Below are positions 1 to 64,000 of a DNA stretch of 64,000 nucleotides, piece after piece. The translations under genes and the position numbers were made by a program. A model generated the notes under the pieces. That model saw only the letters and a program-made list of their open reading frames with translations, was not told the DNA's origin and ran no database searches. Each line of letters opens with the position of its first letter. The first letter of the stretch is position 1. The stretch is from Blochmannia endosymbiont of Camponotus (Colobopsis) obliquus (GTDB lineage Bacteria; Pseudomonadota; Gammaproteobacteria; Enterobacterales; Enterobacteriaceae), in NCBI RefSeq assembly GCF_000973545.1, contig NZ_CP010049.1, positions 62,001 through 126,000 of the forward strand, read 5' to 3'.

Positions 1-1
1 T

Positions 2-241
2 TTGCGTTTATTAAATATGTTGGATAAATTAGATTTATATATTACTGTTAAAGGTGGAGGGGTATTAGGACAAGCCGGTGCAGTACGTCATGGTATAACT
101 CGCGCATTAGTAGAATATGATGAAGAATTGCGTATTAAATTACGAGATGCTGGGTTTGTTACTCGAGATTCGCGACAAGTAGAACGTAAAAAGGTTGGGT
201 TGCGTAAGGCGCGAAAAAGTCCACAATTTTCTAAACGATAA
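2..241 (+). CDS. rpsI: 30S ribosomal protein S9, C-terminal part
   Basis: This is the C-terminal 79 residues of ribosomal protein S9, cut by the left edge of the window; the frame is already open at base 2 and the first codon is not a true start. S9 sits in the head of the 30S subunit and its C-terminal tail reaches toward the P-site tRNA. The conserved [12 protein letters not shown] segment, the [14 protein letters not shown] stretch and the basic tail ending RKSPQFSKR are all visible, so the functional tail is intact. It would normally follow rplM, which would lie outside the window. Stop codon at 239-241. Confidence 0.97.
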
Positions 242-752
242 TAGTAGATTTTTCTCATTGTAGTTTGTTATTATTTTCATTTTTATTTTATTAAAGAAAA
301 GAGTATGTGATGAATTTAGTAACTTTGATTTATAATGGATTTATGAGTTGCATCAGTATTTTTATATTTGTATTTTAAATATTAATGAAAAATTTTTTAG
401 GTCATGATAAATTAATTTTTAAATAATTAGTAGTTTGATGTTTTAGTATAAGGTTAAGTATTAACATTTATTATTATTTATTTTTATATAATGTTTTTGC
501 ATTGATGATGGATAAAATTAAGATTGAGTTGTTATGTAACATATAAATTTTATATTTTGTTGTGTTCAATTTTTCTGATTTTAATATATCGAAAATTTTA
601 ATCTTTTCTTTTTTTATAGTAAAAATAAGGATGTTGATATTACATCATATTCAGTTTGATTTTTTATAGTAATAAAGAATATTTTTGATTAATTAAAAAA
701 TTTTAGTATTTTTTTATGATTTTGACTAAGTATAATTTACATTTTATATAAG
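242..752. other. Intergenic spacer, no gene seen
   Basis: Very A+T-rich stretch between the convergent rpsI and dolP. I see no open frame resembling a known protein, no RNA gene and no convincing hairpin terminator. In E. coli rpsI is followed by sspA-sspB, which are absent here, so this probably marks an old deletion junction. Confidence 0.5.
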
Positions 753-1334
753 TTATATATAAGTAAAGGCAGTGGTGATGTGTTTTATATCTTTTATGTT
801 GCTGATTGTATTTATTAACATGTTTTCTTCTTGATGTGTAATTTCTCCTAATAGAAATACTTCTTTGTTCTCTGTAAGAATTTTTATATTTGATAGTATA
901 ATTTTGTTTTTAATAATTAGATACGAGCGAATTTTAGTAGTTATCCAAAAATCTATACATATTTTACGTAGAGATATTGGTTGATGTAAGCGTATTTCGT
1001 TGAATATCTGTTTAGTGCCTTTTGTTTTTATTGAAATTTGTACGGCTCGTTCAGCAAGTTTTTTATTTGGAGCTTGTCCTGTTAAAAGTACTTTGCCTTG
1101 ATATACAGTATTGATAACTCTTGTGTTTTGTTTGATATTTTTATCTTTTGATAAATTATTAGAAATATAAGTTTCTAATAATTTATCATCTATTTGTGTA
1201 CCTATGCTGCGGGGGTCATTGATACTTTTAGCAGCGATTATAGCAGTACTAATCATTATTCCACTCGTACAATTTTGTAAGATTATAATACATAATGATA
1301 GTATTGGTAGTATAATATGTATTTTAGTTTTCAT
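753..1334 (-). CDS. dolP: Outer-membrane BON-domain lipoprotein DolP
   Basis: Predicted outer-membrane lipoprotein of 193 residues, the family's usual length (E. coli 191). In E. coli DolP (formerly YraP) binds anionic phospholipid at division sites and supports outer-membrane integrity. The N-terminus has a hydrophobic signal segment and a lipobox-like LQNC (Cys22), then the family signature DPRSIGTQIDDK. Two BON domains follow, roughly residues 45-115 and 125-193, the second ending in ITTAFTYI as in E. coli. It is transcribed divergently from rsmI, as in the E. coli region, but yraN, diaA and lpoA between them are gone. A position -2 Asn is unusual for a lipobox, though the Cys is conserved. 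Confidence 0.9.
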   Translation of the reverse strand: MKTKIHIILPILSLCIIILQNCTSGIMISTAIIAAKSINDPRSIGTQIDDKLLETYISNNLSKDKNIKQNTRVINTVYQGKVLLTGQAPNKKLAERAVQISIKTKGTKQIFNEIRLHQPISLRKICIDFWITTKIRSYLIIKNKIILSNIKILTENKEVFLLGEITHQEENMLINTISNIKDIKHITTAFTYI

Positions 1335-1688
1335 TTTTATACCGTAAATTTAAGTAATTAGCAATTAATAAAATAGTTGATAAATAAAAAAATATGAATA
1401 ATATTTTTGTAAAGTTTTTATCTTTTGTAAAAAGTTATTCTTGTTAGTTTAATGCGTGATGTTATTGTTATCATTATTTAATAATGTTTATTAATTTTGA
1501 TTGGTAATGTGTTTATATTATACTCTAATGATGTTGTGCGTTATTTTATAATATAGAGATAGATTATATAAGTACACATATATAGTGATATATTAACTTG
1601 ATGTTGGTTTTTTTATAAAATATATATAAGGTAATTTTTTTATTTTTTTATTATTTTTTAGAATAATCCATAGTAAGAATGATATTAA
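1335..1688. other. Divergent intergenic region dolP/rsmI
   Basis: Spacer between the divergent dolP and rsmI genes that should contain both promoters. It is too A+T-rich for me to single out one -10/-35 pair. No trace of lpoA, yraN or diaA, which occupy this interval in E. coli, is recognisable. Confidence 0.45.
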
Positions 1689-2549
1689 ATGATGCAATTG
1701 TGTTCTTCAAATAAAGTTATTACTTCAACTTTATATATAGTACCAACTCCTATTGGTAATTTAGAAGATATAACGTGTAGAGCGCTGTCTGTTTTACAGA
1801 ACGTTGATCTTGTTGCTGCTGAAAATATTCGTCACACTGGTTTATTATTGCAACATTTTTCTATCAGACAATCTTTATTTTCATTTAATGTTCATAATGA
1901 AACACGAAATATTTTAGAGTTGTTATCAAAATTAAAATTGGGATATAGTATTGCTTTAGTATCTAAAGCTGGCACTCCTGTTGTTAATGATCCAGGGTAT
2001 CGCTTGGTAAGATGTTGTCATCAGCAAGGTATTAGAGTAGTACCTTTACCTGGTGCATGTGCAGCTATTACTGCTTTGTCTGCATCTGGATTGTTTTCTG
2101 ATCGCTTTTGTTGTGATGGTTTTTTGCCATCTAAACGTAGTCTGCGATTGGCACGGTTAAAATTTTTATTTAAAGAACCAAGAACGATGATATTTTATGA
2201 ATCTACGCATCGTTTAATGGATAGTTTGGAAGATATGTTAAATATTTTTGGATCTGATCGTTATGTAGTGTTGGCTCGAGAATTGACTAAATTATGGGAG
2301 TCTATTTATGGTGCTTCAATACAAAAATTATTTAATTGGTTACGAGCTGATAATATTCGTTATCGTGGTGAAATAGTTTTGGTTGTTGCAGGATATGTTT
2401 GTACACGCAGTAAAATATCTCCCGATATTTTACATACAGTGAAATTATTGACATCTGAATTATCTTTAAAAACAGCTATTATTTTAGCTTCAAGAATTTA
2501 TGGTGTAAAAAAAAATGATCTTTATCGTTATATGATGTCTGTTAAATGA
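1689..2549 (+). CDS. rsmI: 16S rRNA (cytidine1402-2'-O)-methyltransferase
   Basis: RsmI 2'-O-methylates C1402 in the 30S decoding centre using S-adenosylmethionine. At 286 residues it matches E. coli (286), and similarity runs end to end: [15 protein letters not shown] near residue 15, [10 protein letters not shown] near 48, NDPGYRLVR near 100, the [16 protein letters not shown] loop near 120, and the C-terminal helical part. Two signature positions differ from the family: the AAEDTR motif reads AAENIR (residues 43-48) and the SDAGTP motif reads SKAGTP (residues 92-97). The frame is otherwise intact, so I call it a gene and not a pseudogene. A second ATG lies at 1692. It is followed by the RNase P RNA gene. 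Confidence 0.93.
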
Positions 2550-2588
2550 AAATGTTTTTATTTTTAGCATAGACATATATAATATATC

Positions 2589-2618
2589 TTGTACTGTAGG
2601 AGTTGTGTGATGTATAAT
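2589..2618 (+). promoter_or_regulatory. Candidate sigma70 promoter for rnpB
   Basis: TTGTAC at 2589-2594 and a perfect TATAAT at 2613-2618 are separated by 18 bases, upstream of the RNase P RNA. It would start transcription near 2625, about 37 bases before the 5' end inferred from helix P1, so it would imply a processed leader. In sequence this A+T-rich such a match can also occur by chance. Confidence 0.35.
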
Positions 2619-2661
2619 ATGGTGGGCTATTGTAATAGCATAGAGTTATCATGTATTTTTA

Positions 2662-3118
2662 TGGAGTTAACTAGATAATCGCTGTTTCTTTGATTAATTA
2701 TTTAAAAATATTTAACAAAATAATTAATGTAGTAATAGTAGAAAAAGAGGAAAGTCCGGGCTCCATAGAGCAGAGTGCCAGGTAACACCTGGGAGATGTG
2801 AATCTACGACTAGTGCAACAGAAAATAAACCGCCTATTAAATTTTTTTTATTAATAGTAGTATAAGTATTAATTAAGTTATATTAATTATTAGCGAAATT
2901 ATTATTAGGTAAGGGTGAAATGGTGTGGTAAGAGCACACCACATATTTTGGTAACAAATATGGTATGGTAAACTTCCACTTGGAGCAAGGCCAAATAATA
3001 GTTCAGTAAAATATGGCTCGTATTGAACTTTGGGTGGGCCGCTTTTGAGTCAATATGTGAATATTGGCCTAGATGAATGATTATCCATGACAGAACCCGG
3101 CTTACAGTTAACTCCAAT
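2662..3118 (+). ncRNA. rnpB: RNase P RNA (M1 RNA, type A)
   Basis: Catalytic RNA of ribonuclease P, which removes 5' leaders from pre-tRNAs. The ends were set by helix P1: GGAGTTAACT at 2663-2672 pairs perfectly with AGTTAACTCC at 3106-3115. The most conserved blocks are unmistakable: GAGGAAAGTCCGGGCTCC near 2747-2764, GTGCCAGGTAACACCTGG, AGGTAAGGGTGAAA near 2910, GAGCAAGGCCAAATA, TGGCCTAGATGAATGA and the 3' ACAGAACCCGGCTTA. P3 is an A+T-rich hairpin. The P12 region between CCGCC and AGGTAAGG is about 72 bases, against about 22 in E. coli, so this arm is enlarged. An open frame on the opposite strand is an artefact of this RNA. Confidence 0.96.
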
Positions 3119-3120
3119 TT

Positions 3121-3503
3121 TTATATTTTTTAGTTTAATGTGTTTTTTATTTTTTTTTGAAAAATATATTTTTCTTATTACATTAAAATAATTTGTTTTT
3201 TTTGTGTATTGAGTTTTAAGTTTTTATGTTAAAATAAATTAGTAATGAATAATGTAACTTTATATTTTGTTGTTTTATTTTCATTGTGCTACTAAATTTT
3301 ATTTTTTTATAAACTGTGTTATTGATAGTTTTGAATCATAATAGTATACTAGTCTTATTTATTACAGGTTCTGTATAAAGTTATGATTTAATGATATGTG
3401 TAATAGGTGCGATATTATTTGTTAACATAATGTTTTTTGGTTTATTTTTTCAGGATAATGGCGTACAAGATTGGTATTGTATCTTGAATGAGAATTGTAA
3501 ATA
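3121..3503. other. Intergenic spacer rnpB-yqjA
   Basis: T-rich spacer without a recognisable gene. A short T-run directly follows the RNase P RNA and may serve in 3' end formation, but no separate hairpin is evident. It must also carry the promoter of yqjA. Confidence 0.4.
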
Positions 3504-4052
3504 ATGAATATTTTAAAGGATGTATTGTACGCGTTGTGGCAACATAATTTTGAAATTTTTTCTAATTTTAGTTTAGTTTTTGTTATTTATTTATTGGTTT
3601 TTATTGTTCTTGTATTAGAAAATGGTGTTTTACCTGCAGCATTTTTACCTGGAGATAGTTTGTTAATTTTTACTGGTGTGTTGATTTCAAAGGGCACTTT
3701 AAGTTTTCCTATTACTTTGAGTTTACTAACTGTTGCTGCTAGTTTAGGTAGTTGGATGAGTTATTTGCAAGGTAGATTTTTAGAAAATAATAAGTTTATA
3801 CAGAGTTGTTTTGCTCGATTACCTAAATATTATCACCATCGCGCGTATCAAATGTTTCATAATCATGGTTTATTTGTTGCTTTAATTGTTAGTCGTTTTA
3901 TTGCTTTTATTCGTACTTTATTACCAATAATTGTTGGTTTTTCTGGGTTATGTAGTTTTCGTTTTCATTTTTTTAATTGGATAAGTGCTTTTTTATGGGT
4001 ATTAGTTCTTACCGTTTTAGGTTTTATATTGGGTAATACTATTGTTTTTTAA
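3504..4052 (+). CDS. yqjA: DedA-family inner-membrane protein, C-terminally shortened
   Basis: DedA-family membrane protein closest to E. coli YqjA, whose family supports proton-motive-force-dependent membrane homeostasis and undecaprenyl-phosphate or lipid handling. The FLENGxLPAAFLPGDSLL signature near residue 38 carries the conserved Glu and Asp; the basic SRFIAFIRTLLP segment near residue 130 carries both essential arginines. Several hydrophobic segments are visible. It has 182 residues where E. coli YqjA has about 220: the frame stops right after LGFILGNTIVF, so the last transmembrane helix and tail are absent and the following bases do not encode one in any frame. The paralogue YghB is a possible alternative, but N-terminal similarity favours YqjA. 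Confidence 0.85.
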   Translation: MNILKDVLYALWQHNFEIFSNFSLVFVIYLLVFIVLVLENGVLPAAFLPGDSLLIFTGVLISKGTLSFPITLSLLTVAASLGSWMSYLQGRFLENNKFIQSCFARLPKYYHHRAYQMFHNHGLFVALIVSRFIAFIRTLLPIIVGFSGLCSFRFHFFNWISAFLWVLVLTVLGFILGNTIVF

Positions 4053-4457
4053 TGAGGTATGAGCGAGAGAGAAGAGCATTATAATTTATAATGTGTAGCA
4101 TTTTTTTATTTTGTGTCATTATCGTTGGTGATTAAGTCGGCTATTAGTTTATAAAATGGCACAGCGGTATGTATACTTAAGAAATAATGACTTTATAAAT
4201 ATTTTTTAAAGTAGTGGTATAAGATAATGTTGTTGTTTAGAGTAAGCATGTTTTAAATAATTATTTTTTTACTGTTTTTAATATTAATATATCTGACATG
4301 AATTAATATTTGTGTATGAAATGAATGTTTTGAATTATCAGATTATAAGATATTACAGAGTGTTAACATTACATATCACATCAAGAAATGTAAGACAAGA
4401 CTGTTTTTTAGAATAGACGTTAGTTTAGTTTTTTGTGTTTAAATATATCTGACGGAT
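4053..4457. other. Intergenic spacer yqjA-tRNA-Ile2
   Basis: Non-coding spacer between the converging yqjA and the minus-strand tRNA. No homologous frame and no strong hairpin was seen. Confidence 0.4.
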
Positions 4458-4532
4458 TGGCCCTTGCTGGATTTGAACCAGCGACCAAGTGATTATGAGT
4501 CACCTGCTCTAACCAATCTGAGCTAAAGGGCC
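4458..4532 (-). tRNA. ileX: tRNA-Ile2 (anticodon CAT, lysidine type)
   Basis: Minus-strand cloverleaf of 75 bases. The acceptor GGCCCTT pairs with AAGGGCC, the D arm is GCTC...GAGC, the anticodon loop CTCATAA gives CAT, and the T arm is GCTGG-TTCAAAT-CCAGC. The overall sequence follows E. coli ileX, not elongator tRNA-Met, so C34 is expected to be converted to lysidine by TilS to read AUA. Position beside rpoD matches E. coli. No 3' CCA is encoded; the bases after the discriminator A read ATC. Confidence 0.93.
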
Positions 4533-4867
4533 TTACTTAGTTATATTTTATTATGAGATATTTGCAAAAATTTATGCAAAAAAATTACTCTATGTCTTAA
4601 AAATATTATTATTTGTTTATTTTTACTACGACAATTGGAGTATACTATATTAATTAATAATTTAAAAGTTAATATTTAAAGATTTTACTTGATGTAACTA
4701 AGTATTTTTAAATATTTATAATATTTGTTTTTAACAGTAAGGTGATGCGCTGCTATTATAAAAAATTATTGATAGTATTTGTGATTCAAATTTTTCATGA
4801 TGGTTAAAATGTTTATTTTATGTATAAATTACATTTTTGTTATATTTTGTTTTATGTTGTGTTTAAT
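4533..4867. other. Intergenic spacer downstream of rpoD
   Basis: A+T-rich spacer between rpoD and the tRNA-Ile2 gene, which lie in the same orientation. It probably holds the end of the rpsU-dnaG-rpoD transcript and the tRNA promoter, but I cannot assign either. Confidence 0.35.
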
Positions 4868-6721
4868 TTAATCATCTAAAAAACTACGTAAGATTTCAGA
4901 TCTACTTGGATGACGCAACTTTCTTAATGCTTTAGCTTCAATTTGACGGATGCGTTCTCTAGTTACATCAAATTGTTTACCAACTTCTTCTAGTGTGTGA
5001 TCGGAAGTCATATCAATACCGAAACGCATACGTAGTACTTTTGCTTCTCTTGGAGTTAATCCAGCTAATACGTCTTGCGTCGCAGAGCGTAAATTTTCTG
5101 ATGTTGCTAACTCATGAGGTAATTCTAATGAAGAGTCTTCGATGAAATCTCCTAAATGGGAGTCTTCGTCGTCTCCAATAGGTGTTTCCATAGAAATAGG
5201 TTCTTTTGCAATTTTAAGTACTTTGCGAATTTTATCTTCTGGCATCAACATTCTTTCAGATAATTCTTCTGGGCTAGGTTCATGTCCGATCTCTTGTAAC
5301 ATTTGTCTTGAAATGCGATTAAGTTTATTGATTGTTTCAATCATATGTACTGGAATTCTTATGGTGCGTGCCTGGTCTGCTATAGAACGTGTAATAGCTT
5401 GTCTAATCCACCAGGTAGCATAAGTAGAAAATTTATAACCACGGCGATATTCAAATTTGTCTACTGCTTTCATTAAACCAATATTTCCTTCTTGAATTAA
5501 ATCTAAAAATTGTAATCCTCTGTTAGTATACTTTTTAGCAATAGAAATTACTAAACGTAAATTGGCTTCAACCATTTCTTTTTTTGCTCTTTTAGCTTTT
5601 GCTTCACCGATTGACATACGCTTATTAATATCTTTTATTTGTTTTATGGTTAGTCCGGTTTCTTCTTCTATGTCATGTAATTTATTTAAACTACAAAGAA
5701 CTTTTTGGTAAATGTTATTTAATTTTTCAGACCATGGTTGATTCATTGTTTGTGCTGTTTTAAACCAATGTTCATTAGCTTCGTTACCTACGAATAATGT
5801 AATAAAAATTTTTTTTGGCATTTTGCTATTTTCAACGCATAGTTTCATAATAAAACGTTCTTGGATTCTAATACGTTCCATCATAATACGCATATTATTT
5901 ACTAAATGATCAAACTGTTTGGGAACGAGTCTAAATTGTTTGAATATATCAGAAAGCTTAAAGATTTCTTCTATTGCTTTTATGTGATTACGTCCGTTAA
6001 ATTTAATTATTGTTTGTGTTATTTCATATTGTTTCTTTAATTCTATAAATTTTTGACGGGCTAATTTTGGATCTATATTGTTATCGTCATCATTATTGTT
6101 TTCTTCTTCTTCATGTTCTTCTTCGTTTTTTTGACTTATAAGTTCCGTACGTTGAACCTCGGAGTGTATAGATATTGTATTGGCAGGTGTGTCTTCTTTT
6201 GCATTAGGATCAACAAATCCTGTAATTAAATCTGAAAGACGGGTTTCGCCAATATCTACACGTTTATATTGCTCTAATAAGTAAGTAATTGCTTCTGGAT
6301 ATTCAGCGACTGAACATTGGACTTGATTAATACCATCCTCAATTCGTTTGGCAATATTAATTTCTCCTTCTCTGGTAAGTAGTTCTACTGTCCCCATTTC
6401 TCGCATGTACATACGCACCGGATCGGTTGTTTGACCTATTTCAGATTCGACGTGGGACGATAAGGCTTGGACAGCAGCTGCAGTTATATCTTCGTCTGCA
6501 TCAGGAGCACTATCTTCGACCAATAAAAACTCGTCAGTGTCAGGCGCTTCTTCTACTACTTTAATACCCATGTCATTAATCATTTTGATAATATCTTCAA
6601 TTTGTTCCGCATCTATAACATCATCTGGAAGGTGATCATTAATTTCGGAAATAGTTAAATATCCTTGTTCTTTACCACGAATGATAAGAATTTCAAGTTG
6701 TGATTGTGAAGTATTTTCCAT
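4868..6721 (-). CDS. rpoD: RNA polymerase primary sigma factor sigma70
   Basis: Housekeeping sigma factor that directs RNA polymerase to -10/-35 promoters. I start it at the ATG at 6721, which gives a 617-residue protein beginning MENTSQSQ in line with E. coli MEQNPQSQ (613 residues); an in-frame ATG nine codons upstream would add residues with no counterpart. Visible in order: region 1.1, [21 protein letters not shown] (region 1.2), the acidic non-conserved region with an [12 protein letters not shown] run, regions 2.1-2.4 including [15 protein letters not shown], region 3, and region 4.2 [18 protein letters not shown]. It ends the rpsU-dnaG-rpoD operon. The DNA-binding regions are nearly unchanged, so ordinary promoter recognition is expected. 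Confidence 0.98.
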
Positions 6722-6902
6722 AAAATTGATAGTCGTATTTTTGTACAATTAAGTATGTTTTAATATTTTAGATCTTAATAGTTTCAGATTATTTCATTTT
6801 AATAAATTTACATTGCTAATAAAATAATATTATTTGTATATATAGTGTATTATATGAATATTTCATTTCATAAAATATTATTCTTATTTAATGTTATATA
6901 TT

Positions 6903-8657
6903 TTATATTTTTTGTGTTAGTGTTTGATTTAATAACCATAACTCTTTACGTTCCTTGATTGTGAGTTTTTGTATTCTATCTCGCGCAATTAATTTTTCTT
7001 GTCGTTTTTTTAATATATCGTCATATAATCTTGTTAGTATATCAATAAATTTTTTTTCAATTTCGTTATATGTAATCATATGGTTCCATTTTGTAAATAT
7101 TTCGAGTTGCTTATATGTTTTGTTGTTATTGTAATAATATTGTATTAATTCAGCAGATGTTAGTTTTGGTTGTGTTTGACAAAATTGAACTAATTCAGTA
7201 AAAAATGTCATTTCAGGCAAATTAATTTTTTCTAGTCCCGTTATTGTAGGTACTAGAAAAGCAAGTTGTGGTTTTTTTGTTAATAGTGTTATTAGCATAT
7301 GCAAGGTTGTATTTTTTTTCTGTTTTTGTATGTAGTGATTTGTCTGTATTATTTTTTTTTTTATAATTTTTTCTAAGTATATGTTATCGAGTATACCAAT
7401 TTTAATTCCTAATTGTTGACGCAGACAAATACGTAATATTTTTCCTGGTATTTTATTAATTATGGGTAATGCTAAAAAACTTAGCTGTGCACGTCCTTCC
7501 GAAGTATTTAAATTAACTTGAGTAAGTAGTTTATTAAATAGAAAAGTAGATAGTGGTTGTGCTTTTTCAATTAATATAGTGAATTCTTTTTTTCCTATTT
7601 TACGTATTAGGGTATCAGGATCTTCTCCTTTAGGTAAGAACATAAAATACATTTGATGGTTATCAGTTAAATAAGGAATTGTTATGTTTAGTGTACGCCA
7701 GGCGGCTTTTTGTCCTGCTAAATCTCCATCATAACAACAAATAATTTTATTGGTTATTTTGTATAGTTGTTGTATATGTTCATTTGTTGTTGATGTACCT
7801 AAAGAAGCTACTGCATAGTTAATGCCAAATTGTGTTAGTGTAATAACATCCATGTATCCTTCAACTATAAGTATTTGCGATATTTTTTTGTTTGTATTTT
7901 TTATTTCGTATAGGCCATATAATTGTTTTTTTTTACAAAAAATATTACTTTCTGGTGAATTAAGGTATTTAGGTGTATCATCATGGTTAATTGCGCGACC
8001 TCCAAAAGCAATTACTTGTCCTTTATAGTTGCGTATAGGAAACATAATACGTTTACGAAAGAGATCATAAATTTGTCCTTTGTTATTTTTGACGATCATG
8101 CCAACTTCATTCAATAGAATTTGTGTTTGTTGTGATGTATTAAAGATTTTTATTACATTACTGTATCCTTCTGGAGCGAAACCTATAGCAAAATATTTAA
8201 TTATTGTTTTATTTAAACCTCGATTTGCTAAATATTTTTTAGCTAACAATGATGAAGTTTGTGTTAAATTGTTATGGTAAAATGTTGTTAGGCGGTTCAT
8301 TAATGTGTATAATGTTTGATATTGTTTGTCTTTTATCAGATAATTTATGACATTACCTTCATACATTATTTTCATGTTGTGAAGATATGCCAGTTCTTTA
8401 ATTGATTCTATAAAGTTAAATTTGTTATAATGCATTATAAAATCAATGGCGTTTCCATGTATACCGCAACTAAAACAGTAAAAAAATTGTTTTTCTTCGC
8501 TAACAGTAAATGATGGATTTTTTTCATCATGGAATGGGCAATTGGCATAAAAATTTTTGCCGTGTTTTTTGAGTTGTATTTTTTGATGTATAAGGTTTAC
8601 AATGTTAGTACGCGCAACCAATTCGTTAATTAATTTATTTGGAATTTTGTCAGCCAT
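6903..8657 (-). CDS. dnaG: DNA primase
   Basis: Synthesises RNA primers for chromosome replication in partnership with DnaB helicase. Its 584 residues match E. coli (581). The N-terminal CHC2 zinc domain has ligands Cys40, His43, Cys61 and Cys64. The TOPRIM catalytic core shows the acidic VEGYMDV motif and the DGD of CCYDGDLAGQKAAW, and the RNA polymerase domain GGRAxxxDDTPKYLNSPE precedes them. The C-terminal helicase-binding domain extends to LWLLNQTLTQKI as in E. coli but is less conserved and Lys/Asn-rich. Middle gene of the macromolecular synthesis operon, with 181 bases between it and rpoD and 169 bases to rpsU. Confidence 0.97.
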   Translation of the reverse strand: MADKIPNKLINELVARTNIVNLIHQKIQLKKHGKNFYANCPFHDEKNPSFTVSEEKQFFYCFSCGIHGNAIDFIMHYNKFNFIESIKELAYLHNMKIMYEGNVINYLIKDKQYQTLYTLMNRLTTFYHNNLTQTSSLLAKKYLANRGLNKTIIKYFAIGFAPEGYSNVIKIFNTSQQTQILLNEVGMIVKNNKGQIYDLFRKRIMFPIRNYKGQVIAFGGRAINHDDTPKYLNSPESNIFCKKKQLYGLYEIKNTNKKISQILIVEGYMDVITLTQFGINYAVASLGTSTTNEHIQQLYKITNKIICCYDGDLAGQKAAWRTLNITIPYLTDNHQMYFMFLPKGEDPDTLIRKIGKKEFTILIEKAQPLSTFLFNKLLTQVNLNTSEGRAQLSFLALPIINKIPGKILRICLRQQLGIKIGILDNIYLEKIIKKKIIQTNHYIQKQKKNTTLHMLITLLTKKPQLAFLVPTITGLEKINLPEMTFFTELVQFCQTQPKLTSAELIQYYYNNNKTYKQLEIFTKWNHMITYNEIEKKFIDILTRLYDDILKKRQEKLIARDRIQKLTIKERKELWLLNQTLTQKI

Positions 8658-8826
8658 AATTTTGTTAGATTATTACTTTGTAATTTACAGTTACTTGCTA
8701 ATTGTGTTTTAATAATTTAATAATATAAAGACATAGACATTAGTTATTTTTCATTTTTTGTTATATATTTTCGCATATATATTTTATTGTAAGAATAGTA
8801 TGAATTTTTTATTGGTTTTTTCTAAA

Positions 8827-9057
<231 letters not shown>

Positions 9058-9302
9058 TTAATTATGTTAAGGTTAAGTTTTTGTAATTTTTTGATTTCGT
9101 TTATATATCATGAAAAATCTTCTTATGGAAATTTTACTGTAATTGATAACTCACTGTAAAGGTTTTGTTTATGTATTTTGTATATTTAGAAAGATAAAAT
9201 ATTGTAATGTTAACACATTTGTACAATATTTATTAATTTAATCGTTGCGACAACAGCTATCATTATCATTTTGATTATTATCGGGTAGTATATAGATATA
9301 AT

Positions 9303-10319
9303 ATGCGCGTATTAGGTATTGAAACATCTTGTGATGAAACTTGTGTAGCAATTTACGATAAAAATTATGGATTGCTATCAAATAATGTTTATAGTCAAGC
9401 AAATTTACACACTGATTATGGAGGTGTGGTTCCTGAACTTGCAGCTAGAGATCATGTATGTAAAATTGTTCCTTTAATTAAACAATCGTTAGTACAGGCG
9501 AAAGTAGAATTATCAGATATTGATGGAATAGCATATACTGCCGGACCTGGTTTAGTAAGTTCATTGATGGTTGGTGCAACTGTTGGTTGTTCTCTTGCTT
9601 ATGCTTTACAAATTCCAGCTATTTCTATTAATCATATGGAAGGTCATTTGTTATCTCCAATGTTAGAAGAGCCTAGTGGCATACAGTTTCCTTGTATCGC
9701 ATTGTTAGTATCTGGAGGGCATACTCAACTTATTTTAGCATCTTCTATAGGTCAGTATAAAATATTAGGGGAATCTTTAGATGATGCAGCTGGTGAAGCA
9801 TTTGATAAAGTTGCTAAATTATTAAAATTAGGTTATCCAGGAGGAGATTTGTTATCTAGACTAGCAAGAAATGGTGTTCCTAATACTTATGTTTTTCCTC
9901 GTCCTATGATAAAAACAACAAATTTAAATTTTAGTTTTTCTGGTTTAAAAACATATGTTGCTAATATAGTTAAGTGTAGTGATGATGATGCTCAAATATA
10001 TGCTAATATAGCGCGTTCTTTTGAAGATGCTATGATAGATATCTTAGTTGTTAAGTGTCGTTGTGCTTTAAAGTTGACAAATTTAAGATATTTAGTCATT
10101 GCTGGTGGAGTCAGTGCAAATATAGAATTGCGTAAGGCATGTACAAAGATGATGCATTTAATGGGTGGTAAATTATTTTGTGTTAGTCCTAAATTTTGTA
10201 CGGATAATGCTGCAATGATTGCTTATGTTGGTATAATGAGATTAAAAGCTGGTGGAGTAATTCCTAGTCGTGGCTTATCCATATCAGTTCGTCCACGATG
10301 GTCTATAGAGTCGTTATAG
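9303..10319 (+). CDS. tsaD: tRNA N6-threonylcarbamoyladenosine synthase subunit TsaD
   Basis: Catalytic subunit (ASKHA fold) that transfers the threonylcarbamoyl group to A37 of tRNAs reading ANN codons, acting with TsaB and TsaE. All 338 residues align with E. coli (337). The metal site HMEGH has His111 and His115; the phosphate loop SGGHTQL, the [10 protein letters not shown] segment, FSFSGLKT and the C-terminal [11 protein letters not shown] with its metal Asp are present. It opens a plus-strand transcription unit divergent from rpsU. The partner tsaE lies at 31721; tsaB and tsaC are not in this window. Confidence 0.97.
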
Positions 10320-10382
10320 ATATATTTAAATTTTTGGTATATAGGGTTTTGTTGTGTAGTTTAGAATTATTTTGCTATTTTT

Positions 10383-10964
10383 CTAGGATTTCCAAATGTT
10401 ATTTTCTCTTCCATTAATTAATCTCTGTGCATTACTTTGATGTTGTATTAATATTATTATGGCTAAAATGGTTATTTGCAAAGCATATTGTGGATAAAAT
10501 AACCAAGTATAAAATGGAATAATTGTTAGAGTAATTATTGATCCTAATGATGCAAAACCAGATAATAATACCGTTATACTCCATATGCAAAACATTAGTC
10601 CAGATAGATTCAAGCTTATAGTTGTAAGCGCTCCAAATGCTGTAGCCATGCCTTTTCCACCGCAAAATTTAAAAAAAATAGGATATATGTGACCCATGCA
10701 CGTTACAATGGGTATTGTTCCTAACCAAAAAGTTGGTATATTTAGGATTTGAGCAAGCCACATTGGGATCGCACCTTTTAGTATATCTAATAGTAATACG
10801 ATAATAGCTATTTTTTTATTTATTCGTGATATATTTGTTGTACCTGGATTTTTGGATCCAATGGTACGTGGATCTGGTAATTTTTTAAAACGACATATTA
10901 AGATTGCACTAGAAATAGAACCGCATATATAAGCGATAATTATTGTTACAATAGTAATTTCCAT
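10383..10964 (-). CDS. plsY: Acyl-phosphate:glycerol-3-phosphate acyltransferase
   Basis: Polytopic inner-membrane enzyme that acylates glycerol-3-phosphate from acyl-phosphate, the first step of phospholipid synthesis. The family motifs are present: CGSISSAIL at the N-terminus, the glycine-rich GSKNPGTTNISR (usually GSGNPGATNVLR), GGKGMATAFGA, and the third motif near HQSNAQRL. Five or so hydrophobic segments are visible. It has 193 residues where E. coli has 205; the basic C-terminal tail is shorter. It lies between tsaD and folB on the opposite strand, the same order as in E. coli. plsC, for the next acylation, is at 17600. Confidence 0.94.
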   Translation of the reverse strand: MEITIVTIIIAYICGSISSAILICRFKKLPDPRTIGSKNPGTTNISRINKKIAIIVLLLDILKGAIPMWLAQILNIPTFWLGTIPIVTCMGHIYPIFFKFCGGKGMATAFGALTTISLNLSGLMFCIWSITVLLSGFASLGSIITLTIIPFYTWLFYPQYALQITILAIIILIQHQSNAQRLINGRENNIWKS

Positions 10965-11140
10965 GGTTTGTTGTTTTTTTAGTAAGAATTGTGTTATTTA
11001 ATTTGGGTAGTTTGTATATCGATATAGTATTATTAATTATTTTTTGTGTAACGTACAGTTTTGGATTGTTGCTTGTAGTTATTTTGGTATTAATTAACAG
11101 ATTAGTTTGAGTTTTGTAAATTTTTAGTATGGTGTGTTGC

Positions 11141-11503
11141 ATGGATATGATATTTATTGAACAGTTAACAGTTATGAGTGTGATAGGGTTGTATGATTGG
11201 GAGCAACAACAATTACAAAAACTTGTTTTTGATTTGCAGTTAGGTTGGGATTGCAATTCAAAATATTGTTTGAGTAACAAATTAAATTATTTAGATTATT
11301 CTGAGGTTGTTTCAACGGTATTGTCTATAGTACAGGGAAGGAAATTTGGTCTATTAGAACAGGTAGCCGAGGAAGTTGTGGAACAATTGATGATAAAATT
11401 TGATATTGTATGGATACGACTTAAAGTTAGTAAACCAGAAGCGATATCACAAGCGTTTAATGTAAGTTTAATAATTGAAAGAAATAACAAGAAAAAAAAA
11501 TAA
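11141..11503 (+). CDS. folB: Dihydroneopterin aldolase
   Basis: Cleaves 7,8-dihydroneopterin to 6-hydroxymethyl-dihydropterin and glycolaldehyde in folate synthesis. The start ATG at 11141 gives 120 residues beginning MDMIFIEQL, matching E. coli MDIVFIEQL; the in-frame ATG at 11129 adds four unmatched residues. Conserved features are IGLYDWEQ, the Tyr of YLDYSEVV-type helix, LLEQVAEEV and the catalytic Lys in LKVSKPEA, followed by the family ending SLIIERNN and a Lys-rich tail. folP at 54543 acts two steps later, so this symbiont appears to keep folate synthesis. Confidence 0.94.
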   Translation: MDMIFIEQLTVMSVIGLYDWEQQQLQKLVFDLQLGWDCNSKYCLSNKLNYLDYSEVVSTVLSIVQGRKFGLLEQVAEEVVEQLMIKFDIVWIRLKVSKPEAISQAFNVSLIIERNNKKKK

Positions 11504-11606
11504 TATTTAATATTGTTCAAACATCTTTATTTTGCAAGTGATAGTTTAGTATATTTGTTGTATTGATAGGTTTAGGCAATAATATTTTTCAGAGACGTTA
11601 ATTTTT

Positions 11607-12434
11607 ATGATAGATTGTCATGAGTTATTAATTATTTTTATTTTAGGTATAGTGGAAGGTTTAACAGAATTTTTGCCAGTATCTTCAGCAGGACATATGA
11701 TATTGATTGGGTATTTGTTAGAATTTAATAGTGATAGGGCGAAGATTTTTGAAGTGGTAGTTCAATTTGGAACTATATTATCTGTAATTGTTAAATTTTG
11801 GCGCAAGTTATTTAGTGTTGTAGGAATTCGTTTTAATCAAGAGATTTTGGATAAAGAGAAAAATAGTTGTTTATCTTTATGGCATATTTTGTTAGGAGTG
11901 TTGCCAATTATAGTTTTAGGTTTTTTGTTTTATAATCAAATTAAGTTCTTCTTCGAACTTATATATGTTATGAATGCTTTATTAGTTGGAAGTTTGTTAT
12001 TATTGGTTGCAGAGTATTTTGCTTATTGTTCTTCATCTCGTAAAATTAGTATTACTGAATTGAGTTATATGCAAGCTTTTTTTATAGGTTGTTTCCAATG
12101 TTTCGCTTTATGTCCGGGTTTTTCTCGGTCTGGAGCTACTGTTAGTGGTGGATTATTAATGGGCGTTAGTAGACATTCATCTTTTGAGTTTTCTTTTTTT
12201 TTGGCCGTTCCTGTAATTTTTGGTGCATCGATATTAGATTTATATAAAAATATATCACTTTTTACTCATCATGATGTATTGTTATTTTTTGTTGGTTTTT
12301 GTACTTCTTTTGTAGTTGGATTATGTAGTATTAAGTATTTTTTGCAGATGGTTAAGAATATAAGTTTAATTCCATTTGTTGTGTATCGTTTTATTTTAGC
12401 TGGAATTATTTATTGGTTGGTGTATAATCCTTGA
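11607..12434 (+). CDS. uppP: Undecaprenyl-diphosphatase
   Basis: Integral membrane phosphatase (BacA) that recycles undecaprenyl diphosphate to the monophosphate carrier for peptidoglycan. It has 275 residues, E. coli 273. The catalytic motif EGLTEFLPVSSAGH near residue 17 and the second motif PGFSRSGATVSGGLLMGVSR near residue 173 are fully conserved, with about eight hydrophobic segments. It lies downstream of folB and converges on cca, as in E. coli. Confidence 0.97.
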   Translation: MIDCHELLIIFILGIVEGLTEFLPVSSAGHMILIGYLLEFNSDRAKIFEVVVQFGTILSVIVKFWRKLFSVVGIRFNQEILDKEKNSCLSLWHILLGVLPIIVLGFLFYNQIKFFFELIYVMNALLVGSLLLLVAEYFAYCSSSRKISITELSYMQAFFIGCFQCFALCPGFSRSGATVSGGLLMGVSRHSSFEFSFFLAVPVIFGASILDLYKNISLFTHHDVLLFFVGFCTSFVVGLCSIKYFLQMVKNISLIPFVVYRFILAGIIYWLVYNP

Positions 12435-12502
12435 TGTGATTAAAATATGATTTTTGTTAGTTAAGTTTGTGTTGTGTGTTTTGCAAGCATATTAAATAAT
12501 TT

Positions 12503-13732
12503 TTACTTATTTTTATTTTGTGTTATTTTCCATTTATTTAATAATTTATAACGTTGTTTGTTAATTTCTTGTTTTATTATTTTTCCTGTAAAACCTTTTT
12601 TAAGGATGTTTAATATATCGACATATTTTGATACAGAATATGCCTGAAGTAAAAAGTTTTTTTGTAAATAACATTGATGCCTAAATTTAGGTAAATTATG
12701 AAAATATGATTCACCAACTGTAAGAATATAATTTAGTCTTTCTGGATGACGCCAAACGTCAAGTTTATTAAAAAATTTAATAATTTCTTCTGGTTGTTTA
12801 ACATGTATATCATAAAGTAGTTCATAATATTTGTTTATCAATTTAGCTATTCTGCATAAATAGTTTGGTGTTTTTATGCGTTTACATAAATTATCTATTG
12901 TTTTGCAGTCAGAATAGTTATTATGATTTATATTATGTATATTTTTTTGTTTGTTTATTTTATTTAAATTGTTGCAAAGGACAGCGAATCTGGTTGCGAT
13001 ATTATTTGTTAAATGTGCCGCAGTTTTAAGTGCTGTCATAGTATATTCTCCAAGATCTATGTTTAAATTATATTGTGTAAATTTAATTATATTCCCAAAT
13101 AAATCATTGATTTCTGGGAAGATTATTTTTAGAGCATTACAATTTTTTAATACTTGAAAATATATTTGTGGGTGATTTGTCATTAAGGCTTTTTTGGTTT
13201 CCATCCATATTCGTTCTTGCGATAATAATGAAAGTTCAGGGGTCATTTGTTTCATAAGATTTAAGGTACTTGGTGCAATTTTAAAGTTAAGATGAGCAAA
13301 TTGAGCTGCAAAACGAGCTACACGCAATACTCGTAATGGATCTTCTTTAAATAAAATAGAAACATGACGTAATATTCTTAATTGTATATCTTGTTTACCA
13401 TTATATGGGTCTATGATGTTACCTTGTTCGTCACAAGCTATAGCATTAATGGTTAGATCTCGACGGTATAAATCTTCTTCTAATGTAATATTCGGAGAAG
13501 TATAACAAGTAAATCCAGTGTATCCTTGACCAGATTTTCGTTCTGTGCGCGCTAAAGCGTATTCTTCATGGTTTTCTGGATGTAAAAATACTGGAAAATC
13601 TTTTCCTACTTTTCGGTATCCTATACGTTTCATATCTTCTGGTGTTGAACCAATTATTACCCAGTCTCTTTCTTTTATAGGAATTTTTAATAAAAGGTTA
13701 CGTACAGCACCACCTACCAAATATTTTTTCAT
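12503..13732 (-). CDS. cca: CCA tRNA nucleotidyltransferase with degenerate HD domain
   Basis: Adds or repairs the 3' CCA of tRNAs. Its 409 residues compare with 412 in E. coli. The class II nucleotidyltransferase head is well kept: YLVGGAVR, the carboxylate motif ERDWV (residues 21-25; E. coli DRDWV), RRDLTINAIA near 90, the neck DPYNG and EDPLRVLRVARFAA. The C-terminal half is much less conserved. Where E. coli has the HD metal motif CHDLGK the sequence reads CNNLNK (residues 253-258), and the other conserved histidines are also replaced, so the phosphohydrolase and phosphodiesterase activity of the E. coli enzyme is probably lost. Four of the five tRNA genes here lack an encoded CCA, so synthesis activity should be essential. 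Confidence 0.94.
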   Translation of the reverse strand: MKKYLVGGAVRNLLLKIPIKERDWVIIGSTPEDMKRIGYRKVGKDFPVFLHPENHEEYALARTERKSGQGYTGFTCYTSPNITLEEDLYRRDLTINAIACDEQGNIIDPYNGKQDIQLRILRHVSILFKEDPLRVLRVARFAAQFAHLNFKIAPSTLNLMKQMTPELSLLSQERIWMETKKALMTNHPQIYFQVLKNCNALKIIFPEINDLFGNIIKFTQYNLNIDLGEYTMTALKTAAHLTNNIATRFAVLCNNLNKINKQKNIHNINHNNYSDCKTIDNLCKRIKTPNYLCRIAKLINKYYELLYDIHVKQPEEIIKFFNKLDVWRHPERLNYILTVGESYFHNLPKFRHQCYLQKNFLLQAYSVSKYVDILNILKKGFTGKIIKQEINKQRYKLLNKWKITQNKNK

Positions 13733-14736
13733 TTTTAATATAGTTGTATTTATAATTGGTTATTTCTTGCAAGTGTTGATTTGTATAATATTTGTTCTAC
13801 ATAGATTCTATATACTAGGATATTATAGTCAAATGTTTAAGCATTTTTTTAATTGTTATATATATGCATTTTACTAAATGCATACTATAACCTATATTAT
13901 GAATTAGTTAAGTAAACATAATTCGTCTATTAAATTCTTACGATAGATACAATTTATTTTTTTGTGATGTCTATTATTCGGTTATTGTAGTTTATTATTG
14001 TAATAATAGAGGTTAATGTTGATTATATCATAGATTATGATGATTATAGTTGATCTGTAGTATATATAATGTTTTGTTTTTTTTTTACTATCTTATCAGG
14101 TAGATATTGAGCCAGGTATTAAATGTTTATTTTATTAGGATGTGTGGATTGTTAATTTTGGTATTCGGTGATACCATTTAACATGGTTTAATCAATGTTG
14201 ATATTTTGAATATTTTTGTTTGATTTGTATAAAATCAGGAAAATTGTTGAGAATATTAGGTATGTGATATGTTATATATGTGCTACTTATTTTTTGTTCC
14301 AGTTAGATGACATATAATTAAGGAAATTTTTAGTTATTTATGAACATGCTATTTTTAAATAAAAATATATTTTTTGTATTTTGTATATAGAATAATTTTT
14401 TTGTTTTGGAGCATGATTTTATATGTTTTTATGTGTTTAATTATTTTATGTACTGATTCATTGTTTTGATTGATATAGTAAACTATTTATATAGTTTTTT
14501 TTTGGTTTTATTTAATATTGTATTATTTGTTATGTTATCGTGAAAATAATGTTATGTTTTATGGTTTATAAATTGTTTGACGTGATGATTATCATGTAGT
14601 AATTATTACTAATATATTTTGTTTGTAATTTTATTTAGTCAAATAATGATATTTTGTTACTATTCTATATCAGGGTTAAGTTATATTTCTATTATTATTT
14701 TTTAAGTTAATTGTTTTTTAAGGGGTGTAATGGTAA
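13733..14736. other. 1-kb spacer between cca and hldE
   Basis: Long non-coding spacer. In E. coli ygiM, ygiF and glnE lie between cca and hldE; none is recognisable here. A GGGGTG purine-rich site at 14721-14726 upstream of hldE is the only feature I can point to. Confidence 0.5.
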
Positions 14737-15687
14737 GTGGTTTTTATTGATCCTAACTTTCGTCAAGTTAAAATCTTGGTTGTAGGTGATGTTATGTTGG
14801 ATAGATATTGGCGTGGAGATATAAAAAATATCTCATCAGAAATGTCTGTTCCGGTTATGCAAGTGAATGCTATTGAAGAGTATCCTGGAGGCGCTGCTAA
14901 TGTAGCAATGAATATTGCTACATTAGGTAGTAGATCAAAATTAATTGGTTTAATTGGTGTTGATGAATTTGCTAAGGAATTAAAAAGAAAAATTGTTGAA
15001 GCACATGTTGAACATGATTTAATTCCTGTTATAAATTGTCCTACAATAAATAAGTTACGAATTATTTCCCATAATCAACAAATTTTACGATTGGATTTTG
15101 AGCATTATTTTAGTAAAAATGATGCTTTGTCCATTTTTTATCGTGTTCAGTGTATATTATCGGATTTTGATATATTAGTATTATCTGATTATGCCAAAGG
15201 TTCTTTAGGTTATATAGACGATATTATTTCTTTTGCGCGCAGGATTGGTATACCTATTTTAGTAGATCCCAAAGGTTCTGATTATTCTCGTTATCGTGGT
15301 ACTACTGTATTAACTCCTAATTTATTAGAATTTGAATCAGTGGTAGGTCAGTGTACAAATGAATGTATGTTAATACAAAAAGGTATGGAAATTTTAGTTG
15401 ATTATGAAATATCAGCGTTATTAATTACTCGTTCTGAACAGGGCATGATTCTTTTACGATTGGGTGCGAAACCTGTATATTTTCCTAGTCAAGCAAAGGT
15501 AGTATGTGATGTGATTGGCGCTGGAGATACAGTAATTGCTGTATTAGCAGTTTCTTTATCTTCTGGAAATACAATAGAAGAATCTTGTTTATTGGCTAGT
15601 TTTGCAGCTAGTGTAGTGATTGGAAAATTTGGGACTTCTACTGTAAGTTCTACTGAGCTATGTAAAGTAATGCGTGCTACGAGATGA
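14737..15687 (+). CDS. hldE: HldE domain 1: D-glycero-beta-D-manno-heptose-7-phosphate kinase
   Basis: PfkB-family kinase that makes heptose 1,7-bisphosphate for the lipopolysaccharide inner core. It equals residues 1 to about 316 of the 477-residue bifunctional E. coli Hld[14 protein letters not shown] near residue 15, the [14 protein letters not shown] motif, [12 protein letters not shown], and the catalytic GAGDTV near residue 260 (preceded by DVI where E. coli has DVT). The frame ends in TGA at 15685-15687 inside the region corresponding to the interdomain linker, and the second domain starts in the -1 frame with a 4-base ATGA overlap. I read the start GTG at 14737 as reasonable since it aligns with the E. 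coli N-terminus. Confidence 0.92.
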
Positions 15688-16169
15688 ATTGTATATTTGG
15701 TATAGTAGATCAAAAGATATTAAAAACAATGGTTTTAATTGCCAGAAAGCATTATGGTGAAAAGATAGTGATGACTAATGGTATATTTGATTTACTTCAT
15801 GTTGGACATGTTTATTTTTTAGCTAATGCAAAAAAATTAGGTGATAGATTGATTGTAGCAGTAAATTGTGATTTTTCTACTAAAAAATTAAAAGGTAATT
15901 TACGACCTATAAATGGATTATCGCAGCGTATGACACTTTTAGCGGCATTAAGAGTGGTAGATTGGGTTGTGCCTTTTTATGAGGATAATCCTTGTAAATT
16001 AATAGCAGATTTATTACCTGATGTGTTAGTCAAAGGTGGTGATTATCAATCATATGATATAGCTGGTAGTAAAGAAGTATTGGCTAATGGTGGTGAAGTA
16101 CGTATTTTGAAATTTAGACATGGTTATTCTACGAGTAATATTATTAATATTATACAAAGCGTTAAATAA
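15684..16169 (+). CDS. hldE: HldE domain 2: D-glycero-beta-D-manno-heptose 1-phosphate adenylyltransferase
   Basis: Cytidylyltransferase-like domain that adenylates heptose-1-phosphate to ADP-heptose, the C-terminal activity of E. coli HldE. It contains [16 protein letters not shown] with the HxGH nucleotide motif, [26 protein letters not shown] and the ending [10 protein letters not shown]. The first 30 or so residues before GEKIVMTNG still resemble the E. coli linker, so this is the old fused gene broken by a frame change, not a newly acquired hldC. Its ATG at 15684 overlaps the kinase stop (ATGA), which would permit translational coupling; an internal ATG at 15729 is an alternative start. 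Both halves keep catalytic motifs, so two working subunits are likely. Confidence 0.9.
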
Positions 16170-17599
16170 CATTCGATACTAAAATAATATGAGTAGTAAA
16201 TTAAAAAAAAGTAAAGGGTTTGATTATTTGTTATATACAAATTTTTTCGAAACATTATCATAATATTTATAATGTTGTTAGTTTATTATAAAAAATTTTT
16301 TAAGGAAGATAATTTTTAGTGTTTTTTAAAATTTGTTTTTGTCGAGAATAGTTTATTATTGTGCATGTTTAAATTTAGATCATTGTGTTGTTTTGTTGTA
16401 TTGCATTGTTTTTATGAGTTTTATTGTGTTATTTATTAAGTTATTTGTTAAGTTCGTTGTTTTATTAACATTCAGATTGGATTGTGTTGTTGTTATATAT
16501 ATCTACTGATATACAATGTTTTTTATTTTTTTATTTGGAGCGTTTTGGTATTATGTTAGTGATTGTATGTAAGTAAATTATATTCTGGAAATGTTTTGCT
16601 ATTATGGGTTGTTTTTTTGTTTAGTAGTATGGTATGCCTATAGAATGAGTGAATACTACATTTAGTGTTTTCGTGTAATAGTGACGGTGTTGTAGTGTGG
16701 ATAATGATTGTGACAGTGAAGGTGATATGATTTTTTTGCTGCAGAGAATATGATTATTAAATAAAAAAATGGGCACTGGCAATTCGTTATGTAAGTGGTA
16801 TAGTTTGTCTTTGTTGCATAGAAGATTGTTGTTAAAAATTGAAATTATCAATGATGGTAAAATGTAAAATTAAAATAATCGCTATTGTATAAGTTCGTTA
16901 GTACGACAATTATTGCAGCGACATCAGGTATTACGATGAGAGTATTTGTAACAACAAGATAGATTAATTGTTATGTGTTCTTTTATCAAAGATAATGCTA
17001 AACCAATTTTTTTTATTGACTAGAGTATGCTTTGTCTTGATATGTTACTGATTATTATAGGAGGTATTTGGGTATTCGTCAAGGTTACCGTATGTTATGG
17101 GTTATGGTAAAGGTTATGTTGAATCAGTGGTGGATTTAACGTATTTGGTTGATTAAAGTCTATCGGATTACTATGTTATTTTATCAAGAAAAATGATAGT
17201 ATTTTCCTGTATTTTATAAATAATAAAATTTCGAAATCAATGTTATATGCTGTTATTAATTGTTAGCAATTTAACAGTTTACCGTTTATTTATGAGATTA
17301 ATGTAATATTTTGTGGTTAGTTGTGCTTTCAGGTAATTAACTGTTGTATGTTTAGATGTTTTGGTGTTTTGTTTTTAAGTATAAAGATAATTATTTTATA
17401 TTTTCTGTTTTTTATTTTTTTGTTTTTGTTTTTTAAATTTATTTGTGAAATATATTTTAGTTTGTATTTTGTTTGTTATGTTTTTTAATAGAGTAAGCTT
17501 GCTTTATTGTTCTATAAGTAATTATGCGAATAGAAATGTTGCGTGATTTTGTGTGTAAAATATTTTATTTATATTGAAAACAGAATTATGGGGTAAAAT
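16170..17599. other. 1.4-kb spacer upstream of plsC, possible gene graveyard
   Basis: The longest empty stretch in the window. The part around 16620-17170 is less A+T-rich than ordinary spacers and contains short open runs broken by stops, the look of an eroded gene. In E. coli parC lies directly upstream of plsC, so a parC remnant is the obvious candidate, but I could not align any ParC motif and so do not annotate it. No RNA gene was found. Confidence 0.4.
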
Positions 17600-18325
17600 A
17601 TGTTGTTGGTTATTCGTATTTTGTTAATTATTTTTATTTTTATTTGTATTTGTATTTTTGGTTCGATATATTGTTTATTTAGTCCAAGAAATCCTTCTCA
17701 TGCAGCTATTTTGAGTCGTTTTTTTTGTCGTATGACTCCCATTTTTGGGATTAAAGTTGAGGTGCGTCAGTCATTAAAAAATAAATTACCTGCAAATTGT
17801 ATTTATATTGCTAATCATCAAAATAACTATGATTTATTTACATGTACATATGCTGTACAACCGCGTACTATTACGGTAGGTAAAAGAAGTTTATTATGGA
17901 TACCGTTATTTGGATTATTATATTGGTTAACTGGTAATTTTTTTATAGATCGTCGTAATATGACACGGTCTTATAATGATATTGTGCAGATAGCTTGTGG
18001 TATAAAAAAAAACAATATTTCTTTGTGGATATTTCCAGAAGGTACACGTAGCCGTGGTAGGGGTTTATTACCTTTTAAAACGAGTGCGTTTTATGCTGCA
18101 ATTATTGCAGGGTTGCCTATCGTCCCGGTTTGTGTATCTAATCTTGTTAATAAGATTAAACTTAATCGTTGGCACAATGGTTTAATTATTATTGAAATTT
18201 TAACTCCAGTAGAAATGAATATATATAGTATTAGTCAAGTTAGAATGGTGACTAAGTATTTTTACAATTTGATGAAGATAAAAATTGATGAATTGAATGC
18301 AGAGGTTATGGTACGCAAATCTTGA
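17600..18325 (+). CDS. plsC: 1-acyl-sn-glycerol-3-phosphate acyltransferase
   Basis: Makes phosphatidic acid from lysophosphatidic acid at the inner membrane. Its 241 residues compare with 245 in E. coli. The N-terminal 25 residues form a hydrophobic anchor. The HX4D catalytic motif is NHQNNYD (His73, Asp78), the substrate motif is FPEGTRSRG (Glu147 onward), and GNFFIDRRN and GLPIVPVCVSN complete the acyltransferase blocks. A GGGG purine stretch lies 9 bases upstream of the ATG. With plsY at 10383 and psd at 28294 it shows phospholipid synthesis is kept. Confidence 0.96.
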   Translation: MLLVIRILLIIFIFICICIFGSIYCLFSPRNPSHAAILSRFFCRMTPIFGIKVEVRQSLKNKLPANCIYIANHQNNYDLFTCTYAVQPRTITVGKRSLLWIPLFGLLYWLTGNFFIDRRNMTRSYNDIVQIACGIKKNNISLWIFPEGTRSRGRGLLPFKTSAFYAAIIAGLPIVPVCVSNLVNKIKLNRWHNGLIIIEILTPVEMNIYSISQVRMVTKYFYNLMKIKIDELNAEVMVRKS

Positions 18326-18891
18326 GTAGTTAGTTATATTTTTTGTTAACGATTATAATAATTAAGTTTATTAATTTGTATTGTGTGTCATGATTGTATG
18401 ATATGTGGGTATATTTTTGTATTTAACATTTGTGTCATATATTTATATAAAATTAATATCAATTAAAGTTATGATGTAAAATTTGATTAAATTTAGTGTA
18501 TAGTTGATAAATTCTTAAAGTTAATAATAGTTTATAGTTTATTACATCGAGTTAATAACTTAGTTGGATTATGTAGTCAAGAATATGTGTATTAAATATA
18601 TTTGAATGTAATTTTTGTTTTATTAAATATGTCATTTATAACGGTTTTTTAAGCAGTGAATATAGCACGATATCATTGATTAACATACGATACACGCAGT
18701 ATTAAGTTTTACATTATTATAGTAAGTCAATGTTTAAACTTAAAATTTAACGAGTATTATTTTTAATGTTTTATCATATTCTGATGTCTTTGTTGTGTTG
18801 TGTATCTAAATTTTGTTACATGTCAGTCTACATTATTTTCATTGATGTTGATTACAAAGATAAATTATGGATTCTTATATAGCAATATTGC
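18326..18891. other. Intergenic spacer plsC/metC
   Basis: Non-coding spacer between convergent plsC and metC. No gene relic or strong terminator hairpin recognised. Confidence 0.4.
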
Positions 18892-20082
18892 TTATTCTTT
18901 TATTCGGTTAAATCCATCAGACAGGTCGCGGATTAAATCATCAGTATTCTCCAGTCCAATATGAAGTCGTACTAATGTTCCTGTAAAGTCTAATTTTTTA
19001 GTTTTTCTAATGTTTTTTAATTCTTCAGGTTGACTTGTTAAAATTAGTGATTCGAATCCTCCCCATGAATAAGCTATATGAAAGTATTTAAAATTATCAA
19101 GATATTTTGTTAATTGTTGAAAATTTAGTCGTTTTTTTAGTATAAATGAAAACAATCCGCTAGAGCCACTAAAATCTCTTACAAAGTATTTATGGCCTTT
19201 ACATTCGGGTAAGGCTGGATGATTGACTCTGTATACGAATGGATTATTACTTAACCAATGAGCGATATGTAATGCGTTTTTTTCATGTTGTTTTAATCTT
19301 ACATACAAAGTTCGTAGTCCTCTTAAAGTCATATAAGCGGTATCTGGATCAACAGTCTGTCCCATTAAGTAAGATTGTTCACTTAATTGCTTCCAACATT
19401 TAGCATTGGCTACTGCAGTCCCAATCATTGCATCTGAATGACCTACAAGATATTTTGTACCAGATTGTATAGAAATATCGACTCCTACATTTAATGCTTG
19501 TAAGAAAATACCCGCTGACCAGGTATTATCAAGTATAATAGTTATATTTGGTGATTTTTTACGTACTGCTTCGATGATTCCAGGTATATCTTGTACTTCC
19601 ATGGTAAGTGATCCAGGAGATTCTAGAAAGATTAATCGAGTATTTTGTTTAATTAGACTGCTGATATTATTTCCTATTAATGGATCAAACCATGTTACAG
19701 ATATTTGCATTTTTCTAAGCACGTTTTGACAGAAAATTTTAGTTGGTTCATAAACGGCATCTGTCACTAATATATTGTCTCCTGCAGACACAAATGCAAG
19801 AATAGAGCTTGCAATTGCTGCTGTACCACACGGATATAACGAACATCCCGCTCCATGTTCCAGTTGCATCATTGCTTCTTTTAACGCAAAATGTGTTAAT
19901 GTTCCTCTCCTTCCATAACATAGTTTATTCTGAGTGCAATTATTCGTAGCTTGTTTTTTTTTATAGTAAGAATCGAATATTATCGATGAGGCTCTTTGAA
20001 TTACAGGATTAATCGATCCTTGAGTGTATTTTTTGTTTCTGCCAGCGATGATTAGAGATGTTTCAATGTTTTTTTTAGTCAT
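18892..20082 (-). CDS. metC: Cystathionine beta-lyase
   Basis: PLP enzyme that cleaves cystathionine to homocysteine, pyruvate and ammonia in methionine synthesis. It has 396 residues, E. coli 395. The PLP lysine is Lys210 in [26 protein letters not shown] near residue 56, CGTAAI near 85, DNTWSAG near 185 and the C-terminal SWGGFESL are typical of MetC. Cystathionine gamma-synthase is the main alternative, but the fit to MetC specific motifs is better. It is single in its neighbourhood, with the E. coli neighbours missing. Retention fits a symbiont that makes amino acids for its host. Confidence 0.95.
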
Positions 20083-20452
20083 TGTGATTTGTTTGTTATA
20101 TTTTATTATATTAGATTAAGATCTTTTAAAAATTTAAGTCCGATACGGTGTCTTGATTATAGTGGTGTCGATAGCGGCGATAATATTATTGCGTATGTAT
20201 ATATACATACATGGTTGTGTTCTGTTGCATTTTTAAATATCTAGCTTATGGTCATAGGTTTTTGCGTAGTCTTGCAATCAAATTTTATGTTTATCCTGTT
20301 TTTTTATCATTTGTTCCATGACGTATTGTTTCTTGAGGTTTATTGCGTTGTTTGAAATATTTTATAATTAGCTATCTGTTAGGTATTGATTGTTGTGTAG
20401 GAGTTTAATTTTTAAATTCTTAAGTTTTTAAATTTCTGAATCGTTATAAGAT
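20083..20452. other. Spacer at a change of E. coli synteny block
   Basis: No gene is seen. To the left the gene order follows the E. coli rpoD-plsC-metC region; to the right it follows the pheU-cutA-groE region, far away on the E. coli map. This spacer therefore contains a rearrangement junction. Confidence 0.45.
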
Positions 20453-20525
20453 TGCCCGGACTTGGAATTGAACCAAGGACACGGGGATCTTCAGTCCACT
20501 GCTCTACCGACTGAGCTATCCGGGC
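20453..20525 (-). tRNA. pheU: tRNA-Phe (anticodon GAA)
   Basis: Minus-strand cloverleaf of 73 bases close to E. coli tRNA-Phe. The acceptor is GCCCGGA/TCCGGGC, the anticodon loop CTGAAGA gives GAA, and the T arm is CTTGG-TTCAATT-CCAAG. Differences from E. coli lie in the anticodon arm: position 28 is T facing C42 (a mismatch), 32 is C, and 37 is G instead of A. No CCA is encoded. Position next to cutA matches E. coli pheU. Confidence 0.94.
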
Positions 20526-20810
20526 TTGTTCTGTTTCTGTTAATTTGTGTAGTTACATTTGTTACATCGAACTTCCATATGTAGTTGCGGATATAATTTA
20601 GTTTGTTTTTGTTCTGTAGATGTATTTTCGTTCCGTTCATCTGTTAATGTATTTCTTATTCTGTAAGAGATCAAGAGTATGTCAATCGTATGTTACACAT
20701 AATATCTGACAGAATCGTATTACTTTGTGCTGCTTTAGTCAATGTTAATCTCAAGTTAATTTTAATTTGGTTTACGCGTTACTTTGTTATTTTTACTTTG
20801 ATGAAAATAA

Positions 20811-21173
20811 TTATGTTAATTTTACCAGCGAGGATAATATCCATAACAGATATTCGTGCTCGATATCGGTCACAGCAATTGATAGCAATTCTGGTATGTG
20901 ATAAGAATGATAGGTCTTGATTTGTTCAAAAATGGTTTGTTGTAATGACACATGCGTTTTAATTAGTAACTGGATTTCATTTGTCTGTTGGAGTTTATCC
21001 TGCCAGTTGTACAGAGAAATAGCATTAGGCAAGATAGTGACACATGCAGCAAATTTATTATTTAGCAAGTGTTTAGCTATTTTGATTCCGGTATGTCGTT
21101 CGTCATCAGGGACACTGCAAATAATAATTACTATTCCTTGTTTTGTTGTTATTTGATTTTTTCTTATCATCAA
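20811..21173 (-). CDS. cutA: CutA1-family protein
   Basis: Small trimeric cytoplasmic protein of the CutA1 family, linked by name to divalent cation tolerance; its biochemical role is unsettled. Visible features are IVIIICSVPDDE, KFAACVTILPNAISLYNWQDKL and the C-terminal YHIPELLSIAVTDIEHEYLLWI, matching E. coli almost through the whole length. It has 120 residues, E. coli 112; the extra residues are at the N-terminus and the real start could be the second ATG. It sits between tRNA-Phe and groESL as in E. coli after loss of dsbD, dcuA, aspA and fxsA. Confidence 0.92.
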   Translation of the reverse strand: MMIRKNQITTKQGIVIIICSVPDDERHTGIKIAKHLLNNKFAACVTILPNAISLYNWQDKLQQTNEIQLLIKTHVSLQQTIFEQIKTYHSYHIPELLSIAVTDIEHEYLLWILSSLVKLT

Positions 21174-21671
21174 AATGTGTCGCGGTTAGTGAAGGGGTTG
21201 GTGACAAACATTATCAAAGCTTTACTGATGTTAAGAATATATATTTACGGATTGGACGAGATACATTATAGCCCACAGTCTTGGGTACAGTCTAGACGTT
21301 TTAACTAAAATATGCAAGATTATTTTTTTGTTGGATTTTGTAGGGTTTAATGGTAAAAATTTCGATATGGATTTGTTTAAGCAAATTATTTAGAGTAGTG
21401 GTTTGCTGTGAGAGTGATGGGAGCGAGCTAGTGTGATTTAGTTACGTAAATCAGCAGCGTATTTTTCTGTTGTTCTTAACAATTTGTATTGAAATTGTTT
21501 TTGTAATCATAGTGTTAAAAATTTTTTTTATATCCCCTTGAAGCAATTTTTAATGCCCCCATCTTAATAGGTAATTCGAGGTGTAGTTTAGGCTGTTTTT
21601 TACGGGTTTGTTTTAGTTTTTACTTTAGAAAATTGATATGGGATTTTGATAAAAGATGAGGGGAGTGTTAA
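21174..21671. other. groE upstream region
   Basis: Spacer between divergent cutA and groES. Apart from the heat-shock promoter annotated separately, it shows no gene. The leader from the promoter to the groES ATG is about 100 bases and ends in a GAGGGGAG ribosome binding site at 21658-21665. Confidence 0.6.
21534..21564 (+). promoter_or_regulatory. Sigma32 heat-shock promoter of groESL
   Basis: CCCCTTGAA at 21534-21542 and CCCCATCT at 21557-21564 are separated by 14 bases. This matches the sigma32 consensus CCCCTTGAA and CCCCATNT very closely and sits upstream of groES as in E. coli. The C-rich boxes stand out against the surrounding A+T-rich DNA, so they appear to be held by selection. rpoH itself is not in the window. 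Confidence 0.9.
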
Positions 21672-21965
21672 ATGAAAATTCGTCCATTACATGATCGTGT
21701 CATTGTTAGGCGTAAAGAGGTTGAATCTAAGTCTGCTGGTGGTATTGTGTTGACTGGTTCTGCGGCAGGCAAATCTACTCGTGGTGAAGTATTGGCTGTC
21801 GGCCGTGGCCGTGTTTTGGAAAATGGTGAAGTGAAAGCATTGGATGTGAGAATTGGTGATACTATTATCTTTAATGATGGGTATGGTGTAAAAGCTGAAA
21901 AGATTGACAATGAAGAAATTTTGATTATGTCAGAGAGTGATATTTTGGCGATTGTAGAAAAATAA
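21672..21965 (+). CDS. groES: Co-chaperonin GroES
   Basis: Heptameric lid of the GroEL folding chamber. The 97 residues match E. coli in length, with [13 protein letters not shown] at the start, the mobile-loop segment [20 protein letters not shown] and the C-terminal [16 protein letters not shown]. It is preceded by GAGGGGAG, one of the strongest ribosome binding sites here, and lies 46 bases upstream of groEL. Codon choice is richer in G and C than in neighbouring genes, consistent with very high expression, a well-known trait of insect endosymbionts. Confidence 0.98.
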
Positions 21966-21993
21966 TTTTCATATTATTAATTTTAATGAATAA

Positions 21994-23646
<1,653 letters not shown>

Positions 23647-23742
23647 TAATTTTATTTTTTGTTGTTTTCTTCTTTTTTTATTGTAAGTAGTGGATGTTAA
23701 AAAAAATAAAATTTATTATGTGATAGTGATAGTGCGCGACTT

Positions 23743-23778
23743 AAACGACCTTTAAGCGGTGGAGCTTGAGGGTCGTTT
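23743..23778 (+). terminator. Rho-independent terminator after groEL
   Basis: A 15-bp stem with three G-U pairs, AAACGACCTTTAAGC pairing with GCTTGAGGGTCGTTT around the loop GGTGGA, followed by TATGTCTTATTTT. Its G+C content contrasts with the flanks. It should end the groESL message. Confidence 0.85.
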
Positions 23779-24087
23779 TATGTCTTATTTTAAAGTTAAA
23801 AAATAATTAATGAGAAAAACGAATTTGTGACAGAATAAATTGGTTGTTGTTTATGTTTAGAGTGTTTGTATCAATATTTTAGATGAATTATGTAGTGTAA
23901 TTAAGATAATGTATTTTATTATTAAAATAATTAGTTAGTTTAGTAATTGTACATTTATGAATTGTATATTCATAGTAATTATTTTAATTAAAAATATTTA
24001 TTTGTATTTTATGTAATTTTTTACCTTGATTTTGTTTTATTGTTGTTTTATATATCTATTATTTTTTTATTTAAGAAGGTTATCAGG

Positions 24088-24657
24088 TTGTTATACGATA
24101 TTAATCATTTATATCCTGGTTTAAAGATTATGCAAAATGGTGAACCATGTATTATTGTTAATAATGATTTTGTAAATCCTGGAAAAGGACAGGCTTTTAG
24201 TAGAGTTAGATTTCGTACTTTAATTTCTGGCAAAACATTGGAGAAAACTTTTAAATCTGGTGATTTTGTAAAGTTAGCTGTTGTTATGGAAGTAAATTCG
24301 TTATATTTATATAATGATAATGAATTATGGTATTTTATGGATTGTAAAAATTTTGATCAAATTATAGTGGATACACATATTGTTGGCAATAATTTTAAAT
24401 GGTTATCAGGACAAATTAATTGTATTATAACATTATGGAATGGACATCCAATTACTGTTATTCCCCCTCATTTTGTTGATTTGAAAGTAATTGATGCTGA
24501 TTCAGGGATCAAAGGTAATACTGCTGCTAATAATACAGGTAGTAAATTAGTTAAATTAATTACTGGTGTAATTATTAAGGTTCCATTATTTATTAAAGTG
24601 GGTGAAATAGTAAAGGTTAATACTAAATCTGGAGAATATGTTTCTAGAATAAAATAA
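24088..24657 (+). CDS. efp: Elongation factor P
   Basis: Relieves ribosome stalling at consecutive prolines. I start it at TTG 24088: an AAGAAGGT ribosome binding site ends 7 bases upstream, and the resulting 189 residues match E. coli (188) from the N-terminus; earlier in-frame TTG codons at 24040 and 24043 would add a hydrophobic extension unlike the family. KOW domain 1 shows the loop NPGKGQAFSRVR, whose Lys33 is the residue beta-lysylated by EpmA/EpmB in E. coli. OB domains 2 and 3 end in KVPLFIKVGE and TKSGEYVSRIK. Neither epmA nor epmB is in its usual adjacent place. Confidence 0.94.
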   Translation: MLYDINHLYPGLKIMQNGEPCIIVNNDFVNPGKGQAFSRVRFRTLISGKTLEKTFKSGDFVKLAVVMEVNSLYLYNDNELWYFMDCKNFDQIIVDTHIVGNNFKWLSGQINCIITLWNGHPITVIPPHFVDLKVIDADSGIKGNTAANNTGSKLVKLITGVIIKVPLFIKVGEIVKVNTKSGEYVSRIK

Positions 24658-24930
24658 AATATATATTTTATTCATAATAGAATAATGAAATTAACAATGT
24701 AATTTTTACAAGAAGTATAGGTTTTATGTTGTACTAAAAAAAATGTATGTATGTATAAGTTAGTTGATATCATTTTTTTTGTAGTTGGAATAGATAAAAT
24801 TTTTTAATTTATTTATTTACATGTAAATTTTGATAATAGTTATAAGAAAAATAATAATTTGTTTAAATTATAAAGAATGTTGTTGCATTTTTTATTTTTT
24901 TTTTAATAGTGTTTATATTTTTATGTTAAG

Positions 24931-27900
24931 TTATTTATCATATGATTTATCATCATGTTTTGTTGTAAAAAATTGATTTTGTTGAATTTGAAAAGGTGGA
25001 AATGGTAATATTAGGCCATGTGTTTTGTATGCTTTTAATATGAGTGTGTGTATTTGATGTTTTAAAGGCATACGATATTTTATTTTTGAAGTATATAAAC
25101 GTATTTCAAATAATGGTAATCCTTGTTGTAGATCTATAAGGTAGACTTCTGGTGCTGGAATATTTAGTACTAGAGAGCAGTTTTTAATAGTTTTTAATAA
25201 AATATTAGTAATTTTTTCAATTTCTATATTTGATGGTGCAGGTATTTTTAATATGATGCGTGTAATTGTATTCGTTAATGACCAGTTAGTGAATTGTTTA
25301 GTAATGAATTCTTTGTTAGGGACAATAATTTCTTTATGGTCTAGATCAGTTATAGTAGTAGCACGGGTATTAATGTGAGTTATAGTACCTGTTAAATTAC
25401 GAATAGTAACAGTATCACCAATACGAATTGGTTTTTCAAACAGAATCATAATTCCCGAAATAAAGTTAATAAAAATTTCTTGTAAACCAAATCCTAAACC
25501 TACTCCTAGTGCTGCAATTAACCATTGTATTTTCGACCATTCTATACCAATTAATGAAAATCCTATTAATGCTCCTAGAAACATTAAAGTATATTTAGTT
25601 AAAGTAATAACAGCATATCCTGTGCCTGGATTAAGATTGAGATGTTGTAAGAGCATTAGTTCTAGTAGTGCTGGTATATTTTTTACTAATTTTGTTGTGA
25701 TAAAAAGTATTACGATAGAAATTAATATGTCTTTAAGAGTAATTTTGTGCAATTTATTGACTTCTTGTATTGTAGTAATAGTATTCCATAAGGTTATATT
25801 TTCTAAGAATTCAAATGCGGGATGTAATTCTGACCATATTATTATTATTGATAATATAACAATAATAGCGAGTATAGATTTTATTAATCGCAGTAATTGA
25901 ATACTAATTATACGTACGTTGTATATAGTTTTATCGGGAAATTTATTTAATTTTAAATGATAATTATTTGTATTATTATTTTTATGTATTAGTGATTTTT
26001 TATTTTCTTTTTGATATTTTATATGTTTTATGAGAATATGACAACGTTGAATAAATATCCAACGTTTAATAATATTGTATAATACTATTAGCATTATCCA
26101 AGTAATAACTGATGTTTCTAGTCGTGCTAATAATATTTTCGAGGTTGTTAAATATCCTAAGCAAGAAAATAAAGACGCTATCATAGGTGCACATATTATT
26201 ACATTCCATAATGATTGATTGATAATATTATTATTGTTGTTGTTTTGATCAAGATATAGCATTAATCCAGATTTTTTTAAATTGTTAGTGATTAAGGTTA
26301 AAATAGGACATAATATTATAAAACATAAACGGCTAAGTGTATTGTAAAATTCACGATGATTATATTTTTCAAAGGTAATTAAGGTTATAATTAATATTAA
26401 GATTATTATTCTGAATAGAGTATGATGTTTGAGTGCTATTTTTATTTTTGATTTAGGCCATTTAAAGTGATTGATAAAAAGTCCTTTTGGATGTGCAAAA
26501 TATGAAGTAATAATAGATATCCATAATATAGGTGTGGTAATTAGTACGGCATCTCCGATAGCAACAATAATAGGACAAGTCCATGTATGTCTAAAATTGT
26601 AACCTATAGTGATCCATAATATTGGAAAGGGTATAGATATAATGATCGACCAGAATATGTTATGAATAGTAAATGAAAAACGATCTTGTTTAATTTTTTT
26701 CATTTTATCATTAATTTTAATTAAAAAAGCGTAGTATTTTTTTTTTGAAGTTAGTTGAAATCCCAGTAATGATATACTAGTAAATAGTGCAAAAACTGTT
26801 ACTTGGTTGGTGAAAATAACTTTAATCGTATTATTATAAAATTGTTCTAAACTATTATAGTTTATTATTTTTTGTAGGTCTTGGTATATTTGTAATGGAT
26901 ATGACAGGGAAATAGGATCAGCATCAGCTATCCAAAATAAATAGCGATGAGCAGTTTTTTGTATTTCCATTGTTTTTTCTTTGAGTTGTTCGTTTGCTAT
27001 TTTTAGTTTGGTTAATTCAAGGATTTGAGTATCACATCCAGTAATTAAAATATTTAATAAGTCACGTTTGGTATTTAATTGTGTATATATTATTTTTTTT
27101 TGTTCTTCTGTTAGTTGTATATTGTTATTTATTTTATTTTGTAGTGCTTCATAATTTAATTCGTTAATTTGTTCTTCATATTTTAGTCTTTGCGCTCTCC
27201 ATGCTGCCATATTATTATTTAATAGTTGAGATTTTGGTGTTTTTGGAAGTTTGGATAATTGAGATCTTAAAGTTTTTCCTAGTTCTGGTGATTTATTTAA
27301 CCATTGTGCTTGTTCTAATAAATTGTTAAGTATTTTTTTTATTTGAGTTATATGCGAGGCGATGTGTTGTTGTTTTAAAATAATGTAATTTATATGGTGT
27401 ATTTGCTGGTTAAGATCATTATATAACTGTTTATTATTTAGTATTATTTGATTTATTTTGTATGTTAGTTTTTTATTTTTTTCTATTGAAAATTCAGTAT
27501 TTTCAATTTGTATTTCTGTGTTTTGTTGGTGTATGTTAAGTAATTGTTTCTGAAGTGTTTGTAGTTCTTTATTTAATTGATTATATTTTTTTTTAATTAA
27601 TTCAGTTTGTATTCGAAATATTTCCTGTTTGTTATTAATGTTTAATTTTGTTAGTTCTAATTCTGCAATTTTTAATTTTTTAGCTGTATGTTGTGCTTCT
27701 AATTCAATAAGTTTAATTTTGTCTGTAGAAGTTTTGGATATTTCAGATAGTATTTGTTGTTCTATAACGTTCAGTTCGTTTTTTATTGTTTTTTCTTTTT
27801 GAGGTATAGTAGATAATGTATTATTAATACAATTAATTTGGTCCTGTTCTCTTTGTAGTTTTGTTGTCAGATCAATTATTTGATTATTTATTTTTAATAA

Positions 27901-28263
27901 TTGTTGATTTAATTTATCAGTGGAAGATAGTAAATGTATGTTTTCTAATAGTGTTTTATTTGTTTTATTATTTTCTTTTTCATATAGTTGGTGATTTAAA
28001 ATTAAAAAATTATCTATAGTTTTTTGATATTCTTTTATGTTTTCATTATATGACTGGTTTTGTAATATTGTATCGTTAAAATTTGCGTTGGTTGTTTTTG
28101 TGATTGTTTTTTGTGGGTGATGATTGGTCTTTAGTTTTTTTTTATCAGGTTCTTGTATAAGTGTATTGTTTGTTTGTAGTATTTTCGTTGTATTAGTTGC
28201 AAAAGCTATATTGTAGGTTGAACATCCTATAAAGTAAATAATAATCAGTTTTATAGCAGCCAT
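24931..28263 (-). CDS. mscM: Large mechanosensitive channel of the MscM (YjeP) type
   Basis: Full-length large MscS-superfamily channel that releases solutes on osmotic downshock. It has 1110 residues, E. coli MscM 1107. In order: an N-terminal signal sequence (to about residue 22), a roughly 450-residue periplasmic coiled-coil region very rich in Gln, Asn, Lys and Leu, about eight transmembrane segments between residues 480 and 850, and the C-terminal MscS core. The pore-lining helix and the loop FINFISGIMILFEKPIRIGD are clear, followed by the beta domain. It is followed by psd on the same strand order as in E. coli (psd-mscM). MscK is the alternative, but the psd neighbourhood decides for MscM. 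The longest gene in the window, intact. Confidence 0.93.
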   Translation of the reverse strand: MAAIKLIIIYFIGCSTYNIAFATNTTKILQTNNTLIQEPDKKKLKTNHHPQKTITKTTNANFNDTILQNQSYNENIKEYQKTIDNFLILNHQLYEKENNKTNKTLLENIHLLSSTDKLNQQLLKINNQIIDLTTKLQREQDQINCINNTLSTIPQKEKTIKNELNVIEQQILSEISKTSTDKIKLIELEAQHTAKKLKIAELELTKLNINNKQEIFRIQTELIKKKYNQLNKELQTLQKQLLNIHQQNTEIQIENTEFSIEKNKKLTYKINQIILNNKQLYNDLNQQIHHINYIILKQQHIASHITQIKKILNNLLEQAQWLNKSPELGKTLRSQLSKLPKTPKSQLLNNNMAAWRAQRLKYEEQINELNYEALQNKINNNIQLTEEQKKIIYTQLNTKRDLLNILITGCDTQILELTKLKIANEQLKEKTMEIQKTAHRYLFWIADADPISLSYPLQIYQDLQKIINYNSLEQFYNNTIKVIFTNQVTVFALFTSISLLGFQLTSKKKYYAFLIKINDKMKKIKQDRFSFTIHNIFWSIIISIPFPILWITIGYNFRHTWTCPIIVAIGDAVLITTPILWISIITSYFAHPKGLFINHFKWPKSKIKIALKHHTLFRIIILILIITLITFEKYNHREFYNTLSRLCFIILCPILTLITNNLKKSGLMLYLDQNNNNNNIINQSLWNVIICAPMIASLFSCLGYLTTSKILLARLETSVITWIMLIVLYNIIKRWIFIQRCHILIKHIKYQKENKKSLIHKNNNTNNYHLKLNKFPDKTIYNVRIISIQLLRLIKSILAIIVILSIIIIWSELHPAFEFLENITLWNTITTIQEVNKLHKITLKDILISIVILFITTKLVKNIPALLELMLLQHLNLNPGTGYAVITLTKYTLMFLGALIGFSLIGIEWSKIQWLIAALGVGLGFGLQEIFINFISGIMILFEKPIRIGDTVTIRNLTGTITHINTRATTITDLDHKEIIVPNKEFITKQFTNWSLTNTITRIILKIPAPSNIEIEKITNILLKTIKNCSLVLNIPAPEVYLIDLQQGLPLFEIRLYTSKIKYRMPLKHQIHTLILKAYKTHGLILPFPPFQIQQNQFFTTKHDDKSYDK

Positions 28264-28293
28264 GTTTTTGATTGCTTATGTTCGATAATATCG

Positions 28294-29175
28294 TTATTGT
28301 TCTATTTTTATATTATTTATTTTAGCTAAAGGTAAACCTATTTTGCTAATATGATTTGAGTGTAATTGGTGATCAAATGTTATTTTGTTTTTAGGAAATA
28401 AGTTAATTACAGTAGATCCTAATTTAAACAATCCCATTTCTTGTCCTTTTGATAAAACTATTTTATTTATTTTATTTGATTGTGCATGATGCCAATGTTT
28501 AATTACTCCTTTACGTGGTGGAGTAATTGTTCCTAACCAAACAGTTTCAATACTTCCCATAATAATAGCACCTATTAAAATTTGTGCTATGAGTCCGAAG
28601 TTGGTTTCGAACAAACAAATAAGTCGTTCATTACGAGCAAATAAATTTGCAATGTTTTTTGTTATTAAAGGATTTACAGAAAATAAATCTCCAGGTATGT
28701 ATAATGTTTCACGTAATATTCCATCACATGGCATATGTACTCTATGATAATTACTTGGGGATAAATAAATGGTAGAGAAATTACCATTTTCAAAATAATT
28801 AATCATATCGTTATTTCCTGCTAGTAAGGATTCTAAGCTGTAATAATGACCTTTAGCTTGAAGTATATATTTTTTATTTATTTGTCCTATTTGAGAAATT
28901 ATCCCGTCTGCAGGCATTACTAATATTGAGGGATTGTTGTTGATAGGTCTAGCATTACTTCGTAGTTTACGAGTAAAAAAGGTGTTAAAAGTAGGATATT
29001 TTGTTATGTTTGTTTGTTGTACTTCATTCATATTAATTCGGTAAATATAAATAAATAATTTAATCATCCATTGAGTAATTAATCCTCCTCTCCATTGAGC
29101 TATTAATCCTATTACTTCAGTAAGCCAGCGTTTGGGTAATATGTATTGTAGTACTATTTGTATTTTATTTAACAT
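28294..29175 (-). CDS. psd: Phosphatidylserine decarboxylase proenzyme
   Basis: Pyruvoyl enzyme that converts phosphatidylserine to phosphatidylethanolamine at the inner membrane. The self-cleavage site LGST has Ser254, and the proteolytic triad partners Asp90 (MPADG) and His147 (YHRVHMP) are at the same numbers as in E. coli. It has 293 residues, E. coli 322; the missing part is the poorly conserved acidic tail of the alpha subunit. It precedes mscM by 30 bases, probably in one transcript. Retention shows the symbiont makes its own phosphatidylethanolamine. Confidence 0.97.
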   Translation of the reverse strand: MLNKIQIVLQYILPKRWLTEVIGLIAQWRGGLITQWMIKLFIYIYRINMNEVQQTNITKYPTFNTFFTRKLRSNARPINNNPSILVMPADGIISQIGQINKKYILQAKGHYYSLESLLAGNNDMINYFENGNFSTIYLSPSNYHRVHMPCDGILRETLYIPGDLFSVNPLITKNIANLFARNERLICLFETNFGLIAQILIGAIIMGSIETVWLGTITPPRKGVIKHWHHAQSNKINKIVLSKGQEMGLFKLGSTVINLFPKNKITFDHQLHSNHISKIGLPLAKINNIKIEQ

Positions 29176-30067
29176 TGAGAATATTTTTAGTTTTTATTTG
29201 GATTGTCATAGTTGATTTGTGTTTGTTTGTGTTTTTTTTTGGAAGAAGATTCATGTATTCATATTGTATTCACTTATGTTATTGAGTTTGCGTTATATGT
29301 TTGTATCATTTTATTTGAAAGTATATATTTAGGAGCATTTGGAATGTATCCTGAAAAATTTATTTTTTTTATTAAAGAATATTGGGATATCTTGTATAGA
29401 ATTTATTAAAAAAGATCTTGTCAAGTAATATCTGACATATTACGAGTTTTATGTGACTGGAAGTAATTGTTTTTATTGTAAAATTTATAATTTTCATAAG
29501 TTACTTTTCTATAATATATTGTGATTTTAATTTAGTTTGGATTAGTTATTTTTATGTGAATTTTATGTTGTTGTGTTTATTAAATTGATGATAAATGTTT
29601 TTAACTTACATAACTTTCTTTTCTGTATATTTTTGTTTTTGATGAGATCTTAATTAAGAATTGGTGTTAATGTCAAACAATACCTGAAAATATTTTGTTT
29701 TTTATTTAGATATTTTACTGATAATTGTCTATTTAGGCTGAATCTGATTGCTCGGTAAATATAATTGGTATATTTTATTTATATTAATATTATTATATAA
29801 TATTCGTCAATAATAGCATTTGCTTAGTTAAAGTGTTGTGTTAAGTTAATTTTTATTTAGGTTATTGGTGCGGTGAATTAGATATGCAGGGTTAATTTTC
29901 TGTACGAATAAGAATATGTGTTATAGTTGTAGAAATAATTTTATTTTATGTAAGTGCTTTACAAGTTGTAAATATTAGATAATAATTATCTGTGTCATAT
30001 TTTTTTGTAATCTTGAGTTTAGTCATTGGCGTTAATTTTAGGAAATATTAAATAAAGACCATATCTA
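29176..30067. other. Spacer psd/orn where rsgA lies in E. coli
   Basis: No gene is recognisable in this 892-base divergent spacer. In E. coli rsgA, a ribosome-assembly GTPase, lies between psd and orn. A short plus-strand frame at 29212-29409 has no similarity I recognise and I regard it as chance. No GxxxxGKS-type motif of RsgA remains. Confidence 0.5.
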
Positions 30068-30607
30068 ATGAATAATAATAATTTGATTTGGATTGATCTT
30101 GAAATGACTGGATTGAACCCGGAATTTGATCGAATTATAGAAATTGCCACTTTAATAACTGATGTCAATTTAAATATTCTTGTAGAGGGTCCGGTGTTTG
30201 CAATACATCAATCAGACGAACAGTTATCCTCTATGAATGCATGGAATATTCGTACTCATACTTCTAGTGGATTATTAGATAGAGTGAGGGAAAGTAAGTA
30301 TGATGAATATACGTCATCTGTTTTAACTTTAGATTTTTTAAAGAGATGGGTACCTGCTGGTAAGTCTCCAATTTGTGGTAGCAGTATTGGACAGGATCGT
30401 CGTTTTTTATTTAAATATATGCCAGAATTAGAGTCTTATTTTCATTATCATTCTTTGGATGTAAGTACAGTTAGAGAACTGGTTTGTCGTTGGAAGCCAG
30501 ATATTTTGTCTGGATTAAAAATTTATAAAAATCATCAAGCATTGGACGATATACGAAATTCTGTTTCGGAATTAGTTTATTATCGTGAGCATGTTTTTAA
30601 GTTGTAG
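30068..30607 (+). CDS. orn: Oligoribonuclease
   Basis: DEDD-family 3'-5' exonuclease that degrades 2-5-mer RNAs to mononucleotides. It has 179 residues, E. coli 181. Exonuclease motif I is WIDLEMTGL with Asp and Glu, motif II appears in [12 protein letters not shown], and motif III is [11 protein letters not shown] with the catalytic His and Asp. It is followed by tRNA-Gly as in E. coli. Confidence 0.98.
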
Positions 30608-30782
30608 TTTGATGATGAGAACTCTGTGCCATGATTATATTTTGTATTTTCGTTTATAATATCAATATTTAGTTATGCTTTTTAAACATTTAAAAAACTA
30701 GTGGTTTTTTTGTTTTTTGTGTTGTATAAACGTTAAGATGTTATTTTGTTTGTTATATTTTTATATTTGTTTTTTAGATTAA

Positions 30783-30855
30783 GCGGGAATAGCTCAGTTG
30801 GTAGAGTACAACCTTGCCAAGGTTGGGGTCGCGAGTTCAAGTCTCGTTTCCCGCT
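30783..30855 (+). tRNA. glyV: tRNA-Gly (anticodon GCC)
   Basis: 73-base cloverleaf nearly identical to E. coli tRNA-Gly3. The acceptor is GCGGGAA/TTCCCGC, the anticodon loop TTGCCAA gives GCC, the T arm is GCGAG-TTCAAGT-CTCGT, and the discriminator is T. E. coli has three tandem copies here (glyVXY); only one remains. No CCA is encoded. Confidence 0.97.
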
Positions 30856-31720
30856 TATTTTAGATAGATAGGCGTTGTAGATTTATAACATATTCAGAAT
30901 GTTTATATAAGTGTTTTTTTGGATATGCATTTTTGTCATTTTAACATACTAAATAATATTTAGTTGTTTTTTTATTATTATTGATTGCAATTAAATATGT
31001 TTTAATTAAAATATGCTACAGAGCGTGTTTTTTTGCGATTTGTGACCTTTATAATCACTTAAATATTTTATGTCTTTCAAAGTTACCGTAATAATGTGGA
31101 ACCTATTTTGGATGGAATATTTAATGTCAAATGTTACTAATATATAATATTTAGTCCGTAGATTTATGTATTTATGATGTCGAATTTTAATATTGGGATT
31201 TTGGATAGGTGATTGTTGCAGTGTGTTAACTTTTGATCAGTTTAATATGATGTTTTGTCTTGCTTTTGTATTACATAGATTCATGCAAAGTTGAAGTTGT
31301 TAATTATTGAAAATTGTGTTTTCTATTGTTAGTAGCTAAATTATAGGGTTTAAAGGAATAAAGGTATTTATGATTAGTTTACATATTTTGTCATATTTTG
31401 AATCTATGACGCTGATCATTATAAAAGATAATTTTAGATAATTTGTGGCATTGACTTAAATATTGTTGGTTTATAAAATTTAATTTAAAGATTAATTTAT
31501 ATGATAATGGTTATACATATATTATTTTTATCAATTCTTCAGATTATGTATTTTACTTTAAAAGATGTTATCTGTTTACATAAATCTTAATACTTAATGG
31601 TATGCACATACCTGATATGGCTTCTGTTATACTTAAAAAAATAAATTTACTTTAATTTATCTTGCTTTCTTAAATAGGAAACACTGGGGAAAATAATATA
31701 TATTTTAGGAGATGTTTTGT
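30856..31720. other. Spacer tRNA-Gly to tsaE
   Basis: About 865 bases with no recognisable gene. In E. coli queG and nnr lie between the glycine tRNAs and tsaE, and both seem deleted or eroded beyond recognition. AGGAG at 31707-31711 is the ribosome binding site of tsaE. Confidence 0.5.
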
Positions 31721-32185
31721 ATGAAGAAACATATATTTTTTTCTTCATGTGACGAATTGACTATTAAGTTAGGAATGATTGTAGGTAGTTTGTGTTTTTC
31801 AGGATGTTTAATTTATTTAAATGGTCACATTGGTTCAGGTAAAACTACTTTTTGCAGGGGGCTGTTGTATGCTTTAGGTTATGTTGGTGTGGTAAAGAGT
31901 CCGACTTATACATTAATTGAATTATATGAAATAAAATGTTGGATAGTATATCATTTTGATTTATATCGCATAAAAAATATTAAAGAACTTGAATATATGG
32001 CTGTTAGAGATTATTTTAACGGTAATGCTATATGTTTGGTAGAATGGGCAAGTCATGGAGTGGGTTTTTTGCCTGTTTCAGATATTGTAGTAACGTTTTA
32101 TTATTTAAATAGTGGACGTCAAATAATATTAGAATCATCTAGTATTAATGGAGGGAAGATATTAACGAAATTGTTATCACTTTAA
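31721..32185 (+). CDS. tsaE: tRNA threonylcarbamoyladenosine ATPase subunit TsaE
   Basis: P-loop ATPase that drives the TsaBDE complex making t6A37. I start at ATG 31721, where AGGAG lies 9 bases upstream; the ATG at 31712 is too close to that site. This gives 154 residues, E. coli 153. The Walker A motif is NGHIGSGKTTF (usually GDLGAGKTT), followed by KSPTYTLIE, YHFDLYRI, the YMAVRDYF segment and CLVEWASHG. Its catalytic partner tsaD is at 9303. It starts the cluster tsaE-amiB-miaA-hflX-hflKC. Confidence 0.96.
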   Translation: MKKHIFFSSCDELTIKLGMIVGSLCFSGCLIYLNGHIGSGKTTFCRGLLYALGYVGVVKSPTYTLIELYEIKCWIVYHFDLYRIKNIKELEYMAVRDYFNGNAICLVEWASHGVGFLPVSDIVVTFYYLNSGRQIILESSSINGGKILTKLLSL

Positions 32186-32220
32186 AAATTATTTTCATAA
32201 AGTTTATCATACAGACAATC

Positions 32221-33534
32221 ATGATATTATCTTTATGTATTTTTTTTGTTTATGTAAAAAATATCGATGTTGTAGCGGCGCTGAGTAGTATTAATGTAGA
32301 CAATAATATTGATCGATCAACTGTAATTTTGAAATTTAGTTCTATACCTGTTTATAATTTTTTTTCTTTACATAATCCTGAAAGAGTAGTTGTAGATGTG
32401 GTTTATCATACTCAAATTAATACTGATATATTTCCAATTAATTTTAATGGTAAAAATTTAATAAAGTGTATAAGGGGCGGTATGTCTTTAAACCAATCTA
32501 ATTTGAGATTAGTATTTGATATAGGAAGTAATAATAATTTTTATGTTCAAAATATAATACAACGACAAGATGATAATTTTTATTGTTTAGTATTTGTTTT
32601 GACAAAAAAAAATCATTTTTCTATAAATGAAATAAATCAATCTACTAACATGTCTTGTTTTAATGGCAAATTATCATTTGCTAATAATAAAAAAAAATTT
32701 TTTGATGATGGAATAGCTATAGCAAAAAAACCAGTTATGTTAATATTGCGTAAGTGGAGTATAAAAAATTTTGAACCAATAGTTGTTGCTATCGATGCGG
32801 GTCATGGTGGACAAGATCCAGGAGCTATTGGTTTGAATGGATTATGTGAAAAAAATGTTACACTTGCTATTGTTCGTAAGTTAAAAAACAGATTGCATGC
32901 AGATAAAATGTTTAAACCAGTTTTGACAAGGAATGGTGATTATTTTATTTCGGTTATGGGTCGTTCTGAAGTTGCTCGCAAACAGGGCGCTGATGTTTTA
33001 ATTTCAATTCATGCTGATGCATCTTTTAATAAAAATGTTAGAGGATCTTCTGTGTGGATATTATCAAATAGACGTGCTAATAGCGAAATGGGTAATTGGT
33101 TATTAGAACAACATGGTAAACGAGCTGAATTACTAGGGGGTGTTGCTACCTTATTAACTAATAAACATGTCAATCCTTATTTTGAGGAGGTGATTTTAGA
33201 TTTACAATTTTGTTATTCCCAACGAGTAGGATATGAACTAGGAATGTGTGTATTACATTATTTACGTGATGTTGGTGTATTATTACATAAGTCCCGCCCT
33301 GAATCATCTAGTCTTGGTGTCTTACGATCTCCTGACATTCCTTCTCTATTAATTGAAACAGGATTTATTAGTAACGTGTTTGAAGAAAAAATGCTTGGTA
33401 ATGACTATTATCAAGAGAAAATTGCGACTGCAATACATCAGGGATTACGGTCTTACTTTTTGTTACATCCTTTGCATGCTTCGGTATCTATGTCTAATAA
33501 AGCATCACATAACGTCAATACAAATAAATTTTAA
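32221..33534 (+). CDS. amiB: N-acetylmuramoyl-L-alanine amidase
   Basis: Periplasmic zinc amidase that splits septal peptidoglycan for daughter-cell separation. A short hydrophobic N-terminus acts as signal sequence. Residues 30-130 form an AMIN-type domain, and residues from about 186 an Amidase_3 domain with zinc ligands His195 (AIDAGHGGQDPG), Glu210 and His264 (SIHADA) and the catalytic Glu in LLIETGFISN near 380. It has 437 residues, E. coli AmiB 445. The start ATG at 32221, 35 bases after tsaE, has no clear ribosome binding site. mutL, next in E. coli, is missing. Confidence 0.94.
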   Translation: MILSLCIFFVYVKNIDVVAALSSINVDNNIDRSTVILKFSSIPVYNFFSLHNPERVVVDVVYHTQINTDIFPINFNGKNLIKCIRGGMSLNQSNLRLVFDIGSNNNFYVQNIIQRQDDNFYCLVFVLTKKNHFSINEINQSTNMSCFNGKLSFANNKKKFFDDGIAIAKKPVMLILRKWSIKNFEPIVVAIDAGHGGQDPGAIGLNGLCEKNVTLAIVRKLKNRLHADKMFKPVLTRNGDYFISVMGRSEVARKQGADVLISIHADASFNKNVRGSSVWILSNRRANSEMGNWLLEQHGKRAELLGGVATLLTNKHVNPYFEEVILDLQFCYSQRVGYELGMCVLHYLRDVGVLLHKSRPESSSLGVLRSPDIPSLLIETGFISNVFEEKMLGNDYYQEKIATAIHQGLRSYFLLHPLHASVSMSNKASHNVNTNKF

Positions 33535-34219
33535 TATAATTAATATGAATATACAATTGTATATTAAAAGTTATATATTTATAATACGTTATAGTTTTAG
33601 TTTAGGTTTATATTTTTATCTTTTTGAATTGTTATAGCATGTAATCGGTTGCGTATATTACAACGTATATTTTTATTTGTAATGAATATTTAAGTTGTTC
33701 ATGCAAGATTTTAAGTGTTTAATTTTATCATACATGTGTTATATATAAATATTGTAGGCATTTTGAAATTCAATGTGATGAATATTGATTGTTTATCTTT
33801 AATGAAGGATATTTTACTTGTTGTTTGTTAATAATTATATTTTGTTTACGTGTTATGATGAATTTCTGTTTATATTTTAATGTATTTATTGTGTTTTATT
33901 TGTCTGATTAATATTGTTTATAATTAATGTTGCTTGGTGTTTTTTTTTGAAAGTGGTTGTCTTCTGTTGGTACATTGAATATTAGAACTTTTTTGTTTTA
34001 AGGTATGTACAAAAATATAACATTGTTTTGACTTGCAATATTAACGTAAAATAATAATCAAAACATTAATGACATTTTGATATTTAATAAGTTTGGATTA
34101 CTAATAATAGTTTGTTTATTAATTAAATTAAGTTATGATTGCAAAGTACAAACATAATATTAGTTTGTTTTGTTACATTTTTGTCTGTACAGAAATTGAT
34201 TATTATAAAATACAATTAT
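33535..34219. other. Spacer amiB-miaA where mutL lies in E. coli
   Basis: No MutL motif can be found in any frame. A few short frames run in from amiB and miaA in the wrong phase only. The spacer holds a short palindrome at 33548-33565 that is within chance expectation. Confidence 0.5.
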
Positions 34220-35212
34220 ATGATTCATGGTATGGTAGATGTTCGCTGTCCGTTTGTTATTTTTTTGATGGGTCCGACATCTTCTGGAAAGACTGCATTA
34301 GCATTGGCGTTAAAGAAAAAAATATCGATAGAAATTATTAGTGTTGATTCAATGTTAATATATCGTAATATGGATATTGGTACAGCTAAGCCTACCAATG
34401 AAGAATTAGTGTTAGCTCCTCATAGGTTAATTAATATTCTTGATCCATCTGAGTCTTATTCAGTTGCAAAATTTTTGCATGATGTTTTTTTTGAAATTTT
34501 AGAAGTTATTAATAATGGTAATATACCATTATTAGTGGGTGGCACAATGTTGTATTTTAAATTATTACTAAATGGACTGTCTCCTGTACCTCCGGCGGAT
34601 TATTTAATACGTGAACAGATTAGACAACAAGCAAGTATGATAGGTTGGCGTGCTCTATACAAAAAATTACAAAAAATTGATCCAATTACTGCAGAAAGAA
34701 TTCATCCTAATGATAAACAAAGATTACAGAGGGCGTTAGAGATTTTTTTAATATCTGGAAAAACTGTAACTGAATTACATAAAGTATCTTTACAACCATT
34801 AGCAAAGTATCAAGTTTGTCAGTTTGCTATTTTACCAGAGCATCGTGAATTATTGCATAGACGAATAACACATCGATTTTATCGTATGTTAGATATTGGA
34901 TTTGAAAAAGAAGTGCAGGCTTTATATACTAGACCTAATCTTCATGAAGCGATGACATCTATTCGTAGCGTAGGATATCGTCAGATGTGGTTATATTTGT
35001 CTGGCAAAATTAACTATACGAATATGATATCAAGCGCTATTCATGCAACATATCAACTTGCTAAACGTCAAATGACTTGGTTACGTGGATGGGATGATAG
35101 TGTTTATTTTTTAAATAGTGCAGATATTTCTGACGCTGTTAGTAGAGTATTGCGAGTTATTAGTCCGTTTTTATATAGCAAGAGACACATGCGTAGTAAA
35201 ATAAATAAATAG
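34220..35212 (+). CDS. miaA: tRNA dimethylallyltransferase
   Basis: Adds a dimethylallyl group to A37 of tRNAs reading UNN codons, the first step to ms2i6A. The ATG at 34220 gives 330 residues; E. coli has 316. An ATG at 34232 is equally possible, and the open frame reaches back to 34139 without similarity. The P-loop [15 protein letters not shown], the catalytic Asp in [33 protein letters not shown], the [15 protein letters not shown] segment and the C-terminal [13 protein letters not shown] are conserved. The tRNA-Phe in this window has G37 and cannot be its substrate. Confidence 0.93.
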
Positions 35213-35566
35213 TTGATTTGTTTTATAATGATTTAGTTTTATTAAAATTTAATTTATTTTTATGTTATAATTTAGAGATCAAGATTATAATAATTAACCT
35301 GCATGAGTTAATGTTTTTATAATGTTCTAATTGGAAATTAGAACATTATAGTTTTTAAAGAATTTTCGATATTGTTAATATAAATCAAGTGAGACGCAAA
35401 ATGTAAAAGTTTTTAATTATTTTATATGTAGATACATTAGATAATTATTTTGGGATATTATATTTTGTTTAGATTTTTACATTTCACATTATTTTCTATT
35501 AGAAGTATTATACTATTGATTGCATCGTTTTTGTGTTTTTATTTGTGATAATGAGGTTGATTTTTT
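35213..35566. other. Spacer miaA-hflX where hfq lies in E. coli
   Basis: E. coli has hfq between miaA and hflX. No Hfq Sm-motif is found in this stretch, so hfq is absent from its usual place. The spacer contains a perfect 15-bp inverted repeat, annotated separately, and a GAGG site at 35553-35556 for hflX. Confidence 0.55.
35318..35350 (+). terminator. Perfect 15-bp hairpin, probable terminator
   Basis: TATAATGTTCTAATT at 35318-35332 is perfectly complementary to 35336-35350, separated by the loop GGA and followed by GTTTTT on the plus strand. It lies 105 bases after miaA. The long perfect stem is far above what base composition predicts, and the downstream T-run fits intrinsic termination of the tsaE-amiB-miaA message. 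Confidence 0.6.
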
Positions 35567-36871
35567 TTGTTTAGACATTATTCTCGTTTTGGTCAAGCTA
35601 TATTAGTACGTGTTTTTTTTAAAAAAAAAAATATAGAAGTGTTGCAAGAATTTAAAAATTTGGTTACTGCATCTGGTATAAAAATATTTCGAGTGATTAC
35701 TGTGTGTCGCAGTTCTCCACATCCTAAGTTTTATGTTGGCACAGGAAAAATTAAGGAAATTGCATTTTTAGCTAAAAATAATTTAATTCCAGTTATTATT
35801 TTTGATCATATTTTATCACCGAATCAAGAAAAACATCTTGAAGATTTATGTCAATGTAAAATTATTGATAGAACAGAATTAATTCTTCATATATTTTCGC
35901 AACGAGCAAAGACTAGTGCGGGAAAATTGCAGGTCAAATTAGCGCAGTTGCGTTATCTTAGTACCCGTTTGGTACATGGATGGACACATTTGGAAAAACA
36001 AAAAGGAGATATAAAAAGGTTACGTGGTCCTGGTGAAACTCAGTTAGAAGTTGATAGACGGTTACTACGTACTCAAATTAATCATGTTCTTTTTCGTTTA
36101 AAAAAAGTAGCTAAGCAACGAGAACAAGAACGACAATCTCGTGCTCGTAGTAATATTCCAAGTGTTTTATTAGTAGGATATACTAATGTAGGTAAATCCA
36201 CTGTTTTTAATTTATTAACTAATTCTTCAGTCTATATTGCTAATAAATTTTTTGCTACTCTTGATCCTATTCATAGACGCATTGCCGTGCATGGTATAGG
36301 TGAAGTAATATTAATAGATACAGTAGGTTTTATTAAAGATTTTCCTTCTGATTTAGTTTCTGCTTTTCAGGTTACTTTACAAGAAGCATTGTATGCAACA
36401 TTGTTGTTACATATTGTTGATGCATCTGATGATCAATATGAAGAAAAAATTGCTGCAGTGATTCATATTTTAGACAAAATTAAAATTCATCATATACCAA
36501 TACTTACAGTTATGAACAAAATTGATCTTTTAGATGATTTTAAACCTCGTATTGATCGTGATGTTGATCATTATCCTACGAGAGTTTGGATATCTGCTAA
36601 AAATACTATAGGTCAAGCATTATTCATACAAACATTAAGTGAATGTTTATATGGTATCATGATGCAATATGAATTATTGTTACCACCCGAGGCTTATTAT
36701 TTGAATGTTAAATTTTATCAAATGAAAGTTGTTCAATATTGTCGAATTAAACCTGATGGTAATTTTTATTTAATTATAAAATTATCTATTGCAAATTGGT
36801 TGAAATTATGTCAGCAATATTCCTTTTTGAATAAATATTTAATTACAAATAGTTCACAAAGGTGTTTATAA
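35567..36871 (+). CDS. hflX: Ribosome-dissociating GTPase HflX
   Basis: GTPase that binds and splits stalled or heat-damaged 70S ribosomes. The start is a TTG at 35567 with GAGG 10 bases upstream; the resulting MFRHYSRFGQAILV aligns with E. coli MFDRYDAGEQAVLV, and 434 residues compare with 426. The HflX domain carries LRGPGETQLEVDRR, and the G domain has G1 GYTNVGKST, G3 DTVGFI and G4 NKID. An 8-T run directly precedes the TTG and a nine-A run lies shortly after it, so length changes there could affect expression. Confidence 0.95.
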   Translation: MFRHYSRFGQAILVRVFFKKKNIEVLQEFKNLVTASGIKIFRVITVCRSSPHPKFYVGTGKIKEIAFLAKNNLIPVIIFDHILSPNQEKHLEDLCQCKIIDRTELILHIFSQRAKTSAGKLQVKLAQLRYLSTRLVHGWTHLEKQKGDIKRLRGPGETQLEVDRRLLRTQINHVLFRLKKVAKQREQERQSRARSNIPSVLLVGYTNVGKSTVFNLLTNSSVYIANKFFATLDPIHRRIAVHGIGEVILIDTVGFIKDFPSDLVSAFQVTLQEALYATLLLHIVDASDDQYEEKIAAVIHILDKIKIHHIPILTVMNKIDLLDDFKPRIDRDVDHYPTRVWISAKNTIGQALFIQTLSECLYGIMMQYELLLPPEAYYLNVKFYQMKVVQYCRIKPDGNFYLIIKLSIANWLKLCQQYSFLNKYLITNSSQRCL

Positions 36872-36926
36872 TGTGATATTTAATAAAATTTGTTAATGTT
36901 TTATTTTATTGTAGGAGATACAACTT

Positions 36927-38150
36927 ATGGCTTTGAATTGGCCTGTGTATTTTATAAATAATCATGATCCATGGGAAAGAAAAAGTGATGGTGATAAAAA
37001 TTCTATTAAAAACAATCAAAATAAAAAAAATTTTTTAAATTTTAATAGATTTGTGTGTAATATTATTCGTAAATTAATTAAATTTAATATTGGTGGTAAT
37101 AATAGTGTGAATGGTATACCAGAGAGAAAAGGTTATTATTATTGTGGAATAGTTCTTTTTGTAGTCGTGCTATGTTGGATAATTAGTGGTTTTTATACTA
37201 TTAAAGAAGCAGAGCGCGGAGTTATCTTACGTTTTGGGAAATTTAGTCATTTGGTGTATCCTGGGCTTAATTGGAAACCTATTTTTATTGATGTTGTAAT
37301 TCCTGTAAATGTAGAATCGGTGCGTGAATTAGCGGCATCTGGTATGATGTTAACATCTGATGAAAATGTAGTACGAGTTGAAATGAATGTTCAGTATCGT
37401 GTTACTGAACCAGAGAGATATTTGTTTAGTGTAATTAATGCTGATGATAGCTTACGTCAAGCTACCGATAGTGCGTTACGTGGCGTGATTGGGAAATATA
37501 CCATGGATCGAATTTTGACGGAAGGACGTACTGTTGTACGTAGTGATACTCGTCATGTTTTAGAAAATACTATTCATCCTTATAATATGGGCATTACTCT
37601 TCTTGATGTCAATTTCCAAACAGCTCGTCCACCTGAAGAAGTTAAGGCGTCTTTTGATGATGCAATTGCTGCACGAGAAAATGAACAACAATATATTCGT
37701 GAGGCAGAAGCATATGCAAATGAGGTACAACCTCGTGCTAATGGTCAGGCACAACGTATTTTAGAAGAAGGCAAGGCTTATAAGGCGCGTACTGTATTTA
37801 AAGCACAAGGAGAGGTGGAGAGATTTTCTAAAATTTTGCCAGAATATAAAGCTGCTCCTAAAATTACTCGAGAAAGATTGTATATAGATACTATGGAACG
37901 TGTATTATGCAGCACACGTAAAGTGCTCGTTAATGAGCAATTTGTAAATAACATTTTTATGTTACCTGTAGAATTTTTCGCCGGAAATTGTGATAAAAAT
38001 AATCAAAATGTTGATGTTATTAATAATGCTTTACGATCATCAATGATTGATAATAATAATAATGCAGATAAGGTTCTTTCAACCTATCAGCAGGGTGATA
38101 ATGTTAATAAGAAGAAGAACAATATAATTAATAAAAAGAGAAGTAATTAA
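36927..38150 (+). CDS. hflK: FtsH regulator HflK
   Basis: Inner-membrane SPFH/prohibitin protein that forms the HflKC cage around FtsH and modulates its protease activity. An N-terminal cytoplasmic stretch of about 70 residues, Asn/Lys-rich here instead of Gly-rich as in E. coli, is followed by one transmembrane segment near residues 72-90 and the SPFH domain starting FYTIKEAERGVILRFGKF. VRELAASGMMLTSDENVV, ARPPEEVKASFDDAIAARE and the long C-terminal helix are strongly conserved. It has 407 residues, E. coli 419. A TAGGAG site is 6-7 bases upstream. Followed by hflC; ftsH itself is at 52495. Confidence 0.97.
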   Translation: MALNWPVYFINNHDPWERKSDGDKNSIKNNQNKKNFLNFNRFVCNIIRKLIKFNIGGNNSVNGIPERKGYYYCGIVLFVVVLCWIISGFYTIKEAERGVILRFGKFSHLVYPGLNWKPIFIDVVIPVNVESVRELAASGMMLTSDENVVRVEMNVQYRVTEPERYLFSVINADDSLRQATDSALRGVIGKYTMDRILTEGRTVVRSDTRHVLENTIHPYNMGITLLDVNFQTARPPEEVKASFDDAIAARENEQQYIREAEAYANEVQPRANGQAQRILEEGKAYKARTVFKAQGEVERFSKILPEYKAAPKITRERLYIDTMERVLCSTRKVLVNEQFVNNIFMLPVEFFAGNCDKNNQNVDVINNALRSSMIDNNNNADKVLSTYQQGDNVNKKKNNIINKKRSN

Positions 38151-38215
38151 TCTAAATCGAATTAGTTATTAATAAGACCAGTTCATTGGTGGGAAAGGTA
38201 AGGGGTGTGGACAGG

Positions 38216-39229
38216 ATGCGCAATTTTTTGGTGTTAGTTGTTGTTGTAGTATTGTTTGTGTTATGTTCTTCGTTATTTATTGTTCAAGAAGGACAGCGAG
38301 GTATTATATTACGGTTTGGTAAAGTTTTGCGTGATATAGATAGCAAACCTTTGGTTTATAATCCAGGTTTGCATATAAAAGTACCATTTATTGAAACGGT
38401 AAAGAATCTTGATGCTCGTATTCAAACTATGGAAAATCAAGCCGATCGTTTTGTCACCATGGAAAAAAAGGATTTAATTGTTGATTCTTATGTAAAATGG
38501 CGTATTAGTGATTTTAGTCGTTATTATTTAGCAACTGGTGGAGGAGATGTTTCTCAAGCTGAAGTTTTGATAAAACGTAAATTTTCTGATCGTTTACGTT
38601 CTGAGTTGGGTAGGCTTGATGTTCAGGGTATTGTTACAGATTCACGTAATAGATTGATGAATGATGTACGGGATTCATTAAATTATGGTACTCCGGGTCA
38701 TGTTTATAATAATTCACAACAATTAGCGATAGTTGATAATGTTATTAGTTCTGCAGTTTCCCATATTGAATTAGAACCATATAATTGTACTTTTGTTACT
38801 AATCCTAATAGTATGGCAGCATTAGGTATAGAAATAGTTGACGTACGTATCAAACAAATTAATTTACCTACAGAAGTTTCTGATGCAATATATCAACGTA
38901 TGCGTGCAGAGCGAGAAGCTGTTGCTCGTCGTCATCGGTCTCAGGGTCAGGAAGCAGCTGAAAAGTTGCGTGCTACTGCGGATTATGAAGTAACTCGTAC
39001 TTTAGCTGAAGCAGAGCGTCAGTCTTTAATTATTCGTGGTGAAGCAGATTCGGAAACTGCAAAATTATATGCTGATGCTTTTAATGAAGATCCATTGTTT
39101 TATTCTTTTGTGCGTAGTTTAACTGCTTATGAAAAGAGTTTTAATAATAATAATAATATGATGATATTAAGTCAAAATAGTGATTTTTTCCGTTTTATGA
39201 ATTTACCAAAGAAAGATATTGTTAAATAA
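38216..39229 (+). CDS. hflC: FtsH regulator HflC
   Basis: Partner of HflK in the membrane complex that controls FtsH. I start it at ATG 38216, which yields 337 residues beginning MRNFLVLVVV, in line with E. coli (334); AGGGG is 10 bases upstream, and the upstream TTG at 38186 adds unmatched residues. One N-terminal transmembrane helix, then the SPFH domain with FIVQEGQRGIILRFGKVLRD, FVTMEKKDLIVDSYVKWRI, and the RIKQINLPTEVSDAIYQRM/RAEREAVARRHRSQG helix. The region around residue 165-195 is shorter and differs from E. coli. Confidence 0.97.
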   Translation: MRNFLVLVVVVVLFVLCSSLFIVQEGQRGIILRFGKVLRDIDSKPLVYNPGLHIKVPFIETVKNLDARIQTMENQADRFVTMEKKDLIVDSYVKWRISDFSRYYLATGGGDVSQAEVLIKRKFSDRLRSELGRLDVQGIVTDSRNRLMNDVRDSLNYGTPGHVYNNSQQLAIVDNVISSAVSHIELEPYNCTFVTNPNSMAALGIEIVDVRIKQINLPTEVSDAIYQRMRAEREAVARRHRSQGQEAAEKLRATADYEVTRTLAEAERQSLIIRGEADSETAKLYADAFNEDPLFYSFVRSLTAYEKSFNNNNNMMILSQNSDFFRFMNLPKKDIVK

Positions 39230-39415
39230 ATAAATTATTAATATCTAATTTAAATTGTATTTTAGTTTTGTTAACAATGATAATATGGATCATAAAAAAC
39301 GTTTATTTTGTATGTTGGTAGTTAAGTAATATATATATAATACATTTATTGTTTTTTTGATTGTGATTGTATAAGTGATATTTTAGTCTAGATATTAATC
39401 GATTAAATGTAGTAA

Positions 39416-40729
<1,314 letters not shown>

Positions 40730-41210
40730 TTTATTTTTGTATAAGTATAAAATTTTTACTAATTTAGTTTATTATTATTTGATAGGTTGTATGTTTTTAA
40801 ATTATTTGTATTAACATAATTAAGTAATGTTTTGTTAAAGATATTTGAGATGCACGTATGATATTGTTTGAGGTTTCTTTTATTTTTTAAATTAAAATTA
40901 TATTATTTTGATTTCATGTTATTTTAATTTTTTATATAAAAATTAATATAGTTAATGCAGATGTTTTAATATAGTATATTTATTTAAAATATTTATGATA
41001 ATGCATTGAAAATATTTAGTGTTGAAGTAATTATTAGTTGTATACTTAGACATATTTTGCACAATGTTTTGTATTACAGGTTGTTTGAATAAGTAATGTT
41101 TGTAGGAATTTTATGATTTTTTTTATTATGAGTACATGATGTATGTTGAATGTTTTTAATTATTTTATTATATAATATATATATAATTTATGTAAAATTT
41201 ATATAACATA
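40730..41210. other. Spacer purA-rlmB where rnr lies in E. coli
   Basis: No trace of the large rnr gene (RNase R) or of nsrR is visible. The stretch is almost pure A and T with no clear signal. Confidence 0.5.
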
Positions 41211-41957
41211 ATGGTTGAGTTTGTTTATGGTATTCATATTATACAGTCTTTGTTAGATTTTAGTCCTAAGTGTTTTTTAAAAGTTTATGTTCTTGATAAT
41301 TATCACAATAATTATAGATTAAAAATTTTAATTGAACGGTTAGAGAAGATTTGTATTATTAAAAAAGTAAAAAATCGTCATTTTTTGTATAAACAAGTTG
41401 GTGTATTAACTCACCAAGGAATAATTGCTGAAATACATAAAAAAAATTATTTTCAGGAAAGTTATTTGTTGGAATTGTTAATTAAAGAAAAAAATCCGTT
41501 AATTTTAGTTCTTGATTGTATTACTGATCCTCATAATTTGGGAGCATGTTTGCGTTGCGCTCATGCTTTTGGTGTACATGTTGTTATTATTCCTCGTAAT
41601 CGTTCTTCTCAGATGAATGCTACTGTTAGGAAAGTAGCTAGTGGTGCTGCAGAAATTGTTCCTTTGATTCGTGTTACTAATTTAGTACGTACGTTACAAT
41701 TACTGCAAAAATATGGTATACGAGTAGTTGGTACCATATTGCAATCAAATCATTATTTAGGCCAGAGTCAATTGTTAGGTAAATTAGCATTAGTTATGGG
41801 ATCTGAAGGGACGGGTATAAGATATTTAACCAGAAAAACTTGTGATGAATTAATTAGTATTCCGATGATTAGTTCTTGTGCTTCATTAAATGTTGCTGTA
41901 GCCACAGGAATTTGTTTATTTGAAGTATTAAGACAAAAAATGGTTTGTAATTATTAA
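41211..41957 (+). CDS. rlmB: 23S rRNA (guanosine2251-2'-O)-methyltransferase
   Basis: SpoU/TrmH-family knotted methyltransferase that modifies G2251 in the P loop of 23S rRNA. It has 248 residues, E. coli 243. The three SPOUT motifs are clear: TDPHNLGACLRCAHAFG (motif 1), VMGSEGTGIRYL (motif 2) and ISIPMISSCASLNVAVATGICLFE (motif 3, given in part). The substrate-binding N-terminal domain is diverged. It stands alone between purA and rpsF, with long spacers on both sides. Confidence 0.95.
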   Translation: MVEFVYGIHIIQSLLDFSPKCFLKVYVLDNYHNNYRLKILIERLEKICIIKKVKNRHFLYKQVGVLTHQGIIAEIHKKNYFQESYLLELLIKEKNPLILVLDCITDPHNLGACLRCAHAFGVHVVIIPRNRSSQMNATVRKVASGAAEIVPLIRVTNLVRTLQLLQKYGIRVVGTILQSNHYLGQSQLLGKLALVMGSEGTGIRYLTRKTCDELISIPMISSCASLNVAVATGICLFEVLRQKMVCNY

Positions 41958-42368
41958 TTTAAATATATTTTGTTAATTTTGGGTTTTGTTTAAGAAATAG
42001 GATTTGTTATTTTTATGTTTATAATGAAGATAGTAGAGGATATTTTTAAAAGTTTTGTTATATTGTGTGAATTTAAATGACCAGGTATTGTATATTATTA
42101 TTCAATAGATTTTGTAGTTGATTGCGAATTTTATGCAAATTTTATTATAAAATTTTGCTCTTGCATGGTGTTTTAAATTTGTGATAATATTGTTGTTATA
42201 AAGTTATTATCATAATCTTAGTAGTCATTGTATTTGATTTCATTTTTATCGATAATTTATATTAATATTTTGTTGATTCAAATCAGTCATTAAATTATGA
42301 TAAAGTTGTGTTTGGTGTTGGACAATATGAGTTAATTAAGACAATTTAATAGTTGGAGTAATAATATA
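41958..42368. other. Spacer rlmB-rpsF
   Basis: About 410 bases with no gene seen. A TTGGAG purine site at 42352-42357 precedes rpsF; the S6 operon promoter should lie here, but I cannot choose one. Confidence 0.4.
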
Positions 42369-42755
42369 ATGCGACATTATGAAATTATTTTAATGATTCA
42401 TCCAGATAAAAGTGAAATTGTTAGTAACATGATTGATCAGTATAAAAATGTTATTTTAATTAATAATAAAGGTATTATTCATCGTGTAGAAGATTGGGGT
42501 AGGCGATCTTTAGCATATCCTATTAAAAAATTGTATAAAGCTCATTATGTGTTATTGAACATAGAGGTATCTTGTAAAACTATTTTTGAGTTGGAGAGTC
42601 TTTTTAAGTTTAATGACGATATTATTCGTAATATGATTATTAGGCGTAAAAAAGCGGTTACTGATTTATCTCCAATTATGCAAATAAAAGATGAACCTAT
42701 TGATATTGTATCTGACAGGGTTAATTATTATAATAAGACTAAATTAAATATTTAG
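42369..42755 (+). CDS. rpsF: 30S ribosomal protein S6
   Basis: Protein of the 30S platform that binds as a dimer with S18. It has 128 residues against 131-135 in E. coli. [16 protein letters not shown] at the N-terminus, the [24 protein letters not shown] core (given in part) and [12 protein letters not shown] are conserved; the acidic Glu-rich C-terminal tail of E. coli is replaced by a Tyr/Asn/Lys-rich end, so RimK glutamylation is unlikely. GGAG is 9 bases upstream. First gene of rpsF-rpsR-rplI. Confidence 0.96.
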
Positions 42756-42974
42756 ATGTAATTAATTTATTAATGTGCTATAATAATTGTTGATGTTTTA
42801 TTATCATAAAGTAAAAAAATAGAAAAATTAAATATATTGTATATCATTTTATGTATTAGGGTTGTGAATGTGAGTTTTTAATAAATGTAATGAGTGTTTA
42901 TAAAAGCATGGTGTTTGTGTTTTTTTATTTTAGTGATTAAGTATTTATGTAAAGTAAATTTTGGAAAAGTTTTT

Positions 42975-43202
42975 ATGGTTCGTTATTCTCGTAGTCGTAA
43001 GTTTTATAAGTTTACTGTGGAAAAATGTGTTGAAATTGATTATAAGGATATATCTAAATTAAGAAATTACATTATAGAAAGTGGCAAGGTTATTCCCAGT
43101 AGGATAACTGGGACCCGTGCGAAATTTCAGCGTCAATTATCTCGTGCTATTAAGAGAGCGCGTTATGTTGCATTTATACCATATACAGACAATCATATTT
43201 AA
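42975..43202 (+). CDS. rpsR: 30S ribosomal protein S18
   Basis: Small-subunit platform protein. ATG 42975 gives the standard 75 residues starting [13 protein letters not shown]; an in-frame start at 42894 would add 27 unmatched residues. [14 protein letters not shown], the [22 protein letters not shown] block and PYTDNH are conserved. GGAAAAG is about 8 bases upstream. In E. coli priB fills the gap between rpsF and rpsR; here the 219-base gap encodes nothing recognisable. Confidence 0.97.
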
Positions 43203-43243
43203 ATTTTAATTATTTATTGAGTTGAGTTGTTTTTATGAAACTT

Positions 43244-43702
43244 ATGCAAGTTATATTGTTAAATAAAGTAGATAGATTAGGTGAAATAGGTACATTAGTT
43301 AATGTAAAAGCAGGTTATGCTCGTAATTTTTTATTTCCGCAAGGAAAAGCTATTACAGCTACAAAGAAAAATCTTTTGTATTTTAAAAATACGCAACTTA
43401 AATTACAGGAGAAATTAATAGAATCACATGCAATTGCTAAAATACGTTTGGAAAAACTGAATAAACTTGGTTCTATTATTATTTTGTCCAATAAAGTAGG
43501 TGTAGGGGGTAAGTTATTTGGCTCTATTGGTGCTCTTGAGATAGCTAATGCTATAACTAATTTAGGTGTTCAAGTATCAAAAAATGAGGTAAAATTGCCA
43601 AATAAAAGAGGATTGCGTGTGATTGGTGATCATGAAATTAAGGTTCAATTATGTAGTGATCTTTATTCCACTTTGATTATTACTGTAAAGTCACAAGTGT
43701 AA
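43244..43702 (+). CDS. rplI: 50S ribosomal protein L9
   Basis: Elongated two-domain protein bound near the L1 stalk that helps maintain reading frame. Homology supports ATG 43244 (MQVILLNKVDRLGEIG), giving 152 residues against 149 in E. coli; an ATG three codons earlier at 43235 has better spacing to a GAG site and may also be used. KAGYARNFLFPQGKAITAT near residue 25 and the C-domain GKLFGSIG are conserved. The central connecting helix is Lys/Leu-rich. Confidence 0.95.
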   Translation: MQVILLNKVDRLGEIGTLVNVKAGYARNFLFPQGKAITATKKNLLYFKNTQLKLQEKLIESHAIAKIRLEKLNKLGSIIILSNKVGVGGKLFGSIGALEIANAITNLGVQVSKNEVKLPNKRGLRVIGDHEIKVQLCSDLYSTLIITVKSQV

Positions 43703-43890
43703 TATTTTTGTTAGATGTTTGTTTAATAAAATAAATTTAGTATTGTAATTTTACTATGTATTATATACAGTTTTAATATTTTATATTAATTATTTTATAG
43801 CAAAAAGAAAAATTAAGTAATATGTGTAATCAAAATTTTTTATTTTGATTTTTTTTTGATGGTTATATATATGAAGATTTTGTTATTATT

Positions 43891-44637
43891 ATGATAAGAG
43901 AAATTAGTCAGCTGGCTCGTAAAGCTGGAAAAGAGATCATGTTATTTTATAATGGTAAAAGAGTGTTAAATTTAAATACAAAACGAGATGACACTCCAAT
44001 AACTTCTGCTGATTTAATTTCGCATCAAATAATTGTATCGGGTTTACATAGATTAACCCCGGATATTCCTATTATCTCTGAAGAAGGTAGTGTAAATTTT
44101 AATAAAAGTGTGAATTATAATGTTTTTTGGCTAATAGATCCATTGGATGGTACTAAAGAATTTTTATATCATAATAGTGAGTTTACTGTTAATATAGCTT
44201 TAATAAATTGTGGTACTCCTGTAATGGGAGTGGTATATGTTCCAGCTATCAATGTTTTGTATGCTGCTAGTAATGGTAAAGCATGGAAAGAGGATGGTTA
44301 TGGCAAAAGATTTTTTATTAATGTAAAAAAAAATTACCCACCTACAGTACTTGTTAGTCGTTTTCATCCAGATAAATATTTTTTAGATAAATATTTGATA
44401 AAGCTGGAACAATATAAAATTATTTATGTAGGTTCTTCATTAAAATTTTGTATGATAGCTGAAGGTGTTGCACAGTTATATCCAAGGTTTTCTTCTATTA
44501 AAATATGGGATACTGCTGCAGGTTATGCAGTTGCTGTGGCTGCTGGTGCTAAAATTATTGATTGGTATGGTAATGTTTTGATTTATGGTCCATTTAATTC
44601 ATTTTTAAATCCAGGTTTTGAGGTATCATTATCTTAA
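43891..44637 (+). CDS. cysQ: 3'(2'),5'-bisphosphate nucleotidase CysQ
   Basis: Removes the 3' phosphate from PAP, the by-product of PAPS reduction and of holo-ACP formation. It has 248 residues, E. coli 246. Metal-site motifs are conserved: SEEG near residue 68, WLIDPLDGTKEF near 88, and the C-terminal IWDTAAGYAVAVAAGAKI; GSSLKFCMIAEG is also present. Its retention with metC fits a symbiont that assimilates sulfate. It is the last gene before a 1.2-kb empty region. Confidence 0.97.
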   Translation: MIREISQLARKAGKEIMLFYNGKRVLNLNTKRDDTPITSADLISHQIIVSGLHRLTPDIPIISEEGSVNFNKSVNYNVFWLIDPLDGTKEFLYHNSEFTVNIALINCGTPVMGVVYVPAINVLYAASNGKAWKEDGYGKRFFINVKKNYPPTVLVSRFHPDKYFLDKYLIKLEQYKIIYVGSSLKFCMIAEGVAQLYPRFSSIKIWDTAAGYAVAVAAGAKIIDWYGNVLIYGPFNSFLNPGFEVSLS

Positions 44638-45832
44638 AATGTTTATATAGTTGTTGGAAAATTATAAAAAATGTTTTTTGTTTTGTATTTGGATTTTGCA
44701 TAAATTTTGTTTTTACAGTTTATTGTTATTTTATGTATCGAGATTTAGTTTAGTAATAATTAATATGTCATAAATAATGACATATTAATTATTAAATGAT
44801 TTATTATTAAATAAATTTAGAATTATAGTACAGTAGTAAAGTTTATTTTTTGTATTATTTTTTAGTTATATAATTATTGATTTATTATATTATTGAATTT
44901 TGTTATTTTATTAGGGTTTGTCATAAATATATATTATGATCTGTGTACTTTAAATTTATGTAATTGTTTAAATTTTTTCTGTAATTTTATTATTGTATTG
45001 ATATTTTAAATAATTCAAAAATTTGATTGTATATAGAAAATGGAATCAGTATTGATTATATAATATGATTTATTTTAAGTAATTAATTAATTATAAAGTT
45101 TTAATTTTTTGAAAAATTCAATGTTCTGTATATTAGTAAGTTTATAAATTGAAAACAGTATTATCATTACAAATATTGTTTTTGTTTTTATTGTTGATAT
45201 TTAAAGTATTTTTTAATTAATATTTAATTATGTATGGGATTATTAGAGTTGTTAAAATAATTTTTTTGTAAGTTTTATAAATAAAAAAATTTTTATATTA
45301 TTTTTTAATTATATATTTTTTAAAATGTTACTTTATAGTAATGTTGCGCTATTTTTTATGACGTCATATAACAAAAAAATAGATTGTTTGTATTGGTAAT
45401 ATTGTATGTTTTTTATTATAATGTTTTTATTTTACATTTATTACATATTTAAATATGTAATTTAGAACAAATGACATAAAATGATGGATTAATGTATATA
45501 GAGATAGATATATTTATGAACTACATGTAATGTTTTTTAAAAGAAGTTTTTATTTTGATTGTAAAATTTTCTCAATGTTTTCGTGATTATTCATGGGTAA
45601 AATGGTTTTATTACTATAACTGTACAGCGTTTTGTTTTATTATATTGTATTTTTATTATGTTGTAATAGTTTATTCATAAGTTATATTTTTTGATTTAAA
45701 TTTTTGCTTTTTATATTATTATAACTTGGATTATAATTAAAAGTTTTATATATTTTAAAATATAAAGTTGATATAAAGCAATAAAGTATTACGATATTTT
45801 GTATTATTTATTTTATCCATAATGTATATTGT
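44638..45832. other. 1.2-kb empty region between convergent cysQ and obgE
   Basis: Extremely A+T-rich and without any open frame of note. It holds the long perfect inverted repeat at 44754-44794 and a 20-base palindrome at 45441-45460. Gene order to the left matches the E. coli purA-cysQ region and to the right the obgE-ispB region in inverted orientation, so a rearrangement breakpoint lies here. Confidence 0.55.
44754..44794. repeat. Perfect 18-bp inverted repeat
   Basis: TAATAATTAATATGTCAT at 44754-44771 is repeated as its exact complement at 44777-44794 with the loop AAATA. It lies 117 bases after cysQ, between convergent genes. Neither side has a long T-run, so it is not a textbook intrinsic terminator, though it could end transcription from both directions. 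Confidence 0.7.
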
Positions 45833-46855
45833 TTATTTGTGTTTTTTAAGGTAGGATTTTATTTTTATACACAGTTCTTTAATTCCATAATTTTTAATTC
45901 CAGAAATTAAATGATGTTTGTTTTTCCATTTTAAGATAGATAGTATTTGTTTGGTTTGTTTGATTGCTTCATTGATAGGCATTAAGTCTATTTTGTTAAA
46001 AATTAACCAACAAGTTTTGTTAGTAAGTTCGTTATTATAATATTTTAGTTCATTATTTATGATATTAATATTTTTTATTATATTTAAAGTATTCAGTGGT
46101 TTTAATTCTATGAAATGTAGTAATATTTTACATGGTATTAGGTGTTTTAAAAATTTTATGCCTAATCCAGATCCATTATAGGATCCTTGAATTAATCCTG
46201 GAATTTCTATAATAGAATAATTATGTTCATAATTATTATTTTTTATTTTACCTATTTGAGGTATTAGTGTAGTGAAAGGATATTCAGCTACTTGTGTTTT
46301 TGCTGTTGATATTTTATTTAAAAATGTAGATTTACCAGTGTTGGGCAGTCCTAATATACCTATATCAGTGATAAGGATCAATTCTAATTGTATTTCAATT
46401 TTTTCTCCTTCTTTTCCGTTTTTTTTATATTTTTGCATGTCGTAATTTACATATGGTTTGCAGAAATAATTATTTCCTATACCATGACGACCACCTTTAG
46501 CTATCATTAAGTGTTGCTTATGATATAGTAAGTTTCCTATTTTTTGTTTTGTATTTACATTGTATACAATAGTGCCTATGGGGACTTTGATAATAGTATC
46601 TGCACCTCGTTTACCTGTACGTCCTCTACTTTTTCCATTTTGACCATGGTTACCAAGAAAGATTTTTTTTAATAAAAAATTGTTTAATGTATTGGTATTT
46701 TTATCTGCTAGTAAATATACGTCACCTCCGTCTCCTCCATTACTATTCATTTGTATATGATGATATGTATTATATTTTTTATTAAAACGTTTAATATAGC
46801 CATTACCTCCATGGCCAGCTTGTACTAAAATATTTACTTTATCTATAAATTTCAT
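45833..46855 (-). CDS. obgE: GTPase ObgE/CgtA, fast-evolving
   Basis: Essential GTPase of 50S ribosome assembly. The Obg fold occupies residues 1-158, with GGDGGDVYL, GKSRGRTGKRGAD, VPIGTIVYN and AKGGRHGIGN. The G domain has G1 GLPNTGKST (residues 169-177), G2 YPFTTLIPQIG and G4 FNKIDL. G3 reads EIPG (Glu217) where the family has DIPG. It has 340 residues against 390 in E. coli; the acidic C-terminal extension is missing. Divergence is clearly higher than in neighbours. It ends the rplU-rpmA-obgE unit; yhbE between rpmA and obgE in E. coli is lost. Confidence 0.93.
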   Translation of the reverse strand: MKFIDKVNILVQAGHGGNGYIKRFNKKYNTYHHIQMNSNGGDGGDVYLLADKNTNTLNNFLLKKIFLGNHGQNGKSRGRTGKRGADTIIKVPIGTIVYNVNTKQKIGNLLYHKQHLMIAKGGRHGIGNNYFCKPYVNYDMQKYKKNGKEGEKIEIQLELILITDIGILGLPNTGKSTFLNKISTAKTQVAEYPFTTLIPQIGKIKNNNYEHNYSIIEIPGLIQGSYNGSGLGIKFLKHLIPCKILLHFIELKPLNTLNIIKNINIINNELKYYNNELTNKTCWLIFNKIDLMPINEAIKQTKQILSILKWKNKHHLISGIKNYGIKELCIKIKSYLKKHK

Positions 46856-47207
46856 TGTTTTATTTTTTATTTGTTTTTATTATTATGATAATTCTATTGG
46901 TTTTACTTTTTGCTAAATTTTATTTTTTTATTTTTTTAAATAAAAACGTAGTATAAATCTTTATAAAACGGTTATATGTACATACATATCTTTTGATATA
47001 TTTAATTTTATTATAAAATATGATGTATTTTAACGTTCTAAGTAACAATTGTTGCTATGTTATGAAAAAATGTTTTTATAAATTTAAGGTCTTGTTGTGA
47101 ATTTATATTTTTTCATTATTTATTTTATTTTTCTTATAGTTATATAAAAACTATAACCATATTGATCATTTTTTTATTTTTTCAAATATTTAATAGTTTT
47201 ATATGAA
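46856..47207. other. Spacer rpmA-obgE where yhbE lies in E. coli
   Basis: 352 bases of low-complexity A+T-rich DNA. The EamA-type permease gene yhbE of E. coli is absent, and no hydrophobic frame remnant is evident. Confidence 0.5.
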
Positions 47208-47471
47208 TTATTCATTAGTAACGTTAACAAAAAATTTGTGGTGTTTTTTGTTTTTTTTTGTTGTAAATTTTACTATACCGGATTTTAAAGCAAATAAAGT
47301 ATAATCTTTACCACAACCTACATTTATGCCTGAATGAAATTTGCTTCCACGTTGGCGTATAATTATGTTACCCGCATTTACTTTTTCCCCGCCATAATGT
47401 TTTAAACCTAAACGTTTACTTTTCGAATCTCTTCCATTGCGAGTTGAACCACCAGCTTTTTTATGTGCCAT
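47208..47471 (-). CDS. rpmA: 50S ribosomal protein L27
   Basis: Large-subunit protein whose N-terminal tail reaches the peptidyl-transferase centre. The 87-residue sequence begins [16 protein letters not shown] as in E. coli (85 residues), with [16 protein letters not shown] and [13 protein letters not shown] conserved. The C-terminus is Lys/His-rich. It lies 21 bases downstream of rplU in the same unit. Confidence 0.98.
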
Positions 47472-47492
47472 TTTTATTAATTTTCATCCTAA

Positions 47493-47807
47493 TTAATTGT
47501 TGTTAATATTTATTATTTTTATATTTGTAAACCATTGACGATGCCCTTGGGTTTTACGAAAATGTTTTCTTCTTTTAAATTTAATAATTTTTATTTTTTT
47601 ATTTTTATTATGTGATATTGTTTCTGCTTCAATGGTTTTATTTTTGATAAAAGGATTGCCAATTTGAATATTGTTCGTATCAACAATGATCATTATTGTA
47701 TTGAATGTTATTTTTTCACCTATTTTTGTAGGTAATTTTTCAATTTGTATTGTTTGTCCTTCAGTGACCTGGTATTGTTTGCCACCGTTTTGAAAAACTG
47801 CGTACAT
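47493..47807 (-). CDS. rplU: 50S ribosomal protein L21
   Basis: 23S rRNA-binding protein. It has 104 residues, E. coli 103, starting MYAVFQNGGKQYQVTEGQ. The RRKHFRKTQGHRQWFT segment near residue 80 is the family hallmark. It is first gene of rplU-rpmA-obgE and divergent from ispB, as in E. coli. A GAGGTCATT sequence upstream provides the ribosome binding site. Confidence 0.97.
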   Translation of the reverse strand: MYAVFQNGGKQYQVTEGQTIQIEKLPTKIGEKITFNTIMIIVDTNNIQIGNPFIKNKTIEAETISHNKNKKIKIIKFKRRKHFRKTQGHRQWFTNIKIININNN

Positions 47808-48046
47808 AATGACCTCATTGTTGTCTTGATGTTTATTTTTAATGAAAAGTATGTTATTTATTAGTTAAATTGATAACATCATAATTTAAACGATATAAAT
47901 ATTAAAGAGATTTAATCACGAAAAATAAAAAATTTTTTTTGTTTTAGTGTATTTATTTTATAGTTGTTGGTGTAATGATGATATTTATATTAATTATGTA
48001 CAGTATAAATGAAATGTAATATGTATGAAATTTATTAAAGCATATA

Positions 48047-49015
48047 ATGAATTTTAAAGAAATTATTGAATTAGTTGCGCGGGACATGTCAGATGTTAAT
48101 ATAATGATTTGTGAACGTCTAATTTCTAAAGTTAGTTTAGTCAATAAATTAATTGGCCATATTCTTAGTACTGGCGGCAAACGAATTAGACCTATCATTG
48201 TTTTGTTGATATCAAAAATACTTAAATATAAAAGACAGCATATTACTATAGCTACATTAATAGAATTTATTCATATGGCAACATTATTGCATGATGATGT
48301 TGTAGACCATTCTGATTTACGTCGAGGAAAAGTAACAAGTAATATAGAATTTGGTAATACTGCAAGTATTTTAGTAGGAGATTTTATATATACTAAAGCT
48401 TTTCAAATGATGATTTCATTAGGATCTTTAAAAATATTATCTTTAATATCCCGAGCAGTTAATGTAATTGTAGAAGGTGAGTTGCTGCAATTAACGAATT
48501 GTAATAATCAAAATATTTCTATAGAAAATTATATGCAAATTATTTATAGAAAAACTGCTAAATTATTCGAAGTTGCATCACAATCATCTGCTATTTTGGC
48601 AGGTGCTAATGCTTGTCAAGAAGCGTCTTTACGTAATTATGGGCGTTATTTAGGTATGTCTTTTCAGTTAGTTGATGATTTATTGGATTATGTTGCTGAT
48701 AGTAAAATATTTGGTAAAAACATTGGTGGTGATCTTAATGAAGGGAGATTGACTTTGCCTCTTTTGCATGCTATGAAATATTCTACTTCAATGGAAAGTT
48801 TATTGATTAAACAGGCAATTGGGGAAGGTAATAGTAGAGATTTTTTAACAGTTATTGTTGAAGTAATGCATAAATATGGTTCTTTAGAATATACTCGTGA
48901 ATGTGCAAAGAAAGAATCGGATAAAGCAATTGCTTGTTTAAGTGCATTTAAACCATCACCATATCTTAGTGCATTAAAAAGTTTAGCCAGCATAGTAGTA
49001 CATCGTGATGTATAA
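48047..49015 (+). CDS. ispB: Octaprenyl diphosphate synthase
   Basis: Trans-prenyltransferase that makes the side chain of ubiquinone and menaquinone. It has 322 residues, E. coli 323. The first Asp-rich motif is LLHDDVVDHSDLRRG near residue 85 and the second QLVDDLLDYVAD near 208; GGKRIRP near 43 and the C-terminal KAIACL helix are conserved. GGDLNEGR replaces the E. coli GDDLNEGK after the second motif. Divergent from rplU. Confidence 0.96.
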   Translation: MNFKEIIELVARDMSDVNIMICERLISKVSLVNKLIGHILSTGGKRIRPIIVLLISKILKYKRQHITIATLIEFIHMATLLHDDVVDHSDLRRGKVTSNIEFGNTASILVGDFIYTKAFQMMISLGSLKILSLISRAVNVIVEGELLQLTNCNNQNISIENYMQIIYRKTAKLFEVASQSSAILAGANACQEASLRNYGRYLGMSFQLVDDLLDYVADSKIFGKNIGGDLNEGRLTLPLLHAMKYSTSMESLLIKQAIGEGNSRDFLTVIVEVMHKYGSLEYTRECAKKESDKAIACLSAFKPSPYLSALKSLASIVVHRDV

Positions 49016-49343
49016 AGTTGTAATGTAACAGTAATTGGTTTGTTTGTATATTAATGGTAAAAGATATAAAAGATTGTTTATTTTGTGTTATGCTATTATG
49101 GCATTATCGTATAATGTTATTTCAATATTAATTGTTATGTTAATAGAAATTGATTTAATTTTGTATATATAGTGGTCGTACTAGTTTTTATATTAAATTA
49201 TTTAATTATGAATGATTGATGTGTCTGAAAGTTAGTTTTTGCATTAGTTTATTATTTTTAGTTAACTTTTTTTAATTAGATATTTATTCAATAAATTTTT
49301 TATTAAAAATGAGTAGATATTTTGTAATTATTAGGAATAATGT
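49016..49343. other. Spacer ispB-ppa
   Basis: 328 bases with no gene. A TAGGAATA purine site at 49332-49339 lies just upstream of the ppa ATG. Confidence 0.4.
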
Positions 49344-49871
49344 ATGAATTTTAGTCGAATACCAGCAGGTAGGAAAATTCCGGAAGATATTTATGTTATT
49401 ATTGAAATACCTGCTCATTCCAGTCCAGTTAAATATGAAATAGATAAACATAGTGGTCTTTTATTTGTCGATAGGTTTATAAAATCTACAATGTCTTATC
49501 CTTGTAATTATGGTTATATAAATTACACTTTATCTTTAGACCAAGATCCAGTTGATGTATTGATTCCTACTCCATATCCTTTACACCCGAAGTCAGTAAT
49601 ACTTGGCCGCCCAGTAGGTATGTTAAAAATGATAGATGAATCTGGTAAAGATTATAAGATAATAGCGGTACCGCATGATAATATATCCACTGATTATAAG
49701 CATATTAAGGATATTAATGATTGTTCTCAATTATTACGAGAACAAATTGTTTATTTTTTTGAGCATTATAAAGATTTGGAGGCAAATAAGTGGGTAAAGA
49801 TTATTGGTTGGGATGATGTTTTATCTGCTCAACGAGAGATTGTTTGCGCATGTAATCGTTTTATGAAATAA
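49344..49871 (+). CDS. ppa: Inorganic pyrophosphatase
   Basis: Soluble class I pyrophosphatase that pulls biosynthetic reactions forward by hydrolysing pyrophosphate. It has 175 residues, E. coli 176. The active-site acidic cluster [15 protein letters not shown] near residue 65, [15 protein letters not shown] near 25, YPCNYGYI near 52 and [16 protein letters not shown] near 140 are all conserved. In E. coli ppa is near cysQ, not between ispB and greA, so its position here reflects rearrangement. Confidence 0.98.
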
Positions 49872-50823
49872 GTACAGATTATTATGTTATAATTATGCTT
49901 TTTGTCGTTTAATGGATTATTTTTGTTTTTTCAATAAAAATAATAGGAGTGGTTATTGATTATTGTTTATTTTGATTATAGTTAAATAATTAAATTGATA
50001 TTAAAAAAATAGATTAATGATTGATTATTTTAGTAGTATGTATAATGAAAGTTTCTGTCGTAATGATGTTTATTGTGTTGTTTGTTTTAAAAAAATATTT
50101 GTACGATGATGCATAAATTTAAATGTTTAAATATAGTAGATAATAGGGTTACGATTGTTAGTTTATTATGTTTTTAAAAAATGAATATTGTTAAATATTA
50201 AATGTGTAATGACTATTTTATTTGTTTTATTTTAATACATTATGTATTAAAATGTTTATTTTTTTGAATTGCGATAATTGCGTAAAATATACAGAATTAT
50301 GTAAATTTAAAAGAACATATTAATTATTTATGTTTATTAAAATATTAATAATATTGGTTTATTATTATATTTTTTTATTGGCTTAATCATTGTGTCATTA
50401 ATTCGCTGAATTTTTTTTGTGATTTATTTAGTGTTTATAATTATACTTGTATCAAGTATATATAATGATTATAGGGTGTTTTTTTGTTTTTTTATTTTAT
50501 GTACTAATTTAATAATTATTATTATTTTCGGAGTATATTATTTATTATTAAAATGGTACACATCTAATTTGATTATTAATTATTTTATATAGAGATGATA
50601 TATTGTTAAAAATATAAGTTTACGAACATGTGTTTATAACAAAACTTGAATATGTTAGATATGGAACAATGTTATACGGTGAAATATATTTTAGAATTAT
50701 CACAAAGATATTTTGTTGTGTATTTAAATAGTTAGCTACATTGTTTTTGTTTGTTTTATAGCAAATGTGAACGTATTTGTTATTTATATATTGATATAAT
50801 CAATGTGTTAAGGAGTGGATGAT
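49872..50823. other. 0.95-kb empty region ppa-greA
   Basis: No coding or RNA gene is recognised. It is the second likely breakpoint of the inverted obgE-ppa block. A 12-bp inverted repeat with a single-base spacer at 50229-50253 is near chance expectation for this base composition. AAGGAG at 50810-50815 is the greA ribosome binding site. Confidence 0.5.
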
Positions 50824-51300
50824 ATGAATCAAATTCCAATGACTGTATATGGTTTTAAAAAATTAAGGAAAGAACTTAATTATTTAAAAAATATACGTCG
50901 CCCGGAGATTATTAAAATTATTGCTGAAGCTCGTGAATATGGGGATTTAAAAGAAAATGCTGAGTACCATGCTGCGCGTGAGCAACAAGGATTTTGTGAG
51001 GGGCGTATTCAAGAAATTGAAACAAAACTTTCTCATGCTTGCATTATAGATATAACTAAAATATCTCCTAATAATACAGTGATTTTTGGGTCTACAGTAA
51101 GTATTAAAAATTTAAATACAGGAATTACACAAACGTATCGTATTGTTGGTGATGATGAAGCTGATTTTAAGAAAAATATGATTTCAATTAATTCTCCTAT
51201 AGCTCGTGGATTAATTGGAAAAAAGGATGGAGATATTGTAATTATTAGAACCCCGGGTGGAGAGGTGGAATATAAAATACTTAAAGTAGAATATATTTAA
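50824..51300 (+). CDS. greA: Transcript cleavage factor GreA
   Basis: Enters the RNA polymerase secondary channel and stimulates cleavage of backtracked RNA. ATG 50824, 8 bases after AAGGAG, gives 158 residues exactly as in E. coli; the GTG at 50815 overlaps the ribosome binding site. The N-terminal coiled coil has the catalytic-tip acidic residues in [17 protein letters not shown], and the C-terminal FKBP-like domain has [19 protein letters not shown] and RTPGGEVEY. Confidence 0.98.
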
Positions 51301-51814
51301 AGGTATAATAAAATATATAATTTGTTTTATTTAATTATTTTTCGTGTTCAATATTTTTAACAGTTTGTAAATAGATATATTTCGAAATTTAGCAATGTAG
51401 ATATAAAATGATCTTGTTGGGTTCATGTGATATAATTGTATACATAAAAATATTTGTTTGTTTTATATTTTAAAGAATTGATTAATTTTTATTTTGTTTG
51501 TTATTTATATTTAGGAACCAAAATATTTTAAGTTAATTGGTTAATTATAAGCAATTACTATTTCTTGTAAATAAGATATAGGGATGTAAATTATATTGGT
51601 TGTTTTCATAATATTTTATGATGTTGTGTGTTTTTTATTTTAAATTTTATAACGTTTTTTGTGATTACACTATATAAGTTATATATTTAGTGTATTTTGT
51701 GTTTTCTTTTTGTAGATATTTGTAAGATTTTATTTTATTTAAATGTAATCTCTTTTATACTAGCTTTTATATTCACATGATCTAGTATTTATAATTGAAA
51801 AAAAAGAATGTGTT
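51301..51814. other. Spacer greA-rlmE
   Basis: 514 bases without a recognisable gene. E. coli has yhbY (RNA-binding) between greA and rlmE; no remnant is seen here. Confidence 0.45.
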
Positions 51815-52441
51815 ATGGTGATGCGAAGACGTTCTGTAAGTTCTAGTAGATGGTTGTATAATCATTATAATGATCAGTATGTTCAGCAAGTTTTTCAAAA
51901 ACAACTGCGATCCCGTTCTTGGTTTAAATTAGCAAGTTTACAATGTAGCGATAATTTTTTACGTCCTGGTATTGCAGTAATAGATTTAGGTTCGTCTCCT
52001 GGTGGTTGGTCGCAATATATAGTTAATAAGGTAAGAAATATCCGTGTTGTGGCTTGTGATATTTTGCCTATGCATCCCATTAAAGGAGTAAATTTTTTGC
52101 AAGGTGATATTAGTGAAAATAAAGTATTAAATTTTTTATTTAATTTATTGAATAATAAGAAGGTTCAAGTTATTTTGTCTGATATGTCTCCTAATATAAG
52201 TGGTAAAGCGGAAATTGATATTCCTAAATCCATATCTTTAGGTGAGTTAGTTGTAGATATATGTAGAAATGTTTTAGAAATTAATGGTGTTTTAGTAGTA
52301 AAAGTTTTTCAAGGAGAAGGTTTTGATAGATATTTATGTCATATACGTACTTTATTTACTGAAGTGAAAGTTCGTAAACCTCATGCTTCTTGTGTAAATT
52401 CTCGTGAAGTGTATATCGTAGCAAAAGGATATAAATTATAG
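51815..52441 (+). CDS. rlmE: 23S rRNA (uridine2552-2'-O)-methyltransferase
   Basis: Heat-shock-inducible methyltransferase in E. coli (RrmJ/FtsJ) that modifies U2552 in the A loop late in 50S assembly. It has 208 residues, E. coli 209. The catalytic tetrad is intact: Lys38 (RSRSWFKL), Asp123 (LSDMSPN), Lys163 (VVKVFQGEGF) and Glu198 (SREVYIVA). The SAM loop is DLGSSPGGWSQ. Start ATG 51815 matches the E. coli N-terminus position. It is followed by ftsH after 53 bases. Confidence 0.97.
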   Translation: MVMRRRSVSSSRWLYNHYNDQYVQQVFQKQLRSRSWFKLASLQCSDNFLRPGIAVIDLGSSPGGWSQYIVNKVRNIRVVACDILPMHPIKGVNFLQGDISENKVLNFLFNLLNNKKVQVILSDMSPNISGKAEIDIPKSISLGELVVDICRNVLEINGVLVVKVFQGEGFDRYLCHIRTLFTEVKVRKPHASCVNSREVYIVAKGYKL

Positions 52442-52494
52442 TAGCATGTTTAGTTCTAAATTGAAGATATCGTTGTAATTATGAGGTTAATTCT

Positions 52495-54345
52495 TTGAGT
52501 GACATGGCAAAAAACCTAGTTATTTGGTTAGTTATTGCAGTAGTATTAATGTCGGTATTTCAGAGTTTTGGGCCAGGAAATTCAGATGGTCGTAAAGTAG
52601 ATTATTCAACATTCGTATCTGAATTAAATCAAGATCAGATCAAGGAAGTACGTATTGATGGGCGTGAAATTGCTGTTATGAAAAAAGATAGTCATCGTTA
52701 TATTACTTATATTCCGATGAATGATTCTAAGTTACTTAGTACTCTTTTATCTAAGAAGGTGAGGGTAGTAGGTGAACCTCCAGAAGAACCTAGTTTGTTA
52801 GCATCTATTTTTATTTCTTGGTTTCCTATGTTACTACTCATAGGTGTATGGATTTTTTTTATGAGGCAAATGCAAGGGGGAGGTAAAGGTGCAATGTCTT
52901 TTGGTAAAAGTAAAGCTCGTATGTTAACTGAAGATCAGATAAAAACTACTTTTGCTGATGTTGCGGGTTGTGATGAAGCCAAAGAAGAAGTGAGTGAATT
53001 AGTAGACTATTTACGTGAACCTAGTAGATTTCAAAAATTGGGCGGTAAAATTCCTACAGGGGTTTTGATGGTTGGTCCACCGGGCACTGGAAAAACTTTG
53101 TTAGCTAAGGCAATTGCTGGTGAAGCAAAAGTACCATTTTTCACTATTTCTGGCTCTGATTTTGTGGAAATGTTTGTTGGTGTAGGTGCTTCTCGGGTTA
53201 GAGATATGTTTGAACAAGCAAAAAAAACAGCACCATGTATTATTTTTATAGACGAAATTGATGCTGTAGGTCGTCAACGCGGCGCGGGTCTAGGCGGTGG
53301 TCATGATGAACGTGAACAGACTTTAAATCAGATGTTAGTGGAAATGGATGGTTTTGAAGGTAATGAAGGTATTATTGTTATTGCAGCTACGAATAGGCCT
53401 GATGTACTTGATCCTGCATTGTTACGTCCCGGTCGTTTTGATAGACAGGTAGTAGTGGGATTGCCTGATGTACGGGGGCGAGAGCAAATTTTAAAAGTAC
53501 ATATGAAATTTGTTCCATTATCTCAAGATGTTGATGTTTCTGTAATCGCTCGTGGTACTCCTGGTTTTTCAGGAGCAGATTTAGCTAATTTAGTAAATGA
53601 AGCTGCCTTATTCGCCGCGCGTGATAGCAAGAGATCAGTATCTATGATAGAATTTGAAAAAGCTAAAGATAAAATTATGATGGGTACTGAACGACGTTCT
53701 ATGGTCATGACTGATTTTCAAAAAGAATCTACTGCTTATCATGAAGCAGGTCATGCTATTATAGGTAGATTAGTACCGGAACATGATCCAGTACATAAAG
53801 TTACTATTATTCCTCGTGGTAGGGCTTTAGGTATTACGTTTTTTTTACCGGAAAGAGATGAAATTAGTGCAAGTCGTCAAAAATTAGAAAGTCAAATTTC
53901 TACTTTGTACGGAGGGCGCCTTGCGGAAGAAATAGTCTATGGGCGAGAGCGCGTTTCTACTGGTGCATCAAACGATATCAAAGTAGCTACTTCTATAGCT
54001 CGTAACATGGTAACTCAATGGGGTTTTTCTGATAAATTAGGTCCATTATTATATGCAGAAGAAGAAGGTGAAATTTTTCTTGGAAGATCTGTGGCTAAAG
54101 TTAAGCATGTGTCAGATGAAACAGCACGTTTGATAGACCAAGAAGTAAAATATTTAATTGAACGTAATTATTTGAGGGCGCGTGAATTGCTTGTAAAGCA
54201 TATGGATATTTTACATGCTATGAAAGATGCATTAATGAAATATGAAACTATAGGCGCTCTTCAAATAGATGATTTGATGAATCGTCGGTCTGTCCGTCCT
54301 CCTGCGGGATGGGAGGATAATAGTGTTACGGACGTGGTTAAGTAG
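52495..54345 (+). CDS. ftsH: ATP-dependent zinc metalloprotease FtsH
   Basis: Hexameric membrane AAA protease that removes misfolded membrane proteins and short-lived regulators. Start TTG 52495 (MSDMAKNL) has GAGG 8 bases upstream, and the same extended MSDMAKN start exists in E. coli; ATG 52504 is the alternative. Two transmembrane helices (about residues 8-25 and 100-122) flank a periplasmic domain. Walker A is GPPGTGKT, Walker [32 protein letters not shown], and the zinc site HEAGH. It has 616 residues against 647 in the corresponding E. coli form: the disordered C-terminal tail is cut back after PPAGWED. Confidence 0.98.
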
Positions 54346-54542
54346 TATTTATATTACTATTGTTATTTTTGAAGGATAAAAATTAATAAAATTTTATAAT
54401 GACAAATAATATTCAATATAATTTAATTATTTACATAATTATGTTAATTTTGTTTTACAATGTAGTTTATTTTTTAAGTAATGTTTCAGGAAAAATTGTA
54501 ATTTATAGTCTATTATAAATGTAAATTGATTATTTGGGTTAT

Positions 54543-55379
54543 ATGATTAATAAGTTAAAGATAAATTATAAAAAACCTTTAGTTATGGGTATTTTGAATA
54601 TGTCTCCGGATTCTTTTTCAGATGGAGGGGATTTTTGTTCTTTTAATAAAGCTATTGATCGTGCTGCGGTTATGGTTGCGGAAGGAGCTGATTTTATTGA
54701 TGTTGGTGGAGAATCTACTAGACCTGGTGCTTCTGATGTTAGTGATAGTGAGGAAGCTTCTAGAGTAATTCCTGTAGTAACAGAGTTAGTTAAACGTTTT
54801 AATGTGTATATTTCGGTCAATACATCCAAACCTTTAGTAATAAGAGAAAGTGCGTGTGTAGGAGTACATTTAATTAATGATGTGCGGTCTCTTAACGAAG
54901 TTGGTGCGTTAGAAGCTGTTATTGATAGTGGATTATCAGTATGTATAATGCATATGCAAGGTTCTCCGAATACTATGCAAATTAATCCTTCTTATGAGGA
55001 TGTTGTGCAAGAAGTGGATGCTTATTTTTTTAAACAAATTCAACGCTGTGAAATTGCTGGACTGAAAAAAAATAAATTAATAATTGATCCTGGTTTTGGA
55101 TTTGGTAAGTTTTTAAAACATAATTACCAACTTTTAGCACATTTAACATATTTTCATCATTTTGGAGTTCCTTTATTAGTAGGAATATCTCGTAAATATA
55201 TGGTTGGTCAATTAATGAATGTTCCTCCTAAAAAAAGAGTTATAGGTAGTATTGCATGTGCTGTAATTGCTGCTATGCAAGGTGTTCAAATTATTCGTGT
55301 TCATGACGTTAAAGAAACTACAGAGGCGCTTAAAATAGTTGCACATACACTTTGTTATAAGGAAAATTTTTTTGTATGA
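54543..55379 (+). CDS. folP: Dihydropteroate synthase
   Basis: Joins 6-hydroxymethyl-dihydropterin diphosphate and p-aminobenzoate. ATG 54543 gives 278 residues, E. coli 282; a TTG at 54534 is an alternative. [36 protein letters not shown], the DPGFGFGK loop with its Asp, GISRKYM with the catalytic Lys and the RVHDVKET end are conserved. The loop-2 motif SVDTSKP reads SVNTSKP: Asn93 replaces the residue equivalent to E. coli Asp96. It overlaps glmM by 4 bases (ATGA), as expected for coupled translation. Confidence 0.96.
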
Positions 55380-56716
55380 AGTGTTGTAGATATTTTGGTA
55401 CTGATGGTATTCGAGGTAAGGTAGGTGAATCGCTTATTACTCCTGAATTTATTCTTAAACTTGGATGGGCTATTGGTAAAGTTTTAGGACGTTGTAGTTC
55501 TGGTACAGTAATTATTGGCAAAGATACTCGTATTTCTGGTTATATGTTAGAATCAGCATTAGAAGCTGGATTATCTTCTGCAGGTTTGTCATCTGCATTC
55601 ACAGGACCTATGCCTACACCTGCTATTGCATATTTAACTAGAACTTTTCGAGCAGAAGCAGGGATTGTGATTTCCGCTTCTCATAATCCATATTATGATA
55701 ATGGTATTAAATTTTTTTCTATAGAAGGAACAAAATTATCTAGTAAAATAGAAGAAGTTATTGAAACATATTTAAGTAACAAATTAACTTGCGTGAGTTC
55801 GGCAGAATTAGGTAAAGCGAGTCGTATTATTGATGCAGCTGGTCGTTATATTGAATTTTGTAAAGCAACTTTTCCTACTCATCTTACTCTTAAGACGTTA
55901 ATAATTGTAGTAGATTGTGCTAATGGAGCTACTTATCATATTGCACCAAGTGTTTTGAGTGAACTTGGCGCAAAAGTTATTACTGTAGGCTGTCATCCTG
56001 ATGGTATGAATATTAATAAGAAGTGTGGTACCACTGATGTTAGACAGTTACGCGATAGGGTATTGCAAGAAAATGCTGATGTAGGTATAGCATATGATGG
56101 TGATGGGGATAGAGTTATTATGATAGATCATTTTGGAAATCGGGTTAACGGAGATAAGATACTTTATGTTATTGCACGGGAAAAATTACGTCAATCTAAA
56201 TTAGAAGGTGGTGTAGTTGGAACATTGATGAGTAATATGGGATTAGTTTTTGCTTTACAAAAACTAGGCATTCCTTTCGTTAGATCTCATGTAGGAGATC
56301 GTTATATAATTGAAATGTTAAATAAAAAAGGTTGGCGTATTGGTGCTGAAAATTCAGGACACATTATTCTCTTAGATTATACAACCACTGGAGATGGCAT
56401 TATTGCATCTTTACAAGTATTATCCGCTATGATTACTAATAATATTAGTTTATATAATTTATGTAGTGATATTTGTTTATTACCTCAAATATTGCTTAAT
56501 GTTAATTTTGCACGACATTGTATTAATCCTTTACAGTCTCCTGTTGTAAAAAAAGTTTATCAAAATGTAAAATATCAATTGTTGGGACGTGGTCGTGTAT
56601 TATTACGACAGTCTGGAACTGAGCCTTGTATTCGTGTTATGGTGGAAGGTGATAATATAGAAGAGATTAATTATTTTGGTAATCAAATAGTTGATGCAAT
56701 AAAATCTGTGAGTTAA
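55376..56716 (+). CDS. glmM: Phosphoglucosamine mutase
   Basis: Converts glucosamine-6-phosphate to glucosamine-1-phosphate for peptidoglycan and LPS. It has 446 residues, E. coli 445. The phosphoserine is Ser102 in [12 protein letters not shown], the metal loop is DGDGDR near residue 242, the sugar loop is GAENSGHI near 328 and the phosphate-binding loop is [14 protein letters not shown] near 408. Its ATG overlaps the folP stop by 4 bases. Same order ftsH-folP-glmM-secG as in E. coli. Confidence 0.98.
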
Positions 56717-56911
56717 TAATTTGATATATTTGCTGTTTATATATTTCGGTACCATGTATTATTTTATAATTTTAAAATTATTTCTTGATTAGTGAAAAAT
56801 TAGTAGTATAGATAGTTAATAAATATATAGAATGATATATATGTTATATCAGTGTTTTTGGTACCAGTGTTTTGTATTTAAATATATAAAGTAGTATAGG
56901 AGAAGATATGT

Positions 56912-57232
56912 ATGTATCGAGTGTTGTTGATAGTATTTTTATTGATATCAATTATGCTTGTAACATTAATTATGTTACAAGATAATAAGCATACGGATAT
57001 AAAATCTGGTTTGTCATCAGAATATTCCACAGCTTTTTTTAGTGCATCTAGTTATGGTAATTATATTACAGGTATGATTACTGTGTTAGCATTTTTGTTT
57101 TTTATTTTTAGTTTAATACTTGGGAATATTAGTAATAAACATAACACATCGTATGTGGATAGTGGTGTTGTGTATGAAAAAAATAGTAATAAATTAATGC
57201 AGTTAACTGATCAGGAAAAAGATTCATTGTAG
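56912..57232 (+). CDS. secG: Protein-export membrane protein SecG
   Basis: Small SecYEG subunit that promotes preprotein translocation. It has 106 residues, E. coli 110. Two transmembrane helices (about 3-22 and 54-74) flank a cytoplasmic loop; LIMLQDNKHTDIKSG replaces the E. coli LIMLQQGKGADMGAS, so the glycine-rich loop is diverged, while FIFSLILGNI matches. TAGGAGAAG lies just upstream of the ATG. It precedes tRNA-Leu as in E. coli. Confidence 0.93.
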   Translation: MYRVLLIVFLLISIMLVTLIMLQDNKHTDIKSGLSSEYSTAFFSASSYGNYITGMITVLAFLFFIFSLILGNISNKHNTSYVDSGVVYEKNSNKLMQLTDQEKDSL

Positions 57233-57310
57233 GGTGAATAATTTATTTCGACATAAGATTATATACAAGTAAATAAATAATATTAGTAAATATTATTTTT
57301 GTTATTTTAT

Positions 57311-57394
57311 GCCGAGGTGGTGGAAATGGTAGACACGCTATCTTGAGGTGGTAGTGCCCATTTGGGATTGCGGGTTCAAGTCCCGTCCTCGGTA
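57311..57394 (+). tRNA. leuU: tRNA-Leu (anticodon GAG)
   Basis: Class II tRNA of 84 bases with a long variable arm (TGCCCATTTGGGATT region). The acceptor is GCCGAGG/CCTCGGT, the anticodon loop TTGAGGT gives GAG, and the T arm is CGGG-TTCAAGT-CCCG. It corresponds to E. coli leuU, also directly downstream of secG. No CCA is encoded; a T-run (TTTTTT) follows and may terminate the secG-tRNA transcript. Confidence 0.97.
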
Positions 57395-57508
57395 TTTTTT
57401 GTGATTATTTTTTGTTGATTTTAACGAATATTAATTTTATAATTAGACTGTTTTTAGTTGTTTTATATTGAAGTATTATATAAAATTAGTAGTTTATTTT
57501 TTGATAAA

Positions 57509-57585
<77 letters not shown>

Positions 57586-57723
57586 CAATGTGTTTTTAGT
57601 TTATGTTTAGTGTACTAAACATAAACATTGATAATATTATTTGTATTAGTTTATATGTAAAGAATAGTTTTAATTTCTTTTACATTTTACGATTATTTTT
57701 GAGTGGTAAAGTTTTCTGACCAC

Positions 57724-57748
57724 TTTTTTTTGTTTTTTTTGGGGGGGG
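57724..57748 (+). repeat. Homopolymer tract T8-G-T8-G8 at the rimP start
   Basis: Eight T (57724-57731), one G, eight T (57733-57740) and eight G (57741-57748) directly abut the rimP start codon. An 8-G run is exceptional in this A+T-rich genome and doubles as the only available ribosome binding site. Confidence 0.9.
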
Positions 57749-57750
57749 TG

Positions 57751-58212
57751 TTGGTTAAAACATTAAAAGAAAAATTAATGGAAGTTATCAAGCCTATTTT
57801 AAGCAAACATAATTATGTTTTGATTGGTATTGAATTGATTCGTTGCCGAAGAATGTTAACACGTATCTATATTGATAAAAAATATGGAAACATTACGCTT
57901 GAAGATTGTGTTATTGTAAGTAGACAAATAAGTACTTGCTTAGATAAAGAAGGTTTTGTTCCAGTTTCTTATATTTTAGAAGTATCTTCACCAGGATTAA
58001 ATCGCCCATTGTTTTCCCGTGCACATTTTGTTCAATTTATTGGCTCGGAGATTTATTTAATATTACGTGTTATGTTATATGGTCGTCGCAGATGGCGCGG
58101 TATTATCAAAACAGTTAATGATGATGAATCATTTGTATTAGCTGTGGAAAATAAGAATATAGATATTATGTTAAGTAATGTTCAGAAAGCAAATTTGGTA
58201 CCCCATGTTTAA
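57751..58212 (+). CDS. rimP: Ribosome maturation factor RimP
   Basis: Needed for late maturation of the 30S subunit. I start at TTG 57751, giving 153 residues (E. coli 150) with [13 protein letters not shown] against MSTLEQKLTEMI; a GTG at 57748 is also possible. The ribosome binding site would be the G-run 57741-57748. The open frame reaches back to 57703 without similarity. [13 protein letters not shown] near residue 78 and the ending [11 protein letters not shown] are diagnostic. First protein gene of rimP-nusA-infB-rbfA-truB-rpsO. Confidence 0.93.
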
Positions 58213-58232
58213 TTTGTATTGAGGCAATTAGG

Positions 58233-59729
58233 ATGAATAAAGAAATTTTAGCTGTTGTTGAAGCAGTTTCTAATGAAAAATCTATTCCTCGAGAAAAAAT
58301 TTTTGAGGCACTTGAAGCTGCGTTGGTGGTAGCTATGAAGAAAAAGTATGAACATGATATTGAAGTTCGTGTTAATATTAATCGTAAATCTGGTGATTTT
58401 GAAACATTTCGTCGTTGGTTAATTGTAGATAAAGTAACTCAACCGACTCGTGAAATTACTTTAGATGCTGCTCAGTTTGAAAATTCTCAAGTAAAAATTA
58501 ATGATTATTTTGAAGATAAGATTGAATCTGTATCTTTTGACCGTATTACTACTCAAACGGCAAAACAAGTAATTGTTCAAAAGGTACGTGAAGCTGAGCG
58601 AGCTATGATAGTTAATCAATTTCGTAAATATGAAGGAGGTATTGTTACTGGTATTGTGAAAAAAATGAGTCGGGATAATATTATTATGGATTTAGGCAAT
58701 AATGCGGAAGCGATTATTAATCGTGAAGATATGTTGCCTCGTGAAAATTTTCGTCCAGGTGATCGCATTCGTGGTGTATTATATTTAATTAAACCAGAAG
58801 TACGTGGGGCTCAATTATTTGTGACTCGTTCTCGTTCAGAGATGTTGACTGAATTATTTCGAATTGAAGTTCCAGAAATTGGTGAAGAATTGATTGAGAT
58901 TAAAGCTATTGCTCGAGATCCTGGTATACGATCTAAAATTGCTGTTAAAACTAATGATAAACGCATAGATCCAGTAGGAGCTTGTGTAGGTATGCGAGGC
59001 GCGAGAGTGCAAGCAGTATCCAGTGAATTAGGTGGAGAACGAATTGATGTAGTATTATGGGATACTAATCCAGCTCAGTTTGTTATTAATGCTATGGCTC
59101 CTGCTGATGTAGCTTCTATTGTTTTAGATGAAGATAAACATACTATAGACATTGCGGTAGAAGCAAATAATTTAGCTCAAGCTATTGGGAAAAATGGACA
59201 GAATGTTCGTTTGGTATCTCAACTTAGTGGGTGGGAATTAAATGTAATGGCTGTTGATGATTTACAAAAAAAACATCAGGCTGAAGAAAATGATGCTATA
59301 TGCAATTTTGTTAATAGTTTAAATATTGACGAATCGTTGGCTAAAATTTTAGTACAAGAAGGATTTTCCTCTCTTGAAGAATTAGTATATGTACCAATTA
59401 ATGAGTTGTTGGAGATCAATAAATTTAACGAGGAAATTGTAAATATGTTACGTTCTCGCGCAAAAAATGCTTTAACCACGTTTGCATTGGTACATGAGAA
59501 AAATATTAATATTAGTTCAGGGATCAATCCTTCTGATGATTTACTTAGTTTACCTGATATGGATCGTGAAATAGCATATAAATTAGCAGCACGTGGTGTT
59601 TGTACATTAGAAGATCTTGCTGAACAAGGTATTGAAGATTTATCAGATATTGAAGGATTAAGTATCAAAAAAACTGGTGAGTTAATTATGGCTGCACGTA
59701 ACATTTGTTGGTTTAGTAATAATAATTAA
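58233..59729 (+). CDS. nusA: Transcription termination/antitermination protein NusA
   Basis: RNA polymerase-binding factor that modulates pausing, termination and antitermination. It has 498 residues, E. coli 495. The N-terminal domain begins [20 protein letters not shown], followed by the S1 domain (about 135-200), two KH domains with [15 protein letters not shown] and [11 protein letters not shown], and two C-terminal acidic repeats (about 365-425 and 440-495). AGGCAATTAGG precedes the ATG. It is co-transcribed with rimP and infB. Confidence 0.98.
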
Positions 59730-59766
59730 TAATTAATAATATAGCGATAATAATTTAAGGAATGGT

Positions 59767-62451
59767 ATGACAGATGTAACTGTAAAATCTCTTGCAATAA
59801 AAATTAAAATTCCAGTTGAACTATTGATACAGCAATTTGCTGCTGCTGGTCTTAATAAGACAGCGGTAGATGTTGTTACATCGCGAGAGAAAGAAATCTT
59901 ATTAGTTCATTTAAGTAAAGGTCGAAAGATTGTTTCAAATAAATTAGCTTTGCAGCGTAAAACGCGAAGTACTTTAAATATTCCGAGTATTGGTGGTAAA
60001 AGTAAGAAAGTGCAGGTAGAAGTTCGTAAAAAACGTATTTATGTTACGCAGGAACCCCAAATATGTCGTCAAGATATGTCAGATGAACAAATTAATGAAG
60101 TAAAGAGTACACAAAGTCACAAATGTAGCTCTGTTGTAGATTATACTAACAAAATAATTAGTAAAGAAGATATTCGTGTTGTTGATAGGTGTTCTAAAAA
60201 TTTTAGCCCATCTTGTCAGAATATAGACATAACGCATGTTGAATATAAGGTCAAGGAAATCACTCATCGTAAGATAAAAGCAAAATGCAAAGTTCAAGAA
60301 GTGACTAAGAGTGGTTTACATCATGTCATGAAAAGTAATAAGAATAATAAGAATAATGTTAGTCGTCGGTGTCTTGATTCGTTATTGAATGTTAATCAAA
60401 ATGATAACATGGAGTGCCGTCACACTACTTTACATCATACTTTAAAAATGGAAGAAAAAAATAATAATAAGATAGGTAATGATCGTCGTTCTCGCACTCG
60501 TATACGTCCTAAAGATCGTGCTGTAAAATCTATAAAATTTAAAAAAAATAATAATTATGTGATGTATTATTCTAATGATGAACATGAAGAGTTACATTCT
60601 ATTAATCGTAATGTTAAAGCAAAGCAACGTAAGTTAAATAATAGTAATTTGATACAAGCTTTTAATAAACCTACTAAGATTGTGAATCGTGATGTTATTA
60701 TTGGGGAAACAATTACTGTAGCAGAGCTTGCAAATAAAATGGCGGTCAAGAGTTCTTATCTTATTAAAAACATGATGAACTTGGGAATAATGGCTACTAT
60801 TAATCAAATTATTGATCAAGATACAGCTCAATTGATTACGGAAGAAATGGGTCATAATGTTATTTTACATCGTGAAAATGCATTAGAAGAGTTAGTCATG
60901 AATGATCGTAATCGTCATATTGATATGCTTACCAATACAGTTGAAACTCGAGCTCCGGTAGTAACGATTATGGGACATGTAGATCATGGCAAAACCTCAT
61001 TGTTAGATTATATTCGATCTACAAAAGTAGCTTCTACTGAAGCTGGTGGTATCACTCAACATATAGGAGCCTATCATGTAGAAACTGCTAATGGTATGAT
61101 TACTTTTTTAGATACTCCGGGGCATTCAGCGTTTACAGCTATGCGTGCTAGAGGCACGAAAGTTACAGATATTGTTATTTTGGTTGTTGCTGCCGATGAT
61201 GGTGTAAAGTTACAAACTATTGAAGCAATTAAGCATGCTAAAGTTGCACAAGTTCCAATTATTGTTGCAATTAATAAAATAGATAAGTCAGATGCTGATC
61301 CTGAACGAATAAAAAATGAATTAGTACAACATGGTGTTATTCCAGAAGAATGGGGAGGTGATAGTCAATTTGTTAATATTTCAGCTAAGTTGGGTATAGG
61401 TATTAATAATTTACTTGAAGCTGTTCTTTTGCAGGCAGAAATTTTAGAACTGAAAACTATTTGTAATGGTATGGCAAGCGGTATAGTAATTGAATCTTAT
61501 GTGGATAAAGGACGTGGTCCTGTTGCTACTGTTTTGGTGCGTGAAGGAATGATGAAACGTGGTGATATTGTTTTGTGTGGTTGTGAATATGGTCGTATTC
61601 GTTATATGCGAAACGAGGTGGGAAGAGATATTTATTCAGCTGGTCCATCTATTCCAGTAGAAGTTTTTGGTTTATCGGGATCTCCAATTGCAGGTGATTT
61701 AATGACTGTTGTACGAGATGAGAAAAAAGCACGAGAAGTAGCTCTTTATCGTCAAGGAAAATTTCGTGAAGTTAAGTTGACACGTCAGAAAAAATCTAAA
61801 TTACAAGATATTTTTTTCAATGTAATAAATGAGTCTTCTCATCGTACTATTTCTGAATTAAAAATTGTACTTAAATCTGATCTTCAAGGTTCCTCTGAAG
61901 CTATCGTTGAATCTTTACAAACTTTATCTACTGATAAAGTAAAGATTAAAATCATATATTCTTCTGTAGGTAGTATTACAGAGACTGATGTTGCTTTAGC
62001 TGTAGCATCTAATGCTGTTTTATTAGGTTTTAATGTTCGTGCTGATTCTTCCGCGCGACGTATTATTAATATAGAAAAAATAGATGTTCGTTATTATTCT
62101 GTCATATATGATTTAATTAATGAAGTAAAGAAAACTTTAAATGGTTTGTTTGTTCCTGAGTGTAGATTAGAAATAATTGGTTTAGCTGAAGTACGTAATG
62201 TTTTTCGTTCTCCTAAATATGGAGTTGTTGCTGGTTGTATAGTTACTGAAGGGATAGTAAAACGTCATAGTAAAATACGCATCTTACGTAATAATATAGT
62301 TATATATGAAGGTGAATTAGAGTCTTTACGTCGTTTTAAAGATGATGTTAATGAAGTAAGAAATGGTGTAGAATGTGGGATAGGTATAAAAAATTTTTTA
62401 GATATCTGTTCCAGTGATATGATTGAAGTTTTTGAAATTATTAAAGATTAA
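59767..62451 (+). CDS. infB: Translation initiation factor IF-2
   Basis: GTPase that brings fMet-tRNA to the 30S P site and promotes subunit joining. It has 894 residues, E. coli 890. The N-terminal domain (1-50) is conserved; residues about 55-310 form a variable linker, here Asn/Lys/Arg/His-rich. The second N-domain precedes the G domain, with G1 [12 protein letters not shown] near residue 404, G3 DTPGHSAF, and G4 NKIDK. Domains II and III and the C-terminal fMet-binding domain end VFEIIKD. An internal start for a shorter IF2 form is likely but cannot be placed. Confidence 0.98.
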
Positions 62452-62554
62452 TTAGTATTTTTTAATTTGTAAAATATGTAGTGTATGTATAAGAGTGTAA
62501 TTGTGTTTGTTTTATACCGATAATTTTAGGTATTTTTGGCGGGGATTTTTTATA

Positions 62555-62944
62555 ATGGGTGCAAATAATTATCATAGGATACGTCGTTTTGCTCACGAGA
62601 TAAAAAAACATATTGCTGTTATTTTACAACGTGATGTTAATGATTATCGTGTAGGTGTGGTAACTGTTTCAGGAGTAGATGTATCTAGGGATTTGGTATA
62701 CGCTAAAGTTTTTGTTACTTTTCTTGATAAGAGTAAAGATATAGATATAAAACATGGAATTTGTGTTTTACAGATTGCTTCTGGGTTTATTCGTCATGCA
62801 TTAAGTAAAGTTATGTGTTTACGAATTGTCCCTAATCTTATTTTTGTTTATGATACTTCATTAGTGGAAGGGATACGTATGAGTAATTTAATTACTCAAG
62901 TAACGAGGAGAGATATAGAATTGCAAAACAAAAATCATGGCTAA
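62555..62944 (+). CDS. rbfA: 30S ribosome-binding factor RbfA
   Basis: KH-like factor acting on the 5' end of 16S rRNA in 30S assembly and cold adaptation. ATG 62555 has GGGGA 9 bases upstream and gives 129 residues, E. coli 133; an in-frame ATG-like start at 62501 adds unmatched sequence. SGVDVSRDLVYAKVFVTFL, the ASGFIRHALSKVMCLRIVP helix and SLVEGIRMSNLI are conserved. It overlaps truB by 8 bases. Confidence 0.95.
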   Translation: MGANNYHRIRRFAHEIKKHIAVILQRDVNDYRVGVVTVSGVDVSRDLVYAKVFVTFLDKSKDIDIKHGICVLQIASGFIRHALSKVMCLRIVPNLIFVYDTSLVEGIRMSNLITQVTRRDIELQNKNHG

Positions 62945-63908
62945 GAAGTGCTTTGTGTTAAATGATATCAAACATCGCGTCGTTGACGGTATTTTACTTT
63001 TAGATAAATCTAGTGGTGAAACTTCTAATGCTGCGCTTGGTAAGATAAAAAAGTTGTTTCGTGCCAACAAGGTTGGCCATACTGGTTCCCTGGATCCTTT
63101 AGCAACGGGTATGCTTCCGATTTGTTTTGGAGAAGCAACTAAGTTTTCTCAATATTTAATAAATGCCGATAAACGTTATTATGTGATTGCTAAGTTTGGT
63201 AAACGCACTGATACTTTTGATTCTGAAGGGCGTGTAGTTTCTATTCGTCCTGTTAATTTTACTGAAAATCAATTATATAAAGCTATTGATTTTTTTAAAG
63301 GACAGCATTTGCAAGTCCCGCCTATGTTTTCTGCTGTAAAATATCAAGGTTGTCCTTTGTATAGGTATGCTCGTAAAGGTATTAAGATACCTCGTACTTC
63401 ACGTTTGATAAATATTTATAATATTGACGTCCTGCTCTGTAATAAAAAGAATATTTCTTTAGAGATTCATTGTTCAAAAGGTACTTACATTCGTACTATT
63501 ATAGATGATCTTGGAGAATACCTTGGTTGTGGTGCATATGTTGTTGCATTACGTCGTCTTACAGTAGCTAATTTTTCTACTTCATCGATGATATCTTTTG
63601 CAAAATTACACAATCTTGTTGACAATGATACATTGAAGATTTCGTGTTGTAGTAGTAGATTTAACCGTTTAGATAAATTATTATTACCAATTGATAGTGC
63701 CTTATTAGATATGCCTGTACTTAATGTATCATTATCTGTTGCTAATGTTATTCGTTATGGACAAACAGTGGAGATTGTAACTGATTTAAATAATTGTTTA
63801 GTGCGTATAATGGAAAATAGCGGGCAACGATTTATTGGGGTTGGTGAAATTCTTAATAAAAAACAATTAGTGCCTCGTAGATTAGTTTCATCGTCTATCA
63901 TTTTATAG
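62937..63908 (+). CDS. truB: tRNA pseudouridine(55) synthase
   Basis: Makes pseudouridine 55 in the T loop of tRNAs. It has 323 residues, E. coli 314; the N-terminal MAKKCFVLNDIKHRV extension is a few residues longer. The catalytic Asp53 is in GHTGSLDPLATGM, and KRYYVIAKFGKRTDT, PPMFSAVKYQG, HCSKGTYIRTIIDDLGE and the C-terminal PUA domain with FIGVGEI are conserved. It starts within the end of rbfA, implying translational coupling. Confidence 0.97.
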   Translation: MAKKCFVLNDIKHRVVDGILLLDKSSGETSNAALGKIKKLFRANKVGHTGSLDPLATGMLPICFGEATKFSQYLINADKRYYVIAKFGKRTDTFDSEGRVVSIRPVNFTENQLYKAIDFFKGQHLQVPPMFSAVKYQGCPLYRYARKGIKIPRTSRLINIYNIDVLLCNKKNISLEIHCSKGTYIRTIIDDLGEYLGCGAYVVALRRLTVANFSTSSMISFAKLHNLVDNDTLKISCCSSRFNRLDKLLLPIDSALLDMPVLNVSLSVANVIRYGQTVEIVTDLNNCLVRIMENSGQRFIGVGEILNKKQLVPRRLVSSSIIL

Positions 63909-63960
63909 TATAAATTTAAGTAATAATATTATTTACTTTAAACAAGTTAAGGATGTTATA

Positions 63961-64000
63961 ATGCCTCTAAATATTGAAGATAAGTTGAAAATTATTTGTA
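63961..64000 (+). CDS. rpsO: 30S ribosomal protein S15, N-terminal fragment
   Basis: Only the first 13 codons are in the window, reading MPLNIEDKLKIIC, which aligns with E. coli S15 MSLSTEATAKIVS. AAGGAT is about 8 bases upstream. Position directly after truB is where rpsO lies in E. coli. The identification rests on order plus this short similarity; the gene runs off the right edge. Confidence 0.85.
   Translation, partial: MPLNIEDKLKIIC

Follow-up and report, generated by a model that had tools for sequence, protein, structure and literature searches.

Probable functional fission of hldE into two overlapping frames in the Blochmannia endosymbiont of Camponotus (Colobopsis) obliquus

Introduction

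The fused HldE of the Enterobacterales carries a kinase and an adenylyltransferase domain in a single polypeptide. In the Blochmannia endosymbiont of Camponotus (Colobopsis) obliquus, whose genome consists of one contig of 773,940 bases, the two domains lie on separate frames, and the locus raises the question of whether a fused enzyme has returned to a working two-protein state or whether the gene is decaying, rescued into a fused product or simply misread. We favour, with good confidence, a fixed and functional fission, in which one message would yield two proteins by termination-reinitiation and these would act as HldA and HldC do. This reading is supported by the completeness of both domains, the overlap between them, the conservation of their residues, the existence of a split sister lineage and the open frames of gmhA, hldD and a heptosyltransferase gene; within it, we infer that reinitiation takes place, that both enzymes are active and that no fused product is made. 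The locus would then clearly exemplify the return of a fused enzyme to two subunits during genome shrinkage, and the overlap between the frames would keep the two coupled. All coordinates below refer to the window, that is, the whole stretch of 64,000 nucleotides analysed here, unless stated otherwise.

Results

Layout of the split gene

The kinase half (PfkB family) occupies positions 14737..15687 of the forward strand, with a GTG start, a TGA stop and 316 aa, and the adenylyltransferase half follows on the same strand at 15684..16169, with an ATG start, a TAA stop and 161 aa. The two share the four bases ATGA at 15684..15687, as the sequence-only reading of this DNA had described, and their stop/start distance of -4 is one of the two (-4 or -1) that mark coupled pairs. 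The window holds a second ATGA overlap, between folP and glmM (55376-55379). A Shine-Dalgarno-like AAGGGG is seen at 14720..14725 on the forward strand, 11 nt 5' of the kinase start, where it may serve initiation. Downstream of the adenylyltransferase half lie relics of ribB (16700-17005), in agreement with a ribB pseudogene listed in the available text of the genome paper (PMC4389277).

In the alignment with fused HldE rows, the interdomain linker of the fused proteins is open and made of whole codons, whereas here the conserved Glu and Gly that bound it are separated by 41 nt, a length not divisible by three. The second frame moreover opens with linker-like sequence (compare VGILDEKTLK of B. 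pennsylvanicus), its first residues being the former linker. The odd length and the surviving linker point together to a net frame change in place and not to a replacement, which is what had been proposed from the letters alone.

Completeness and descent of the two halves

The kinase half scores 358.1 bits against the NCBIfam model TIGR02198 (cut-off 345) and 137.1 bits against PF00294, and the adenylyltransferase half 187.7 bits against TIGR02199 (NCBIfam cut-off 181.5) and 63 bits against PF01467. Both thus exceed the curated cut-offs for stand-alone domains, as would be expected of an HldA and HldC pair, and the two-protein state suggested earlier is in keeping with these scores. On the full HldE model NF008454 (475 positions), the halves cover positions 5-314 and 320-473, so that little except the linker goes unmatched; both domains are complete and in order, and the scores are divided over two proteins (420.5 bits for the kinase half and 231.3 bits for the adenylyltransferase half), neither of which reaches the 521-bit cut-off for a one-polypeptide HldE. 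The claim that the catalytic motifs of both halves are kept also holds: of the columns that are invariant in 25 fused HldE rows (a set that excludes the row of genome G003), the kinase half retains 84/92 and the adenylyltransferase half 57/59. An IolC-type identity was also considered for the kinase and found no support (48.2 bits against TIGR04382, cut-off 300); the ADP-heptose synthase of B. floridanus is placed as IolC-like in the inositol route in an excerpt of PMC1360075.

Separate HldA and HldC enzymes occur, for example, in Neisseria meningitidis and Ralstonia eutropha, according to the part of PMC10221265 at hand. The obliquus locus resembles them in having a complete kinase and a complete adenylyltransferase on two proteins, but here the genes are adjacent, overlapping and derived from HldE. 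It shares sequence, domain order and motifs with fused HldE, both that of the Enterobacterales and that of 13 other Blochmannia genomes; each of those 13 encodes it in a single open frame of 478-494 aa, not in two. Apart from a split sister described below, the nearest listed relatives are fused HldE proteins, at 53-58% identity among the matches listed, and the split gene groups with Blochmannia HldE at 85/73 in a tree that included no HldA row. Comparison with the stand-alone heptose kinase PDB 4e84 gave 234.5 bits as against the 420.5 bits of the HldE model, two scales that allow no strict comparison. An origin in a separate HldA/HldC lineage finds no backing here, and the pair is probably HldA + HldC by function and HldE by descent.

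Coupling of the two frames

The net frame change in the linker would have put the kinase stop onto the adenylyltransferase start codon. Ribosomes would start at the kinase behind the Shine-Dalgarno-like motif, terminate at its TGA and begin again at the ATG that overlaps it, and the separate halves would work in the ADP-heptose pathway that feeds the inner core of the lipopolysaccharide. In the portion of PMC10666635 available, the distances that occur most often by far between same-strand genes are reported to be overlaps of 4 and 1 nt, coupling to require such short distances, and reinitiation to drop steeply with distance, so that about 20 nt nearly abolishes it. No Shine-Dalgarno-like motif is seen before the adenylyltransferase start, which counts against reinitiation in view of the result, taken from an excerpt of PMC6728339, that deleting such motifs weakened reinitiation in 4/5 E. 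coli pairs.

Decay as an alternative

The best surviving alternative, though an improbable one, is that hldE is a broken gene in the course of being lost, its halves unneeded and its open frames mere relics. The rest of the pathway gives this idea some substance. One heptosyltransferase-family gene with a PF01075 match has an open frame in the obliquus genome; by gene order behind hldD we take it to be waaF and the next, frameshifted one to be waaC. The latter, outside the window (G000:C1:739058-739739), consists of two overlapping frames (L123:3286-3930 and 3866-4297) that change at a run of A11 within the domain. A gmhB above the cut-off was not found in the obliquus genome, where the only match (G000:C1:557653-558063) scores 72 bits, below the cut-off of 149.6, and lies in a 365-aa frame that is probably HisB. 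HisB may be able to stand in for GmhB. Taken together, the waaC frameshift and the gmhB result suggest that the ADP-heptose pathway may be weakened in obliquus, and the ribB relics adjoin the split gene. Other symbiont-type genomes have, furthermore, lost the adenylyltransferase half along with heptosyltransferases. Against decay, the gmhA frame is open (206.7 bits, just under the cut-off of 209.45, as are the gmhA genes of 7 other Blochmannia), as is that of hldD, the adenylyltransferase retains nearly all its invariant columns, and in the genomes surveyed a strong adenylyltransferase never occurs without a heptosyltransferase match (37/37 genomes). The searches for gmhA and hldD covered 19 genomes each and that for gmhB 13. 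Genome G001 likewise has only a weak gmhB match (the frames in obliquus and G001 being of 364-365 aa and probably HisB), and stops interrupt the gmhB match of G003 and that of G011.

A neutral control, limited to substitutions and starting from the present sequence, also speaks against decay. After simulated drift to the identity seen with the sister at a GC content of 0.27, 0/2000 kinases and 29/2000 adenylyltransferases were stop-free, and at a GC content of 0.10 the figures were 0/2000 and 31/2000. Since neutral drift rarely or never leaves the halves free of stops, the control argues that both frames have been kept open by selection. In both halves, codons differ from those of fused Blochmannia most often at the third position and least often at the second. 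Against B. pennsylvanicus (G006), differences at positions 1/2/3 amount to 0.332/0.228/0.437 for the kinase half and 0.256/0.212/0.487 for the adenylyltransferase half, as compared with 0.321/0.214/0.513 for the fused turneri-pennsylvanicus pair and 0.253/0.134/0.416 for the fused floridanus-pennsylvanicus pair. The pattern of the kinase half is thus a little flatter than that of turneri-pennsylvanicus, a point in favour of decay, and, with the gene lying on long branches, partial relaxation of the kinase half is possible.

Fused product and sequencing error

It is still less likely, and in our view very doubtful, that a fused HldE continues to be produced through polymerase slippage, which had been raised as a possible rescue, or through -1 ribosomal frameshifting. 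According to the available text of PMC4389277, slippage is believed to rescue Blochmannia genes whose frameshifts lie in homopolymers, and waaC of the obliquus genome has an A11 site of that kind. The hldE break is unlike it, falling between two complete domains and not inside one. A -1 shift could join the frames only within the 22 nt open in both, at 15666..15687 of the forward strand; the longest one-base run there is 2, with an AAA at 15664-15666 touching the edge. More widely, no homopolymer of at least 4 bases occurs in 15628-15711 and no slippery heptamer X XXY YYZ in 15640-15695, so that neither a frame change in a long homopolymer nor a slippery site within the shared 22 nt is available. 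Runs of four or five do occur at 15624 and from 15712 on, but slips there could not join the frames, given the stop of the -1 frame at 15663-15665 and the kinase stop at 15685-15687. With neither kind of site where a shift would help, rescue by slippage is unlikely.

A sequencing or assembly error, for which one base would suffice, hardly deserves consideration, given the 558x Illumina coverage, the checks of questionable bases, indels and majority genotypes or variants that found no position to edit (sequencing section of PMC4389277), and a separate record, 64% and 74% identical in the two halves, that is also split. The split is real and already in print: PMC4389277 gives the same gene pair, BOBLI757_064/065, as two domains of hldE counted as one gene, and the hldE mentions in its available text leave mechanism, age and recurrence untreated.

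Age of the fission

Among the best 120 matches listed, out of 8000 candidates sharing most words that were scored, the nearest kinase is P0002 (313 aa, 64% identity) and the nearest adenylyltransferase P0122 (148 aa, 74% identity). Both lie on one contig of 66,765 bases (source 'lgn'), and this sister lineage, known from protein records only, is therefore split too, with a kinase stop about 4 codons earlier than here. The tree unites obliquus and the sister with 100/100 support on a shared stem that is 0.42 changes per column long, and by parsimony we infer one fission common to both. The fission had been proposed as possibly recent; with the nearest relative found also split and sharing so long and well supported a stem, that dating loses its footing, and the fission is probably not recent. 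A close Blochmannia relative was neither confirmed in one contig scan nor present, judging by titles, among the best 80 of 581 loci in a second. The obvious close relative is the symbiont of Colobopsis nipponica, with a genome of 728,116 bp according to the part of PMC8086219 consulted.

Recurrent fission in other symbiont-type genomes

Both halves are strong and on separate frames in 4/59 genomes surveyed, a figure that is no rate: the set comprises 14 genomes of the genus and 45 relatives hand-picked nearly all for small size, G076 (2.4 Mb) was picked for its short frame, and not every small genome was included. The four are obliquus (open frames of 316 and 167 aa, junction -4); G076, on a contig of 2,414,146 bases (316 and 171 aa, a stop followed by GTG at +11 or ATG at +14); G122 (322 and 162 aa, junction TAATG, -1); and G100 (326 and 162 aa, an in-frame TAA followed by ATG at +6). 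The three other genomes have the same linker broken, strong halves and a restart within 14 nt, yet their junctions differ from that of obliquus; all four junctions fall below the limit of about 20 nt for reinitiation (PMC10666635, as available). One more split pair is formed by P0109 (327 aa) and P0123 (170 aa), which share a contig of 15,676 bases; the tree places this pair together with 12 fused Blochmannia rows (100/98).

On a tree of 32 rows, from which the kinase-only G031 and G018 and the decayed G019 were dropped and in which obliquus and its sister are scored as a single event, four changes between split and fused labels are required and well-supported branches force three, G100 and G122 being long branches of odd composition whose placement is unsure; 22/500 label shuffles gave values as low as the observed 4. 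A family search over 295 genomes, 232 of them with a match and represented by their best rows, yielded short adenylyltransferase frames among the matches listed only in obliquus (167 aa) and G076 (171 aa). Given the different junctions in three other genomes and the one further pair, hldE fission seems to recur, and judging by these sequences several of the events look independent. By title and abstract start, the open-licence full-text literature contains no report that we found of split hldE in symbionts apart from PMC4389277. Repeated fission would provide natural replicates for asking whether fusing the two steps matters.

Persistence of the kinase half

The same survey bears on the separate fate of the halves. 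A strong adenylyltransferase (E below 1e-45; G100, 1.2e-48) is found in 37/59 chosen genomes, all of which, the four split ones included, have a heptosyltransferase match (PF01075, E up to 1e-32; G086, 2.1e-33). Among the 22 without one, 21 have no PF01075 match and G186 retains only fragments interrupted by stops. Eight of these 22 nonetheless keep a strong kinase match (E up to 1e-60). They span 5 genera: G018 (L032), G019 (L033), G031 (L031), G058 (L126), G192 (L124), G193 (L125), G262 (L127) and G160, whose kinase is broken. By reading, the other seven retain the GAGD motif and, at the loci of G019, G193, G058 and G262, a decayed second half follows in the same frame with the HxGH motif altered; no second half is found at the loci of G018, G192 and G031.

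By counting, the G018/G192 kinases give a dN of 0.109 against a dS of 0.424, in genomes that lack both an adenylyltransferase frame at this locus and any heptosyltransferase match, and for G019/G193 dN/dS is 0.281/0.715 in the kinase and 0.552/0.706 in the adenylyltransferase. The kinase of G018/G192 thus appears clearly to be under purifying selection, and the two pairs together indicate that the kinase stays under constraint after the loss of its partner and of the heptosyltransferases. This raises the question of why the kinase persists after its pathway goes. Quite tentatively, and as the less probable reading, the HldE linker might be a recurrent breakpoint in symbiont genomes because fission sets free two separably valuable halves, the adenylyltransferase being kept only while the core is made and the kinase outliving the pathway for a further purpose; two pairs were compared, and in 4/8 genomes (G019, G193, G058 and G262) a decayed adenylyltransferase is still present, so that slow, ongoing loss may be the alternative. 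In G018, one of the kinase-only genomes, gmhA itself lies in two overlapping frames (G018:C5:4321-4780).
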